Assembly: GCF_028830055.1 (NCBI RefSeq)
Contig: NZ_CP101655.1
Coordinates: 3,065,382 to 3,129,381 of the forward strand
Reading direction: 5' to 3'
DNA from: Pseudomonas serboccidentalis
GTDB lineage: Bacteria > Pseudomonadota > Gammaproteobacteria > Pseudomonadales > Pseudomonadaceae
Length of the DNA stretch: 64,000 bases
Part shown: positions 1-64,000 of the stretch, piece by piece
Layout of the letters: each line of letters starts with the position of its first letter
Numbering within the stretch: the stretch's first letter is position 1
Translations under genes and position numbers: made by a program
The notes under the pieces: generated by a model
Told to the model about the DNA's origin: nothing
What the model saw: only the letters and a program-made list of their open reading frames with translations
Databases searched by the model: none

Positions 1-486
1 CGTCTGGTGTTCGTGCTGGTGATCGTCGGCGCGGCAACCCTGATCGCCTTGCTCGGCCAGCACTCGTTCCTGGGTGCGTTCAAGTCGTTCATTCTGTTCC
101 TGCTGGCGTTCTTCACGCCTTGGAGCGCGATCAACCTGGTCGACTACTACTGCATCACCCGCGAGCGCTATGACGTGCCGGCGCTGGCCGACCCGAACGG
201 TCGCTACGGCCGCTGGAACCTGCTCGGGATCAGCATCTATGTGTTCGGTGTGCTGGTGCAGTTGCCGTTCATCTCCACCAAGTTCTACACCGGCCCGCTG
301 GTGGCCGCCCTCGGTGATGTGGATATCTCCTGGATCATCGGTCTGGTGCTGCCTGCGGCGCTGTATTACCTGTGCGCCAAAAAATGGCACGGCTCGGTGC
401 CTGATCAACTGATTCTGCCGGTCGAGCAGAACAGCGTTGTACCACCTGAAAAAAGTGGGCCCGGTCGCGCTGCGGCGCAGGCCTGA
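1..486 (+). CDS. NCS1-family permease, C-terminal part (probable urocanate/histidine-route transporter)
   Basis: The reading frame is open from the first base, so the gene starts upstream and only the last 161 codons are present. The visible part has about four hydrophobic helices, with a charged loop containing DYYCITRERYDVP and a polar C-terminal tail. This resembles the end of cytosine/purine permeases of the NCS1 (CodB-like) family. It sits directly before hutX, and a CodB-like gene in the hut cluster of P. fluorescens SBW25 has been described as the urocanate transporter HutTu. Import of urocanate or a related heterocycle across the inner membrane is therefore likely, but substrate assignment rests on context alone. 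Confidence 0.8.
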   Translation, partial: RLVFVLVIVGAATLIALLGQHSFLGAFKSFILFLLAFFTPWSAINLVDYYCITRERYDVPALADPNGRYGRWNLLGISIYVFGVLVQLPFISTKFYTGPLVAALGDVDISWIIGLVLPAALYYLCAKKWHGSVPDQLILPVEQNSVVPPEKSGPGRAAAQA

Positions 487-555
487 TTGGACGTGGACAG
501 GGCTGGATGCCTCTTGACTGCCGTAAGCCAATTCATGATTAGGAGCGTCGCAACA

Positions 556-1524
556 ATGAAATCGAACAAGACCCTGCTGACTACACTGCTGTCCATGGGC
601 CTGTTGGCCAGTGCCGGCGCCACCCAGGCGGCCGGTTGGTGCGAGTCCGGCAAACCGGTGAAATTCGCTGGCCTGAACTGGGAAAGCGCCATGCTGCTGA
701 CCGACGTGCTGCAAGTGGTGCTGGAGAAAGGTTACGACTGCAAGACCGACAGCCTGCCGGGCAACTCCATCACCATGGAGAACGCCCTGAGCAGCAACGA
801 TATTCAAGTGTTCGCCGAGGAATGGGTCGGCCGCAGTGAGGTCTGGAACAAGGCCGAGAAGGCCGGCAAGGTCGTCGGTATCGGCGCCCCGATCGTTGGC
901 GCCATCGAAGGTTGGTACGTGCCGCGCTACGTGATCGAAGGCGATGCCAAACGCAAGATCGAGGCGAAAGCCCCGGACCTGAAAAACATCGCTGACCTGG
1001 GCAAATACGCAGCCATCTTCAAAGACGCTGAAGAGCCGTCCAAGGGCCGTTTCTACAACTGCCCGGCGGGCTGGACCTGCGAGCTGGACAACAGCGAAAT
1101 GCTCAAAAGCTACGGCCTGGAAAACACCTACACCAACTTCCGTCCGGGCACCGGGCCTGCGCTGGATGCGGCGGTGCTGTCGAGCTACAAGCGTGGCGAA
1201 CCGATCCTGTTCTACTACTGGTCGCCAACCCCGCTGATGGGCCAGATCGACGCGGTCAAGCTCGAAGAGAAACCGGGCGTCGACAAGACCGTGAGCATCA
1301 AGGTCGGCCTGTCGAAAACCTTCCACGAGCAAGCCCCGGAACTGGTGGCCGTGCTGGAAAAGGTCAACCTGCCGATCGACCTGCTGAACCAGAACCTGGG
1401 ACGCATGGCGAAGGAACGTATCGAGTCGCCAAAACTGGCGAAAATCTTCCTCAAGGAACATCCTGAGGTCTGGCACGCGTGGGTCAGCGACGACGCAGCC
1501 AAGAAAATCGACGCGGCCTTGTAG
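556..1524 (+). CDS. hutX: Histidine ABC transporter periplasmic binding protein (glycine-betaine/ProX type)
   Basis: The 322-residue protein starts with a classic Sec signal peptide (MKSNKTLLTTLLSMGLLASA, cleavage near TQA-AGW). The mature part is of the OpuAC/ProX class: LNWESAMLLTD near the start, then EEWVGRSEVW and FYYWSPTP, whose aromatic residues resemble the ligand cage of quaternary-amine binding proteins. The ATG at 556 is chosen over the upstream in-frame codon at 487 because AGGAG lies ten bases before it and the signal peptide starts there. It is followed by permease and ATPase genes and sits inside the hut cluster. HutXWV is known in pseudomonads as a histidine uptake system despite its betaine-family ancestry. 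Confidence 0.88.
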   Translation: MKSNKTLLTTLLSMGLLASAGATQAAGWCESGKPVKFAGLNWESAMLLTDVLQVVLEKGYDCKTDSLPGNSITMENALSSNDIQVFAEEWVGRSEVWNKAEKAGKVVGIGAPIVGAIEGWYVPRYVIEGDAKRKIEAKAPDLKNIADLGKYAAIFKDAEEPSKGRFYNCPAGWTCELDNSEMLKSYGLENTYTNFRPGTGPALDAAVLSSYKRGEPILFYYWSPTPLMGQIDAVKLEEKPGVDKTVSIKVGLSKTFHEQAPELVAVLEKVNLPIDLLNQNLGRMAKERIESPKLAKIFLKEHPEVWHAWVSDDAAKKIDAAL

Positions 1525-1593
1525 GTTGAGCTTTCCGACTGCCGGCAACGGCAGTCGGACGCTTGATCGCAACCCCTTGATTGAGAGTCTCTT

Positions 1594-2441
1594 ATGTTTC
1601 CCGAAAGCTTTACCTTTTCCATCGCCGACTGGGTCAACGGTTGGGTCGATTCGCTGGTCACCAACTACGGTGATGTGTTCCGCCACATCTCGGACACCCT
1701 GCTGTGGGCCATCGTCAACCTAGAAGGCCTGCTGCGTGCGGCGCCGTGGTGGTTGATGCTGGCGATCGTCGGGGTGGTTGCCTGGCATGCCACGCGTAAA
1801 GTCGTGACTACCGCTGTCATCGTCGGCCTGCTGTTTCTCGTTGGCGCCGTTGGCCTGTGGGACAAGCTTATGCAAACCCTGGCGCTGATGATGGTCGCGA
1901 CGATCATTTCGGTGCTGATCGGCATACCGCTGGGGATCCTCTCGGCGCGCAGCAATCGCCTGCGTTCGGTGCTGATGCCGCTGCTCGACATCATGCAAAC
2001 GATGCCAAGTTTCGTGTACCTGATCCCGGTGCTGATGCTGTTCGGCCTGGGCAAGGTCCCGGCGATTTTCGCCACGGTGATCTACGCCGCGCCGCCGCTG
2101 ATCCGCCTGACCGATCTGGGCATTCGCCAGGTCGACGGCGAAGTGATGGAAGCGATCAACGCCTTCGGTGCCAACCGCTGGCAGCAACTGTTCGGCGTGC
2201 AACTGCCGCTGGCCCTGCCGAGCATCATGGCCGGGATCAACCAGACCACCATGATGGCCCTGTCGATGGTGGTGATCGCCTCGATGATCGGTGCCCGTGG
2301 CCTCGGTGAAGATGTGCTGGTGGGGATTCAGACCCTCAACGTTGGACGCGGCCTCGAAGCCGGTCTGGCGATCGTGATTCTCGCAGTGGTCATCGACCGC
2401 ATTACTCAGGCGTACGGTCGGCCACGGCATGAGGTGAGCAA

Positions 2442-2445
<4 letters not shown>
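1594..2445 (+). CDS. hutW: Histidine ABC transporter permease
   Basis: This 283-residue integral membrane protein belongs to the ProW/OpuAB family. After an amphipathic N-terminus (about 45 residues) it has six or so hydrophobic helices and the EAA-type cytoplasmic loop around EAINAFGANRWQQLFGVQLP, which docks to the ATPase. It forms the channel of the HutXWV importer in the inner membrane. The stop codon overlaps the hutV start by four bases, so the two are translationally coupled. A single permease gene implies a homodimer. The substrate (histidine) is inferred from the hut context. Confidence 0.88.
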
Positions 2446-3272
<827 letters not shown>

Positions 3273-3297
3273 GATGAGTGCTTGGTGAAAATCCATT

Positions 3298-3391
3298 GTG
3301 GCGAGGGGGGTTGCCCCCGTTGGGGCGCGCAGCGGCTCTGAAAATCTACGACTGCTGCGCAGTCGAACGGGGGCAAGCCGCCTCACCACAG
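3298..3391. repeat. REP pair (GTGGCGAGGGGG class) between hutV and hutH1
   Basis: Two inverted arms, GTGGCGAGGGGGGTTGCCCC at the left and its diverged complement ending at CTCACCACA, enclose about 45 bases. The same arm sequence recurs at 9951-10046 and 34182-34315. Paired REPs of this kind (REPINs) are spread by a RAYT transposase elsewhere in the genome. The transcript can form a long hairpin within the hut operon. Confidence 0.85.
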
Positions 3392-3427
3392 GGTTCATGC
3401 ATCAACAGAATTGGTATGAGGTTTTAG

Positions 3428-4951
3428 ATGTCCCAGGCTGAAAAAATCGTTATCACCGGCAGCCCCCTGCGTTGGCAGGACGTGGTCGCCGTCGCCCGTC
3501 ATGGTGCGCAACTGGAACTGTCGAGCGAGACCTGGGCGCGCATCGAAAACGCTCAGGGTATTGTCCAGCGCATCGTCGAAAGCGGCGAACGTGCCTATGG
3601 CGTCAACACCGGTCTGGGCGGCTTGTCCAACGTTTCGCTGAAAGACGAGCAACTGAGCCAACTGTCGCGCAACACCTTGCTCAGCCACGCCTGCGGCGTC
3701 GGCCCGGTACTGCCCGATGAGCAAACGCGCGCGATCATCTGCGCGGCGATCCACAACTACAGCCACGGCAAATCCGGCATTCATCGCCGCGTGGTCGAAG
3801 GCCTGCTGGTGCTGCTCAATCGCGGCATCACCCCGCAGGTTCCATCGCAAGGTTCGGTGGGTTACCTGACCCACATGGCGCACATCGGCATCGCGCTGCT
3901 GGGCGTGGGCAATGTCAGTTATCGCGGGCAAATCACCTCGGCGCAACAGGCGCTGGCCGAAGACGGTCTACAACCGGTGCAACTGGGGGCGAAGGACGGT
4001 TTGTGCCTGGTCAACGGCACGCCGTGCATGACTGGCCTCAGCTGCCTGGCCATTGCCGATGCGACGCGGCTGGTGCAATGGGCCGATGTGATCGGCGCCA
4101 TGAGCTTCGAAGCCCAGCGCGGCCAGATCGCCGCGTTCGACGCTGAGATCATCGCGCTCAAGCCGCACCCGGGCATGCAGCAGGTCGGTAGTAATCTGCG
4201 CGCGTTGCTCGATGGCAGCGAAGTGATCGCGGCGAGCAAAGGCATTCGCACTCAGGATGCGCTGAGCATCCGTTCGATCCCGCAGGTGCATGGTGCCGCG
4301 CGCGATCAACTGGATCACGCAATCAGGCAGGTCGAAGCCGAACTCAACGGCTGCACCGACAACCCGTTACTGCTGGGCACGCCGGAGAATTTCCGGGTGA
4401 TGTCGCAGGCCAATCCGCACGGCCAGTCAGTGGCGATGGCGGCGGACTTGCTGGCGATTGCCATGGCCGAAATCGGCTCGATCGCCGAGCGTCGGCTGGA
4501 TCGACTGGTCAACCCGCACGTCAGCGGTTTGCCGGCGTTTCTGGTGGCCAATCCGGGGGTGAACTCCGGGATGATGATCGTGCAATACGTCGCCGCCTCG
4601 CTGTGCGCGGAAAACCGTCAACTGGCGCAACCGGCGGTGCTCGACAACTACGTCACCTCGGGGCTGCAGGAAGACCACCTGAGCATGGGCACCACTGCGG
4701 CGCTGAAGCTGCACCGCGCCCTGGAAAACTGCACGCAGATCCTCGCCATCGAGTACCTGCTGGCGGCGCAGGCCTTTGAATTCCTCAAGGACCAGCGCTT
4801 TGGCGCAGGCACTGACCGGGCGTGGCGACTGCTGCGCGAAACCGTCCCGGCCTACGATCAGGACCGCTGGCTGGCACCGGATATCGCTGCCGCCGCAAGC
4901 GTGTTGAAAAACCCGAATTCGCTGCACAACGTATTACCGAATCTGCACTGA
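3428..4951 (+). CDS. hutH1: HutH paralogue lacking the MIO triad (HutH1; probably not a normal histidase)
   Basis: The 507-residue protein aligns along its full length with the histidine ammonia-lyase encoded just downstream, but the Ala-Ser-Gly that cyclises into the MIO electrophile is missing. Where the family has [15 protein letters not shown] this protein reads GSVGYLTHMAH (bases 3851-3883), an in-frame loss of three residues with replaced neighbours. In P. putida histidase numbering, Tyr53, His83, Asn195, Gln277, Arg283 and Glu414 are kept, whereas Tyr280 is Leu and Phe329 is Pro. The frame is intact and codon use is normal, so it is not an obvious pseudogene. As I recall, two hutH copies exist in P. 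fluorescens SBW25 and only hutH2 is needed for growth on histidine. A binding, regulatory or different lyase role is possible; function unknown. Confidence 0.85.
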   Translation: MSQAEKIVITGSPLRWQDVVAVARHGAQLELSSETWARIENAQGIVQRIVESGERAYGVNTGLGGLSNVSLKDEQLSQLSRNTLLSHACGVGPVLPDEQTRAIICAAIHNYSHGKSGIHRRVVEGLLVLLNRGITPQVPSQGSVGYLTHMAHIGIALLGVGNVSYRGQITSAQQALAEDGLQPVQLGAKDGLCLVNGTPCMTGLSCLAIADATRLVQWADVIGAMSFEAQRGQIAAFDAEIIALKPHPGMQQVGSNLRALLDGSEVIAASKGIRTQDALSIRSIPQVHGAARDQLDHAIRQVEAELNGCTDNPLLLGTPENFRVMSQANPHGQSVAMAADLLAIAMAEIGSIAERRLDRLVNPHVSGLPAFLVANPGVNSGMMIVQYVAASLCAENRQLAQPAVLDNYVTSGLQEDHLSMGTTAALKLHRALENCTQILAIEYLLAAQAFEFLKDQRFGAGTDRAWRLLRETVPAYDQDRWLAPDIAAAASVLKNPNSLHNVLPNLH

Positions 4952-5067
4952 CAATACCCATACCAGCGTGCCAAGGCGCTAATCGTCCATAAGACGAGAA
5001 GCGACGGATAACGGAATGCTCCGGAGCGACTGGTAGTTAATAACAATGCCTAAACAGGAGCATTTTA

Positions 5068-6600
5068 ATGACTGCGCTGAATCTGATTCCCGGCCAACTG
5101 AGCCTGGCCCAACTGCGTGACGTCTACCAACACCCGGTCAAGCTGACCCTCGATCACAGCGCCTGCGCGCAGATCGAGGCCAGCGTGGCTTGCGTCGAGC
5201 AGATCCTCGCCGAGAATCGTACTGCCTACGGCATCAATACCGGTTTCGGCCTGCTGGCCTCGACCCGCATCGCCAGCGAAGACCTGGAAAACCTGCAGCG
5301 TTCGCTGGTGCTGTCCCACGCCGCCGGTGTCGGTCAGCCGATCAGCGATGATCTGGTGCGCCTGATCATGGTGCTCAAAGTGAATAGCCTCAGCCGTGGG
5401 TTCTCCGGCATCCGCCGCGTGGTGATCGATGCGCTGATCGCGCTGATCAACGCCGAGGTTTATCCGCACATTCCGTTGAAAGGTTCCGTAGGCGCTTCGG
5501 GTGACCTCGCGCCATTGGCGCACATGTCGCTGGTGCTGCTGGGCGAAGGCAAGGCGCGCTACAAGGGCGAGTGGATGGAAGCCACCGAAGCGCTGAAAGT
5601 CGCCGGCCTGACCCCGCTGACCCTGGCCGCGAAAGAAGGCCTGGCGCTGCTCAACGGCACTCAGGTGTCCACCGCGTTTGCTCTGCGTGGTCTGTTTGAG
5701 GGTGAAGATCTGTTCGCTGGCGCATTGGCGCTGGGCGGTCTGACTGTTGAAGCGGTACTCGGTTCGCGTTCGCCGTTCGACGCACGCATTCATGCTGCTC
5801 GTGGCCAGAAAGGCCAGATCGACGCCGCTGCGGCCTACCGCGATCTGCTCGGTGAGCGCAGCGAAGTCTGCGACTCGCACCAGAACTGCGAAAAGGTCCA
5901 GGACCCGTACTCGTTGCGTTGCCAGCCACAAGTCATGGGCGCCTGCCTGACCCAGTTCCGTCAGGCTGCTGAAGTACTCGCTGTCGAAGCCAACGCAGTG
6001 TCTGATAACCCGCTGGTCTTCGCCGCAGAAGGCGATGTGATTTCCGGCGGTAACTTCCACGCCGAACCGGTGGCGATGGCCGCTGACAACATGGCCCTGG
6101 CCATCGCCGAAATCGGCTCGCTGAGCGAACGCCGCATCTCGCTGATGATGGACAAGCACATGTCGCAACTGCCGCCGTTCCTGGTGGCCAATGGCGGCGT
6201 CAACTCGGGCTTCATGATCGCCCAGGTGACGGCTGCCGCACTGGCCAGCGAGAACAAGGCGCTGTCCCATCCGCATTCGGTCGACAGCCTGCCGACCTCG
6301 GCCAACCAGGAAGACCACGTATCCATGGCCCCGGCCGCCGGCAAGCGTCTGTGGGAAATGGCCGAGAACACCCGCGGGATTCTCGCGGTGGAATGGCTGG
6401 CGGCGGTGCAGGGGCTGGACCTGCGCAACGGCCTGAAGACCTCGGCCAAGCTGGAACAGGCGCGGGCGATTCTGCGCAAGGAAGTGCCGTTTTACGAGAA
6501 AGACCGCTTCTTTGCGCCGGACATCAATGCGGCAACCGAGCTGTTGGCTTCACGGTGCCTGACCGAACTGGTTCCGGCGAAGTTGCTGCCTAGCCTGTGA
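5068..6600 (+). CDS. hutH: Histidine ammonia-lyase (histidase)
   Basis: It catalyses non-oxidative deamination of L-histidine to urocanate and ammonia, the first step of histidine catabolism, in the cytoplasm. The 510-residue length matches P. putida histidase. The MIO motif [15 protein letters not shown] is complete (bases 5482-5526). The other active-site segments are present: [45 protein letters not shown] and NQEDHVSM. A good ribosome site, CAGGAG, precedes the ATG by eight bases. The gap to the upstream paralogue is 116 bases, too short for the histidine permease gene hutTh that I recall between the two copies in SBW25. Confidence 0.97.
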
Positions 6601-6607
6601 TGGCTTC

Positions 6608-6672
6608 TTCGCGAGCAAGCTCGCTCCCACATTGGAATACGTACCCTTGTGGGAGCGAGCCTGCTCGCGAAA
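6608..6672. repeat. REP pair (GTGGGAGCGAGC class) between hutH and hutI
   Basis: An inverted pair: TTCGCGAGCAAGCTCGCTCC then, after 18 bases, GGGAGCGAGCCTGCTCGCGA. The arms are palindrome-bearing REP units of a class seen only here in the window. It lies within the hut operon, between two co-directional genes, and could stabilise or attenuate the transcript. Confidence 0.85.
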
Positions 6673-6701
6673 TCGATTTTGAATACTGTGGAGACTAAGG
6701 G

Positions 6702-7907
6702 ATGAAAACCCTCTGGCAACACTGCCACGTCGCAACCATGGCGCAGGGCGTCTACTCGATCATCGAGGATGCGGCCATCGTGACGTCTGGTGCGCACATC
6801 GAGTGGATCGGTCCGCGCCATCAATTGCCCTCCGGCGAATACCCGGCGGTCAACGACCTGCAAGGCGCGTGGGTCACCCCCGGCTTGATCGACTGCCACA
6901 CCCATACGGTGTTCGGCGGCAACCGTAGCGGTGAATTCGAGAAACGCCTGCAAGGCGTCAGCTACGCTGAAATCGCCGCGCAGGGCGGCGGCATCGCCAG
7001 CACCGTGCGCGCCACTCGTGAAGCGACCGAGGACGAGTTGTTCGCCAGCGCCGCCAAACGTCTGAAAAGCCTGATGCGCGACGGTGTGACCACGGTCGAG
7101 ATGAAGTCCGGCTACGGTCTGGACTTGGCCAGCGAACGCAAGATCCTGCGGGTCATCCGTCGTCTGCAGAAAGAGTTGCCGATCAGCGTGCGCAGCACCT
7201 GTCTGGCCGCCCACGCGTTGCCGCCGGAGTACAAGGATCGCGCTGACGCTTACATCGATCACATCTGCGCCGAGATGCTGCCGGCTCTGGCCGCCGAAGG
7301 GCTGGTCGACGCCGTGGATGCGTTCTGTGAATACCTGGCGTTTTCGCCGGAGCAGGTAGAGCGGGTGTTCATCACCGCACAGAAACTCGGTCTGCCGGTG
7401 AAGCTGCACGCCGAACAATTGTCGTCGCTGCATGGCTCCAGTCTGGCCGCGCGGTATCACGCGTTGTCCGCCGATCATCTGGAATTCATGGACGAAGACG
7501 ACGTCATTGCGATGGCCAAATCCGACACCGTCGCGGTGCTGCTGCCCGGCGCGTTCTACTTCCTGCGCGAAACACAGCTACCGCCGATGGACGCCCTGCG
7601 CAAGCACAAGGTGAAAATCGCCATCGCCAGCGACCTCAACCCTGGCACTTCGCCGGCGCTGTCGTTGCGCCTGATGCTGAACATGGCCTGCACCTGCTTC
7701 CGCATGACCCCGGAAGAGGCCCTGGCCGGTGCGACCATTCATGCCGCACAAGCGCTGGGCATGGCTGATACGCATGGCTCGCTGGAAGTCGGCAAGGTCG
7801 CGGATTTCGTCGCCTGGCACATCGATCGTCCGGCGGATCTGGCCTACTGGCTCGGTGGTGATCTGGACAAACGCGTCGTGCGTCACGGCGTTGAATCAAG
7901 TCTGTAG
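6702..7907 (+). CDS. hutI: Imidazolonepropionase
   Basis: This 401-residue amidohydrolase-fold enzyme hydrolyses 4-imidazolone-5-propionate to N-formimino-L-glutamate, the third step of histidine degradation. Metal-binding HTHTVFGG (residues about 66-73) follows the usual beta-sandwich N-terminus. The family segments [25 protein letters not shown] and [11 protein letters not shown] supply further metal and substrate ligands. ATG 6702 is preceded by GAGACTAAGGG. It ends ten bases before hutG, consistent with one transcript. The second enzyme of the route, urocanase (HutU), is not in the window and presumably lies upstream. Confidence 0.95.
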
Positions 7908-7917
7908 GAGAGCGGTT

Positions 7918-8721
7918 GTGAAAAAGGTTCTGAGTTTCAAACAAGGTCGTGTGCCGCTGCTGATCAGCATGCCGCATGCCGGTTTGCGTCTGACGCCTGC
8001 TGTCGAAGCCGGGCTGATTGCGGACGCGAAAAGCCTGCCGGACACCGACTGGCACATTCCACAGCTCTACGATTTTGCCGAGGCGCTGGGCGCCAGCACG
8101 TTGGCCGCCGAGTACTCGCGATTCGTCATTGACCTGAACCGCCCGTCCGACGACAAGCCGTTGTACACCGGCGCGACCACCGGGCTGTACCCGGCGACGC
8201 TGTTTGACGGCATCCCGTTGTTCCGCGAAGGGCACGAGCCGTCGAAAGCAGAACGCGCGGCCTATCTGGAACAGATCTGGACGCCGTATCACCGCACCCT
8301 GCAGCAAGAGCTGGCGCGGCTGAAGGCTGAATTCGGCTACGCGCTGCTGTTCGACGCGCACTCGATCCGCTCGATCATCCCGCACCTGTTCGACGGCAAA
8401 CTGCCGGACTTCAACCTCGGCACCTTCAACGGTGCCAGTTGTGATCCGCAGCTTGCGACGCAACTGGAAGCCATCTGCGCGCGCCACGGCAACTACAGCC
8501 ATGTGCTCAACGGACGCTTCAAGGGCGGCCACATCACCCGCCATTACGGCAACCCGGCCGAGAACATCCACGCCGTGCAACTGGAGCTGTGCCAGAGCAC
8601 CTACATGGAAGAGTTCGAACCGTTCCGCTACCGCGCCGATCTGGCGGAGCCAACGCGGGTGGTGCTCAAGGAATTGCTGCAAGGTTTCCTCGCCTGGGGC
8701 GAGAGCCACTACGCGCGATAA
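7918..8721 (+). CDS. hutG: N-formylglutamate deformylase
   Basis: The 267-residue protein belongs to the FGase family (N-formylglutamate amidohydrolase). It releases formate from N-formyl-L-glutamate, the last step of the five-step pseudomonad histidine route, which goes through HutF rather than direct formimino hydrolysis. Visible family segments are SMPHAGLRL near the N-terminus, DTDWHIPQLYDF, and FDAHSIRSIIP. GTG 7918 is chosen as the start because TAGGAG precedes it by seven bases and the conserved protein starts there. The same frame is open further upstream, but only as an antisense-free overlap with hutI. It is the last gene of the visible hut run. Confidence 0.94.
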   Translation: MKKVLSFKQGRVPLLISMPHAGLRLTPAVEAGLIADAKSLPDTDWHIPQLYDFAEALGASTLAAEYSRFVIDLNRPSDDKPLYTGATTGLYPATLFDGIPLFREGHEPSKAERAAYLEQIWTPYHRTLQQELARLKAEFGYALLFDAHSIRSIIPHLFDGKLPDFNLGTFNGASCDPQLATQLEAICARHGNYSHVLNGRFKGGHITRHYGNPAENIHAVQLELCQSTYMEEFEPFRYRADLAEPTRVVLKELLQGFLAWGESHYAR

Positions 8722-8741
8722 CGTCAGGCACATAGACCCCT

Positions 8742-8833
8742 TGTAGGCGTGAGCCTGCTCGCAATAGCGGTATGTCAGTCGCTGGAGAGTGTTGACTGAA
8801 CGATTGCCATCGCGAGCAGGCTCACTCCTACAG
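8742..8833. repeat. REP pair (GTAGGAGTGAGCCTGCTCGC class) after hutG
   Basis: Left arm TGTAGGCGTGAGCCTGCTCG and right arm CGCGAGCAGGCTCACTCCTA enclose a short spacer with inner complementary parts (TATGTCAGTC and GACTGAACG). Related copies are at 18226-18300, 29059-29147 and 43870-43960, and a partial one at the window end. It closes the hut gene run and could act as an mRNA 3' stabiliser. Confidence 0.88.
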
Positions 8834-8976
8834 GTTCCGCGTTCGAGCAGGGTCGCCGCTGTGCAAATGCCGGTCGCCACAGTTCATCTTTCCCTCTCGT
8901 CGCCTGCGTAATGTTTCGGCCACGGTGCACCAGACACCGACCTGACAATAATCCGCTGCCGCACGAGATCTCCCGA

Positions 8977-9924
8977 ATGAAAAAACTCTTCACTCGTTGT
9001 GCGTTAATCCTCACCGGCAGTGCGCTGCTGAGTGCCGGCGTCATGGCCAATGACGACGCGTCCTGCAAAACCGTGCGCATGGGCGTGGTCAACTGGACCG
9101 ACGTGATCGCCACCAGCGGCATGGCCGACGTGTTGCTCAACGGCCTCGGCTACGAGAGCAAGCAGACCAGCGCGGTGCAGCAGATCATCTTTGCCGGCAT
9201 TCGCGACAAGCGCCTGGACATCTTCCTCGGCTACTGGAAACCGGCGATGGACAAGAACATCGCGCCGTTCCTCGCCGCCAATCAAGTCAAAGTCATGGAC
9301 AGGCCCAGCCTGGCGGATGCGCAGGCGACGCTGGCGGTGCCGGATTACGTGGCGGCCGCCGGGTTGAAAACCTTTGCCGACATCGCGAAGTTCAAGGATC
9401 AGTTGGGCGGCAAGATCTACGGCATCGAGCCGGGCAGTGGGGCCAACACCACCATCAAGACCCTGATCGAGACCAACCACTTCGGTCTGAAGGATTTCAA
9501 GATCATCGAGTCCGGCGAGGCAGGCATGCTCGCCGCCGTGCAGCGCGCGGTGAATCGCAAGGAGTTCGTGGTGTTCGTCGGCTGGACCCCGCACCCGATG
9601 AACATCAACATGAAGATCACCTACCTGACCGGCAGCGAAGATGTCTACGGCCCCAATGAGGGCGCCGCGACCGTGTCCACCGTCACCTCGCCGGATTACG
9701 CCGAGCGTTGCCCGAACGTGCATCGGCTGCTGCAAAACCTGACGTTCACCGCCGCTCAGGAAAGCCAGTTGATGGTGCCGATCATGGAGCGCAAGACCCC
9801 ACAGGAAGTGGCGAAGAACTGGCTGCGAGAACACCCCGAGGATCTGCAGCGCTGGCTGGCGGGGGTCAGCAGCTTCGATGGCAAGGATGGCGTGGGCGCG
9901 GTTCAGGCCAGTCTGAAACCCTGA
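8977..9924 (+). CDS. Choline/betaine-type ABC substrate-binding protein (orphan, ChoX/BetX-like)
   Basis: The 315-residue protein begins with a signal peptide (MKKLFTRCALILTGSALLSA, cleavage near VMA-NDD). It shows the ligand-box segments of choline-binding ChoX: VNWTDVIAT, FLGYWKPAMDK, VPDYVAAAG, GSGANTTIK and FVGWTPHPMN. It should bind choline, betaine or a similar quaternary amine in the periplasm and hand it to an inner-membrane ABC permease. No permease or ATPase gene adjoins it. Pseudomonads are known to have orphan binding proteins (CaiX, BetX) that share the Cbc permease, which fits. ATG 8977 is chosen over an earlier in-frame codon because the signal peptide begins there. Confidence 0.85.
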   Translation: MKKLFTRCALILTGSALLSAGVMANDDASCKTVRMGVVNWTDVIATSGMADVLLNGLGYESKQTSAVQQIIFAGIRDKRLDIFLGYWKPAMDKNIAPFLAANQVKVMDRPSLADAQATLAVPDYVAAAGLKTFADIAKFKDQLGGKIYGIEPGSGANTTIKTLIETNHFGLKDFKIIESGEAGMLAAVQRAVNRKEFVVFVGWTPHPMNINMKITYLTGSEDVYGPNEGAATVSTVTSPDYAERCPNVHRLLQNLTFTAAQESQLMVPIMERKTPQEVAKNWLREHPEDLQRWLAGVSSFDGKDGVGAVQASLKP

Positions 9925-9950
9925 AGATTCTTTGTGCTGAATGAGTTTTT

Positions 9951-10046
9951 TGTGGCGAGGGAGCTTGCTTCCGCTGGACTGCGAAGCAGGCCCGATACGG
10001 TTGCGACCGCTACGCGCTCGAGCGGGAGCAAGCGCCCTCGCCACAG
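9951..10046. repeat. REP pair (GTGGCGAGGG class) between the binding protein and the esterase
   Basis: Arms TGTGGCGAGGGAGCTTGCTT and its imperfect complement ending GCGCCCTCGCCACA, with inner complementary GGACTGCGAAGCAGG. It is diverged from the copies at 3298 and 34182. It lies between two co-directional genes. Confidence 0.8.
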
Positions 10047-10084
10047 GATGGTGGTTATCCAGGTAAAGCGCGAACCGAGGGCGT

Positions 10085-11002
10085 ATGGCTCACTACCCAC
10101 TTTCAGCTTCAATGGCAGACTTCGTCGCCAAGACCATGAGCTTTACCAGCGATGACAGCAGCCTTGCCGGCCTGCGCCGCGGCTACGATGAAATGTGTCG
10201 TGCCTTCAAGCCGCCCATGCCGGGGGGGCTTGAAATCGTCGATTTTCAGCTCAGCGGCGTACCGGTGCGCTCATACCGTCCGCCGGTTAAACCAGCTGCC
10301 AGCGGCTGGCCTTGCGTGCTGTACCTGCATGGCGGTGGTTGGGTCGTCGGCGGCCTCGACTCCCACGACTTCATCTGTTTCGAGCTGGCCATGACATTGG
10401 GCGCGATGGTGGTGGCAGTGGATTACCGGTTGGCGCCGGAGCATCCGTACCCGGCCGGGTTCGAGGATTGCCTGAGTGTCTGGCGCGCGTTGCGCAGCGG
10501 GCCGTTCTGGTTTGACCCGCAGAAAATGCTGGTGGCTGGGGACAGCGCCGGTGGCAATCTCGCCGCCGCGTTGTGCCAGGCATTGCGCGATGCCGGCGAG
10601 TCAATGCCAGCGGCTCAAGTGCTGGTCTACCCGGGACTGGGTGGCAACGAACGTCTGGCTTCACGCAGCGACTGCGCCGATGCGCCCTTGCTCGGCAGCA
10701 CTGACGTCGACGACTATCACGCGTTATACCTGCGTGGCAGTCCTGAACCTGACGCTTATGCCATGCCGCTGCTCGCAACCGATTTCAGCGGCTTGCCGCC
10801 GGCCTGGATCGCCGTGGCGCAATTCGATCCCCTGCGCGACGACGGCGTACGCTACGCCGAGCAACTGGCCGCCGCCGGCACGGATGCCTCGCTGTATTAC
10901 GGCGAAGGGCTGGTGCACGGTTGTTTGCGCGCGCGTGGCCAGGTCGCCGAGGTCGACCGGCTCTACGAAAACCTGCTGAGGTTCATGGCTGACAAATTGT
11001 GA
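10085..11002 (+). CDS. Alpha/beta hydrolase, HSL-family esterase
   Basis: The 305-residue protein has the oxyanion motif LHGGGWVVGG, the nucleophile elbow GDSAGG, the acid segment AQFDPLRDDG and the base segment GLVHGCLRAR. These define the hormone-sensitive-lipase type esterases (bacterial family IV). No signal peptide is visible, so it should be cytoplasmic and hydrolyse short acyl esters or similar compounds. The N-terminal cap residues about 1-60 vary in this family and set specificity. Its neighbours (binding protein, Pip) do not suggest a pathway. The family is certain, the substrate unknown. Confidence 0.85.
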   Translation: MAHYPLSASMADFVAKTMSFTSDDSSLAGLRRGYDEMCRAFKPPMPGGLEIVDFQLSGVPVRSYRPPVKPAASGWPCVLYLHGGGWVVGGLDSHDFICFELAMTLGAMVVAVDYRLAPEHPYPAGFEDCLSVWRALRSGPFWFDPQKMLVAGDSAGGNLAAALCQALRDAGESMPAAQVLVYPGLGGNERLASRSDCADAPLLGSTDVDDYHALYLRGSPEPDAYAMPLLATDFSGLPPAWIAVAQFDPLRDDGVRYAEQLAAAGTDASLYYGEGLVHGCLRARGQVAEVDRLYENLLRFMADKL

Positions 11003-11106
11003 CTGCGTGCGGGCATGCTCATTGACGTAAATCGGGTTTATGATGCCAGACGGCAGAATAATAGAAGTCCCCCCAGGGATGACCTCGACCCCTTACGGAG
11101 CGCGCA

Positions 11107-12078
11107 ATGCAGACTTTGTTTCCGCAGATCAAACCCCATGCCCGGCACGATCTGGCTGTCGATGACACCCACACGCTGTACGTCGATGAAAGCGGTTCTC
11201 CGGAAGGCTTGCCGGTGGTGTTCATCCACGGTGGTCCCGGCGCCGGTTGCGACGCCCAGAGCCGTCGCTATTTCGATCCGAACCTGTATCGCATTGTTAC
11301 CTTCGACCAGCGCGGCTGCGGACGCTCCACGCCGCACGCCAGCCTGGAAAACAACACCACCTGGGATCTGGTCGCCGACCTCGAACGTATCCGCAAGCAC
11401 CTGGGCATCGACAAATGGGTGCTGTTCGGTGGCTCCTGGGGTTCAACCCTGGCGCTGGCCTATGCGCAAACCCATCCGGAGCGCGTACACGGTCTGATCC
11501 TGCGCGGGATCTTTCTATGCCGCCCGCAGGAAATCGAGTGGTTCTATCAGGCCGGTGCCAGCCGTCTGTTCCCCGACTACTGGCAGGACTACATCGCACC
11601 GATCCCGCTGGACGAGCGCGACGATTTGCTCGGCGCGTTTCACAAGCGCCTGGTCGGCAACGACCAGATCGCCCAGATGCACGCGGCCAAAGCCTGGTCG
11701 ACATGGGAAGGGCGCACCGCGACCCTGCGTCCGAACCCGCTGGTGGTTGATCGTTTCTCCGAACCGCAACGCGCACTGTCGATCGCGCGGATCGAGTGTC
11801 ACTACTTCACCAACAACGCGTTCCTGGAGCCGAATCAGTTGATCCGCGACATGGGCAAGATCGCTCATCTGCCAGGGGTGATCATTCATGGTCGCTACGA
11901 CGTGATCTGCCCGTTGGACAACGCCTGGGAATTGCATCAGGCCTGGCCGAACAGCGAGCTGCAGGTGATTCGCGATGCCGGCCACGCCGCCTCCGAGCCG
12001 GGCATCACCGACGCGCTGGTACGCGCCGCGAGCAATATGGCCCGACGCCTGCTCGACCTACCGCCCGAAGAAGCATGA
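11107..12078 (+). CDS. pip: Proline iminopeptidase
   Basis: This 323-residue alpha/beta-hydrolase of the S33 peptidase family removes N-terminal proline from peptides in the cytoplasm. It shows HGGPGAGCD, the nucleophile motif [14 protein letters not shown], the acid segment GRYDVICP and the catalytic histidine in AGHAASEPG. Length matches the family. Its stop codon overlaps the dtd start by four bases (ATGA), giving a two-gene unit. The same pip-dtd pair precedes opgGH in other pseudomonads. ATG 11107 follows ACGGAGCGC. Confidence 0.94.
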
Positions 12079-12512
12079 AGGGGCTTTTACAGCGTGTGCG
12101 CGGTGCACGGGTCGAAGTTGCCGGAGAAATCGTCGGCGCGGTGGATCAGGGGTTGCTGGTGCTGGTGGCCGTCGAACCCGACGATACCCGTACCAGCGCC
12201 GACAAACTTCTGCATAAACTGCTTAACTATCGTGTATTCAGTGACGCCGAGGGCAAGATGAATCTGTCCCTGGCGGATGTAGGCGGCGGGTTGCTGCTGG
12301 TCTCTCAGTTCACCCTCGCTGCCGACACCAGGAGCGGGTTGCGCCCGAGTTTCTCGACTGCGGCCCCTCCGGCATTGGGCGAGGAATTGTTCGACTATCT
12401 ATTAAGCAAAGCGAAACAGATGCATGGCACTGTGGCATCAGGTAGATTCGGCGCGGATATGCAGGTGCACCTGGTCAACGATGGCCCGGTAACCTTCCTG
12501 TTACAGACATGA
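12075..12512 (+). CDS. dtd: D-aminoacyl-tRNA deacylase
   Basis: The 145-residue protein hydrolyses D-aminoacyl-tRNAs (for example D-Tyr-tRNA), and also Gly-tRNA(Ala), recycling misacylated tRNA in the cytoplasm. The two motifs that build the chiral pocket at the dimer interface, SQFTLAAD and NDGPVTF, are present. Translation should be coupled to pip through the four-base overlap. The longer reading frame upstream belongs to another frame of pip and is ignored. A terminator hairpin begins at its stop codon. Confidence 0.95.
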
Positions 12513-12543
12513 AAGCGCTTGAAACATCTTTTCAAGGGCTTTT
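12512..12543 (+). terminator. Rho-independent terminator after pip-dtd
   Basis: AAAGC-G-CTTGAAA pairs with TTTCAAG-G-GCTTT across a five-base loop (CATCT): 12 pairs with one G-G mismatch, then a T-run (GCTTTTC). It starts at the dtd stop codon. Confidence 0.7.
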
Positions 12544-12789
12544 CGACTGAAAACAGGCGTTTTTCGCGATAAATACTTTGTTACCCCTGATGCGTTGTCA
12601 CGCGGGCTACTAGATAATCGCGCGCTATGGGGATCAGCGTTCGCTGGTCCATTTTTGACTTAGGTAGAGACTTGTCTGGATCCGATTGGGGAATCATTTT
12701 GCCCCAGTGGAGTCGGAACAATGCTCGCCAACCTGGCATCTAGATAGCTGGCCGTTGGTTTTTTGATCTGTTTTCGGCGAGGGTTGCTC

Positions 12790-14604
12790 GTGATTGTTAG
12801 TCCCTGTAATGCAGCAAAAATGTCTGCCAAACGCATGCGAAGTGCCCTGGTAGCGGGTTCGGCGCTCCTGTGCCTGCTCAGCGCCGGCCAGCTTTGGGCG
12901 TTCAATCTTGACGATGTATCGGCCAAGGCTAAAGAGCTGGCCGGGCAGAAGTTCGAAGCCCCGCGCAGCAACCTGCCGAACGAATTCCGTGACATGAAGT
13001 TCGCGGACTATCAGAAAATCCGCTTCCTCACCGAAAAGGCTGAGTGGGCCGATCAGAAGACTCCGTTCAAGCTGTCCTTCTATCACCAGGGCATGCACTT
13101 CGATACGCCGGTGAAAATCAACGAAATCACGGCGAACACCGTCGAAGAGATCAAATACGATCCGACCCGCTTTGATTTCGGCGACCTGAAGTTCGATCCG
13201 AAGGCCACTGAGCAACTGGGCTACGCCGGTTTCCGTGTGCTGTACCCGATCAACAAGGCCGACAAGCAAGACGAAATCATGACCATGCTCGGCGCGAGTT
13301 ACTTCCGCGTCGTTGGCAAGGGTCACACCTACGGTCTGTCGGCCCGTGGCCTGGCGATCGATACCGCGCTGCCGTCGGGTGAAGAATTCCCGCGTTTCCG
13401 CGAGTTCTGGATTCAGCAGCCAAAGCCGGGCGACAAGCACCTGGTGATCTTCGCCCTGCTTGATTCGCCGCGTGCCACCGGTGCCTACCGTCTGATCCTG
13501 CGCCCGGGCAGCGACACCATTGTCGACGTCAAGGCGCAGATGTTCCTGCGGGACAAGGTCGGCAAACTGGGCATCGCCCCGTTGACCAGCATGTTCCTGT
13601 TCGGCGCCAACCAGCCGTCGAAAGTCCTCAACTACCGTCGTGAGCTGCATGACTCCAGCGGTCTGTCGATCCATGCCGGCAACGGCGAGTGGATCTGGCG
13701 TCCGCTGAACAACCCGAAACACCTGGCCGTGAGCAACTTCAGCGTCGAGAACCCGCGTGGTTTCGGCCTGCTGCAACGTGGCCGCGACTTCAGCCACTAC
13801 GAAGACCTCGACGATCGCTACGACAAGCGCCCAAGCGCCTGGATCGAGCCGAAGGGCGAGTGGGGCAAGGGCTCCGTGGATCTGGTAGAGATTCCGACCG
13901 CTGACGAAACCAACGACAACATCGTTGCGTTCTGGAGCCCGGAAACCATGCCGGAGCCGGGCAAGCCTCTGGACTTCGCCTACCGCATGCACTGGACCAT
14001 GGATGAATCGGCGATTCACGCCCCCGACAGCGCTTGGGTCAAGCAGACCCTGCGTTCGACCGGTGACGTCAAACAGTCGAACCTGATCCGTCAGCCAGAC
14101 GGCAGCGTCGCTTACCTGGTCGACTTCGAAGGTCCATCGCTGGCGGCCCTGGCCCCGGATGCCGACGTACGCAGTCAGGTCAGCGTTGGCGATAACGCCG
14201 AGCTGGTCGAGAACAGCGTGCGCTACAACCCGGAAACCAAAGGCTGGCGCCTGACCCTGCGGATGAAGATCAAGGACGCGAGCAAGGCGACCGAGATGCG
14301 TGCCGCCCTGGTTCAGCCAGCAGTAACCGCTGATCTGGCCAAGTCTTCGGTGCCGGCGTCCAACTCGTCCGTCGCCAAGGCCGACAAGATTGCCGCCAAG
14401 CAACAAGAGAAAATCGACAAGGAAGCGAAGGCCGCCGAAGCCAAACAGGTCGACGCCAAGCCAGTTGCAGATGCCAAGGACAAGGCGACCAAAGACGCCA
14501 AGCAGCCAGTCGCTGCGAACGCGGCCCCAGCCACACCGGAATCGGCACCGACTGAAGAAGTCCTGACCGAGACCTGGAGCTATCAGTTGCCTGCCGATGA
14601 GTAA
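12790..14604 (+). CDS. opgG: Glucan biosynthesis protein G (osmoregulated periplasmic glucans)
   Basis: Periplasmic OpgG acts on the beta-glucan backbone made by OpgH and is needed for branched osmoregulated periplasmic glucans. A signal peptide (about residues 11-37, ending GQLWA-FNL) precedes the family core. Core segments include [30 protein letters not shown] and the long beta-sandwich domain. GTG 12790 is chosen because GAGGG lies just before it; ATG 12820 is an alternative. At 604 residues it is about 90 longer than enterobacterial OpgG. The excess is a Lys/Ala/Pro-rich stretch at about residues 500-590, placed before a final TETWSYQLP segment. It overlaps opgH by eight bases. Confidence 0.93.
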
Positions 14605-17167
14605 CTCTCAAGTACAGCCAGAGACTCTGTCCGAGTATCTGGCGCATTTGCCGATGACTGACGAGCAGCGCGCGGAACTCGCGGGCTGCCAGTCCTTCAG
14701 CGAACTGCACCAACGCCTGTCGTCGTCGACGTTCGACGCCCCTGCCGAAGCCGCCCAGGCTTCGGTGGGCAAGCGCCTGGCCCTGAGCACCGCCGAAGAG
14801 CTGGAAGACGCCGAAATGCTGGTGCTCGACGCCAGCGGCCGGGTCAGCATGAAGGCGACGCCGCCGATCCATCGGACCAAAGTCGTGCCGGAGCCGTGGC
14901 GCACCAATATTCTGGTGCGTGGCTGGCGCCGCCTGACCGGTCGTACCAACCCGCCACAGCCGCCGAAGGACGAGAACGTGCTGCCCGCCGCGCGCTGGCG
15001 CACCGTCGGCTCGATCCGTCGCTACATTCTGTTGCTGCTGATGCTCGGCCAGACCATCGTCGCCGGCTGGTACATGAAGGGCATCATGCCGTACCAGGGC
15101 TGGTCGTTCGTCGATCTGGAAGAAGTCCTGCACCAGCCGCTGCTGCAAACCGCCACGCAAGTGCTGCCGTATGCGCTGCAAACCAGCATCCTGATCCTGT
15201 TCGGGATTCTGTTCTGCTGGGTCTCGGCCGGTTTCTGGACGGCGCTGATGGGCTTCCTTGAGTTGCTCACCGGTCACGACAAATACCGCATCTCCGGCAA
15301 AAGCGCCGGCAACGAACCGATTCCCAAAGACGCGCGCACCGCACTGGTGATGCCGATCTGCAACGAAGACGTGCCTCGGGTATTTGCCGGTCTGCGCGCC
15401 ACGTTCGAATCGGTTGCGGCGACCGGTGATCTGGATCGCTTCGACTTTTTCGTCCTCAGCGACAGTAACGACACCGATATCTGCGTCGCCGAGCAACAGG
15501 CCTGGCTGGACGTCTGCCGTGAAGCCAAGGGCTTCGGCAAGATCTTCTATCGCCGCCGTCGCCGCCGCGTGAAACGCAAGAGCGGCAACCTCGACGACTT
15601 CTGCCGTCGTTGGGGCGGTGACTACAAGTACATGGTCGTGCTCGACGCCGACTCGGTGATGAGCGGCGAGTGCCTGACCAGTCTGGTGCGCCTGATGGAA
15701 GCCACGCCGGACGCCGGGATCATCCAGACCGCGCCGCGTGCGTCGGGCATGGACACCCTGTATGCGCGCATGCAGCAGTTCGCCACCCGCGTGTACGGTC
15801 CGCTGTTCACTGCCGGTCTGCACTTCTGGCAGCTGGGTGAATCCCACTACTGGGGTCACAACGCGATCATCCGCATGAAGCCGTTCATCGACCACTGCGC
15901 CCTGGCGCCGTTGCCGGGCAAGGGGGCGTTCTCCGGGGCGATCCTGTCTCACGACTTCGTCGAAGCCGCGCTGATGCGCCGTGCCGGTTGGGGCGTGTGG
16001 ATTGCCTACGACCTGCCGGGCAGCTACGAAGAACTGCCGCCGAACCTGCTCGACGAACTCAAGCGTGACCGTCGCTGGTGCCACGGCAACCTGATGAACT
16101 TCCGCCTGTTCCTGGTAAAAGGCATGCACCCGGTGCACCGTGCGGTGTTCCTGACGGGCGTGATGTCGTACCTGTCGGCGCCGTTGTGGTTCTTCTTCCT
16201 GGTGCTGTCGACCGCGCTGCTGGCGGTGAACACGCTGATGGAGCCGCAGTACTTCCTTGAACCGCGTCAGCTCTATCCGCTGTGGCCACAATGGCACCCG
16301 GACAAGGCGATCGCGCTGTTCTCGACCACCATCGTGCTGCTGTTCCTGCCGAAACTGCTGAGCATCATCCTGATCTGGGCCAAGGGTGCGAAAGAGTTCG
16401 GCGGCAAGTTCAAGGTGACCTTGTCGATGCTGCTGGAGATGCTGTTCTCCATGCTGCTGGCGCCGGTGCGGATGATTTTCCACACCCGTTTCGTACTGGC
16501 CGCGTTCCTCGGCTGGGCGGCGACCTGGAATTCGCCACAGCGTGACGACGACTCCACACCATGGAGCGAGGCGGTCAAACGCCACGGTCCGCAGACGCTG
16601 CTGGGCTTCTTCTGGGCGCTGCTGGTGATCTGGCTGAACCCGAGCTTCCTGTGGTGGCTGGTGCCGATCGTCGGTTCCCTGATGCTGTCGATCCCGGTGT
16701 CGGTGATTTCCAGTCGTGTCGGTCTGGGCCTCAAGTCCCGTGACGAGAGCCTGTTCCTCATCCCTGAGGAATACAATCCGCCGCAGGCGCTGCTGGCGAC
16801 CGACCAGTACACCCACGAGAACCGTTGGCACGCGCTGAACGACGGCTTCATCCGCGCCGTGGTCGATCCACAGCAGAACGCCCTGGCGTGCTCGCTGGCG
16901 ACGGCTCGTCACGGTCAGGCCGAGCCGATCGAGTGGCTGCGTCAGGAACGTGTACGTCACGCCCTGAAGGCTGGCCCGGCGGCGCTGAGCAACCACGATC
17001 GCTTGCAACTGCTGAGCGATCCGGTGGCGCTGGCGCGTCTGCACGAGCTGGTCTGGGCCGAAGGCCACGCCGAGTGGCTGGACGCCTGGCGCGCTTCGGT
17101 GAAAGCCGATCCGCATGCGCCGTTGCTGCCGCTGCGACCGGTGAGCATGCAGGCTCAGCCGGCCTGA
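14597..17167 (+). CDS. opgH: Glucan biosynthesis glucosyltransferase H
   Basis: The 856-residue inner-membrane GT2 enzyme polymerises UDP-glucose into the beta-1,2-glucan backbone and exports it. The D,D,D,QxxRW-type signature is visible: [21 protein letters not shown] and RDRRWCHGN in the central cytoplasmic domain (about residues 235-500). Two hydrophobic helices lie before it (about 140-215) and a cluster of helices after it (about 510-720). Length is close to the E. coli protein (847). It starts inside the end of opgG, so the pair is translationally coupled. A REP pair follows directly. Confidence 0.96.
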
Positions 17168-17168
17168 T

Positions 17169-17247
17169 AAAAAAGATCGCAGCCTTCGGCAGCTCCTACG
17201 GGGTTATGTGTACACCTGTAGGAGCTGCCGGAGGCTGCGATCTTTTG
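17169..17247. repeat. REP pair (GATCGCAGCCTTCGGCAGCT class), copy 1 of the pair flanking the ABC transporter
   Basis: Arms AAAGATCGCAGCCTTCGGCA and TGCCGGAGGCTGCGATCTTT form a near-perfect hairpin with the spacer TTATGTGTACACCTG. The same spacer occurs in the copy at 20021-20100, in the same orientation. Confidence 0.9.
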
Positions 17248-17404
17248 CGTTTAAAACCCTCCCCGTAACAACAAATCCCGGCAAAAAACCTTGTGCAAAC
17301 GAACGAGTGCGTTAGCATCCGTCCCCGAATTGGCGCACCCGGGCATTTTTGCCCGTCACTGCTGGTTTTCGCGCCGCAATTGCAATGGTTTTGGGGACTT
17401 GAAG

Positions 17405-18202
17405 ATGAAGAAGTATCTGTCGATGCTGCTGGTCGGCGTCACGGCACTGGTTGCAGTCAATGCGGCGCAGGCCGGCGCCATCGATGACGCGGTCAAGCGC
17501 GGCACGTTGAAAGTCGGTATGGATCCGACCTACATGCCGTTCGAAATGACCAACAAGCGCGGCGAGATCATCGGCTTCGAAGTCGACATCCTCAAAGCCA
17601 TGTCCAAGGCCATGGGCGTCAAGCTGGAGCTGGTCTCCACCGGTTACGACGGCATCATCCCGGCCTTGATGACCGACAAGTTCGACATGATCGGCAGCGG
17701 CATGACCCTGACCCAGGAGCGCAACCTGCGCCTGAACTTCAGCGAACCGTTCATCGTCGTCGGCCAGACTCTGCTGATCCGCAAGGAGCTGGAAGGCACC
17801 ATCAAGTCCTATAAAGACCTGAACACCGCCGACTACCGCATCACCTCCAAACTCGGCACCACCGGTGAGATGGTCGCCAAGAAGCTGATCGCCAAAGCCA
17901 AGTACCACGGCTACGACAACGAACAGGAAGCCGTGCTCGACGTGGTCAACGGCAAGGCCGACGCCTTCATCTATGACGCGCCGTACAACGTGGTGGCGGT
18001 GAACAAGGTCGGCGCCGGCAAGCTGGTGTTCCTCGACAAGCCGTTCACCTACGAGCCACTGGCCTTCGGCCTGAAGAAAGGCGACTACGACAGCCTCAAC
18101 TTCATCAACAACTTCCTGCACCAGATCCACGAAGACGGCACCTACGATCGCATCCATGACAAGTGGTTCAAGAGTACCGAGTGGCTCAAGGACATGGAAT
18201 AA
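17405..18202 (+). CDS. Polar amino-acid ABC transporter substrate-binding protein
   Basis: The 265-residue periplasmic protein of the family-3 (HisJ/GlnH-like) solute-binding type has a signal peptide ending near AQA-GAI. The typical start of the fold, GTLKVGMDPTYMPFEM, is followed by GFEVDILKAM and DMIGSGMTLTQER, where the arginine binds the ligand carboxylate. It continues with SEPFIVVGQTLL and DAFIYDAPYN. ATG 17405 is chosen by the signal peptide; the same frame is open to 17291. It is followed by permease and ATPase genes. The same trio lies beside opgH in P. aeruginosa (PA5076-PA5074 as I recall). The exact amino acid is unknown. Confidence 0.9.
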   Translation: MKKYLSMLLVGVTALVAVNAAQAGAIDDAVKRGTLKVGMDPTYMPFEMTNKRGEIIGFEVDILKAMSKAMGVKLELVSTGYDGIIPALMTDKFDMIGSGMTLTQERNLRLNFSEPFIVVGQTLLIRKELEGTIKSYKDLNTADYRITSKLGTTGEMVAKKLIAKAKYHGYDNEQEAVLDVVNGKADAFIYDAPYNVVAVNKVGAGKLVFLDKPFTYEPLAFGLKKGDYDSLNFINNFLHQIHEDGTYDRIHDKWFKSTEWLKDME

Positions 18203-18225
18203 CGCCGGTCACCTAGACCGCGTCG

Positions 18226-18300
18226 CCTCAATCGCGAGCAGGCTCACTCCTACAGGGGAACGCATTCCAATGTAGGAGTGAGCCTGCTCGCGATGAGGGC
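18226..18300. repeat. REP pair (GTAGGAGTGAGCCTGCTCGC class) inside the ABC operon
   Basis: Arms ATCGCGAGCAGGCTCACTCC and GGAGTGAGCCTGCTCGCGAT with only 20 or so bases between. It sits between the binding-protein and permease genes, a common place for REPs that lower downstream expression relative to the binding protein. Confidence 0.9.
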
Positions 18301-18331
18301 CTCAAAGGCAATACAAAATCCGGAACCTGCA

Positions 18332-19291
18332 ATGAAACAGAAAAAAGCCCAATGGCCCTGGCACGTCCTGACCGTGCTGGTGCTGGTCGGCCTGGCGGGC
18401 GCGTTGTATTACGCCACGTCGCTGATGTCCTACGAATGGCGCTGGAATCGCGTGCCGCAGTACTTCGCCTATCAGGCCGAAGAAACCCAGCGCGCGACCG
18501 ACATTTCCACCGTCACCGAATTGGTGCGCAAGGGCAGCAGCGCGCAAGTCACCCTGCGCAACGACGCCGGTGACGAGCAGCACCTGACCGTCGACGAGAA
18601 CAGCCTGCAATTCGCTCAGGGCGACGATGTGGCGGAAGGCGACGTCGTGGGTGTGACCCGGCATTGGGCGGCAGGGCCGCTGTTGTGGGGACTATGGACC
18701 ACGCTGTGGCTGTCGGTGGTGTCCGGCGTACTCGGTCTGTTGATCGGTCTGGTCACCGGGCTGTGCCGCCTGTCGAACAACCCGACCCTGCGCGACTTGT
18801 CGAGCATCTACGTCGAACTGGTGCGGGGCACGCCGCTGCTGGTGCAGATTTTCATTTTCTACTTCTTCATCGGTACGGTGATGAACCTGTCCCGGGAGTT
18901 CGCCGGGATCGCCGCGCTGTCGCTGTTCACCGGTGCTTACGTGGCCGAAATCATCCGTTCCGGCGTGCAGTCGATTGCCCGCGGGCAGAACGAAGCGGCG
19001 CGCTCGCTCGGCCTGAGCGCCGGCCAGTCGATGCGCCACGTGGTGCTGCCGCAGGCGTTCAAACGCGTGCTGCCACCGCTGGCCGGACAGTTCATCAGTC
19101 TGGTCAAGGACACCTCGCTGGTGTCGGTGATTGCCATTACCGAGTTGCTGAAAAGCGGTCGCGAAGTCATCACCACCTCGTTCTCGCCGTTCGAAATCCT
19201 GTTCTGCGTCGCCGGCCTGTACCTGTTGATCAACCTGCCGCTGTCGAAAATCGCCAGCCGGCTTGAGCGGAGGCTCGCGCAAAGTGATTGA
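18332..19291 (+). CDS. Amino-acid ABC transporter permease with an extra soluble domain
   Basis: The 319-residue HisM/GlnP-family permease has the EAA loop [20 protein letters not shown] and the usual helices from about residue 110 onward. Unusually, the first helix (about 8-28) is followed by about 80 polar residues (from [10 protein letters not shown] to DVVGVTRHW) before the typical core begins. This gives a small domain, probably periplasmic. ATG 18332 is preceded by a weak purine stretch; the upstream in-frame codons fall in the REP pair and are rejected. One permease gene suggests a homodimer. The gene overlaps the ATPase gene by eight bases. Confidence 0.88.
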
Positions 19292-20018
19292 AGTCCGCGA
19301 TCTGGTAAAAGTCTTCGACACCCGTGGCCAGGTAGTCCGGGCTGTGGATAACGTCACCACCACCGTGGCCAAGGGCGAAGTGCTGGTGGTGATCGGCCCG
19401 TCGGGTTCCGGTAAGTCGACCTTCCTGCGTTGCCTCAATGGCCTGGAAGAGTTCGACTCGGGCTCGGTGAGCATCGACGGCCTGCAACTGGCCGACCCGA
19501 AAACCGACGTCAACGCCTACCGCCGCGAAGTCGGCATGGTGTTCCAGCATTTCAACCTGTTCCCGCACATGACCGTGCTGGAAAACCTCTGTCTGGCGCA
19601 GAAAGTCGTGCGCAAGCGCGGGCAGAAGGAAAGCGAGGCCAAGGCTCTGGCGTTGCTGGAGAAGGTCGGCATTGCGCAGAAGGCCCGGGAATATCCGTCA
19701 CGCCTGTCCGGCGGTCAGCAACAGCGCGTGGCGATTGCCCGGGCGTTGGCGATGGACCCGAAAGTGATGCTGTTCGACGAGCCGACTTCGGCCCTCGACC
19801 CGGAAATGGTCGGTGAAGTACTGGATGTGATGAAGAACCTGGCCGTGGAAGGCATGACCATGGTCTGCGTCACCCACGAAATGGGCTTCGCCCGGGAAGT
19901 GGCGGACCGGGTGCTGTTCTTCGATCACGGCAAACTGCTGGAAGATGCTTCGCCGGCCGAGTTCTTCGATGCACCGAAGGATCCTCGGGCGCAGGCGTTC
20001 TTGCGTCAGGTCTTGTAA
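19284..20018 (+). CDS. Amino-acid ABC transporter ATP-binding protein
   Basis: The 244-residue GlnQ/HisP-type ATPase has Walker [10 protein letters not shown], the Q-loop [11 protein letters not shown], signature LSGGQQQRV, Walker [15 protein letters not shown] and the switch histidine in [13 protein letters not shown] 19284 is chosen because CGGAGG lies ten bases before it and the conserved sequence ([10 protein letters not shown]) begins there; TTG 19263 is a weaker alternative. It overlaps the permease end by eight bases and completes the three-gene importer. A REP pair with the same spacer as the one before the operon follows the stop codon. Confidence 0.92.
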
Positions 20019-20020
20019 AG

Positions 20021-20100
20021 CAAAAAAGATCGCAGCCTTCGGCAGCTCCTACAGAGTTATGTGTACACCTGCAGGAGCTGCCGAAAGCTGCGATCTTTTG
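20021..20100. repeat. REP pair (GATCGCAGCCTTCGGCAGCT class), copy 2 flanking the ABC transporter
   Basis: Arms AAAAGATCGCAGCCTTCGGC and GCCGAAAGCTGCGATCTTTT, with the spacer TTATGTGTACACCTG shared with 17169-17247. It lies between two convergent genes and may serve as a bidirectional transcript end. Confidence 0.9.
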
Positions 20101-20109
20101 CTGTGATGC

Positions 20110-22026
20110 TTAGACCTTGAACCGCCCCACCAGCATCTGCAGATGCGTCCCCAAGCGCGCCAGTTCAACACTCGATGCCGCGGTCTCTTCACTCGCTGCC
20201 GATGTCTGATCTGACACATCCCGCACATTCAGCACGCTACGGTTGATCTCCTCGGCCACGGCACTCTGCTGCTCGGCCGCTGCGGCGATCTGCTGGTTCA
20301 TCGCCTGAATCGCCGACACGGTGCGGGTGATGCTTTCCAGTGAGCCACCGGCACGGCGTGTCAGTTCGACGCTGCTGTCGGTCAGGCTACGGCTGTTGTC
20401 CATGATCGTTGCCACTTGCTGGGTGCCGTTCTGCAGGCCGACGATCAGCTCTTCGATCTCTTCGGTGGACTTCTGGGTGCGCTGGGCGAGGCTGCGCACT
20501 TCATCGGCGACCACCGCAAAACCACGCCCGGCTTCACCGGCACGCGCGGCTTCGATCGCCGCGTTGAGCGCCAGCAGGTTGGTTTGCTGGGCCACGGACT
20601 TGATCACGTCGAGCACGCTGCCGATCTTGTCGCTTTCGCGCTTGAGCTCGCCCATGGCCTCGGTGGAGTGGCCGACTTCGACCGCCAGACGCTCGATCTG
20701 CGCGATGGCTTCACCGACCACCTTGTCGCCTTCACGGGCCTGCTGATCGGCGGCCACGGCGGCTTCGGAAGCCTCTTCGGCGTTGCGCGCGACTTCCTGC
20801 ACGGTGGCGGCCATTTCGTTCATGGCGGTGGCGACCTGATCGGTCTCGATCTTTTGATTGTTGACCCCGGCGCTGGTCTGCTCGGTGACCGCCGACAGCT
20901 CTTCGGCGGCGCTGGCAATCTGTGTGACGCCGTCGCTGATGCCGCCGATCAGGTCGCGCAGGCCTTGGGTCATGCTCTGCATTGAACGCTGCAACTGGCC
21001 CAGTTCGTCGCGGCGCTGCGACACCAGGTTGTGGGTCAGGTCGCCGGCAGCCACGCGCTCGGCGACTTTCAGGGTCTGGTTCAGCGGAATGATGATCTGC
21101 CGGGTGATCGCCCACGCTGCCAGCAGGCCGAAGGCCACGGCCAGCAGGGTAGCGATGATCAACATGTTTTTGGCGTGCGCGGCATCGGTATCGCGCACCA
21201 CGGTCTGCGATTCGGTGAGTTGCTTGCTGACGTCGAGCAGGATGTCGCCCTGGGCCGACATGCGTGCCAGAGCCTTGGCACTGGCGACCTGCGAGTCGCG
21301 GAACTGGCTGACCGCTGCACGATAGGCCTTGAGCGATTCGGTGGCCTGTTGCAGGTTGGCGATGTGCTGCTCAGGTAGTTTGGCCGGCAGGGTTTCGAGG
21401 TTTTTCAGGGCATTGTCGATGGCATCGAGCGCCGGTTGCTCGGCTTCGGTTTTGCCACTGTAGGTGTAGCCACGCACCTGGAAGCGCGCTTGCTGGATCA
21501 GTTTGCTCAGGTCGATCACGGCGTTGAACTGGGCGACGCTGTCGCCCTGCAGCATGGATTTCTCCACTTCGGCGACCTTGGCCACGGCGTTGTCGGCGGT
21601 GGCGCCGAGTTTGCTGCGGGCGTCTTCACGACTGGCCCCGGCCTGCACCATGTCGGCGAAGGCGCGTTTGTATTCGGCGACGGCGGCCAGCTGTTGGTCG
21701 ACCTTGGCGGCGTCGGCCGGTTGTTCGATCAGGCCGCGCGCGGTTTGCAGGCCGCTGTCGAGCTTGGTCAGCAGCTCGTTGACCAAGCCCGGGCCTTGTT
21801 CGCCGCGACGCATTTCGTAGTCCAGGCGTGCCAGACGCAGGTCCTTGGTCAGCTCGTTGAGGCTGGAGATGAAACCCAGCTTGTCACCGCGGCTGATGAT
21901 GCCCCCCATGCCGGTCCACCCGGTGAAAGTGATCAGCAGGGTGAGCAACAGCACCAGGCCGAAACCGATCCCCAGCTTGCGTTTGACGCTGACGTTTCCA
22001 AGATTCTCGGCTAACCAACGGTACAT
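20110..22026 (-). CDS. Methyl-accepting chemotaxis protein, probable HBM ligand-binding domain
   Basis: The 638-residue chemoreceptor has a first membrane helix (about residues 18-37), then a roughly 245-residue all-helical periplasmic domain. A second helix (286-308), HAMP (309-361) and a cytoplasmic signalling domain follow. The signalling tip reads [20 protein letters not shown]. Length and helical pattern of the sensor part fit the helical bimodular (HBM) class. The P. aeruginosa gene in the same position (PA5072, as I recall) is McpK, an alpha-ketoglutarate receptor, so an organic-acid ligand is plausible but unproven. No CheR-binding C-terminal pentapeptide is visible (ends GRFKV). A sigma-28-like promoter precedes it. 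Confidence 0.92.
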
Positions 22027-22068
22027 GCGACGACTCCCCTCGGACCACTAATTGGACTTATGAGGACT

Positions 22069-22095
22069 GTATCGGCTGGATGATGGCAATCTGTA
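22069..22095 (-). promoter_or_regulatory. Candidate FliA (sigma-28) promoter of the chemoreceptor gene
   Basis: On the minus strand, TACAG, 14 bases, then GCCGATAC. This is close to the flagellar sigma-28 consensus TAAAG-N15-GCCGATAA. It lies about 45 bases upstream of the MCP start, where chemoreceptor genes often have such promoters. Confidence 0.5.
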
Positions 22096-22130
22096 ACCCG
22101 AATTGTCCTGAACCGCCGATCCTGGATACC

Positions 22131-22222
22131 CGTAGGAGCTGACGAGTGGAACGAGGCTGCGATCTTTTGATTTTGTTTTTAAAGCAAGATCAAAGGATCG
22201 CAGCCTTCGGCAGCTCCTACAG
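22131..22222. repeat. REP pair (GATCGCAGCC class) between rsmE and the MCP gene
   Basis: Right arm GGATCGCAGCCTTCGGCAGC and a left arm CGTAGGAGCTGACGAGTGGA that has diverged in its middle while keeping GAGGCTGCGATCTTTTGA. Spacer is AT-rich (TTTTGTTTTTAAAGCAAGATC). It lies at the 3' end of rsmE. Confidence 0.8.
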
Positions 22223-22239
22223 GGGAGGCCTTGTTGGGG

Positions 22240-22947
22240 TTAGAACAGGCGGGCGAGCAGGGCGGTGACGGCGGTTTCGACGCGCAGGATGCGCTCGCCC
22301 AATTGCACCGGTTGCAGGCCGGACTTGCCCAGCAGGTCGATTTCGTAGGGGATCCAGCCGCCTTCGGGGCCGATCGCCAGGGTCACCGGTTCGCTCAGCG
22401 CCCGTGGGCACGGGGGGTAATTGCCAGGATGGCCGACCAGGCCGAGGGTGCCTTCGGTGATCGCCGGCAGGCGGTCTTCGACGAACGGCTTGAAGCGCTT
22501 CTCGATGATGATTTCCGGCAGCACGGTATCGCGAGCCTGTTCGAGGCCGAGGATCAGATTCTCGCGAATCGCTTCCGGCTCCAGGAATGGCGTCTGCCAG
22601 AAGCTCTTCTCGACGCGGTAGCTATTGACCAGAATCACCTTCGACACGCCCATGGTCGCCACGGTCTGGAACACCCGGCGCAGCATCTTCGGACGCGGCA
22701 GGGCCAGCACCAGAGTCAGCGGCAGCTTGGCGGGCGGTGGCTGATCGAGAGTGACGCGCAGTTCGGCTTCGCCGGCCTCAAGGCGCAGCAGCTCAGCCGA
22801 ACCCATCAGCCCGTTGATGCGCCCGACCCGCAGGCTGTCACCGACTTCCGAGCGATGAACTTCCTGCATGTGGGTCAGGCGTCGATCACGCAGCACGACG
22901 CGGTCGGCCGCGATGAAGTCGGCCTCTTCGAGCAACAACAGGTTCAT
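22240..22947 (-). CDS. rsmE: 16S rRNA (uracil1498-N3)-methyltransferase
   Basis: The 235-residue SPOUT-class enzyme methylates U1498 of 16S rRNA using S-adenosylmethionine. An N-terminal PUA-like domain ([19 protein letters not shown]) is followed by the knotted methyltransferase domain with LAIGPEGGW and the C-terminal [16 protein letters not shown]. It overlaps the end of tatC by four bases, so it is probably translated from the tat transcript. A moonlighting link to Tat is not implied. Confidence 0.95.
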
Positions 22948-23735
22948 GCCTGGGTCGCTGGCGGCTGGTCGTTGTGATCGTCGGCCGAATTCTCGTCCGG
23001 ACGTTCGCGCTTGCTGATCAAACCGCCAAACAGAATGCCGATTTCAAACAGCATCCACATCGGTACGGCCAGCAGGGTCTGGGAGAAAATGTCCGGCGGC
23101 GTGAGGATCATGCCAACCACGAAGCAGCCGATGATCACGTACGGGCGAATCTTCTTCAGGTATTTGACGTCGACCACGCCGATCCATACCAGCAGCACCA
23201 CGGCCACCGGGATTTCGAACGCGACGCCGAAGGCGAAGAACAGCGTCATCACGAAATCGAGGTAACTGGCGATATCGGTCATCATTTCCACGCCGGCCGG
23301 GGTGGCCGCAGCGAAGAATTTGAAGATCAGCGGGAACACGAAGTAATAGGCGAACGCCATGCCGGTGTAGAACAACAGGATGCTGGATACCAGCAACGGC
23401 ACCGCAATGCGCTTTTCATGCTTGTACAGGCCCGGCGCGATGAAGCCCCAGATCTGATGCAGGATCACCGGGATCGCGAGGAACAGCGAAACCATCATCG
23501 TCAGCTTCAGCGGCGTCAGGAACGGTGACGACACGTCGGTGGCGATCATCGTCGCGCCGACCGGCAGGTACTGGCGCAGCGGCGTCGAGACGAAGGTGTA
23601 GATCTGCTGGGTGAAGGCGAACAACCCGGCGAAGATGATGAAGATCGCCGCCACGCAACGCAGCAGGCGGGTGCGCAACTCGGTGAGGTGCGAAACCAGC
23701 GGCATGTGCTGGTCGTTTTCGGGGAGATCGCTCAT
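22944..23735 (-). CDS. tatC: Sec-independent protein translocase subunit TatC
   Basis: The 263-residue polytopic inner-membrane protein is the twin-arginine signal receptor of the Tat pathway. The N-terminal cytoplasmic segment [16 protein letters not shown], which contacts the signal peptide, is typical. Six hydrophobic segments follow, with the conserved FWGF-like region [13 protein letters not shown] after the second. Its start overlaps the tatB stop and its stop overlaps the rsmE start, by four bases each. TatA, TatB and TatC together export folded proteins. Confidence 0.96.
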
Positions 23736-24178
23736 GGGGCTCGCGGCGGCAGTGTTGGGTCGTGAGGGGCCGGCGCAACAGGCGCGGCGGCAGGAGCAGC
23801 GGATTCAACCGGGGGCGTCGCAACAACTGGTGCAGTTTCGTTCGGTACTACAGCAGGTGCAGGGATCGTCGCAGCGGCAGGGCTGTGAATCGTCTGCTCA
23901 CCCACATGCTCAACCGGCGTCGGCTCCTGCTGAACCGGCGTGAAAATCTTCCGCGCCTCCTGCTCCAGCGACAGGATGTGCTCGTTGTGCAGTTGCCGAC
24001 GGATCTCGTCGGCACCGATTTCACGTTCAACTTCCTGTTTGATCGCGTTGAAGCTGCGCTTCAGCCGCCCAACCCACAGGCCGGCGGTGCGCGCAGCGCC
24101 CGGCAGACGCTCGGGGCCCAGCACCAGCAGGGCGACGAGGCCGACGAGCAGCAGTTCAGAGAAGCTGATACCAAACAT
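23732..24178 (-). CDS. tatB: Sec-independent protein translocase subunit TatB
   Basis: The 148-residue protein starts with the family hallmark [19 protein letters not shown], followed by [11 protein letters not shown] and an amphipathic helix ([19 protein letters not shown]). The C-terminal half, about 70 residues rich in Pro, Ala and Val, is low-complexity and probably disordered. TatB pairs with TatC in the receptor complex. It lies ten bases after tatA and overlaps tatC by four bases. Confidence 0.95.
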
Positions 24179-24188
24179 TAGTCAGTGC

Positions 24189-24470
24189 TCACACGTCTTT
24201 GCGGATCGGCTCTTCGACTTTCTGCGCCTGCACGTCGATGGTGTGCGGCGGGTTGGCCTGAGCGGTGGCTTGCGGCTGCACCGGTGGCACCGGTTGCGCA
24301 GGCGTCACGGTCGGATCGGCGGCCGGTTTCTCTTCGTCGTTCATGGCTTTGCGGAAGCCCTTGATCGACTCGCCAACGTCGGTGCCGAGGTTTTTCAGTT
24401 TCTTGGTGCCGAACACCAGCACCACGACTACCAGAATGACGATCCAGTGTTTCCAGTCAAAAATGCCCAT
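24189..24470 (-). CDS. tatA: Sec-independent protein translocase subunit TatA
   Basis: The 93-residue pore-forming subunit has a short membrane helix ([13 protein letters not shown]), the [10 protein letters not shown] hinge and an amphipathic helix ([15 protein letters not shown]). A Pro/Gln/Ala-rich C-terminal tail of about 40 residues follows. TatA oligomers form the Tat translocation site. Gene order tatA-tatB-tatC is standard. It follows hisE by 25 bases, so it may share the his transcript as well as having its own promoter. Confidence 0.95.
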
Positions 24471-24495
24471 GTTGCTGTTCCTCTCTAAAAATTAT

Positions 24496-24843
24496 TCAGG
24501 CGGACGGACGCGAGGCTTTCTCGACGTGTCCGGACAGGCCGAAGCGACGATCCAGTTCATCCAGCACGGCCTGCGGATGCTGCCCCAGTTGGGCAAGCAT
24601 GACCATGCTGTGGAACCACAGGTCGGCGGTCTCGTAGATCACGTCGCTGCAGTCGCCGCTGATGGCGGCGTCCTTGGCGGCAATAATGGTTTCGACCGAC
24701 TCTTCGCCGACTTTCTCCAGAATCTTGTTCAGGCCTTTGTGATACAGACTAGCTACATAAGAGCTGTCGGCCGCTGCGCCTTTGCGCTCTTCAAGCACTT
24801 GGGCCAGACGAGTCAGGGTGTCACTCATGGGAGGATGTGTCAT
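24496..24843 (-). CDS. hisE: Phosphoribosyl-ATP pyrophosphatase
   Basis: The roughly 110-115-residue protein hydrolyses phosphoribosyl-ATP to phosphoribosyl-AMP and pyrophosphate, the second step of histidine biosynthesis. Motifs of the all-alpha MazG-like fold are visible: [18 protein letters not shown] (metal-binding acidic residues) and [12 protein letters not shown]. Two starts are possible. ATG 24843 has AGGAA about eight bases upstream. ATG 24828 begins the usual family sequence [16 protein letters not shown] but has no clear ribosome site. The region between the two lies inside the arm of an inverted-repeat element (24832-25099), so the element may have supplied the current translation start. 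Confidence 0.93.
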
Positions 24844-25099
24844 CAGTCATTTCCTGAGCTGCGCCGGAGCCTGATTTTGTGCAGGGCAAGGCGCGAGGAG
24901 TGTGGTTTGGCATTTCAAATAAACGACGAGTAACGCAGCCCTGCACAAAATCAGGCCCGGCCCTTCGGGTTGTCGGCTGAAAGCGCGCCATGGTGCGTTG
25001 CAGTCCTTGGGAAGGAAAAGACATTCCCGGCGGCCTGCGCCTTGCCTGGCGCGCTTTCAGCCGGCAACGCAGCTCAGTAAATGACTGATGACACATCCT
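24832..25099. repeat. 268-bp symmetric inverted-repeat element between hisI and hisE
   Basis: The ends are a 32-base inverted repeat with one mismatch (24832-24863 and 25068-25099; AGGATGTGTCATCAGTCATT at the outer end). Inside are two perfect stems: 19 bases (24869-24887 with 24938-24956, GCCTGATTTTGTGCAGGGC) and 17 bases (24974-24990 with 25047-25063, CGGCTGAAAGCGCGCCA). The layout A-(B-B')-(C-C')-A' would fold as a three-way junction. No open frame of note and no transposase is inside. It looks like a MITE-like or structured repeat; its family name is unknown to me. Confidence 0.85.
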
Positions 25100-25490
25100 A
25101 TTGTCCTGCGGAATAGATAGCGTGCGGGTCTTTGAGTACCGGGTCGACGGTCTTCCAGTCGCCGTTTTCGAAGACACGATAAAAGCAGCTTTGACGGCCG
25201 GTATGGCAAGCGATGTCGCCGATCTGTTCAACCATCAGGATGATCACGTCGGCATCACAGTCCAGACGCATTTCATGCAGCGTCTGCACATGGCCGGACT
25301 CTTCGCCCTTGCGCCACAGCTTGCCACGGGAACGTGACCAGTAGATTGCACGGTTTTCCGCAGCGGTCAGTTCGAGCGCTTCGCGGTTCATCCAGGCCAT
25401 CATCAGCACGCGTCCGGTCTTGTGATCCTGGGCAATCGCCGGCACCAGGCCATCCGCGTCCCACTTGATCTCGTCCAGCCAGTTTTTCAT
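25098..25490 (-). CDS. hisI: Phosphoribosyl-AMP cyclohydrolase
   Basis: The 130-residue enzyme opens the adenine ring of phosphoribosyl-AMP, the third histidine-biosynthesis step. It shows [33 protein letters not shown] and the zinc/magnesium ligands in [10 protein letters not shown] and [14 protein letters not shown] 25490 ([11 protein letters not shown]) is the family start; the TTG six bases earlier is rejected. HisI and HisE are separate proteins here rather than the fused HisIE of enterobacteria. Its stop codon lies at the outer edge of the inverted-repeat element that separates it from hisE. Confidence 0.95.
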
Positions 25491-25507
25491 CTTCAATTCC
25501 CGAAACG

Positions 25508-25602
25508 CAGCTACAAGCGTTGAGCTTCAAGCTGCAAGTAAAAGCAGGTTGCGGTGTTCCTGTGTCGTCAGGCTTGCAGCTCGCAGCTTATAACTTGCAG
25601 CT
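25508..25602. repeat. Imperfect AGCTTGCAGCT-type inverted repeat between ubiB and hisI
   Basis: CAGCTACAAGCGTTGAGCTT with the following CAAGCTGCAAG is partly complementary to AGGCTTGCAGCTCGCAGCTT and ACTTGCAGCTG on the other side. The repeated unit is AGCTTGCAGCT-like. It is a different repeat class from the REP pairs elsewhere in the window. Confidence 0.6.
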
Positions 25603-25610
25603 GATTCGTG

Positions 25611-27215
25611 CTATCGGCGAACGACCAGATACAAGCCGACTGCCACCATGATACCGGCCGGCCAATGCCCCAGTTCGTTCAACGGGCCACCGGCGGCGAG
25701 AATGGTGCCGCCCGCCAGATGAGCGCAGCCAAGCAGGCGCAGGAACCAGTCGTCCTTGCGTTTGTGCCACGGTGGCGGCGGGTCGTTGGCATGTGGCTGG
25801 GACATGCGTTCGAGCAGGTCGCGGGCCATATTCGCCAGGTGCGGAAGCTGCTCGAACTGGCTCTGCACGTTGCCGATCAAGGCTTTCGGGCTGACGCGCT
25901 CGCGCATCCAGCGTTCGAGGAACGGCTGCGCGGTGTTCCACAAGTCCAGATCCGGGTACAGCTGACGGCCCAGGCCTTCGATGTTCAGCAGGGTCTTTTG
26001 CAGCAGCACCAACTGCGGCTGGACTTCCATGTTGAAGCGTCGCGCGGTCTGGAACAGGCGCATCAGCACCTGGCCAAATGAAATATCTTTTAACGGTTTT
26101 TCGAAGATCGGTTCGCACACGGTGCGGATCGCCGCTTCGAATTCGTTGAGTTTGGTTTCCGCCGGCACCCAGCCCGAGTCAATATGCAACTGCGCCACGC
26201 GGCGGTAGTCGCGCTTGAAGAAGGCGAACAGGTTACGCGCCAGATAGTCCTGGTCTTCTGGAGTCAGGCTGCCGACGATACCGCAGTCGATCGCAATGTA
26301 CTGCGGGCTCCACGGATTGACGGTGCTGACGAAGATGTTGCCCGGGTGCATGTCGGCGTGGAAGAAACTGTCGCGGAACACCTGAGTGAAGAAGATCTCC
26401 ACGCCGCGCTCGGCGAGCATCTTCATGTCGGTGCGCTGGTCGGCGAGGGTCGCCAGATCCGTTACCTGAATCCCGTAGATACGCTCCATCACCAGCACTT
26501 TCGGCCGGCACCAGTCCCAGTAGACCTGCGGCACGTACAGCAGCGGCGAGCCTTCGAAGTTGCGCTTGAGCTGACTGGCGTTGGCCGCCTCGCGCAGCAG
26601 GTCGAGCTCGTCGTAGATGGTCTTTTCGTAGTCCTGCACCACGTCTACCGGGTGCAGCAGGCGGGCATCGGCGGAGACTTTTTCGGCGGCGCGGGCGAGG
26701 ATGAACAGCCACGCCAGATCCTGAGCGATCACCGGTTTCAGGCCCGGGCGGATCACCTTGACCACCACTTCTTCGCCGGTTTTCAGCTGCGCAGCATGCA
26801 CCTGCGCCACCGAGGCCGAGGCCAGCGGTTCGACGTCAAAGCGGCTGAACACTTCGCTGATTTTCTTGCCCAGTTGCTCTTCGATCAGCTTGATCGACAG
26901 CTGCGAATCGAACGGCGGCACGCGGTCCTGCAGCAGCATCAGCTCATCGGCGATGTCTTCCGGCAGCAGGTCGCGGCGGGTCGAGAGAATCTGCCCGAAC
27001 TTGATGAAGATCGGCCCCAGGTCCTGCAACGCCAGACGCAGGCGCGCACCACGGCTCAGCTCCAGCGGTTTGCGCGGGAACCAGCGCCACGGCAGCACAT
27101 AGCGCAGTGCCAGGAGAAACCAGGGCAGTGGCAGATCGAACAGCAGGTCATCGAGGCGGTAGCGGATCACGACGCGCTGGATGCGCAACAAACGGCGGAC
27201 GGCAAGCAGCTTCAT
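25611..27215 (-). CDS. ubiB: Ubiquinone biosynthesis ATPase/kinase-like protein UbiB
   Basis: The 534-residue member of the atypical ABC1/ADCK kinase family is needed for ubiquinone synthesis and probably works as an ATPase that extracts lipid intermediates. Family features are the KxGQ motif in [11 protein letters not shown], the Ala-rich loop [13 protein letters not shown], the catalytic lysine in [20 protein letters not shown] and the metal-binding IDCGIVG. One or two hydrophobic helices at the C-terminus ([12 protein letters not shown] and [12 protein letters not shown]) anchor it in the membrane. It overlaps ubiJ by four bases and follows ubiE-ubiJ in the usual order. Confidence 0.96.
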
Positions 27216-27835
27216 GCGTTATCGCTTGGGTCGAGGGATCGGGAAAGGCGCTCGAAACGCGCCTCGAGACGTTCCAGATCAAGTTTGATCCGGTCCAGTT
27301 CGCTGAATCGTGCTTCGGCTTCGCGCTGCCCGACGAGGGTGCGCGATTCTTCGGCGAGGTATTCGGCGAGGTTCTGGTTGAGGCTGGCAAATCCTTGTTG
27401 ATACCAGCGTGCTCGGCTGCGCAGATGACCGCCAACCAGTTGCGTGGCGACCGGACCCAGCCAGCGCGAGAGTTCGTACTCCCAGTCCAGCTCCAGGTCC
27501 TGTAGCACACCGGCCAGCTCCAGCAGCACGCCGCTGTCACCGTCGAGCTCGACTTCCGGGGCGTGCAGCACCGCGGTCTTGTCTTTGCTCACGGCCAGTT
27601 TCACCAGGCTCGACGCGGGCGCGCGCAGGGTGCAGTCGACACCGGTTTCCCAGTGCGAGGCCAGCATCAGGCCCTCATCGCTGGGCAGGATGAACAGTTG
27701 CAGCGCCGGGCTGCGGCAATCGACGGCAATCACCTTGCCGGTCAGATGCGCCAGCCGCGGCAGTGCCGTGCTGTCGAGACGCAGCACCCGGTTCAGACCG
27801 AGTTCGACGCTGGCGAGCAGCCCGGTAAGCAACAT
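27212..27835 (-). CDS. ubiJ: Ubiquinone biosynthesis accessory factor UbiJ (SCP2-like)
   Basis: The 207-residue protein has an N-terminal sterol-carrier-protein-2-like lipid-binding domain (about residues 15-115) and a C-terminal charged helical part. With UbiK it scaffolds the cytosolic Ubi complex that carries late ubiquinone intermediates. Similarity to a named motif is weak, so the call rests on the invariant ubiE-ubiJ-ubiB order and the SCP2-like pattern. Its ATG shares one base with the ubiE stop codon, and its stop overlaps the ubiB start. Confidence 0.9.
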
Positions 27836-28605
27836 CAGGGCTTGATGCCGCGGTGCAGGGCGACGATGCCTGCGGTCATGTTGTGATAGGTCACGCGGTC
27901 GAAACCGGCGTCGACCATCATCGACTTCAGGGTTTCCTGATTCGGGTGCATGCGGATCGATTCGGCCAGGTAGCGATAGCTTTCCGAGTCATTGGTGATG
28001 AGCTTGCCCATCAGCGGCATGAAGGCGAACGAGTAGGCGTCGTAAGCCTTGGACATCAGCGCGTTGGTCGGCTTGGAGAACTCCAGCACCAGCAGGCGAC
28101 CGCCAGGCTTGAGCACGCGCAGCATCGAGCGCAGGGCGTCTTCTTTATGCGTCACGTTGCGCAGGCCGAAGGCGATGGTCACACAATCGAAGTGGTTGTC
28201 CGGGAACGGCAGCTTTTCGGCGTCCGCCTGAACGAACTCGACGTTGCCCGACACACCCAGGTCCAGCAGGCGGTCACGACCGACCTTGAGCATGGATTCG
28301 TTGATGTCGGCCAGCACCACCTGGCCGGTCGGGCCCACCAGATGGGAGAACTTCTTGGTCAGGTCGCCAGTGCCACCAGCGATGTCCAGCACACGGTTGC
28401 CGCTGCGCACGCCCGACAGTTCGATCGCGAAACGCTTCCACAGACGGTGCATGCCGCCCGACAGAAGGTCGTTCATCAGGTCGTATTTCGCGGCTACCGA
28501 GTGGAAAACCTCAGCGACTTTTTCCGCTTTCTGGCTTTCCGGAACGTTTTTGAAGCCGAAGTGTGTGGTGGGTTCGGCATCGCTGCCTTTGCGCTGATCA
28601 GTCAT
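27835..28605 (-). CDS. ubiE: Ubiquinone/menaquinone C-methyltransferase UbiE
   Basis: The 256-residue class I SAM-dependent methyltransferase methylates 2-polyprenyl-6-methoxy-1,4-benzoquinol on carbon. Visible features are [16 protein letters not shown] at the N-terminus, the SAM motif [15 protein letters not shown], the acidic residue in [11 protein letters not shown] and [19 protein letters not shown] 28605 gives the family length; an open extension upstream to 28689 is rejected. It heads the minus-strand run that continues through ubiJ, ubiB, his and tat genes. It is divergent from the PHA-system gene at 28760. Confidence 0.96.
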
Positions 28606-28759
28606 ATCGCTGTCACCAAAAGAGAATGCGCGACATTCTAATCCCCAAGCCATGCTTTGTCTTGGAATGGCTAAAGGTAAGATGGGCAACCTTCGGGACG
28701 ATTTGCCGCAGACGCGGTCAAGATTTACCGACGCATATTTATTATTCAGGAGTCATTCA

Positions 28760-29035
28760 ATGGCCAAAATCAGTGTTGAGCGTGCCCACAACCTGGGCAA
28801 GGAAGCCGCCCGCGAGAAGGCCGACAAGCTGGCGCAAAAACTCTCCGACCAATACGGTCTGGAGCCGCAGTGGTCGGGCGATACCCTGAACCTCAAACGC
28901 TCGGGCGTGAAAGGCGCAGTGCATGTGGCGGACGATTCGATCCGCGTCGATGTGGAGCTGGGCATCATGATGTCGGCCATGAGCGGCATGATCAAAGCCG
29001 AGATCGAAAAAGCCCTCGATAAAGCTCTGGTCTGA
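28760..29035 (+). CDS. Polyhydroxyalkanoic acid system family protein
   Basis: The 91-residue protein of unknown mechanism (family often called PHA_gran_rgn) is encoded beside phasin genes in pseudomonads. It contains LKRSGVKGAVHVADDSIRVDVELG followed by an amphipathic C-terminal helix (IKAEIEKALDKALV), suggesting a small beta-plus-helix fold. CAGGAG precedes ATG 28760 by nine bases. The longer open frame upstream is rejected. Between it and phaI lies a REP pair. A granule-related role is inferred from family name and position only. Confidence 0.8.
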   Translation: MAKISVERAHNLGKEAAREKADKLAQKLSDQYGLEPQWSGDTLNLKRSGVKGAVHVADDSIRVDVELGIMMSAMSGMIKAEIEKALDKALV

Positions 29036-29058
29036 TTTCTGCCTGAAATACGATCCCC

Positions 29059-29147
29059 TGTAGGAGTGAGCCTGCTCGCGATAGCGGTCTGTCAGTCACC
29101 GCAATGTTGACTGACAGACCGCTATCGCGAGCAGGCTCACTCCTACA
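29059..29147. repeat. REP pair (GTAGGAGTGAGCCTGCTCGC class) before phaI
   Basis: Nearly perfect arms TGTAGGAGTGAGCCTGCTCG plus CGATAGCGGTCTGTCAGTCA, and the complement TGACTGACAGACCGCTATCG plus CGAGCAGGCTCACTCCTACA. More than 35 pairs with a loop of about 10 bases make this the most perfect hairpin in the window. Confidence 0.92.
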
Positions 29148-29277
29148 TTTTTTTGCGCTGCACCCGAGCTTTCATGTCAGTTGTTAGGGTGCCGTTTCTA
29201 ATTTTTCTCCCTACTTTGTGCCTGAGCCCGACACATCTGCGGGCAGTTCCTCAAACCTTCTGCGCGTGAGGTGCACC

Positions 29278-29700
29278 ATGGCCAAAGTCATTTTGAAGAA
29301 AAAAATCGACGCTTCGACTTCTGCTCTGAGCGACGTCAAATCCTATGCCCGCAAGATCTGGCTGGCAGGCCTGGGTGCCTACGCCAAGGTCGGCCAAGAA
29401 GGTAGCGACTACTTTCAGGAGTTGATCAAGGCTGGTCAAACTGTTGAAAAGAAAGGCAAAAAAGTCGTCACCGAAAAACTCGAAGCGGCCAACGCCGAGA
29501 TCGATGAAGCCAAGGGCGAAGTCAGCTCGTTCAAAGGCCGCGTCGAGGTCCAGCTCGACAAGGTCGAGAAGGCGTTCGACTCCCGTGTAGCAAGCGCCTT
29601 GAATCGTATCGGCATTCCGTCTAAACATGACGTTGAGACACTCTCTGCTAAGCTCGATGAGCTGACGGCATTGCTCGAACGCGTCGCGCGTAAATCTTAA
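29278..29700 (+). CDS. phaI: Phasin PhaI (PHA granule-associated protein)
   Basis: The 140-residue amphipathic helical protein coats polyhydroxyalkanoate granules. Its SYARKIWLAGLGAYAKVG segment is nearly repeated in PhaF, showing that the two phasins are paralogues. The C-terminal half is a predicted coiled coil (EVQLDKVEKAFDSRV, KLDELTALLERVA). ATG 29278 is chosen because the protein family starts MAKVxLKKK; GTGAGGTG lies just before. The phaF start follows the stop by ten bases, giving a phaI-phaF operon. Confidence 0.94.
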   Translation: MAKVILKKKIDASTSALSDVKSYARKIWLAGLGAYAKVGQEGSDYFQELIKAGQTVEKKGKKVVTEKLEAANAEIDEAKGEVSSFKGRVEVQLDKVEKAFDSRVASALNRIGIPSKHDVETLSAKLDELTALLERVARKS

Positions 29701-29710
29701 GGAGAACGGG

Positions 29711-30637
29711 ATGGCTGGTAAAAAGAACACCGATAAAGAAGGCAGCTCGTGGATTGGGAAAGTCGAAGACTACTCCCGCAAAATCTGGCTGGCTGGTTTA
29801 GGCGTGTACTCGAAGATCGACACTGACGGCAGCAAGCTCTTCGAGTCACTGGTCAAAGACGGCGAGAAAGCCGAGAAGCTCACCAAGTCGGCAGTCGGCA
29901 AAAAAGTCGATGCCGCCAAGGACTCGGCTTCTTCGGCCAAGTCGCGCATCAGCGGCGTGAAAGATCGCGCACTGGGCAAGTGGGACGAGCTGGAAGGGGC
30001 TTTCGACAAGCGCCTGAACAGCGCGATTTCGCGCCTGGGTGTGCCAAGCCGCAATGAGGTGAAAGCGCTGCACAGCAAGGTTGAAACCCTGACCAAGCAG
30101 ATCGAGAAACTCACCGGTCTGAAAACCCAACCGGTCGCGGCGAAAACCGCTGCGGCCAAACCGGCGGCAAAAACCGCAGCGGCTAAACCCGCCGCAAAAA
30201 CGGCAGCCAAGCCACTGGCTAAAGCGCCTGCCAAACCGGCTGCGAAAGCTGCGGCCAAGCCTGCTGCCAAAACCGCAGCAGCAAAACCTGCCGCGAAAAC
30301 CGCCGCCGCCAAGCCAGCAGCAAAAGCTGCAGCCAAACCGGTAGCCGCCAAAGCCGCCGCGAAACCGGCAGCAAAACCAGCCGCCAAGCCAGCCGCGAAA
30401 ACCGCAGCCGCCAAACCGGCTGCCAAGCCTGCAGCCAAACCGGCTGCGGCGAAAAAACCGGCAGTGAAAAAACCGGCCGCGCCGAAAGCCGCTGCGCCGA
30501 AGCCGGCAGCGCCTGCTGCAGCCAAACCTGCCACGCCCGCAACCCCGGTCAGCGCGTCGAACTCCGCCGCTGCACCGACTCCGGTGGCAACCCCGACTGT
30601 TGCATCGACCCCGTCGACGCCAACCAGTCAGTCCTGA
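29711..30637 (+). CDS. phaF: Phasin PhaF with histone H1-like C-terminal tail
   Basis: The 308-residue protein has an N-terminal phasin domain (about residues 15-100), a short heptad-like linker (LHSKVETLTKQIEKLTGL) and a roughly 140-residue Lys/Ala/Pro repeat tail built from AAKPAAK and AAKTAAAKP units (about residues 138-277). A Thr/Pro-rich end follows. PhaF binds granules through the phasin part and DNA non-specifically through the H1-like tail, helping granule segregation; this is known for P. putida. The tail repeats make the DNA prone to length variation. A strong terminator follows. Confidence 0.95.
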   Translation: MAGKKNTDKEGSSWIGKVEDYSRKIWLAGLGVYSKIDTDGSKLFESLVKDGEKAEKLTKSAVGKKVDAAKDSASSAKSRISGVKDRALGKWDELEGAFDKRLNSAISRLGVPSRNEVKALHSKVETLTKQIEKLTGLKTQPVAAKTAAAKPAAKTAAAKPAAKTAAKPLAKAPAKPAAKAAAKPAAKTAAAKPAAKTAAAKPAAKAAAKPVAAKAAAKPAAKPAAKPAAKTAAAKPAAKPAAKPAAAKKPAVKKPAAPKAAAPKPAAPAAAKPATPATPVSASNSAAAPTPVATPTVASTPSTPTSQS

Positions 30638-30653
30638 TTCCTCAGGGCAAAAC

Positions 30654-30687
30654 AAAACGCCCGGCCTGTGAAGGTCGGGCGTTTTTG
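30654..30687 (+). terminator. Rho-independent terminator of phaIF
   Basis: Stem AAAACGCCCGGCC and GGTCGGGCGTTTTT with a six-base loop (TGTGAA), ending in a T-run. It lies 16 bases after the phaF stop codon. Confidence 0.88.
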
Positions 30688-30695
30688 TTTGAAGA

Positions 30696-30800
30696 TCAAA
30701 AGATCGCCGCCTGCGGCAGCTCCTACAGGATCGTTGCCAAACCGAAAAATGGGCGGCGAACATGACCAATGTAGGAGCTTCCGCAGGCTGCGATCTTTTG
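30696..30800. repeat. REP pair (GATCGCAGCC class) between phaF and phaD
   Basis: Arms ATCAAAAGATCGCCGCCTGC and GCAGGCTGCGATCTTTTGAC, with GGCAGCTCCTACA and TGTAGGAGCTTCC inside and a 42-base spacer. It lies between the convergent phaIF and phaC1ZC2D units. Confidence 0.88.
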
Positions 30801-30803
30801 ACG

Positions 30804-31421
30804 TTAATGGTCTTCGAGGTATTGCAAAGCCATCCGCTCCGTCGCCACCTTCACTGGCGGCAGCAGGTGCGGCGCCACCAGCATCATGATCTGGTACACC
30901 ACCAGCCTGACCTCACCCTCGCGATCGAGAATCCGTTGATAGTCCAGCGAGAACAGCAGGGTCATGGTGATCTGCTCCACCAGTTGCCCCAGCGCTTGAG
31001 TGTCACTGACCAACTGCCCCGAGGCTTTCAAGCGCGCCAGCAATGACGCCAACGTGCGCTTGAGGGCGTTGAGCAGATTGCGAATGCCCTTGGCCAGTTT
31101 CGGCAGGCGCCCGGCGAGGTTCGACAGGTCCTGGAACAGAAAGCGGTACTGCGCCAGCCGCTCGACGATCAGATGCAGAAACAGCCAGTAATCCTCCGGC
31201 GCCAGCTCGACATCCGACGGTGGGTCGAGCAGCGGCGCCAGTTCATTCTGGAAGCGGTCAAACAGGCCGAGTATCAACGGCTCCTTGCCGTGGAAGTGGT
31301 AGTAGAGGTTGCCGGGGCTGATCCCCATTTCGTTGGCAACTTCCATGGTGGAGACGTTGGGCTCACCCTTTTCGTTGAACAGTTGCAGGGCACATTCGAG
31401 AATCCGGTCGCGGGTTTTCAT
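30804..31421 (-). CDS. phaD: TetR-family regulator PhaD
   Basis: The 205-residue DNA-binding protein has an N-terminal TetR helix-turn-helix (VANEMGISPGNLYYHFHGKE, residues about 27-46) and a helical ligand-binding domain. In P. putida PhaD activates the phaC1 and phaI promoters in response to a carbon-source-derived ligand, probably an acyl-CoA. It is the last gene of the phaC1-phaZ-phaC2-phaD cluster and lies 30 bases after phaC2. It faces phaF across a terminator and REP pair. Confidence 0.94.
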   Translation of the reverse strand: MKTRDRILECALQLFNEKGEPNVSTMEVANEMGISPGNLYYHFHGKEPLILGLFDRFQNELAPLLDPPSDVELAPEDYWLFLHLIVERLAQYRFLFQDLSNLAGRLPKLAKGIRNLLNALKRTLASLLARLKASGQLVSDTQALGQLVEQITMTLLFSLDYQRILDREGEVRLVVYQIMMLVAPHLLPPVKVATERMALQYLEDH

Positions 31422-31451
31422 CCAGTCTTCTTAGAAAAGTTCGGTTACGCG

Positions 31452-33134
31452 TCAGCGCACATGCACGTAGGTGCCGGGTGCTGCTTCCATCGGTGGATAG
31501 TTCGGGTTGCCGAGGGTCATCAGGGTCTCGCGCTGGGCACCGGAGCGCTGCTGAATCCACTCCAGCCACTGCGGCCACCAACTGCCGTCGACGCGTTTGG
31601 CGTCGTAGTACCAGGCGCGCGGGTCGCTGCTCAGTTTGCCGTTTTCGACGTAATTGGCTTTCGGGTTGCTTGGCGGGTTGAGGATGCTCTGCACGTGGCC
31701 GCTGTTGGACAGCACAAAACGCCGCTCACCACCGAGCAACAGGGTCGAGCGGTACACCGCGTCCCACGGTGTGATGTGGTCGTTCATGCCGGCCACGCTG
31801 AAGCTGTCGACAGTGACTTTCTGCAGGTCGATCGGTGTGCCGCAGACTTCCAGCCCGCCCGGGTGGGTCAGCGGGTTGTGCTTGAAGAAGTCCAGCAGGT
31901 CGCCGTGAAACGCAGCGGGCAGGCGGGTGTTGTCGTTGTTCCAGTAGAGGATGTCGAAGGCCGGCGGTTCTTTGCCCAACAGGTAGTTGTTGACGAAATA
32001 GCTCCAGATCAGATCGTTGGGCCGCATCCAGGCGAACACCTTGGCCATGTCACGACCGTCGAGCACGCCTTTCTGATAGGAGCGGCGCTTGGCCGCTTCG
32101 ATGGTCTGTTCATCGGCGAACAGGGTGGTCGGGGTTTCGATCTGGCTGTCGAGCAGGCTGACCAGATAGGTCGCACTGGAGATCCGCCGCAGCTGCCGTT
32201 TGGCTTGCAGATGTCCCTGCAACGCGGCGATGGTCAGGCCCCCGGCGCAGGCGCCCATCAGGTTGACGTCGCGGGCGCCGGTGATCGCCCGGCAGACGTT
32301 CATCGCTTCTTCCACGGCCTCGACGTAGGTCGACAAGCCCCATTCGCGGTGGCGCACATCCGGGTTGCGCCAACTGATCATGAAGGTCTGCAGGCCGTTC
32401 TTCAGCGCGTACTGGACGAAGCTGTTGTGCGGACTGAGGTCGAAAATGTAGTACTTGTTGATTTGCGGCGGCACCACCAGCAGCGGCTTGGCGTACTGCT
32501 TTTCGCTCATCGGCTTGTACTGGATCAGCTCGAGCATCTCGTTGCGAAACACCACGGCGCCGGTGGTGGTGGCGACCGTCTTGCCGACCTCGAAAGCCTG
32601 CTTGGTGACCTGACGCGGCAGGCCGTCGTTGTGCAGCAAATCATCGAGCAGATGGCTCAGGCCGCGCACCAGGCTGTGACCGCCGGAGTTGAACAGCTCC
32701 TTGATCGCCAGCGGGTTGAGCAGGGTGTTGGAGGGCGCGACGGCGTCGTTGAGCAGCGTGAAAGCGAAGTGCGCGCGGGCGCGGTCGTCCTCGCTCATGC
32801 TGCTTTCGTCGATCCAGCTCTTGACCTGTTTCTGCCAGGCCAGATACGCCTGCAGGCTGCGCCGGTAGAACGGGTTGAGGCTCCACGTCGGGTCGGCGAA
32901 CCGCGCATCCTGCGGGTTGGTCGGGTGCAAGGTTTCACCGAGCAGCACGCGACCGAGCTGGCCGCCGAGTTTCAAGGCGTGTCTGGCACTGTGGAGAGGG
33001 TTGCGCAGGCCGTGGGCCGCAACACTGCGCAACGTCGAGATCAAGTCCCGGCCACGCAAGCCGGTCATTGCACTTTGTGCATTGATGAACACGGCGGGAC
33101 TGGGCACTACGCCCGTCGCAGGTTTGTCGCGCAT
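31452..33134 (-). CDS. phaC2: Class II polyhydroxyalkanoate synthase 2
   Basis: The 560-residue synthase polymerises (R)-3-hydroxyacyl-CoA of 6-14 carbons into medium-chain-length PHA. The lipase-like box has cysteine as nucleophile (LMGACAGGLT), with the catalytic Asp in AGMNDHITPW and His in SNSGHVQSIL. Its sequence parallels PhaC1 along its length (for example LLVVPPQINKYYIFDLSP). It is the downstream synthase of the two, between phaZ and phaD. The start at 33134 (MRDKPATGVVPSP) fits the family length. Confidence 0.95.
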   Translation of the reverse strand: MRDKPATGVVPSPAVFINAQSAMTGLRGRDLISTLRSVAAHGLRNPLHSARHALKLGGQLGRVLLGETLHPTNPQDARFADPTWSLNPFYRRSLQAYLAWQKQVKSWIDESSMSEDDRARAHFAFTLLNDAVAPSNTLLNPLAIKELFNSGGHSLVRGLSHLLDDLLHNDGLPRQVTKQAFEVGKTVATTTGAVVFRNEMLELIQYKPMSEKQYAKPLLVVPPQINKYYIFDLSPHNSFVQYALKNGLQTFMISWRNPDVRHREWGLSTYVEAVEEAMNVCRAITGARDVNLMGACAGGLTIAALQGHLQAKRQLRRISSATYLVSLLDSQIETPTTLFADEQTIEAAKRRSYQKGVLDGRDMAKVFAWMRPNDLIWSYFVNNYLLGKEPPAFDILYWNNDNTRLPAAFHGDLLDFFKHNPLTHPGGLEVCGTPIDLQKVTVDSFSVAGMNDHITPWDAVYRSTLLLGGERRFVLSNSGHVQSILNPPSNPKANYVENGKLSSDPRAWYYDAKRVDGSWWPQWLEWIQQRSGAQRETLMTLGNPNYPPMEAAPGTYVHVR

Positions 33135-33273
33135 GACTCAACACTCCTTCGTCTTCAGGTCAAAAACAAACTCACCGAACCAGAACACCATAGTCGCTGT
33201 TACGGGTTGCTGCCTGCGCGGCGTCCTGCCGCGCACTTTGTATCAAGCCCTGCATAAAACCTGCCGCTGCGGT

Positions 33274-34128
33274 TTATCCGCCCAAAGGTGTCGGGTGCGG
33301 GTGCATCACGGCGCGCTGCCGCTCCTCCTCCAGGAATTTCATGATGATCGGCGCCACGGCTTCGGCGCGGGTAATCAGGAACAAGTGGCCATCGTCGATG
33401 ATGTGCAGCTGGGCGTTGGGAATCCGCCAGGCGAGCATGCGCATGTTGATCAACGGGATCAGCGGATCGTCGTCGCCGGCCAGCACCAGGGTCGGCTGAT
33501 GGATCTTGTGCAGCCAGTGAATGCTGGTCCAGCCCAGCCCGGCGAACAGTTGCCAGTAGTAACCGAGCTTGCCCGCCGAACGCACCTTGGCCGCATGGCT
33601 GGCGGCCAGCGTCGGGTCACGGCGGAACGAGCCGCCATAGATCAGCGGCGCGATCCGGATCACGTGCGATGGCTGGATGTAGCGCCGGGGACTGGCCATC
33701 ATCCACAGCACTTTCGGCTTGCCCGGCACCATGAAGGCACCGGCCGCGGTCGCTGCCAGCACCAGTTTCTTGCAGCGTTCGGGGTAGTCGTGGGCGAACT
33801 GCTGCGCCAGCGCCCCGCCCCAGGACACGCCAATCACGTTGACCTGACCGTAGTCGAGGTAATCGAGCATTCGTGCGGTCAGCTTCGCCAGTCCGGGAAA
33901 GCGATACGGCCGGCGCGGCGTCGACGAACCGCCGACACCGGGCACGTCGAAGGCGATCACTTCCAGATCCGGGTCCAGCGCCGCGACGAACGGAAACACC
34001 AGCTCCAGGTTGGCGCCGATGCCGTTGAATATCAGCAAGGGCGTCAAGTGAGGCTTGCCGGGGCGTACCGCGGTGCGGAGGGTTTGCCCATCCAGATCGA
34101 CGGTACGGAAAATGAACGGTTGCGGCAT
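33274..34128 (-). CDS. phaZ: Intracellular PHA depolymerase
   Basis: The 284-residue alpha/beta-hydrolase degrades stored medium-chain-length PHA to 3-hydroxy acids. The lipase box is GVSWGGALAQQ, the acid lies in LAGDDDPLIP and the base in DDGHLFLITRAE. The oxyanion strand has FNGIGANLELVFP. It lies between the two synthase genes, as in other mcl-PHA producers, so synthesis and turnover are genetically linked. A REP pair separates it from phaC1, and 139 bases separate it from phaC2. Confidence 0.94.
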   Translation of the reverse strand: MPQPFIFRTVDLDGQTLRTAVRPGKPHLTPLLIFNGIGANLELVFPFVAALDPDLEVIAFDVPGVGGSSTPRRPYRFPGLAKLTARMLDYLDYGQVNVIGVSWGGALAQQFAHDYPERCKKLVLAATAAGAFMVPGKPKVLWMMASPRRYIQPSHVIRIAPLIYGGSFRRDPTLAASHAAKVRSAGKLGYYWQLFAGLGWTSIHWLHKIHQPTLVLAGDDDPLIPLINMRMLAWRIPNAQLHIIDDGHLFLITRAEAVAPIIMKFLEEERQRAVMHPHPTPLGG

Positions 34129-34181
34129 GCTTCAGGCCCTGTGGATTTTAAGTACCCCCAATCTCCTGTGGGAATGAGCCA

Positions 34182-34315
34182 TGTGGCGAGGGGGCTTGCC
34201 CCCGTTCGGCTGCGAAGCAGTCGTGAATCGAGTAATCGCGATGTGTCTGATAAACCGCGGTTACAGGTTTCGGGGCCGCTTCGCAGCCCAACGGGGGCAA
34301 GCCCCCTCGCCACAG
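34182..34315. repeat. Long REP pair (GTGGCGAGGGGG class) between phaC1 and phaZ
   Basis: Arms TGTGGCGAGGGGGCTTGCCC with CCGTTCGGCTGCGAAGCAG, and the complement CTTCGCAGCCCAACGGGGGC with AAGCCCCCTCGCCACA. The spacer is about 60 bases. It lies inside the pha operon and could act as a partial terminator or stabiliser that sets synthase:depolymerase ratio. Confidence 0.9.
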
Positions 34316-34348
34316 GCCCGCTCCTACAGTGAGAGCGGGTGGTGTCAG

Positions 34349-36028
34349 TTACCGCTCATGTACATAAGTGCCCGGCGATGCTTCACCTGGCGCATACGCC
34401 TTGTTGCCCAGTTTGGTCGGCGCCTTTTTCAGATTGCCCGAGCGTTCGGCCTGCCACGTCTGCCAGTGCAGCCACCAGGAGTCGGTGTGCTTGGTGGAGT
34501 TCTCTTGCCACTCATCGGCATTGGCGGCCATGCCTTCGCTGGTCATGTAACGCGATTTCGGGTTGCCCGGCGGATTCAGAATGCTCTGGATATGCCCGCT
34601 GCTCGACAGCACGAACTCGACCTTGCCGCCAAACAGCTGCGCCGACTTGTAGCAGGACTTCCACGGGGTGATGTGGTCGTTGGTGCCGGCGAGCGAATAG
34701 ATGTCGGCAGTGACCTGCTTGAGGTCGATCGGCGTGCCGCACACTTCCAGTGCATTGGGGCGGATCAGTGGGTTGTTTTTGAACATCTCGATCAGGTCGC
34801 CGTGGAACGCCGCCGGCAACCGGGTGGTGTCGTTGTTCCAGAACAGGATGTCGAACACCGGCGGTTCGTTGCCGAGCAGGTAGTTGTTGACCCAGTAGTT
34901 CCAGATCAGATCGTTCGGACGCATCCACGCGAAGATCTTGGCCATGTCCTTGCCTTCGAGCACGCCGGCCTGATACGAGTGGCGCTTGGCGGTCTCCAGG
35001 GTCTGCTCGTCGACGAACAGGGCGACGTCGCTGTCCAGGGTGGTGTCGAGCACGCTGACCAGCAGGGTCAAGGCGTTGACCTTCTTCTCGCCGAGGGCGG
35101 CGTAGTGGCCGAGCAGGGCGGTGCAGGTGATGCCGCCGGAGCAGGCGCCCAGCATGTTCACGTCTTTGCTGCCGGTGATCGCCGTGACCACGTCGACCGC
35201 TTCCTTGAGCGCATCGATGTAGGTCGACAGGCCCCACTCGCGCTGGGCCTTGGTCGGGTTGCGCCAGCTGACGATGAAGGTCTGCACATTATTGCGCAGG
35301 CAGAAGCGCGCCAGGCTCTTGTCCGGGCTCAGATCGAATACGTAGAACTTGTTGATCTGCGGTGGCACCACGAGCAGTGGACGCTCGTGAACTTGCTCGG
35401 TGATCGGCTTGTACTGGATCAGCTCCAGCACGTCGTTGCGAAACACCACCGCGCCTTCGGTCACGCCCAGGCTCTTGCCGACCTCGAACGCGCCCATGTT
35501 GACCTGGCTCGGCATGCCGCCGTTGTGCACCAGATCCTTGGCCAGATGCGAGAGACCGTCGAGCAGGCTTTTGCCGCCGGTCTCGAAGAAGCGTTTAACT
35601 GCTGCGGGGTTGGCCGCCGTGTTGGTCGGGGCCATGGCTTCGGTCATCAGGTTGATCACGAAGTGGCCGCGCGCGATGTCTTTGGGTGACAGGCTGCTGT
35701 CGTCGATCCAGGAATGGAGCTCCTTGCGCCACGCCAGGTAGGTTTGCAGATAACGTTTGTAGAGCGGGTTCTGGCTCCAGGCCGGATCGGCGAAGCGACG
35801 GTCATCGCTGGCCGGTTGCAGTTCGGATTTGCCGAACAGCACGTTCTTCAGTTCGAGGCCGAAATGGGTCACGTGCCTGACGCTATGGATCGGTTGTTTG
35901 ATGGCCTGGGTCAGCACCATACGAGCAGAGGCCAGCAGATCCTTTCCGCGCAGCCCAACGACGGGATTAAGCCCCAGGGTGTTTTCCGAGGCTTGGTACT
36001 TCAGGTCATCGTTATTCTTGTTACTCAT
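34349..36028 (-). CDS. phaC1: Class II polyhydroxyalkanoate synthase 1
   Basis: The 559-residue main mcl-PHA synthase carries nucleophile box NMLGACSGGITC, catalytic Asp in AGTNDHITPW and His in SSSGHIQSIL. As a class II enzyme it forms a homodimer without a PhaE or PhaR partner. It is the first gene of phaC1-phaZ-phaC2-phaD. ATG 36028 begins MSNKNNDDLKYQ, typical of the family. A sigma-54-like promoter lies about 130 bases upstream, in line with reports that RpoN affects PHA formation in some pseudomonads. Confidence 0.96.
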   Translation of the reverse strand: MSNKNNDDLKYQASENTLGLNPVVGLRGKDLLASARMVLTQAIKQPIHSVRHVTHFGLELKNVLFGKSELQPASDDRRFADPAWSQNPLYKRYLQTYLAWRKELHSWIDDSSLSPKDIARGHFVINLMTEAMAPTNTAANPAAVKRFFETGGKSLLDGLSHLAKDLVHNGGMPSQVNMGAFEVGKSLGVTEGAVVFRNDVLELIQYKPITEQVHERPLLVVPPQINKFYVFDLSPDKSLARFCLRNNVQTFIVSWRNPTKAQREWGLSTYIDALKEAVDVVTAITGSKDVNMLGACSGGITCTALLGHYAALGEKKVNALTLLVSVLDTTLDSDVALFVDEQTLETAKRHSYQAGVLEGKDMAKIFAWMRPNDLIWNYWVNNYLLGNEPPVFDILFWNNDTTRLPAAFHGDLIEMFKNNPLIRPNALEVCGTPIDLKQVTADIYSLAGTNDHITPWKSCYKSAQLFGGKVEFVLSSSGHIQSILNPPGNPKSRYMTSEGMAANADEWQENSTKHTDSWWLHWQTWQAERSGNLKKAPTKLGNKAYAPGEASPGTYVHER

Positions 36029-36155
36029 CTACGACGCTCCATTGTCCTGAGACGAGTACCCGGTTTTCTGCTGTGCAGTTCCACAGCCAGATGCCAGGTA
36101 CTACTGCTCGGGTGACCGTTAATTCTGCATAGCTGCTTTACAGTTCATAGAGCAC

Positions 36156-36171
36156 TGCAGGGAACTTGCCA
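36156..36171 (-). promoter_or_regulatory. Candidate sigma-54 (RpoN) promoter upstream of phaC1
   Basis: The minus strand reads TGGCAAGTTCCCTGCA: GG and GC are spaced as in the -24/-12 consensus TGGCACG-N4-TTGC, with two mismatches. Transcription would start near 36145, leaving a leader of about 115 bases before phaC1. No activator site was identified. Confidence 0.5.
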
Positions 36172-36287
36172 GCTCCATTGGTTACCCGAGTTTAATTTTT
36201 TTCGCAAGCAGCCGATCCTCGGCCACACAGCAGAGCATTCAAACAGATGAATTTAGAAAATGCCCTCTAAAGAGCAAGAGTCTCGGA

Positions 36288-36665
36288 CTAGAGCATCAGC
36301 TTGACGATCGATTCGTCCGGATCGCGGGTTTTCCCGGCCGCCTTGAGCTCGGCCAGATAATCGGCCCAGAGTGCGTCATAACGTCGCCCCAGCTCGTAGA
36401 GGTAATCCCAGGTGAACAGGCCGCTGTCGTGACCGTCGTCGAAGGTCAGTTTCAGTGCGTACTGACCGGCCGGTTCCAGGCCGCTGAGGCCGACATTGAG
36501 CTTGCCGAATTGCAGGATCGGTTTGCCGTGGCCCTGGACCTCGGCGGAGGGGGAATGCACGCGCAGGAATTCTGCGGGCAGGGTGTACTCCTCGCCGGAC
36601 GCGTATTTGAGCGTCAGGGTTTTCGAGGCTTTGTGCAGTTTGATGTCGGTGGGAATATTGGTCAT
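36288..36665 (-). CDS. DUF971 (gamma-butyrobetaine hydroxylase-like N-terminal domain) protein
   Basis: The 125-residue small protein has the compact beta-rich domain (EYTLPAEFLRVHSPSAEV, TFDDGHDSGLFTWDYLYELG) that forms the N-terminus of gamma-butyrobetaine hydroxylases but here stands alone. The histidine in DDGHDSGLF and neighbouring residues may bind a metal. The stand-alone role is unclear; links to iron-sulphur proteins have been proposed for the family. It is co-directional with and follows hslVU at a REP-pair distance of 125 bases. The phaC1 promoter region follows it. Confidence 0.85.
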   Translation of the reverse strand: MTNIPTDIKLHKASKTLTLKYASGEEYTLPAEFLRVHSPSAEVQGHGKPILQFGKLNVGLSGLEPAGQYALKLTFDDGHDSGLFTWDYLYELGRRYDALWADYLAELKAAGKTRDPDESIVKLML

Positions 36666-36695
36666 TACAGGTCATCCGACTAGATGGAACACCTC

Positions 36696-36781
36696 TGTAG
36701 GAGCTGCCGAAGGCTGCGATCTTTTGATCTTGTCTTTTAAATCAAAATCAAAAGATCGCAGCCTTCGGCAGCTCCTACAGA
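36696..36781. repeat. REP pair (GATCGCAGCC class) between hslU and the DUF971 gene
   Basis: Nearly perfect arms TGTAGGAGCTGCCGAAGGCT plus GCGATCTTTTGAT, and their complement ending CTACAGA, with an AT-rich spacer. It directly follows the hslU stop codon. Confidence 0.92.
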
Positions 36782-36790
36782 GAAGGTGAC

Positions 36791-38128
36791 CTACAGGATA
36801 TAACGGGACAGGTCCTCGTTCTGCGCCAATTCGCCCAAGTGGCTGTTGACGTACTCGGCGTCGATCAGGATCGGCTTGTCGTCATGGGCGCTGGCGAGGT
36901 CGCCGGCACTGAACGACACTTCTTCCAGCAGCCGCTCAAGCAGCGTGTGCAGGCGGCGGGCACCGATGTTCTCGGTCTTCTCGTTGACCTGCCAGGCGAT
37001 CTCGGCCAGACGCTTGATGCCTTCCGGCTGGAACTGGATGTTCAGGCCTTCGGTTTTCAGCAGCGCGCAGTATTGCTCGGTGAGCGAAGCGTGCGGCTCG
37101 CTGAGGATGCGTTCGAAGTCTTCCGGGCTCAGCGCCTTGAGTTCGACACGGATCGGCAGACGACCCTGCAGCTCAGGCACCAGGTCGCTCGGCTTGCTCA
37201 GGTGGAACGCACCGGACGCGATGAACAGGATGTGGTCGGTCTTGACCATGCCCAGCTTGGTGTTGACGGTGCAGCCTTCGATCAGCGGCAGCAGGTCGCG
37301 CTGCACGCCTTCACGGGACACATCGGCGCCGCCGACATTGCCGCGCTTGGCGACCTTGTCGATCTCGTCGATGAACACGATACCGTGCTGCTCGACCGCT
37401 TCCAGCGCCTTGGCTTTCAGCTCTTCTTCGTTGACCAGACGCCCGGCCTCTTCGTCGCGCACCAGCTTCAGCGCTTCCTTGACCTTGAGCTTGCGGGCCT
37501 TTTTCTTGCCCTTGCCCATGTTAGCGAACAGGTTCTGCAACTGGCTGGTCATCTCTTCCATGCCTGGCGGCGTGGCGATCTCGATGCCGGACACTTCGGC
37601 AACTTCGATCTCGATTTCCTTGTCGTCCAGCTGACCTTCGCGCAGGCGCTTGCGGAACAGCTGGCGGGTGTTGGAATCGGTGCTCGGGGTTTCTTCATTG
37701 CTGAAGCCCATGCGCGCCGGCGGCAGCAACGCGTCGAGGATGCGGTCCTCGGCGGCGTCTTCGGCACGGTGACGCACGCGGGTCATTTCCTGCTCGCGGA
37801 GCATCTTGATCGCGGCGTCGGCCAGATCACGGATGATCGATTCGACGTCACGGCCAACGTAGCCGACTTCGGTGAACTTGGTCGCTTCGACCTTGATGAA
37901 CGGCGCGTTGGCCAGTTTCGCCAGACGACGGGCGATCTCGGTTTTACCGACACCGGTCGGGCCGATCATCAGGATGTTCTTCGGGGTCACTTCAACACGC
38001 AGCTCTTCAGGCAGCTGCATGCGGCGCCAGCGGTTGCGCAAGGCAATCGCGACGGCGCGCTTGGCATCGTCCTGGCCGATGATATGGCGGTTGAGTTCGT
38101 GGACGATTTCGCGGGGAGTCATGGACAT
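36791..38128 (-). CDS. hslU: HslUV protease ATPase subunit
   Basis: The 445-residue AAA+ unfoldase assembles as a hexamer on HslV and feeds it unfolded substrates. Walker [10 protein letters not shown] (residues about 57-65), pore loop GYVGRD, inserted I-domain (about 110-240), Walker [10 protein letters not shown] and the sensor [15 protein letters not shown] are visible. The C-terminus ends SRYIL, the tail that docks into HslV pockets. It lies 48 bases after hslV and is co-transcribed. In many bacteria this operon is heat-shock-controlled; no clear heat-shock promoter was identified here. Confidence 0.96.
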
Positions 38129-38176
38129 AATAATTGACGGTCCTCAAGCAGAAACAAGCCGTGGCGCAAGGCCGAC

Positions 38177-38713
38177 TCAGGCTTCTTCAGCGAGATCCTG
38201 CTCCTCAATGGTCTGAGTGTGGTTGGTGAATACACAGATGTCGGCAGCGATGCCGAGGGCGGTTTCGACGATCTCACGGGCCGACAGGTCAGTCTTTTTC
38301 AGCAGCGCGCTGGCCGCAGCCTGCGCGTAACCGCCACCGGAACCCATGGCGATCAGGCCGTTTTCCGGTTCGACCACGTCACCGTTGCCGGTGATGATCA
38401 GGGAAGCGTCCTTGTTGGCGACCGCGAGCATGGCTTCGAGGCGGCTCAGGGAACGGTCGGTGCGCCATTCTTTGGCGAGTTCGACAGCGGCGCGGATCAG
38501 GTGGCCCTGATGTTTCTCGAGCTGGCCTTCGAAACGTTCGAACAGGGTGAAGGCGTCGGCGGTGGCACCGGCGAAACCGGCGATGACCTGACCGTGGTAC
38601 AGGCGGCGAACTTTCTTCGCGTTGCCTTTCATGACGGTGTTGCCGAGAGAAACCTGGCCGTCGCCGCCCATGACGACTTTGCCGTGGCGGCGGACTGAAA
38701 CGATGGTGGTCAA
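38177..38713 (-). CDS. hslV: HslUV protease peptidase subunit
   Basis: This 178-residue threonine protease related to the proteasome beta subunit forms a double hexamer with the N-terminal Thr as nucleophile. The mature end [19 protein letters not shown] is visible. TTG 38713 is taken as the start because it lies directly before that Thr, and removal of the initiator Met then exposes the nucleophile. A GTGGAG ribosome site precedes it. The open frame continues upstream to 38761 but would bury the nucleophile. [11 protein letters not shown] near the C-terminal half is conserved. hslU follows. Confidence 0.95.
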
Positions 38714-38820
38714 GGGAAGAGTCTCCACGCAGCGGGGCGAAAATGCCTTATGCCCATTCATATGGGGGTGCTGGAGAGGATTTCAACCATAGCGCGGGAG
38801 AGGGGACGAGCGGTGATCAA

Positions 38821-38905
38821 CTGTAGGGGCTGCCGCAGGCTGCGATCTTTTGATCTTGCTCTTGAAACAAAATCAAAAGATCGCAGCCTGCGGCAGCCCC
38901 TACAG
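38821..38905. repeat. REP pair (GATCGCAGCC class) between the SPOR gene and hslV
   Basis: Arms CTGTAGGGGCTGCCGCAGGC plus TGCGATCTTTTGAT and the exact complement ending GCCCCTACAG. The spacer CTTGCTCTTGAAACAAA is short and AT-rich. It is one of the most symmetric copies. Confidence 0.92.
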
Positions 38906-38933
38906 GGGATTGGTGTTGCCTGCGGGCGCTAAA

Positions 38934-39647
38934 TCAGCGGCTCTGGCGTTGTTGTAACAACAGATTGCTGAAGCCGCTGCCCGCCAGTTGTTTCTGCGCG
39001 GTGGTCAGTTGTTCGCGGTTACTGAAAGGACCGACCAATACGCGGTACCAGGTTTCATCCTTGACCGTGCCCGACTCAACCGAAACGGCCTGACCGAGCA
39101 GAATGATCTGCGCCCGCACCTTGTCCGCATCCGCCTCTTTGCGGAACGAACCGGCCTGGAGGAAGAACTTGGTCACTGGCGCTGCCTTGCTCACCGGAGG
39201 CGCTGGCGGCGGGGTGATCCCGGCCAGAGCCGCCTGAGCGCGCGCGGTGTCGATCTTCGCCGCTTCCGCCGGGGTTACCGGAGTGGTCGGGATGTTCGGC
39301 ACTTGCGGCGTCGGCAGGGTTTTCTCCGGCACGGCGTCCGGTGGCACGATCACTTCCGATTCCGGCAGCAGGGTGTAGAAGTCGTACTTCGGCTTCACCG
39401 GTTGCGTCGGGCTCGGCGGGGTCTTGTTGGCCTCGGCGATCTTGGCTTTCTGCTGTTGCGCTTGCTCGACTTTCTCGCGCTTGACCGTGTCGCTGCCCTT
39501 GCCCGGCTCCAGTTTCATCAGGAACACGATGAATGCACCGACCGTCAGGCCGATGGCCATCCACAGCCAACCCGGGATCGGTTGCTTTGCAGGAGCTTGG
39601 TAACGGCTGGCGCCACGCTTGGGTGCAGGTTTTTTCTTGGCAGCCAA
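38934..39647 (-). CDS. SPOR-domain membrane protein
   Basis: The 237-residue protein has a basic cytoplasmic N-terminus (AAKKKPAPKRG), one membrane helix (about residues 27-43), a Pro-rich periplasmic linker and a C-terminal SPOR domain (about 160-235). The SPOR part has FFLQAGSFRKEADADKVRAQ and WYRVLVGPFSNREQ. SPOR domains bind denuded septal peptidoglycan, so a cell-division or cell-wall role is likely (FtsN-like). The start is TTG 39647, one base after the argS stop codon. GGAG within the argS end serves as ribosome site, so the two are co-translated. Confidence 0.88.
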   Translation of the reverse strand: MAAKKKPAPKRGASRYQAPAKQPIPGWLWMAIGLTVGAFIVFLMKLEPGKGSDTVKREKVEQAQQQKAKIAEANKTPPSPTQPVKPKYDFYTLLPESEVIVPPDAVPEKTLPTPQVPNIPTTPVTPAEAAKIDTARAQAALAGITPPPAPPVSKAAPVTKFFLQAGSFRKEADADKVRAQIILLGQAVSVESGTVKDETWYRVLVGPFSNREQLTTAQKQLAGSGFSNLLLQQRQSR

Positions 39648-39648
39648 C

Positions 39649-41385
39649 TTACATGCGCTCCAGAGTTTCCAGGCCCAACAGTTCCAGGCCTTGCTTGAGA
39701 GTACGACCGGTCAGCGCGGCCAGACGCAGACGGCTCTGCATCTGGGCCGGCGTTTCGGCGGCGAGGATCGGGCAGTTCTCGTAGAAGCTGGAGAACAGAC
39801 CGGCGACGTCATACAGATAGGTGCAGAGGATGTGCGGGGTGCCTTTTTCGGCGACGTTGTTCAGCACTTCGCCGAACTGCGCCAGCTTCGCTGCCAGCTC
39901 TTGCTCGTGCGCCGCTTCAAGGACGATCTGGCCATCGACTTCGCTGAAGTCCTTGCCCAGTTTGCGGAACACACCGGCGACACGGGTGTAGGCGTACAGC
40001 AGGTACGGCGCGGTGTTGCCTTCGAAGTTGAGCATCAGGTCGAAGTTGAAGCTGTAGTCGCTGGTGCGGTGCTTGGACAGGTCGGCGTATTTCACCGCAC
40101 CGATGCCGACGACCTTGGCGATGTTGCGCAGTTCGTCTTCGGCAAGCTCCGGGTTCTTCTCTTTGACCAGGTTGTAGGCGCGTTCCTGGGCTTCGGTCAG
40201 CAGGTCGATCAGCTTCACGGTGCCGCCGTCACGGGTCTTGAACGGACGGCCGTCGGCGCCGTTCATGGTGCCGAAGCCCATGTGCTCCATCTCCATCGGA
40301 TGGGTCACGAAACCGGCTTTGCGCGCCACGGCGAACACTTGCTGGAAGTGCAGGGCCTGACGTTGGTCGACGAAGTACAGCGCGCGATCGGCTTTCAGTT
40401 TGCCGCTGCGGTAGCGCACGGCCGCCAGGTCAGTGGTGGCGTACAGGTAGCCGCCGTCAGCCTTGACGATGATCACCGGCAGCGGATCGCCGTCGGCATT
40501 CTTGAACTCGTCGAGGAACACGCACTGGGCGCCGTTGCTTTCGACCAGCATGCCGGCGGCTTTCAGGTCGTTGACCACGTTGATCAGGTCGTCGTTGTAG
40601 GCGCTTTCGCCCATCACGTCGGCCATGGTCAGTTTGACGTTGAGCAGTTCGTAGATCTTCTGGCAGTGCGACAGCGAGATGTCCTTGAACCGGGTCCACA
40701 GCGCCAGGCACTCGGCGTCGCCGGCCTGCAGCTTGACCACCAGGCCACGAGCGCGGTCGGCGAACTCTGCGGATTCGTCGAAACGCTGCTTGGCGGCGCG
40801 GTAGAAGTTTTCCAGATCGGACAGCTCGTCGCTGGTGATCGGGTTTTCCTGCAGGTACGCCATCAACATGCCGAACTGGGTACCCCAGTCGCCGACGTGG
40901 TTCTGACGGATCACTTCGTCGCCGAGGAACTCAAGTACGCGCGCCACGCCGTCGCCGATGATGGTCGAGCGCAAGTGGCCGACGTGCATCTCTTTGGCCA
41001 GGTTCGGCGCCGACAGGTCGACCACGGTGCGCTGCGCCGGGCCGGCCTTGCGTACGCCAACGTGAGCATCGGCCAGCGCGGCGTCGAGGCGCGAGGCCAG
41101 GGCCTGGGTGTTCTGGAAGAAATTGATAAAGCCTGGGCCGGCGATTTCGGCCTTGGTGACATTTTCGTCAGCCGGCAGCGCGGCGATGATTTTCTCCGCC
41201 AGATCACGCGGCTTCATGCCTGCAGGCTTGGCCAGCATCATGGCGATGTTGCTGGCGAAGTCGCCGTGGGTCTTGTCACGGGCGTTCTCCACCTGAATCG
41301 CCGGCGACAGGCCTTCAGGCAACACACCTTCGTTGACGAGTTGGGTGAGGGCTTGTTGGATCAGCTGGCGAATGGTGTCTTTCAT
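39649..41385 (-). CDS. argS: Arginyl-tRNA synthetase
   Basis: The 578-residue class I synthetase charges tRNA-Arg. The HIGH-type motif appears as HVGHLRS in [20 protein letters not shown] (about residues 120-139). The N-terminal Add1 domain recognises the tRNA D-loop, and the C-terminal DALR domain ([16 protein letters not shown] onward) binds the anticodon. As in many ArgRS, a canonical KMSKS is absent. ATG 41385 follows AAAGAGAAG; the upstream open frame to 41739 crosses a REP pair and is rejected. The SPOR gene follows one base after the stop. Confidence 0.96.
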
Positions 41386-41514
41386 GGTCTTCTCTTTCGA
41401 CCGCAAGCGCGGCGGCGCATCGATGCGCGGGTGGAAAAACTGGGCATTATCCGTTGCGAAGACGGGCTTGCCAACCTTAGCAGGCAGGATGTGGATATGT
41501 GGTGACATTAAAAG

Positions 41515-41596
41515 CAAAAGATCGCAGCCTTCGGCAGCTCCTACAGTAAAACGCGAAGAATTCTGTAGGCGCTGCCGAAGGCTGCGATCTTTTGAT
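41515..41596. repeat. REP pair (GATCGCAGCC class) between argS and priA
   Basis: Arms AAAAGATCGCAGCCTTCGGC plus AGCTCCTACAG and the complement CTGTAGGCGCTGCCGAAGGC plus TGCGATCTTTT. The priA stop codon lies four bases after it. Confidence 0.92.
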
Positions 41597-41599
41597 CTG

Positions 41600-43819
41600 C
41601 TAATACAAATCGACCGGATCCACATCCAGCGACCAGCGCACCGCGCGTCCGCTCGGCATTTGTTCCAGCTCAAGCAACCAACTGGCGAGCAACCGATGCA
41701 GCGGTGCCCGCGCCGCCGCCTGCACCAATAACTGTGCACGATAGCGTCCGGCGCGGCGTTCCATTGGTGCTGGCACCGGCCCGAGCAACTCGATGCCGGT
41801 CAGATTCTGCTCGGCGAGCAAACGTTCGGCCGCGCTGCACGCTTCATCGAGAAAGCCTTCGGCCTGCCCCGGCTTGTGCGCTTCGGCGCGCAACAATGCC
41901 AGATGTGAGAACGGCGGCAGCCCCGCGGCGCGGCGCTCGCTCAAGGCTTGCTCGGCAAAGGCGAAATAACCCTGCTCGGTCAACTGCACCAATAAAGGAT
42001 GGTCGGCCAGGTGCGTCTGGATGATCACCTTGCCCGGCTCTTCGGCCCGGCCGGCGCGTCCGGCGACCTGCACAATCAATTGCGCCATGCGCTCGCTGGC
42101 GCGGAAGTCGCCGGAGAACAGTCCGCCGTCGGCATCCAGAATCGACACCAGCGTGACCCGGGGGAAGTGGTGCCCCTTCGCCAACATCTGAGTGCCGACC
42201 AGAATGCATGGCTGGCCCTTCTGAATCGTCGCGAACAACTGATTCATCGCGTCCTTGCGCGAAGTGCTGTCACGATCGACGCGCAGCACCGGGTAGTCCG
42301 GGAACAGAATCGCCAGCCGCTCCTCGGCGCGCTCGGTACCGGCACCCACCGGTCGCAGGTCGACCTTGTTGCACTTGGGGCACTGACGCGGGACGCGTTC
42401 GACGTAGCCACAGTGGTGGCAGCGCAGCTCGCCATAACGCTGGTGCACGGTCATCCGCGCATCGCAGCGCGAGCACTCGGACATCCAGCCGCAATCGTGG
42501 CACAGCAGGGTCGGCGCAAAGCCGCGACGGTTGAGGAACACCAGCACCTGCTGGCCGGCCGCAAGGGTCTGGCCGATGGCTTGCTGCATCGGCCCGGAAA
42601 TGCCGCTGTCCAGCGGACGGCTTTTCACATCCAGACGCAGGAAGCGTGGTTGTTTGGCGCCGCCGGCCCGCTCGTTGAGGCGCAACAGGCCATAACGGCC
42701 GGTGTAAGCGTTGTGCAGGCTTTCCAGCGAGGGTGTGGCGGAGCCGAGGACGATCGGGATGTTTTCCTGGCGGGCACGTACCAACGCCAGATCGCGGGCG
42801 TGGTAGCGCAGGCCTTCCTGCTGTTTATAGGAGCCGTCGTGCTCTTCGTCGATGATGATCAGCCCCGGGTTCTTCATCGGGGTGAACAGCGCCGAGCGGG
42901 TGCCGATAATAATGTCGGCTTCGCCGTCACGGGCGGCGAGCCAGGCGTCGAGGCGCTCGCGGTCGTTGACCGCCGAATGCAGCAGGGCGATGCGCGCATT
43001 GAAACGCTGCTCGAAACGCGCCAGGGTCTGCGGGCCGAGGTTGATCTCGGGGATCAGCACCAGCGCCTGTTTGCCGGCTTCGAGGGTTTCGCGGATCAGT
43101 TGCAAATAGACTTCGGTCTTGCCGCTGCCGGTCACCCCGGCCAGCAGAAACGCGTGATAACTGTCGAAGCCGGCGCGGATCGCTTCGTAAGCGGCGCGTT
43201 GTTCGGTGTTCAGCGGCAGTTCCGGTTGCGCCAGCCAGTGTTCATGGCGCACGCCCGGGGCGTGCCGGCGGATTTCCACCTGTACCAGCCCCTTGGCCAG
43301 CAGCAGGTCGAGACTGTCCTTGCTCAGCATCAGCTTGCTCAACAACTGATGGGCGACGCCGTGCGGGTGCTGCGCCAGCGTCGCCAGCGCTTCACGTTGC
43401 CGTGGGGCGCGGGCGATGCGCGGATCATCGAGGCTGGCGCCGGGCGCTACCGACCAGAATCGCTCCTGGCGAGCCTCGGCCAGTTCGCCCTGACGCAGCA
43501 GTACCGGCAGTGCCCAGCTCAACGTGTCGCCAAGGCTGTGCTGATAGTACTGCGATGTCCACAGGCACAGCTTGAACAGCGCTGGCGGCAGCGGCGGCTC
43601 GGCATCGAGCAGGGCCAGCGCCGGTTTGAGCTTTTCCAGCGGCACTTCGCTGGTGTCCGTGACCTCGACCAGGATCCCGATCATCTCCCGCCGACCGAAC
43701 GGCACACGCAGGCGCATCCCCGGCTGCAACTGGGTGCGCAGCACGCCGGCCGGCGCTCGATAGTCGAACAGGCGGCGCAAGGGCGAAGGCAGGGCGAGGC
43801 GCAGAATGGCGTCGGGCAC
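41600..43819 (-). CDS. priA: Primosomal helicase PriA
   Basis: The 739-residue superfamily-2 helicase restarts stalled replication forks by loading DnaB at recombination or fork structures. Features in order are the 3'-end-binding N-terminal domain, Walker [15 protein letters not shown] box and two zinc fingers ([17 protein letters not shown] and [17 protein letters not shown], each with paired cysteines). Helicase motifs [13 protein letters not shown] VQVAGRAGR and a C-terminal domain follow. The start is GTG 43819 ([15 protein letters not shown]); the ribosome site is weak. Upstream is a REP pair and the divergent rpmE. Confidence 0.95.
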
Positions 43820-43869
43820 GCGGGGGGATCTCGATCAACAGACGATAAAAAGGGCTAGGCACATAACCT

Positions 43870-43960
43870 TGTAGGAGTGAGCCTGCTCGCGATAGCGGTG
43901 TATCAGACGACAAAAATGTCGAATGACAGACCGCTATCGCGAGCAGGCTCACTCCTACAG
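43870..43960. repeat. REP pair (GTAGGAGTGAGCCTGCTCGC class) between priA and rpmE
   Basis: Arms TGTAGGAGTGAGCCTGCTCG plus CGATAGCGGT and the complement ACCGCTATCG plus CGAGCAGGCTCACTCCTACA-type sequence. It lies in the space between divergent genes, unlike most REPs, which lie at 3' ends. Confidence 0.9.
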
Positions 43961-44012
43961 GGAATCGCGTATTGGGCCGGGAGCCTAGCAGACGGTCGGT
44001 CTCAGGGACAGC

Positions 44013-44040
44013 TTGCGCGATTGACATTGTCTGGTAGAAT
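44013..44040 (+). promoter_or_regulatory. Candidate sigma-70 promoter of rpmE
   Basis: TTGCGC, 16 bases, then TAGAAT. Transcription would start near 44047 and leave a leader of about 63 bases before rpmE, containing a small hairpin CAACAATAGTGTTG (44068-44081). Confidence 0.45.
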
Positions 44041-44109
44041 CCGCGGCCTAATTACGTGCGGTATTCAACAATAGTGTTGGGTGGCGGCACGCTAGCTGAG
44101 GAAGACATC

Positions 44110-44325
44110 ATGAAAGCTGATATCCACCCGAATTACCCAGTAGTTGCTGTTACCTGCAGCTGCGGCAACAAGTTCGAAACCCGTTCGACCTTCGGCAAAG
44201 CCCTGGCGATCGACGTTTGCAACGAGTGCCACCCGTTCTACACCGGTAAGCAGAAGACTCTGGACACCGGTGGTCGCGTTCAGAAGTTCGCCGACCGTTT
44301 CGGTGCTTTCGGCAAAAAGGCCTAA
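44110..44325 (+). CDS. rpmE: Ribosomal protein bL31 (zinc-binding form)
   Basis: The 71-residue large-subunit protein at the central protuberance starts [19 protein letters not shown]. The four zinc cysteines are visible: CSC at residues 16 and 18, and CNEC at 37 and 40, so this is the C+ (zinc) form; many genomes have a C- paralogue used under zinc shortage. GAGGAAG lies before ATG 44110; an upstream in-frame codon at 44056 is rejected. A terminator-like hairpin occurs about 45 bases after the stop, formed by the first codons of the next gene. Confidence 0.97.
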
Positions 44326-44366
44326 GGTCGATCATTCTGGAAAATCTCGACGGTTTCTCCAGGCTG

Positions 44367-45149
44367 ATGAAAAAGGCGTCCCTTGTGGGCGCCTTTTTTG
44401 TGTCCGCGATTTGGCTGGCCGGTGCCCAGGCGTACTGCCCGACACCTGCCGGCCTGACCAGCGTCAGTGTCCAGCGTGTGGTCGACGGCGACACCCTGCG
44501 CCTGAGTGACGGGCGCAGTGTGCGCATGATCGGCCTCAACACGCCGGAACTGGGCAAGCAGGGCCGCAGCGACGAGCCATTCGCCGTGGCGGCGCGCAAA
44601 CGCCTTGAAGCTCTGGTGGCGGACAGCGGCGGCCGGGTCGGTTTACAGCTCGGCCAGCAAGCGAAAGACCATTACGGTCGCACCCTCGCGCATGTCTACA
44701 GTGCCAGCGGCGTCAGTCTTGAAGCGCAAATGCTCGCCGACGGTCTTGGTTTTCAGGTCGCGGTGGCGCCGAACGTCGATCTTGTTGCCTGTCAGCAGGC
44801 TGCCGAACGCAGTGCCAGGCAGGCCGGTCGAGGTCTGTGGCGCCAGTCGCCTGTACTGAAAGCAGAGCAGATCACTGATTCGGGTTTCGCCGTGGTCAGT
44901 GGACGTGTGAGCAAGGTTCAGCGCAATCGTGGCGGAATCTGGATCGAGTTGCAGGGCTTGCTTGTATTGCGCGTTGCGCCCAATCTTGTCGGACAATTTG
45001 ACAGTGCCCGATTGCAGGCGCTGAAGGGCAAGCAAATCGAGGCTCGCGGGTGGATCGTCGATCGCTCGCGACGTGGCGGCCTGAAACCGGGTCAACCGCG
45101 TTGGTTACTACCACTGACCGATCCATCGATGCTGCAAAGCGCTCGCTGA
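44367..45149 (+). CDS. Secreted thermonuclease-family (SNase) nuclease
   Basis: The 260-residue protein has a signal peptide (MKKASLVGAFFVSAIWLAGA, cleavage near QA-YCP). An SNase domain follows with VVDGDTLRL, the catalytic RMIGLNTPEL (Arg and Glu) and DHYGRTLAHVY (second catalytic Arg). All key catalytic residues are kept. A C-terminal OB-like extension of about 90 residues (VSGRVSKVQRNRGGIWIEL) follows. It should cleave DNA or RNA in the periplasm or outside the cell. Bases of its first codons also form a hairpin with T-run that looks like the rpmE terminator, so it may be expressed only by read-through or its own promoter. Confidence 0.88.
   Translation: MKKASLVGAFFVSAIWLAGAQAYCPTPAGLTSVSVQRVVDGDTLRLSDGRSVRMIGLNTPELGKQGRSDEPFAVAARKRLEALVADSGGRVGLQLGQQAKDHYGRTLAHVYSASGVSLEAQMLADGLGFQVAVAPNVDLVACQQAAERSARQAGRGLWRQSPVLKAEQITDSGFAVVSGRVSKVQRNRGGIWIELQGLLVLRVAPNLVGQFDSARLQALKGKQIEARGWIVDRSRRGGLKPGQPRWLLPLTDPSMLQSAR
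44370..44400 (+). terminator. Terminator-shaped hairpin after rpmE, inside the start of the nuclease gene
   Basis: AAAAGGCGTCCC and GGGCGCCTTTTTT pair around a TTGT loop: 11 pairs with one bulged T, followed by six T. It lies wholly within codons 2-12 of the nuclease gene. Confidence 0.7.
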
Positions 45150-45332
45150 TTAAAAATTGTAGACATTTTTTCTATCGATTGTGAACAGTCCAGCCCTTGT
45201 GCGCCGTGGCTCTTGGCCCAAAGTCGTAGGACAGGGCGCTTGACAGGGGTGACTGCTCAGTCTTGTGGGGACTTTGCGAGGCGCGTATCCTCGCTGACCA
45301 GTCTGTCCAACAGTAAAAAGCGGAATGCCAAA

Positions 45333-46601
45333 ATGTCTGATCTGAAAACTGCCGCTCTCGAATATCATGCCAATCCTCGTCCAGGGAAGCTGAGTGTCGA
45401 GCTCACCAAGGCCACTGCTACCGCCCGCGACCTGTCGCTGGCCTACAGCCCCGGCGTAGCTGAACCAGTGCGTGAGATCGCCCGCGATCCTGAACTGGCC
45501 TACAAATACACCGGCAAGGGCAACCTGGTTGCAGTCATTTCCGATGGCACCGCGATTCTGGGTCTGGGTAACCTCGGCCCATTGGCTTCCAAGCCAGTGA
45601 TGGAAGGTAAGGGCGTGCTGTTCAAGCGCTTCGCCGGCATCGACGTGTTCGACATCGAAGTCGATTCCGAAAGCCCGCAAGCCTTCATCGACACCGTAAA
45701 ACGCATCTCCATCACTTTCGGTGGCATCAACCTGGAAGACATCAAGGCACCTGAGTGCTTTGAGATCGAGCGCGCTCTGATCGAACAGTGCGACATCCCG
45801 GTATTCCACGATGACCAGCACGGCACCGCGATCGTGACCGCTGCCGGCATGATCAACGCCCTGGAAATCGCCGGCAAAACCCTGCCGGAAGCCAAGATCG
45901 TCTGCCTCGGCGCTGGCGCAGCGGCCATCTCCTGCATGAAGTTGCTGGTGAGCATGGGCGCGAAGATCGAAAACATCTTCATGGTTGACCGTACCGGCGT
46001 GATCCACTCCGGCCGTGACGACCTGAACCAGTACAAAGCCGTGTTCGCTCACACCACCGACAAGCGCAGCCTGGCTGACGCCCTGAAAGGCGCAGACGTG
46101 TTCGTCGGTCTGTCCGGCCCGAACCTGCTGAGCGCTGAAGGCCTGCTGTCGATGGCGGCCAATCCGATCGTCTTCGCCTGCTCGAACCCGGATCCGGAAA
46201 TCTCCCCGGAACTGGCGCACGCCACTCGCAACGACGTGATCATGGCCACCGGTCGTTCCGACTACCCGAACCAGGTCAACAACGTACTGGGCTTCCCGTT
46301 CATCTTCCGTGGTGCCCTGGACGTTCGCGCCAAGCGCATCAACGAAGAAATGAAAGTGGCCGCTGCCAACGCCCTGCGTGAACTGGCCAAGCTGCCGGTA
46401 CCACAGGACGTATGCGATGCCTACGGTGGTGCCCCGCTGGCGTTCGGTCGTGAGTACATCATTCCGAAGCCAATGGACAAGCGCCTGATCACCCTGATCT
46501 CCGACGCTGTGGCCAAAGCCGCGATCGAGACCGGTGTGGCCACCCTGCCGTATCCGAAGAACTACCCGCTGAAAAGCGTGGATGACGTGTTCAACGGCTA
46601 A
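45333..46601 (+). CDS. maeB: NADP-dependent malic enzyme (short form)
   Basis: The 422-residue enzyme oxidatively decarboxylates malate to pyruvate, supplying pyruvate and probably NADPH. Visible are the N-terminal malic domain with LSLAYSPGVAEPVREI, VISDGTAILGLGNLG, the metal/active-site region HDDQHGTAIV and the Rossmann motif CLGAGAAAISCMKL. Unlike E. coli MaeB it lacks the C-terminal phosphotransacetylase-like domain, as in other short bacterial forms. ATG 45333 (MSDLKTAALEYHA) fits the family; the open frame extends upstream to 45213. Cofactor preference is inferred from the family. Confidence 0.92.
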   Translation: MSDLKTAALEYHANPRPGKLSVELTKATATARDLSLAYSPGVAEPVREIARDPELAYKYTGKGNLVAVISDGTAILGLGNLGPLASKPVMEGKGVLFKRFAGIDVFDIEVDSESPQAFIDTVKRISITFGGINLEDIKAPECFEIERALIEQCDIPVFHDDQHGTAIVTAAGMINALEIAGKTLPEAKIVCLGAGAAAISCMKLLVSMGAKIENIFMVDRTGVIHSGRDDLNQYKAVFAHTTDKRSLADALKGADVFVGLSGPNLLSAEGLLSMAANPIVFACSNPDPEISPELAHATRNDVIMATGRSDYPNQVNNVLGFPFIFRGALDVRAKRINEEMKVAAANALRELAKLPVPQDVCDAYGGAPLAFGREYIIPKPMDKRLITLISDAVAKAAIETGVATLPYPKNYPLKSVDDVFNG

Positions 46602-46622
46602 GCCGTTGTAGCGCTTCAACCG

Positions 46623-46654
46623 AAAGCCCCGGCTCGTGAGAGTCGGGGCTTTTT
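46623..46654 (+). terminator. Rho-independent terminator of maeB
   Basis: AAAGCCCCGGCTC and GAGTCGGGGCTTT pair (one G-T) around GTGA, followed by a T-run. It lies about 20 bases after the stop codon. Confidence 0.88.
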
Positions 46655-46661
46655 GTTGGGC

Positions 46662-46760
46662 AGATCAAAAGATCGTCCGAACGCGGCCCGAACCTGCGGC
46701 AGCTCCTACAGGGGGGGGCCAAATGTAGGAGCTGCCGCAGGCTGCGATCTTTTGATCTTG
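46662..46760. repeat. REP pair (GATCGCAGCC class) with a disrupted left arm
   Basis: The right arm TGTAGGAGCTGCCGCAGGCT plus GCGATCTTTTGATC is intact. The left arm reads GATCAAAAGATCG, then an interrupting TCCGAACGCGGCCCGAA, then CCTGCGGCAGCTCCTACA. It lies between convergent maeB and ponA terminators. Confidence 0.85.
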
Positions 46761-46773
46761 ATCTTCAGGCAAT

Positions 46774-46810
46774 AAAAAGCCCCGCACTTCTCTCGAAGGC
46801 GGGGCTTTTG
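46774..46810 (-). terminator. Rho-independent terminator of ponA
   Basis: Perfect 11-base stem AAAAGCCCCGC / GCGGGGCTTTT with a 13-base loop. On the minus strand it ends in TTTTTATT, 13 bases after the ponA stop. It also ends in T on the plus strand, so it may work both ways. Confidence 0.85.
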
Positions 46811-46823
46811 GTGGTCGCTGCGA

Positions 46824-49271
46824 TCAGAACAGATCGATCGGCGCCTGCTCGTCCGCCGGCAGCGGGCTGCCCGGTACGGCGCCGTTACCCAACTCGTTGA
46901 CCGACGGCGGTGTGTCTTCAGCCTTGAACAGCTCGAAGTAGGCGCCAGGCGTGCTCGGCGTCGCCGCGCGACCGCTGGCCGGATCCACTCGCAGGCTGAG
47001 GATGCCTTCCGGCTCAGGCTGCACATGTGGCGGCTTGTCCTTCAGCGCGGCCGACATGTAATTCATCCAGATCGGTAGCGCCACAGTGCCACCGAATTCG
47101 CGACGACCAAGGCTTTCCGGCTGGTCGAAACCGGTCCATACGGTGGTCACGTAATCGGCGTTGTAGCCGGAGAACCACGCATCCTTCGATTCGTTGGTGG
47201 TACCGGTCTTGCCCGCGATGTCGCTGCGACCCATGGCCAGTGCGCGGCGGCCGGTGCCGAGCTTGATCACGTCCTGCAGCATGCTGTTGAGGATGTACGT
47301 GGTGCGGCCATCGACAATCCGCTCGGCCACGGCCGGTGCTTGTGGCGCGGCAGCAGCGCCCGGGGCTTCGCCCGGTACCGGCGCGGCGTTGACGGTGATC
47401 GACTGAGGTGCCGGCGCTGCGATGCCATCGGTGGCCGAGCCACCCTGTGGCACGGTCGGCGGGTTGGCGACGAACAGCGTGTCGCCGTTACGGCTTTCGA
47501 TCTTGTCGATGATGTACGGGGTGATCTTGTAGCCGCCGTTGGCGAAGGTGCTCCAGCCGGTGGCGATTTCCATCGGGGTCAGGGTCGCGGTGCCCAGCGC
47601 CAGCGACAGGTTCGGCGGCAGATCCTGCTTGTTGAAGCCGAAGCGGGTGATGTAGTCGATGGTCTTGCCCACACCCATCGCCTGCAGCAGGCGGATCGAC
47701 ACCAGGTTACGCGACTTGTACAGCGCCTCGCGCAGACGGATCGGGCCAAGGAAGGTGTTGGTGTCGTTCTTCGGCCGCCAGACTTTGTCCAGGTACTCGT
47801 CGACGAACACGATCGGCGCGTCGTTGACCAGGGTCGCGGCAGTGTAACCACTGTCCAGCGCGGCGCTGTAGACGAACGGCTTGAAGCTCGAACCCGGCTG
47901 GCGCTTGGCCTGCAGGGCGCGGTTGTAGTTGCTCTGCTCGAAAGCGAAACCACCGACCAGCGAGCGGATCGCGCCATTCTGTGGATCCAGCGACACCAGC
48001 GCGCCTTGCGCCTGCGGGATCTGGCTGAACTTCAGCGAATTGTCCTTCTGACGCTGGACGCGAATCAGGTCGCCGACCTGAGCCACATCCGACGGCTGAC
48101 GCGGTGCGGCGCCCATGCTGTTGGTATTGAGGAAAGGGCGCGCCCATTTCATGGTGTCCCAGGCGACGTGTTCTTCGCCGGTACGGGTCAGCACCTGCAA
48201 GCCGTTCTTGTCGACCTGAGTGACGATGGCCGGCTCCAGGCTGCTGATGGTGCGCTGCTTGGTCAGTTCGCTGGCCCAGGCCTCATGGGTCTTGCCTGGC
48301 AGGCGCGACTCTGGGCCACGGTAGCCGTGACGCTGGTCGTAGGTCATCAAGCCTTCGTGCAGGGCAGTATTGGCCATCTCCTGCAGGTTGCTCGGCACCG
48401 TGGTGGTGACGCGGAAACCTTCGGTATAAGCGTCGCTGCCGTAGCGGCCGACCATTTCGGCGCGGGCCATTTCAGCAATGTACGGTGCGTTCACTTCCGG
48501 GGTCGGCACGTGATAGCTGGCGTTCAGCGGCTCGTTGATCGCAGCGGTGTAGTCGGCCTCGGAAATCTTGCCGAGCTTGTACATGCGCCCAAGGATCCAG
48601 TCACGACGTTCCTTGCTGCGCGCCGGGTTGGCCAGCGGGTTGAAGCGCGATGGTGCCTTCGGCAGGCCGGCGATCATCGCCATCTGCGCCAGGCTGATGT
48701 CGCGGATCGACTTGCCGTAATACACCTGCGCCGCCGCTTCGATGCCGTAGGCGCGGTTACCCAGATAAATCTTGTTCACGTACAGCTCGAGGATCTCGTC
48801 CTTGGTCAGCTGCCGTTCGATCTGCAGGGCCAGGAGGATTTCGGTGGTTTTACGCGAGAAGCTGCGTTCGCTGGTCAGGAAGAAGTTCTTCGCCACCTGC
48901 ATGGTGATGGTGCTGCCGCCAGACTGAATGTGCCCGCTTTTGACCAGTTGGGTCGCCGCACGCATCAGGCTGCTCGGATCGACGCCGTAGTGGTTGGCGA
49001 AATTGTCGTCTTCAGCACTTAGTAACGCATTAATGAAATTGGGGGGAATGTCGGCGAAACGGATCGGAGTACGGCGCATTTCGCCAAATTCTGCGATCAA
49101 CTTGTTGTCGCTGCTGTAGACCCGCAGCGGAATCTGCAACTGAATGCTTCTCAGCGCCTCCACAGACGGCAAACCCGGACTAAGGTAAAGAAACGCGCCG
49201 CTGAGACCTAAAAGCAGTCCGCAGAAAACGGCGACGATGGACCAACCGAAAAATTTCAGCAGACGAATCAA
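46824..49271 (-). CDS. ponA: Penicillin-binding protein 1A (bifunctional transglycosylase/transpeptidase)
   Basis: The 815-residue inner-membrane enzyme polymerises and cross-links peptidoglycan. Features in order are a membrane helix (about residues 8-30), the GT51 domain with SAEDDNFANHYGVD and GGSTITMQVAKN, and an inserted outer-pocket region. The transpeptidase then shows PGSSFKPF (SxxK), YKSRNLVS (SxN) and GKTGTTNE (KTG). TTG 49271 is chosen because the family starts xIRLLKFFGW directly there; the frame is open to 49328. It is divergent from pilMNOPQ, an order conserved in pseudomonads. Confidence 0.94.
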   Translation of the reverse strand: MIRLLKFFGWSIVAVFCGLLLGLSGAFLYLSPGLPSVEALRSIQLQIPLRVYSSDNKLIAEFGEMRRTPIRFADIPPNFINALLSAEDDNFANHYGVDPSSLMRAATQLVKSGHIQSGGSTITMQVAKNFFLTSERSFSRKTTEILLALQIERQLTKDEILELYVNKIYLGNRAYGIEAAAQVYYGKSIRDISLAQMAMIAGLPKAPSRFNPLANPARSKERRDWILGRMYKLGKISEADYTAAINEPLNASYHVPTPEVNAPYIAEMARAEMVGRYGSDAYTEGFRVTTTVPSNLQEMANTALHEGLMTYDQRHGYRGPESRLPGKTHEAWASELTKQRTISSLEPAIVTQVDKNGLQVLTRTGEEHVAWDTMKWARPFLNTNSMGAAPRQPSDVAQVGDLIRVQRQKDNSLKFSQIPQAQGALVSLDPQNGAIRSLVGGFAFEQSNYNRALQAKRQPGSSFKPFVYSAALDSGYTAATLVNDAPIVFVDEYLDKVWRPKNDTNTFLGPIRLREALYKSRNLVSIRLLQAMGVGKTIDYITRFGFNKQDLPPNLSLALGTATLTPMEIATGWSTFANGGYKITPYIIDKIESRNGDTLFVANPPTVPQGGSATDGIAAPAPQSITVNAAPVPGEAPGAAAAPQAPAVAERIVDGRTTYILNSMLQDVIKLGTGRRALAMGRSDIAGKTGTTNESKDAWFSGYNADYVTTVWTGFDQPESLGRREFGGTVALPIWMNYMSAALKDKPPHVQPEPEGILSLRVDPASGRAATPSTPGAYFELFKAEDTPPSVNELGNGAVPGSPLPADEQAPIDLF

Positions 49272-49373
49272 GGCTTTTGGACATCCAGGGCAAAGAATGA
49301 ATGTGGCGACAGGGTTCCGGTAACACACAGAACAACCTGGGCCGGCAGTAAAAAGCGGAAAAAAACGCTGGGC

Positions 49374-49379
49374 ATTATA
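49374..49379 (-). promoter_or_regulatory. Possible -10 element for ponA
   Basis: The minus strand has a perfect TATAAT about 103 bases upstream of the ponA start. The matching -35 is poor (TGACGC with an 18-base spacer), so this is a weak call. Confidence 0.35.
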
Positions 49380-49460
49380 AGCACTTTTCTGCTGAGGGCG
49401 TCATTTGCGCTTCTGTCAAGACGGGGTGAAGGAACGCAATGCGTATTACAGAGTCCGTAA

Positions 49461-50551
<1,091 letters not shown>

Positions 50552-50552
<1 letters not shown>

Positions 50553-51118
50553 TGGCGCGGATCAACCTTCTCCCCTGGCGTGAGGAGCGCCGCGAAGAAC
50601 GGCGCAAACGCTTCCTGCTGATCCTGATCGGGGTCTTCGTCGGCTCGGTGGGCGCGGTGTTCATCGCCGATCAGATCATCAGCACTGCCATTGAGCGGCA
50701 GGCAGCGCGCAACGCCTACATCGGCAGGCAGATAGCCGTGGTCGACGAACGGATCAAGCAGATCAGCGAACTCAAGGCGCGGCGCCAGCAATTGGTCGAG
50801 CGCATGCGCATCATCCAGGACTTGCAGGGTAACCGGCAGATCAGCGGGCGGATATTCGATCAGTTGGCGCGCACGCTGCCGGACGGCGTGTATTTCACCA
50901 GCGTGAAACTGGTGGGCAGGACGCTGACCATCAGTGGCGCGGCGGAGTCCAACAATCGGGTTTCGGAGCTGATGCGCAATCTGGATGCCTCGGACTGGTT
51001 TGACGCGCCGAGCCTCAACGAGGTGAAGGCGACGACCGCCGGTCAGGTGGATCAGGCCAACGTCTTTCAGTTGACCGTCCGTCAGACTCAGCCAGCAACC
51101 GTGGAGGGCGAAAAATGA
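50552..51118 (+). CDS. pilN: Type IV pilus alignment protein PilN
   Basis: The 188-residue bitopic inner-membrane protein starts MARINLLPWREERREER, the conserved peptide that inserts into PilM. A membrane helix (about residues 23-43) and a periplasmic coiled coil follow (QISELKARRQQLVERMRII). A ferredoxin-like domain with DGVYFTSVKL then binds PilO. It shares one base with the pilM stop codon (TGATG) and overlaps pilO by four bases. Confidence 0.95.
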
Positions 51119-51738
51119 AACCGTCCGAATGGTTGCAGGGCTTGCGCAACATCGACTTCAACGATCTGGACACCAGCAACATCGGTTCCTGGCCGGCCGC
51201 GGTGAAAACCATGGCAGGGGCGTTGCTGGCGGTGCTGGTGTTGGCACTTGGCTACAACTTTTTCATCAGCGACATGGAAAACCAGCTTGAAGCCAAGCGT
51301 CAGGAAGAAGACACCTTGAAGGAACAATTCGCCAGCAAGGCGCACATGGCCGCCAACCTGGAGCTGTACACCCAGCAGATGAAGGAAATGGAAAACTCCT
51401 TCGGTGTACTCCTGCGGCAATTGCCCAGCGACACTGAAGTGCCGGGGTTACTGGAAGACATCACACGCACCGGATTGGGCAGCGGCCTTGAATTCGAAGA
51501 GATCAAGCTGCTGCCGGAAGTGACCCAGCCGTTCTACATCGAATTGCCGATCCAGATCACCGTCACCGGGGCCTATCACGACCTCGCGACTTTCGTCAGT
51601 GGCGTCGCCGGGTTGCCACGGATCGTCACCTTGCACGACTTCGAGCTGGCACCGGCCAACCCGGACGGCGGGACGAAGCTGCGCATGAGCATCCTCGCCA
51701 AGACTTACCGCTATAACGACAAGGGGCTGCAAAAATGA
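51115..51738 (+). CDS. pilO: Type IV pilus alignment protein PilO
   Basis: The 207-residue partner of PilN has a short cytoplasmic part, one membrane helix (about residues 26-48) and a coiled coil (MENQLEAKRQEEDTLKEQF). A periplasmic domain follows with LRQLPSDTEVPGLLEDI and QPFYIELPIQITVTGAYHDL. PilN/PilO heterodimers span the periplasm and contact PilP. Four-base overlaps with both neighbours imply coupled translation and fixed stoichiometry. Confidence 0.95.
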   Translation: MKPSEWLQGLRNIDFNDLDTSNIGSWPAAVKTMAGALLAVLVLALGYNFFISDMENQLEAKRQEEDTLKEQFASKAHMAANLELYTQQMKEMENSFGVLLRQLPSDTEVPGLLEDITRTGLGSGLEFEEIKLLPEVTQPFYIELPIQITVTGAYHDLATFVSGVAGLPRIVTLHDFELAPANPDGGTKLRMSILAKTYRYNDKGLQK

Positions 51739-52262
51739 CCCCGATGCGTTATTTCGCCCTGTCGATGGTGTTGCTGGGGCTGAGCGGATGCGGCAGCAGT
51801 GATGAGTTCAGCGACCTCGACGCCTACCTGAACGAAGTGCGTCTGCGGCCGGCGGGCCGGATCGAGCCGACGCCGACTTTCCACTCCTACCCCACGTTCA
51901 CCTACAGCGCAGCCAACCTGCGCAGCCCGTTCTCGCGCCAGGTACGGGTCGATCTGGCCGGTCAGCAGCGCGGCGCGCGCAACGTCAAACCCGACCCCAA
52001 CCGGGTCAAGCAATACCTCGAAGGTTTCAACATCGAGCAGTTTGAAATGGTCGGCACGATCTCCAATGCCTCTGGCTCCTTTGCCCTGCTGCGCGGGGCG
52101 GGCGGGGTGCATCGGTTGAAAGTCGGCGACTACCTGGGGCGCAACGACGGTCGCATCGTCGCCATCAGCGCCACGCAGGTCGATGTGGTCGAGATCGTGC
52201 CCGACGGCGAAGGCGCCTGGCTGGAGCGTCCGCGCACCATTCCTTTGAAAGAGCACTCATAG
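51735..52262 (+). CDS. pilP: Type IV pilus lipoprotein PilP
   Basis: The 175-residue lipoprotein (lipobox LSGC, lipid-modified Cys at about residue 19) joins PilNO to the PilQ secretin. The mature N-terminal stretch is Pro-rich and extended (RIEPTPTFHSYPTFTY), followed by a beta-sandwich with DYLGRNDGRIVAISATQVDV. Start 51735 overlaps pilO; an ATG three codons later is possible. The gene ends 13 bases before pilQ. Confidence 0.94.
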   Translation: MTPMRYFALSMVLLGLSGCGSSDEFSDLDAYLNEVRLRPAGRIEPTPTFHSYPTFTYSAANLRSPFSRQVRVDLAGQQRGARNVKPDPNRVKQYLEGFNIEQFEMVGTISNASGSFALLRGAGGVHRLKVGDYLGRNDGRIVAISATQVDVVEIVPDGEGAWLERPRTIPLKEHS

Positions 52263-52275
52263 TGGAAGTCGAACA

Positions 52276-54351
52276 ATGAACAGGATTTTTTCCACCCTCG
52301 GTTTTTCGCTATGGATAGCGCTGCTGTCACCGATGGTTCTGGCGGCCAGCCTGAAGACGCTGGATGTCGCGGCGTTACCCGGTGACCGGGTCGAATTGAA
52401 GTTATCGTTCGACGGCCAGCCCCCACAGCCCAAGGGCTACACCACCGAATCACCGGCGCGAATCGCGCTGGATCTGCCGGGTGTCACCAACCAGTTGACG
52501 AGCAAGACCCGCGATCTGGGCAGCGGCAACGCACGCAGCGCCACGGTGGTCGAGGCCAATGATCGTACGCGCCTGATCATCAACCTGACGCAGCTGACGC
52601 CCTATACCTTCCGGGTCGAGGGCAACAATCTGTTCGTGGTAGTCGGGCAGGGCGCCAAAGCGGCTGCGCCACGTCCGGCCACTGCGGTTGTGCCACGCCC
52701 GGCTGCGGCGCCGGCGAAGGTTTACGCATCCACCGCCAAGGCCATTCGTGGCGTCGACTTCCAGCGCGGCACTGCCGGGGAGGGCAACGTAGTCATTGAC
52801 CTGTCGGACCCGACCATCGCCCCGGACATCCAGGAACATGACGGCAAGATCATCCTCAGTTTTGCCCGAACCCAGTTGCCGGACCGGCTGCGGGTGCGCC
52901 TCGACGTCAAGGATTTCGCCACTCCGGTGCAGTTCGTCAACAGTGCTGCGACTGGCGATCGCGCGATCATCACCGTCGAGCCCAGCGGCACGTTCGACTA
53001 CTCGACCTACCAGACCGACAACAAACTGACCGTCAGCATTCGCCCGATGACGGTCGATGACCTGCAAAAACGCAATGCCGAGCGCCAGGCCTACAGCGGC
53101 GAAAAGCTTTCGCTGAACTTTCAGGACATCGACGTGCGCTCGGTGCTGCAACTGATCGCCGACTTCACCAACCTCAATCTGGTGGCCAGCGACACGGTGC
53201 AGGGCGGGATCACCTTGCGCCTGCAAAACGTGCCGTGGGATCAGGCACTGGATCTGGTTCTGAAAACCAAGGGGCTGGATAAACGCAAGATCGGCAACGT
53301 GTTGCTGGTGGCGCCGGCTGACGAAATCGCCGCTCGCGAACGCCAGGAACTGGAGTCGCAGAAGCAGATCGCCGAACTGGCGCCGCTGCGTCGAGAGTTG
53401 CTGCAGGTTAACTACGCCAAGGCCGCGGACATCGCCAAGCTGTTCCAGTCGGTCACCAGTGCCGAAGCGAAAATCGATGAGCGCGGCTCGATCACCGTTG
53501 ATGAGCGGACCAACAACATCATTGCCTATCAGACCCAGGATCGCCTCGACGAACTGCGACGGATCGTGGCGCAACTGGATATCCCGGTGCGTCAGGTGAT
53601 GATCGAAGCGCGCATCGTCGAGGCCAACGTCGATTACGACAAGAGCCTGGGCGTGCGCTGGGGCGGTTCGATCCAGAACAAGGGCAACTGGAACACGTCC
53701 GGGGTCAGTAACGGCACCTCGACCACCATCGGCACGCCGGGCAGTACCAGCACCAACTCGCCGTTCGTCGACATGGGCACGGTCGGTAACACCTCGGGGA
53801 TCGGTATCGCCTTCATCACCGACAACGTGCTGCTCGATCTTGAGCTGACAGCGATGGAAAAAACCGGCAACGGTGAAATCGTCTCCCAGCCGAAAGTGGT
53901 CACCTCCGACAAGGAGACTGCAAAGATCCTCAAGGGCACCGAGATTCCGTATCAGGAAGCCAGCTCCAGCGGCGCGACTTCGGTGTCGTTCAAAGAGGCT
54001 TCGCTGTCGCTGGAAGTGACGCCGCAGATCACCCCCGACAACCGCATCATCATGGAGGTCAAGGTCACCAAGGATGAGCCGGACTACCTGAACAAGGTGC
54101 AGGATGTACCGCCGATCAAGAAGAACGAGGTCAACGCCAAGGTGCTGGTGAACGACGGCGAAACCATCGTGATTGGGGGCGTTTTCTCAAATACTCAAAG
54201 CAAGGTCGTAGATAAGGTGCCATTTCTTGGCGATGTGCCGTATCTTGGCCGCCTTTTCCGGCGTGATGTGGTTTCGGAGAAAAAATCCGAGCTGCTGGTA
54301 TTTCTCACTCCGCGTATCATGAATAACCAGGCGATTGCTGTGAGTCGTTGA
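52276..54351 (+). CDS. pilQ: Type IV pilus secretin PilQ
   Basis: The 691-residue outer-membrane secretin multimer is the pilus exit channel. A signal peptide (ending VLA-ASL) precedes two AMIN peptidoglycan-binding domains (about residues 25-105 and 155-255). The N0/STN domain ([20 protein letters not shown]), an N1 domain and the C-terminal secretin core follow, with the hallmark [14 protein letters not shown]. It is slightly shorter than P. aeruginosa PilQ (714). It ends four bases before aroK. Pilin and motor genes are not in the window. Confidence 0.95.
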
Positions 54352-54355
54352 TTCT

Positions 54356-54874
54356 GTGCGAAATTTGATTCTTGTAGGACCGATGGGCGCTGGAAAAAGC
54401 ACCATCGGCCGGTTGCTGGCCAAAGAGCTGCGCCTGCCGTTCAAAGATTCCGACAAGGAAATTGAACTGCGCACGGGCGCCAATATCCCGTGGATCTTCG
54501 ACAAGGAAGGCGAGCCCGGCTTTCGTGACCGTGAGCAGGCGATGATCGCCGAGCTGTGCGCGTTCGACGGCGTGGTACTGGCGACCGGCGGCGGCGCGGT
54601 GATGCGCGATGCCAACCGCAAGGCCCTGCACGAGGGCGGACGGGTGGTGTATCTGCACGCCTCCGTCGAGCAGCAGGTCGGGCGTACGTCGCGCGATCGC
54701 AACCGTCCGTTGTTGCGCACCGCGGATCCGGCGAAAACCCTGCGTGACTTGCTGGAGATCCGCGATCCGCTCTATCGGGAGATCGCCGATCTGGTGGTGG
54801 AAACCGACGAACGGCCACCGCGCATGGTGGTGCTCGACATTCTTGACCGTCTGGCACAGCTTCCACCCCGTTAA
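54356..54874 (+). CDS. aroK: Shikimate kinase
   Basis: The 172-residue P-loop kinase phosphorylates shikimate at O3 in aromatic amino-acid synthesis. Walker [10 protein letters not shown], the shikimate-binding Asp/Arg in DSDKEIE and FRDREQ, the GGGAV loop and the lid DRNRPLL are all present. The start is GTG 54356, immediately after the pilQ stop, with the ribosome site presumably inside pilQ. The pilQ-aroK-aroB linkage is common in gammaproteobacteria. Confidence 0.96.
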
Positions 54875-55025
54875 AGCGCCGCCCGAAATGCGCTATCCTC
54901 GGCGTCCTGTCACAGTCGTCGAGGTTGTGGCGGGTGGTGTGCGAGCGGCGTCACATCAGCTAAAGGTCGCGGACATCCAATCATTCAAGGCAGGACGCCT
55001 GCTTCCATCTTCACTGTGGGGACAC

Positions 55026-56126
55026 ATGCAGACACTCAAGGTCGATCTAGGCGAGCGCAGCTACCCGATTCATATTGGCGAAGGTTTGTTGGATCAGCCT
55101 GAGTTGCTGGCGCCGCATATCCATGGGCGGCAAGTGGCAATCATCTCCAACGAGACCGTCGCGCCGCTCTATCTCGAACGTCTGACTCGCAGCCTTGCAC
55201 CGTTCTCGGTGATTTCCGTGGTGCTGCCGGACGGCGAAGCCTTCAAGAACTGGGAAACCCTGCAACTGATCTTCGACGGCCTGCTGACTGCCCGTCACGA
55301 CCGCCGCACCACGATCATCGCCCTCGGCGGCGGTGTCATCGGTGACATGGCCGGTTTCGCCGCTGCCTGCTACCAGCGCGGTGTCGACTTCATCCAGATT
55401 CCTACCACGCTGCTGTCCCAGGTCGATTCGTCGGTGGGCGGCAAGACCGGCATCAACCATCCGCTGGGCAAGAACATGGTCGGCGCGTTCTATCAGCCGA
55501 ACGTGGTGCTGATCGATACCGCGTCGCTGAAAACCCTGCCGCAGCGTGAGCTGTCGGCCGGTCTGGCGGAAGTCATCAAGTACGGGCTGATCTGCGACGA
55601 GCCGTTCCTGACCTGGCTCGAAGACAACGTCGATGCCCTGCGTGCGCTGGACCAGAAAGCCCTGACTTACGCCATTGAGCGTTCCTGCGCAGCCAAGGCT
55701 GCCGTGGTCGGTGCCGATGAGAAGGAAACCGGCGTGCGCGCCACGCTCAACCTCGGCCACACTTTCGGTCACGCCATCGAGACCCACATGGGCTATGGTG
55801 TCTGGTTGCATGGTGAGGCGGTCGCCGCTGGCACCGTGATGGCGCTGGAAATGTCCGCGCGCCTGGGCTGGATCAGCGAGCAGGAGCGTGACCGCGGCAT
55901 TCGTCTGTTCCAGCGCGCCGGTCTGCCGGTGATTCCGCCTGAAGAGATGAGCGAAGCCGATTTTCTTGAACATATGGCAATTGATAAAAAAGTGATCGAC
56001 GGTCGTCTGCGTCTGGTACTGCTGCGCCGGATGGGCGAAGCGGTGGTGACCGACGATTATCCGAAAGAGGTTCTACAGGCCACGCTGGGAGCGGATTACC
56101 GCGCTCTGGCTCAGCTTAAAGGTTAA
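55026..56126 (+). CDS. aroB: 3-Dehydroquinate synthase
   Basis: The 366-residue NAD- and metal-dependent enzyme converts DAHP to 3-dehydroquinate, the second shikimate step. Visible are LPDGEAFKN, the NAD-binding [32 protein letters not shown], and the metal ligands in [21 protein letters not shown] and [12 protein letters not shown] 55026 fits the family start [15 protein letters not shown]. The frame is open far upstream through aroK in another phase, and this is ignored. It lies 151 bases after aroK and ten before the next gene. Confidence 0.97.
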
Positions 56127-56136
56127 TAAGATTCCG

Positions 56137-57726
56137 ATGACTAGTTTGCATGCCGACGAGGCGTTCCTCGGCCATTTCCAGTTAAGTCACGACCCTTTCG
56201 CACCGCGGGTGCCGGGCTTCAAATTCTTCCCGGCCCAGCGCAAGCCGGTGCTGGGGCAACTGCACCACCTGGCGCGTTACAGCCAGTTGCTGCTGGTGGT
56301 CACCGGCCCGCAGGGCAGCGGCAAGACCCTGCTGCGCCAGGCGCTGGTGGCCAGTACCAACAAGCAATCGGTGCAGAGCGTTGTGGTGTCGGCCCGTGGT
56401 GCTGGCGATGCCGCCGGCATCCTGCGTCAGGTCGCCCAGGCGCTGGATGTGGCGCAGGCGGAAGTCGGCGCGATTCTGGCGCAGGTGGTGCAGCTTGCTC
56501 TCACGGGGCAGGAAGTCTATCTGCTGGTGGACGACGCCGAGCAACTCGACGAGTCCGCCCTCGAAGCGCTGATGGCGCTGGGCGCCGGTGCGCCGGAAGG
56601 TCGCCCGCACGTATTCCTGTTCGGTGAGTCGTCGCTGATCGCTCAGCTGGAGGCCTTGCACCTTGAGGAAGAGCGCTTCCACGTCATCGAATTGCAGCCG
56701 TACACCGAAGAAGAAACCCGCGAATACCTCGACCAACGGCTTGAAGGTGCGGGCCGGGGTGTCGAACTTTTCACCGCGGATCAGATCTCTGATATTCACG
56801 AAAGCTCCGAGGGTTGGCCTGGCAACATCAACCAGGTCGCTCGCGATGCTCTGATCGAAGTCATGATTGCCAGCCGCTCTGCGGTGAAGCGTCCAAGTAT
56901 GGGGTTCAACATGCCGAAGAAACACGTATTGGCGATTTCCGCCGTCGTTGTGGTCGCGGTCGCCGCCGCCTGGCTGATGCCGGGTCGCAACAAGGCGCCA
57001 ACCACCGGCGCACCAGCCAACGAACAGGCACAACTGCCATTGGGTCAGGGCGCCAGCGGTGGCGCGCCGAACGTCGAGTTCGCCGGCAATACCCAGCCAA
57101 TGCCGCTGCCGCTGGTCGGCAACTCGCAGCCGGTAATGCGCGGCCCGTTGGCTGAAGCTGCTGGCGGCATCACCGAAGGTGACGACGGCGTGCCTGTCGA
57201 AGGCTCCAGCGCGACGCCGCCGACGGTAACCACCTCCGCACCACCTGCTGGCGTTCCGGCAGGTCCGGCGCCAACCCCGGTTCCGGTGCCAGCCGCCAAA
57301 CCGACCCCGGCACCGACCCAGGTTGCCACCGCCAAGCCTGCTCCGGCAGCGCCAGCGGCAAAACCGGCTCCAGCTCCGGCCAAACCTGTAGCGGCCGCCA
57401 AACCGGCCGAGAAGCCGGTTACCGTCGCCAAGGCTGCCGGTGGCAGCTGGTACGCCGGTCAGCCGACCAGCAACTATGTGGTGCAGATCCTCGGCACCAG
57501 CTCCGAAGCGGCCGCGCAGAACTTCGTCAAGGAGCAGGGCGGCGAGTACCGTTATTTCAAGAAAGTCCTCAACGGCAAGCCTCTCTATGTGATCACCTAC
57601 GGCAACTTCGCCAATCGTGATGCAGCCGTTTCTGCCATCAAGGCCTTGCCAGCGAAGGTTCAGGCTGGTAAACCTTGGCCTCGCACTGTCGCCAGCGTCC
57701 AACAGGAACTGGCAACAACTCGCTGA
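56137..57726 (+). CDS. AAA-type ATPase with membrane helix and SPOR domain (DamX-like)
   Basis: The 529-residue protein joins an N-terminal ATPase domain (Walker A GPQGSGKT at about residues 57-64, Walker B VYLLVDDAEQL) to one membrane helix (about 262-285). A roughly 150-residue Pro/Ala-rich periplasmic linker and a C-terminal SPOR domain (about 445-520, NYVVQILGTSSEAAAQNF) follow. The N-terminal part resembles the ExeA/GspA-type ATPase that works on peptidoglycan for secretin assembly. The SPOR part binds septal glycan, as DamX does from the same position after aroB in enterobacteria. A role in division or envelope remodelling is likely. Confidence 0.88.
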   Translation: MTSLHADEAFLGHFQLSHDPFAPRVPGFKFFPAQRKPVLGQLHHLARYSQLLLVVTGPQGSGKTLLRQALVASTNKQSVQSVVVSARGAGDAAGILRQVAQALDVAQAEVGAILAQVVQLALTGQEVYLLVDDAEQLDESALEALMALGAGAPEGRPHVFLFGESSLIAQLEALHLEEERFHVIELQPYTEEETREYLDQRLEGAGRGVELFTADQISDIHESSEGWPGNINQVARDALIEVMIASRSAVKRPSMGFNMPKKHVLAISAVVVVAVAAAWLMPGRNKAPTTGAPANEQAQLPLGQGASGGAPNVEFAGNTQPMPLPLVGNSQPVMRGPLAEAAGGITEGDDGVPVEGSSATPPTVTTSAPPAGVPAGPAPTPVPVPAAKPTPAPTQVATAKPAPAAPAAKPAPAPAKPVAAAKPAEKPVTVAKAAGGSWYAGQPTSNYVVQILGTSSEAAAQNFVKEQGGEYRYFKKVLNGKPLYVITYGNFANRDAAVSAIKALPAKVQAGKPWPRTVASVQQELATTR

Positions 57727-58075
57727 AGATTCGGCGGCCTTACCCAGGCCGCCTCTCCAAGCACCTCAAAATTTCTACGAGTGCGCGCCGTCCCTGCGAC
57801 CGCGTGCCTTGTGGTGTCTGCGTCACAGTAGTCTTTGAGTCGTTGCAGTCAGAATTAAAAAAGTTTTGACTAGCACAGCATATCGCTTTAAACCTTTCAC
57901 AAATGCGACATGGATTTGCGACATTTCGTCGTCAAATTTGTGAGCGTCTGTGTCGCTGTGTACAATGACCACCCTTTTGCCCCCGCAAAGCCGGCGTACG
58001 TTCGGCGCGGCAAGCAAGTGGTTGAATTGAAAAGAAATTTGCCTCGTAAAGAGGCAGCCTGGTGAGAAAGTGTCT
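57727..58075 (+). other. Gene-free region upstream of gltB (349 bases)
   Basis: No open frame with a ribosome site is seen. The first 100 bases lack a clear terminator. From 57855 the base composition becomes AT-richer with GCGACATGGA / TTGCGACATTTCGTCG direct similarity, then a sigma-70-like promoter. The last 105 bases are a structured leader. Outer complementary ACCAC (57968-57972) and GTGGT (58018-58022), TTGCC and GGCAA, and a perfect 6-base hairpin TGCCTC-GTAAA-GAGGCA (58040-58056) lie just before the gltB ribosome site. Confidence 0.6.
57938..57966 (+). promoter_or_regulatory. Sigma-70-like promoter of gltBD
   Basis: TTGTGA, exactly 17 bases, then TACAAT: four of six and five of six matches to the consensus. 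Transcription would start near 57973, giving a leader of about 104 bases. Confidence 0.6.
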
Positions 58076-61000
58076 ATGAAAGCAGGTCTGTACCAACCAG
58101 ATGAATTCAAGGATAACTGTGGTTTCGGCCTGATAGCCCATATGCAGGGCGAACCCAGTCATACCCTTTTGCAAACGGCCATCGAGGCCCTGACCTGCAT
58201 GACCCACCGCGGTGGGATTAATGCCGACGGCAAGACCGGTGACGGTTGCGGTCTGCTGATTCAAAAGCCCGATGCCTTCCTGCGCGCGATTGCCCAGGAA
58301 GCCTTCAGCGTCGAGCTGCCCAAGCAATACGCTGTGGGCATGGTCTTCTTCAATCAGGATCCGGCCAAGGCCGAAGCCGCTCGCGAGAACATGAACCGCG
58401 AGATCCTCGCTGAAGGCCTGCAACTGATCGGCTGGCGCAAAGTGCCGATCGACACCAGCGTCCTCGGCCGCCTGGCCCTTGAGCGCCTGCCACAGATCGA
58501 GCAGGTGTACATCGGCGGTGAAGGCCTGAGCGATCAGGACATGGCGGTCAAGCTGTTCAGCGCCCGTCGTCGCTCGTCGGTGGCCAACGCCGCCGACACC
58601 GACCACTACATCTGCAGCTTTTCGCACAAGACCATCATCTATAAAGGCCTGATGATGCCGGCCGACCTGGCCGCGTTCTATCCGGACCTCGGTGACCAGC
58701 GCCTGCAAACCGCGATCTGCGTGTTCCACCAGCGCTTCTCCACCAACACCCTGCCGAAATGGCCGCTGGCTCAGCCATTCCGCTTCCTCGCGCACAACGG
58801 CGAGATCAACACCATTACCGGTAACCGCAACTGGGCGCAGGCCCGTCGGACCAAGTTCACCAACGATCTGATGGATCTGGAAGAACTCGGCCCGCTGGTC
58901 AACCGTGTCGGTTCCGACTCCTCGAGCATGGACAACATGCTCGAACTGATGGTCACCGGTGGCATCGACCTGTTCCGTGGCGTGCGGATGATCATTCCGC
59001 CTGCGTGGCAGAACGTCGAAACCATGGACCCGGATCTGCGTGCGTTCTACGAGTACAACTCGATGCACATGGAACCGTGGGACGGCCCGGCCGGCGTGGT
59101 GATGACCGACGGTCGCTACGCGGTGTGCCTGCTCGACCGTAACGGTCTGCGTCCGGCGCGCTGGGTCACCACCACCAATGGTTTCATCACCGTTGCTTCG
59201 GAAATCGGCGTCTGGAACTACCAGCCAGAAGACGTGATCGCCAAGGGCCGTGTCGGCCCGGGGCAGATCCTTGCCGTGGACACCGAAACCGGGCAGATCC
59301 TTGACACCGACGCGATCGACAACCGTCTGAAGTCCCGTCATCCGTACAAGCAATGGCTGCGCAAGAATGCCCTGCGCATCCAGGCGACCATGGAAGACAA
59401 CGACCACGGTTCGGCCTTTTACGACGTCGATCAGCTCAAGCAATACATGAAGATGTATCAGATCACGTTCGAAGAGCGCGATCAGGTGCTACGTCCGCTC
59501 GGCGAACAAGGCTACGAAGCCGTGGGTTCGATGGGCGACGACACGCCGATGGCCGTGCTGTCGCAGCGTGTGCGCACGCCGTACGACTATTTCCGCCAGC
59601 AATTCGCGCAGGTCACCAACCCGCCGATCGACCCGCTGCGTGAAGCGATCGTGATGTCGCTGGAAATCTGCCTCGGTGCCGAGCGCAACATCTTCCAGGA
59701 ATCGCCGGAACACGCCTCGCGCGTGATCCTCAGCTCACCAGTGATCTCGCCGGCCAAATGGCGCTCGCTGATGAACCTTGAGCGCCCGGGTTTCGAGCGG
59801 CAGATCATCGACCTCAACTACGAGGAAAGCGTTGGCCTCGAAGCGGCCATCCGCAACGTCGCCGATCAGGCCGAAGAAGCCGTGCGTGCCGGTCGTACCC
59901 AGATCGTTCTGAGCGACCGTCATATCGCGCCGGGCAAACTGCCGATCCACGCTTCGCTGGCGACCGGTGCCGTGCACCACCGCCTGACCGAAAAAGGCCT
60001 GCGCTGCGATTCCAACATCCTCGTTGAAACCGCGACCGCTCGTGACCCGCATCACTTTGCGGTGCTGATCGGTTTCGGCGCTTCGGCGGTCTATCCGTTC
60101 CTGGCCTACGAAGTGCTGGGTGACCTGATCCGTACCGGTGAAGTGCTGGGCGACCTCTACGAGGTGTTCAAGAACTACCGCAAGGGCATCACCAAAGGTC
60201 TGCTGAAGATCCTGTCGAAGATGGGCATCTCGACCATCGCCTCGTACCGCGGTGCGCAGCTGTTCGAAGCCATCGGCCTGTCCGAAGAAGTCTGCGAGCT
60301 GAGCTTCCGTGGCGTGCCGAGCCGCATCAAGGGTGCGCGTTTCGTCGACATCGAAGCCGAGCAGAAAGCACTCGCCAGCGAAGCCTGGAGTCCGCGCAAG
60401 CCGATCCAGCAGGGCGGTCTGCTGAAGTTCGTCCACGGTGGCGAATACCACGCCTACAACCCGGACGTGGTCAACACCCTGCAAGCCGCCGTGCAGCAGG
60501 GCGACTACGCCAAGTTCAAGGAATACACCTCGCTGGTGGACAACCGTCCGGTGTCGATGATTCGCGACCTGTTCAAGGTCAAGACCCTCGACAAGCCGCT
60601 GGACCTGAGCGAAATCGAACCGCTGGAATCGGTGCTCAAGCGCTTCGACTCCGCCGGCATCTCGCTGGGCGCCCTGTCGCCGGAAGCTCACGAAGCCCTG
60701 GCCGAAGCCATGAACCGCCTCGGCGCGCGTTCCAACTCCGGCGAAGGCGGCGAAGACCCGGCGCGCTACGGCACCATCAAGAGCTCGAAAATCAAGCAGG
60801 TCGCCACCGGCCGTTTCGGTGTGACTCCGGAATACCTGGTCAACGCCGAAGTGATGCAGATCAAGGTCGCGCAGGGCGCCAAACCGGGCGAGGGCGGGCA
60901 ACTGCCGGGCGGCAAGGTCAACGGGCTGATCGCCAAGCTGCGTTACGCAGTACCGGGCGTAACGCTGATTTCGCCACCGCCGCACCACGACATCTATTCG

Positions 61001-62521
61001 ATCGAAGACTTGTCGCAGCTGATCTTTGACCTGAAACAGGTCAACCCGAAGGCGCTGGTTTCGGTCAAATTGGTCGCGGAAGCAGGCGTCGGCACCATCG
61101 CCGCCGGTGTGGCCAAGGCCTATGCGGACTTGATCACCATTTCTGGCTACGACGGTGGTACCGGTGCTTCGCCGCTGACTTCGATCAAATACGCGGGCGC
61201 ACCGTGGGAGCTCGGCCTCGCCGAAACCCACCAGACCCTGCGCGGCAACGACCTGCGCGGCAAAGTCCGGGTGCAGACCGACGGTGGCTTGAAAACCGGC
61301 CTCGACGTGATCAAGGCCGCGATCCTCGGTGCCGAAAGCTTCGGTTTCGGTACTGCGCCGATGATCGCCCTGGGCTGCAAATACCTGCGTATCTGCCACC
61401 TGAACAACTGCGCCACCGGCGTCGCGACTCAGAACGAGAAGCTGCGCAAGGATCACTACATCGGTACCGTCGACATGGTGGTGAATTTCTTCACCTACGT
61501 CGCCGAAGAAACCCGTGAGTGGCTGGCCAAGCTCGGTGTGCGTTCCCTCGAAGAGCTGATCGGCCGTACCGATCTGCTGGAAATCCTCGAAGGCCAGACC
61601 GCCAAGCAACATCACCTGGATCTGACCCCGCTGCTGGGCAGCGATCACATCCCGGCGGACAAACCGCAATTCTGCGGCGTTGAGCGCAACCCGCCGTTCG
61701 ACCAGGGCCTGCTGGCCGAGAAAATGGTCGACATGGCGACGTCGGCGATCAACGACCTCAGCGGCGCCGAGTTCGATCTGGACATCTGCAACTGCGACCG
61801 TTCGATCGGTGCGCGGATCTCCGGCGAAATCGCGCGCAAGCACGGCAATCAGGGCATGGCCAACGCGCCGATCACCTTCCGCTTCAAAGGGACGGCCGGT
61901 CAGAGCTTCGGCGTGTGGAACGCCGGCGGTCTGAACATGTACCTGGAAGGCGACGCCAACGACTACGTCGGCAAAGGCATGACTGGCGGCAAGCTGGTCA
62001 TCGTGCCGCCGAAGGGCAGCGTCTATCAGACTCAGAACAGTGCCATCATCGGCAACACCTGCCTGTACGGCGCCACTGGCGGCAAGCTGTTCGCCGCCGG
62101 CACCGCAGGCGAGCGTTTCGCCGTGCGTAACTCTGGTGCCCACACCGTCGTGGAAGGCACTGGCGATCACTGCTGCGAGTACATGACCGGTGGTTTCGTC
62201 TGCGTATTGGGCAAGACCGGTTACAACTTCGGCTCTGGCATGACCGGTGGTTTCGCCTACGTGCTCGACCAGGACAACACCTTCGTTGACCGGGTCAACC
62301 ACGAACTGGTGGAAATCCAGCGGATCAGCGGCGAGGCGATGGAAGCCTATCGCAGCCACCTGCAAAACGTGCTGAACGAGTACGTCAAGGAAACCGACAG
62401 CGAGTGGGGTCGTGAACTCGCCGAAAACCTTGATGACTACTTGCGCCGTTTCTGGCTGGTCAAGCCGAAGGCTGCCAACCTGAAATCGTTGCTTTCCAGC
62501 ACTCGTGCCAACCCGCAGTGA
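58076..62521 (+). CDS. gltB: Glutamate synthase (NADPH) large subunit
   Basis: The 1481-residue enzyme transfers the amide of glutamine to 2-oxoglutarate. The class II amidotransferase nucleophile is Cys15 in [11 protein letters not shown], exposed after removal of a short 14-residue propeptide. The central domain, the FMN/2-oxoglutarate domain ([30 protein letters not shown]) and the 3Fe-4S cysteines in [15 protein letters not shown] follow. The C-terminal GXGXG beta-helix comes last. ATG 58076 ([14 protein letters not shown]) follows GGTGAG; GTG 58070 is a possible alternative. gltD follows in the same operon. Confidence 0.97.
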
Positions 62522-63973
<1,452 letters not shown>

Positions 63974-63990
63974 CCAAACAACGCAATACC

Positions 63991-64000
63991 TTGTAGGAGT
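63991..64000. repeat. Start of a REP unit at the window edge
   Basis: TTGTAGGAGT matches the first bases of the GTAGGAGTGAGCCTGCTCGC class and lies just after gltD, where a REP pair would be expected. The rest is outside the window. Confidence 0.55.

Follow-up and report, generated by a model that had tools for sequence, protein, structure and literature searches.

Two histidase-like genes stand side by side in the hut operon of Pseudomonas serboccidentalis, and the product of the first, HutH1, lacks the residues that form the catalytic MIO electrophile of histidases. Zhang and Rainey in 2007 reportedly regarded one copy of hutH, of the two present, as non-functional. The question raised by this locus is what HutH1 is kept for. 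We have examined it in a stretch of 64,000 nucleotides (contig NZ_CP101655.1, positions 3,065,382 to 3,129,381), here called the window, and compared it with its relatives in other genomes.

The hutH1 gene and its altered active site

The window opens inside the operon. A divergent hutF, then hutC, hutD, hutU and hutTu precede it, the last ending within the window, and from hutTu on the order is hutX, hutW, hutV, hutH1, hutH2, hutI and hutG (Table 1). The hutTu-hutXWV-hutH1 module described in Pseudomonas fluorescens SBW25 is alike in gene content and order, as far as the accessible part of that paper goes (PMC8871633). In the same part, the SBW25 hutH1 is termed a histidase that is dispensable on histidine, with no other substrate given, while HutXWV is reported to have a part in histidine uptake and HutC to respond to urocanate (PMC8871633).

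Table 1. Genes of the hut operon in the window and codons of the altered sites in hutH1 (positions counted from the first letter of the window).
Feature	Position	Strand	Remark
hutTu, 3' part, Transp_cyt_pur-type permease (from cluster 11)	1..486	+	gene starts 989 bases ahead of the window; Pfam family taken from the L153 homologue
hutX, substrate-binding protein, glycine-betaine (OpuAC) family	556..1524	+	reading frame open from 487
hutW, choline/glycine-betaine-type permease	1594..2445	+	
hutV, ATPase, betaine/proline/choline family	2442..3272	+	
hutH1	3428..4951	+	507 aa, histidase fold at full length, MIO triad absent
GSVGYLTHMAH codons (residues 142-152, MIO site)	3851..3883	+	Tyr146 in place of HutH ASGD
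Leu279 codon	4262..4264	+	counterpart of P. putida HAL Tyr280
Pro330 codon	4415..4417	+	counterpart of P. putida HAL Phe329
hutH2, canonical histidase with ASG (MIO)	5068..6600	+	
hutI, imidazolonepropionase	6702..7907	+	
hutG, N-formylglutamate deformylase	7918..8721	+	start from homologue; frame open further upstream

The reading frame of hutH1 runs from ATG to stop with no internal stops. In the alignment with HutH2, to which the protein is 39% identical, the four residues ASGD give way to a single tyrosine, a loss of three residues with the frame kept. The pocket residues that we take to be Tyr53, His83, Asn195, Gln277, Arg283 and Glu414 in Pseudomonas putida histidase (HAL) are retained as Y57, H87, N196, Q276, R282 and E415, and the counterparts of Tyr280 and Phe329 are Leu279 and Pro330; the numbering of these two also appears in the PDB titles of solved HAL mutants (Y280F, F329A and F329G). 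A preliminary description of the locus had portrayed HutH1 in just this manner, as a full-length histidase homologue without MIO, with the triad replaced in frame, two further residues changed, six retained and a complete HutH beside it, and the length of the frame, the alignment and the fold match bear this out in every part.

Automatic annotation gives a different name. The NCBIfam equivalog for HutH (TIGR01225) calls HutH1 a histidase despite the missing catalytic triad, at 542.1 bits against a cut-off of 539.15, with HutH2 at 730.8 bits. A Foldseek search placed the predicted structure on HAL (PDB 1gkj) with a TM-score of 0.92 and 40% identity, a full-length histidase fold, for a single-subunit model with a pLDDT of 90.5 overall but low confidence in the active-site loops, with 69 at residues 141-150 and 54 at residues 411-420. 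The P. putida enzyme (1b8f/1gkj) thus shares fold, length and six pocket residues with HutH1; it differs in its ASG triad and MIO, in Tyr280 and Phe329, and in belonging to another clade. Both the Ala-Ser-Gly triad and the Tyr280 and Phe329 pair, by which MIO-dependent histidases are recognized, are missing from HutH1, and on its sequence we do not admit it to that group. Tyr387, considered as a special residue of HutH1, was dropped because the solved canonical histidase of an archaeon (7tqr) also carries tyrosine at that position.

Conservation and the MIO-less clade

A match of HutH1 grade (E below 1e-130) was found in 208 of 298 Pseudomonas genomes, the window's own included and one of them, in G250, belonging to a sister group; by score, the other 90 genomes were without one. 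GSVGY was read at the MIO site in all 50 HutH1-grade loci (L005-L054) taken from the 207 other carriers, which rules out a sequencing error or a local deletion. Against the 29 nearest loci, the dN/dS of HutH1 ranged from 0.039 to 0.096 with a median of 0.064, far from 1; the corresponding median for HutH2, over the part present in those 29 loci, was 0.024, with one outlier of 0.34. Conservation of the motif and purifying selection were among the points on which the preliminary description had asked for a check, and its view that the gene has been kept for another task finds good support in the low dN/dS, the separate clade and the retention of the new signature. Judged by these comparisons, HutH1 is no decaying copy of the neighbouring HutH. 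Its origin as a recent duplicate of HutH2 was rejected on the identity of 39-40% and the separate clade.

A profile search for diverged relatives yielded at least 590 confirmed places in named genomes, the best 80 of which were analysed. These best 80 of at least 590 came from Burkholderia, Paraburkholderia, Rhizobium, Neorhizobium, Mesorhizobium, Sinorhizobium, Phyllobacterium, Labrys, Kaistia, Nitrospirillum, Gluconobacter, Leisingera, Pantoea, Prodigiosinella, Pseudomonas and several MAGs. Tyr146, His149 and Leu279 are retained in 80 of the best 80, as are the older residues Tyr57, His87, Gln276, Arg282 and Glu415, and Asn196 is found in 79. The conservation of Tyr146 and His149 is partly built in, one of the two search patterns containing both; 32 of the 80 loci (L115, L151, L165 and 29 with HN there) lie outside that pattern, yet both residues are present. 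In a quick tree of 54 rows with the MIO-loop columns left out, 29 of 30 MIO-less rows formed one clade (SH-aLRT 92, not starred) and 18 canonical HutH proteins stood apart from it (SH-aLRT 95), with the protein of locus L055 placed elsewhere. HutH1 is a member of a separate MIO-less clade with relatives in other classes.

The protein that fell elsewhere, encoded at L055 (1501-2946, + strand) and L094 in genome G276, is a second MIO-less histidase-like protein, with GSVGYLGPEGH. It resembles HutH1 in the GSVGY at the MIO site and in the opine-type ABC genes upstream, and is unlike it in keeping Tyr280 and Phe329, in having no His149 and in its position outside the HutH1 clade. A Rieske oxygenase and a reductase are encoded upstream of L055. 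A class-wide search with L055, not HutH1, as the query gave matches in 50 of 274 genomes, and all 30 loci examined encoded an SGDL-type enzyme, one of them being the HutH2 of the window itself.

Two further settings deserve mention. In the sister group in Pseudomonas (L054/L095 and L098), the MIO-less lyase adjoins a 471-residue protein, a ketopantoate-reductase-like protein (so named in L095) and a protein of 80 residues; the 471-residue neighbour in L098 had no matches in Pfam or NCBIfam, and the setting, which is not hut, is possibly biosynthetic. In Rhizobium leguminosarum strain Norway, a MIO-less lyase cassette with an opine-type importer (L119) is borne on plasmid pRLN2.

Importers and other neighbours of the MIO-less lyases

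Importer genes accompany the MIO-less lyases in most loci. In 61 of the best 80 MIO-less loci of at least 590, the gene immediately upstream, on the same strand, encodes an ABC ATPase, as opposed to 1 of 33 canonical HutH loci (kept from 36; three without an open frame with SGDL were dropped); such a gene is missing from that place in the remaining 19 of the best 80. The gap is at most 8 bases in 15 of the 61, or in 16 with overlap counted. The sole canonical locus with an upstream ATPase, L060, belongs to a hut operon without HutH1 in genome G250. These counts rest on a simple in-house gene caller, with cluster names based on few tested members. In a separate count of 50 Pseudomonas loci, the ATPase was upstream in 43, an undercount, as L035, L041 and L046, which were among the seven loci scored without it, do have one; no ABC ATPase was found beside L051-L053, which adjoin HutH. 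HutH2 lay downstream in 35 of these 50 loci, a number that may be low, with some loci likely left unturned.

The type of importer varies. Among the best 80 of at least 590, a HutX-type importer accompanies 20 of the 21 Pseudomonas HutH1 loci, all 21 of which have the ATPase, and an opine-type binding protein is found in 38 of 57 other loci and in both enterobacterial ones. Opine-type importers also occur with Pseudomonas orthologues at about 70% (L202, L203 and L204). Across the 298 Pseudomonas genomes, HutX and HutH1 are found together in 195, HutH1 alone in 13, HutX alone in 3 and neither in 87, counts made without correction for ancestry. In 68 of the best 80 loci of at least 590 one or more hut-type genes lie nearby, and in 12 none does; in L167 and L177 the order is X-W-V-HutH1 with no further hut gene within the stretch examined. 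Likewise, the locus of Sinorhizobium meliloti (L115) has the HutX-W-V-lyase order of the window. The HutXWV system of S. meliloti also carries betaines.

The importer genes are also found without HutH1. HutC-HutXWV is retained in G043 and G249, and in the hut operon of G250 HutW-HutV stands next to an ASG-type HutH. In G043 and G249 a gene for 381 residues follows HutC-HutX-HutW-HutV in place of HutH1 (L208, 10362-11507, and L209, 10034-11179), and the one in L208 scores above the cut-off for 'PheS-related mystery ligase SrmL' of NCBIfam (366 vs 300 bits).

What these importers bind can be approached through their families. HutX belongs to the OpuAC glycine-betaine family and its closest solved relatives are glycine-betaine-binding proteins. 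Two of its tryptophans, hand-counted on the alignment, fall on Trp140 and Trp188 of ProX, which cage the quaternary ammonium there; they are kept in 22 of 22 HutX sequences, although such betaine-family residues do not fix the identity of the ligand. The opine-type binding protein of L101 scores 197-202 bits with nopaline- and octopine-binding proteins vs 97 bits with a histidine-binding protein. By family, both importer types would suit an amino acid substituted at the alpha nitrogen.

Among the best 80 of at least 590, a flavin oxidase of one cluster is encoded near the lyase in 14 of 57 loci, all rhizobial, and a GntR-type regulator of the HutC cluster in 45 of 57. The oxidase of L122 passes the cut-off for N-methyl-L-tryptophan oxidase (414 vs 257) and the regulator of L101 that for HutC (277.6 vs 220). 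A gene of the same N-methyl-L-tryptophan-oxidase type (415 bits) stands first in a Pseudomonas cassette that encodes a 70% HutH1 orthologue (L202, G120). Together, neighbours of the N-methyl-oxidase and HutC types suggest that N-methyl amino acids are imported and that urocanate is the likely product. Upstream of the opine-type importer and HutH1 orthologue in L203 lies a HalD-family gene (2OG-Fe(II) oxygenase type; 13224-14009, - strand), which is flanked on its opposite side by a gene for an OprD-type porin.

Candidate reactions of HutH1

Ergothionase, a lyase with the HAL fold, offers a parallel to HutH1: it lacks MIO and, in the accessible part of the source, is described as releasing trimethylamine from ergothioneine (PMC13405746). 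The HutH1 model superposes on the Treponema denticola enzyme (6s7j) with a TM-score of 0.90 at 29% identity. The two share the HAL fold, the absence of MIO, the change of Tyr280 to leucine and other pocket residues (6s7j/6s7q); the Tyr280 region reads QDALSIR in HutH1, QDPLSFR in 6s7j and QDPLSLR in L193-L195. They differ at the MIO site, which is GSVGY in HutH1 but SSIGE-GD in 6s7j and GSIGC-AD in ergothionase-like proteins, in their partner genes and in the tree. Of 299 genomes of the phylum, 4 have a thiourocanate hydratase (NF058530) above the cut-off, and in three of these an ergothionase-like lyase with GSIGC-AD and QDPLSLR lies about 4 kb away; in the fourth (L196, G839), which has ABC importer genes upstream, no histidase-like gene was found in 18 kb. 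HutH1 is about 25% identical to the lyases of these clusters, and the tree, from which 6s7j was left out, keeps it apart from the ergothionase-like proteins, whose branch is very long. By analogy, then, HutH1 is an enzyme that would work like ergothionase, yet no member of that group on the tests made. HutH1, 6s7j and the three ergothionase-like proteins all combine the loss of MIO with leucine in place of Tyr280; the L055 protein lost MIO and kept Tyr280.

Because the catalytic group has been lost and the gene is nevertheless conserved beside a betaine-type importer, the substrate is probably an N-methylated histidine and not histidine. On balance, we favor the hypothesis that HutH1 acts as a lyase without MIO and takes Nα-methylated histidine as its substrate, most likely converting hercynine to urocanate and trimethylamine. 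HutXWV, encoded just upstream, would import hercynine (histidine betaine, Nα-trimethylhistidine). With roles carried over from HAL, Tyr57, His87, Asn196, Gln276, Arg282 and Glu415 would jointly bind the histidine skeleton and abstract the beta proton, with the imidazole held by His87 and Glu415, the carboxylate by Arg282 and the proton taken by Tyr57. The methyl groups could fit into the space freed by the missing MIO loop and Tyr280, perhaps with Tyr146 stacking on the methylated nitrogen, and the quaternary ammonium would be a good enough leaving group without the MIO electrophile, so that trimethylamine leaves and urocanate remains. Urocanate would then be degraded by HutU, HutI, HutF and HutG, and would also release the HutC repressor.

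Several observations speak against hercynine as the substrate: the reported part of HutXWV in histidine uptake; the importer genes without HutH1 in G043, G249 and G250; the loci L051-L053 without an ATPase; the 19 loci without an upstream ATPase and the 12 without a hut-type gene among the best 80 of at least 590; and the failure of the ergothionase-like proteins to join HutH1 in the tree. Among the titles listed in searches of the openly available literature none concerned a hercynine lyase, and these searches turned up no hercynine experiment; subscription papers may contain one. We see an even chance that many Pseudomonas hut loci serve two substrates, with HutH2 handling histidine and HutXWV and HutH1 handling hercynine, and that HutH1 is the founding member of a family of MIO-free hercynine trimethylamine-lyases in proteobacteria whose loss of the electrophile was independent of that in ergothionase. 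If so, this would explain a betaine-family importer in a well-studied operon whose extra gene is described as a spare histidase, and provide a bacterial sink for hercynine, a known precursor of ergothioneine. It would also reveal a route to trimethylamine now hidden by automatic annotation as histidine ammonia-lyase, and show that the HAL fold has given up MIO repeatedly, on each occasion along with Tyr280.

A related but unlikely option is that the MIO-free lyase forms urocanate from some other Nα-substituted histidine, such as mono- or dimethylhistidine or an opine-type or sugar conjugate. The opine-type binding protein in many cassettes and the adjoining N-methyl amino-acid oxidase would fit, as oxidases of this family act on secondary amines, not on betaines. 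Secondary amines are, however, poor leaving groups without MIO, HutX is of the betaine family, and the parallel to a trimethylamine-releasing enzyme is clear.

Retention of the binding residues without MIO could also mean that HutH1 is a pseudoenzyme, either a sensor or buffer of histidine or urocanate or, with hutH2 as the next gene in the window, a partner that tunes HutH2 in mixed tetramers. We consider this quite improbable, given that conservation of Tyr146, His149 and Leu279 equals that of the original pocket residues in the best 80 of at least 590 loci and that HutH1 travels with importers even in cassettes and operons where no HutH adjoins it. In the histidase tetramer, Tyr280 and Phe329 contribute to the active sites of neighbouring subunits, and mixed HutH1/HutH2 tetramers would therefore be harmed. 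Of the tasks that the preliminary description had offered, a different reaction fits best. The heteromeric partner of HutH found no support in the neighbours of MIO-less loci or in the Pseudomonas operons, linkage being stronger to the importer than to HutH and no ASG-type HutH being present within 17 kb in two hut operons with HutH1 (L199 and L201); binding of urocanate or histidine is compatible with the data but leaves the N-methyl-related neighbours unexplained. Binding alone and a role as heteromeric partner are both less likely.

That HutH1 is a true ergothionase, splitting ergothioneine (thiol-histidine betaine) to thiourocanate, is very doubtful in spite of the matching pair of active-site losses and the superposition on 6s7j. 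The only NF058530 match in the window genome is HutU, and ergothioneine is a less likely substrate because HutU reaches 689 bits vs the 930 demanded of a thiourocanate hydratase, which is lacking there; none of the seven Pseudomonas genomes in this search reaches the cut-off. The HutC-type regulators point to urocanate, and the low identity and separate place in the tree also set HutH1 apart from ergothionase proper. A functionless relic of a duplicated histidase is hardly credible: the gene's dispensability on histidine in the accessible part of the review on SBW25 (PMC8871633), a dN/dS above that of HutH2 and the 90 genomes without it by score are set against a dN/dS of 0.04-0.10, matches in 208 of 298 genomes and a separate clade with relatives in other classes.

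The window genome has four HAL-family genes in total. Further members are L003 (G000:C1:2768904-2770409) and L004 (3145059-3146411), whose MIO sites carry TSG in one case and ASG in the other; the position of His83 is valine in L003, and that of Glu414 is glutamine in both.
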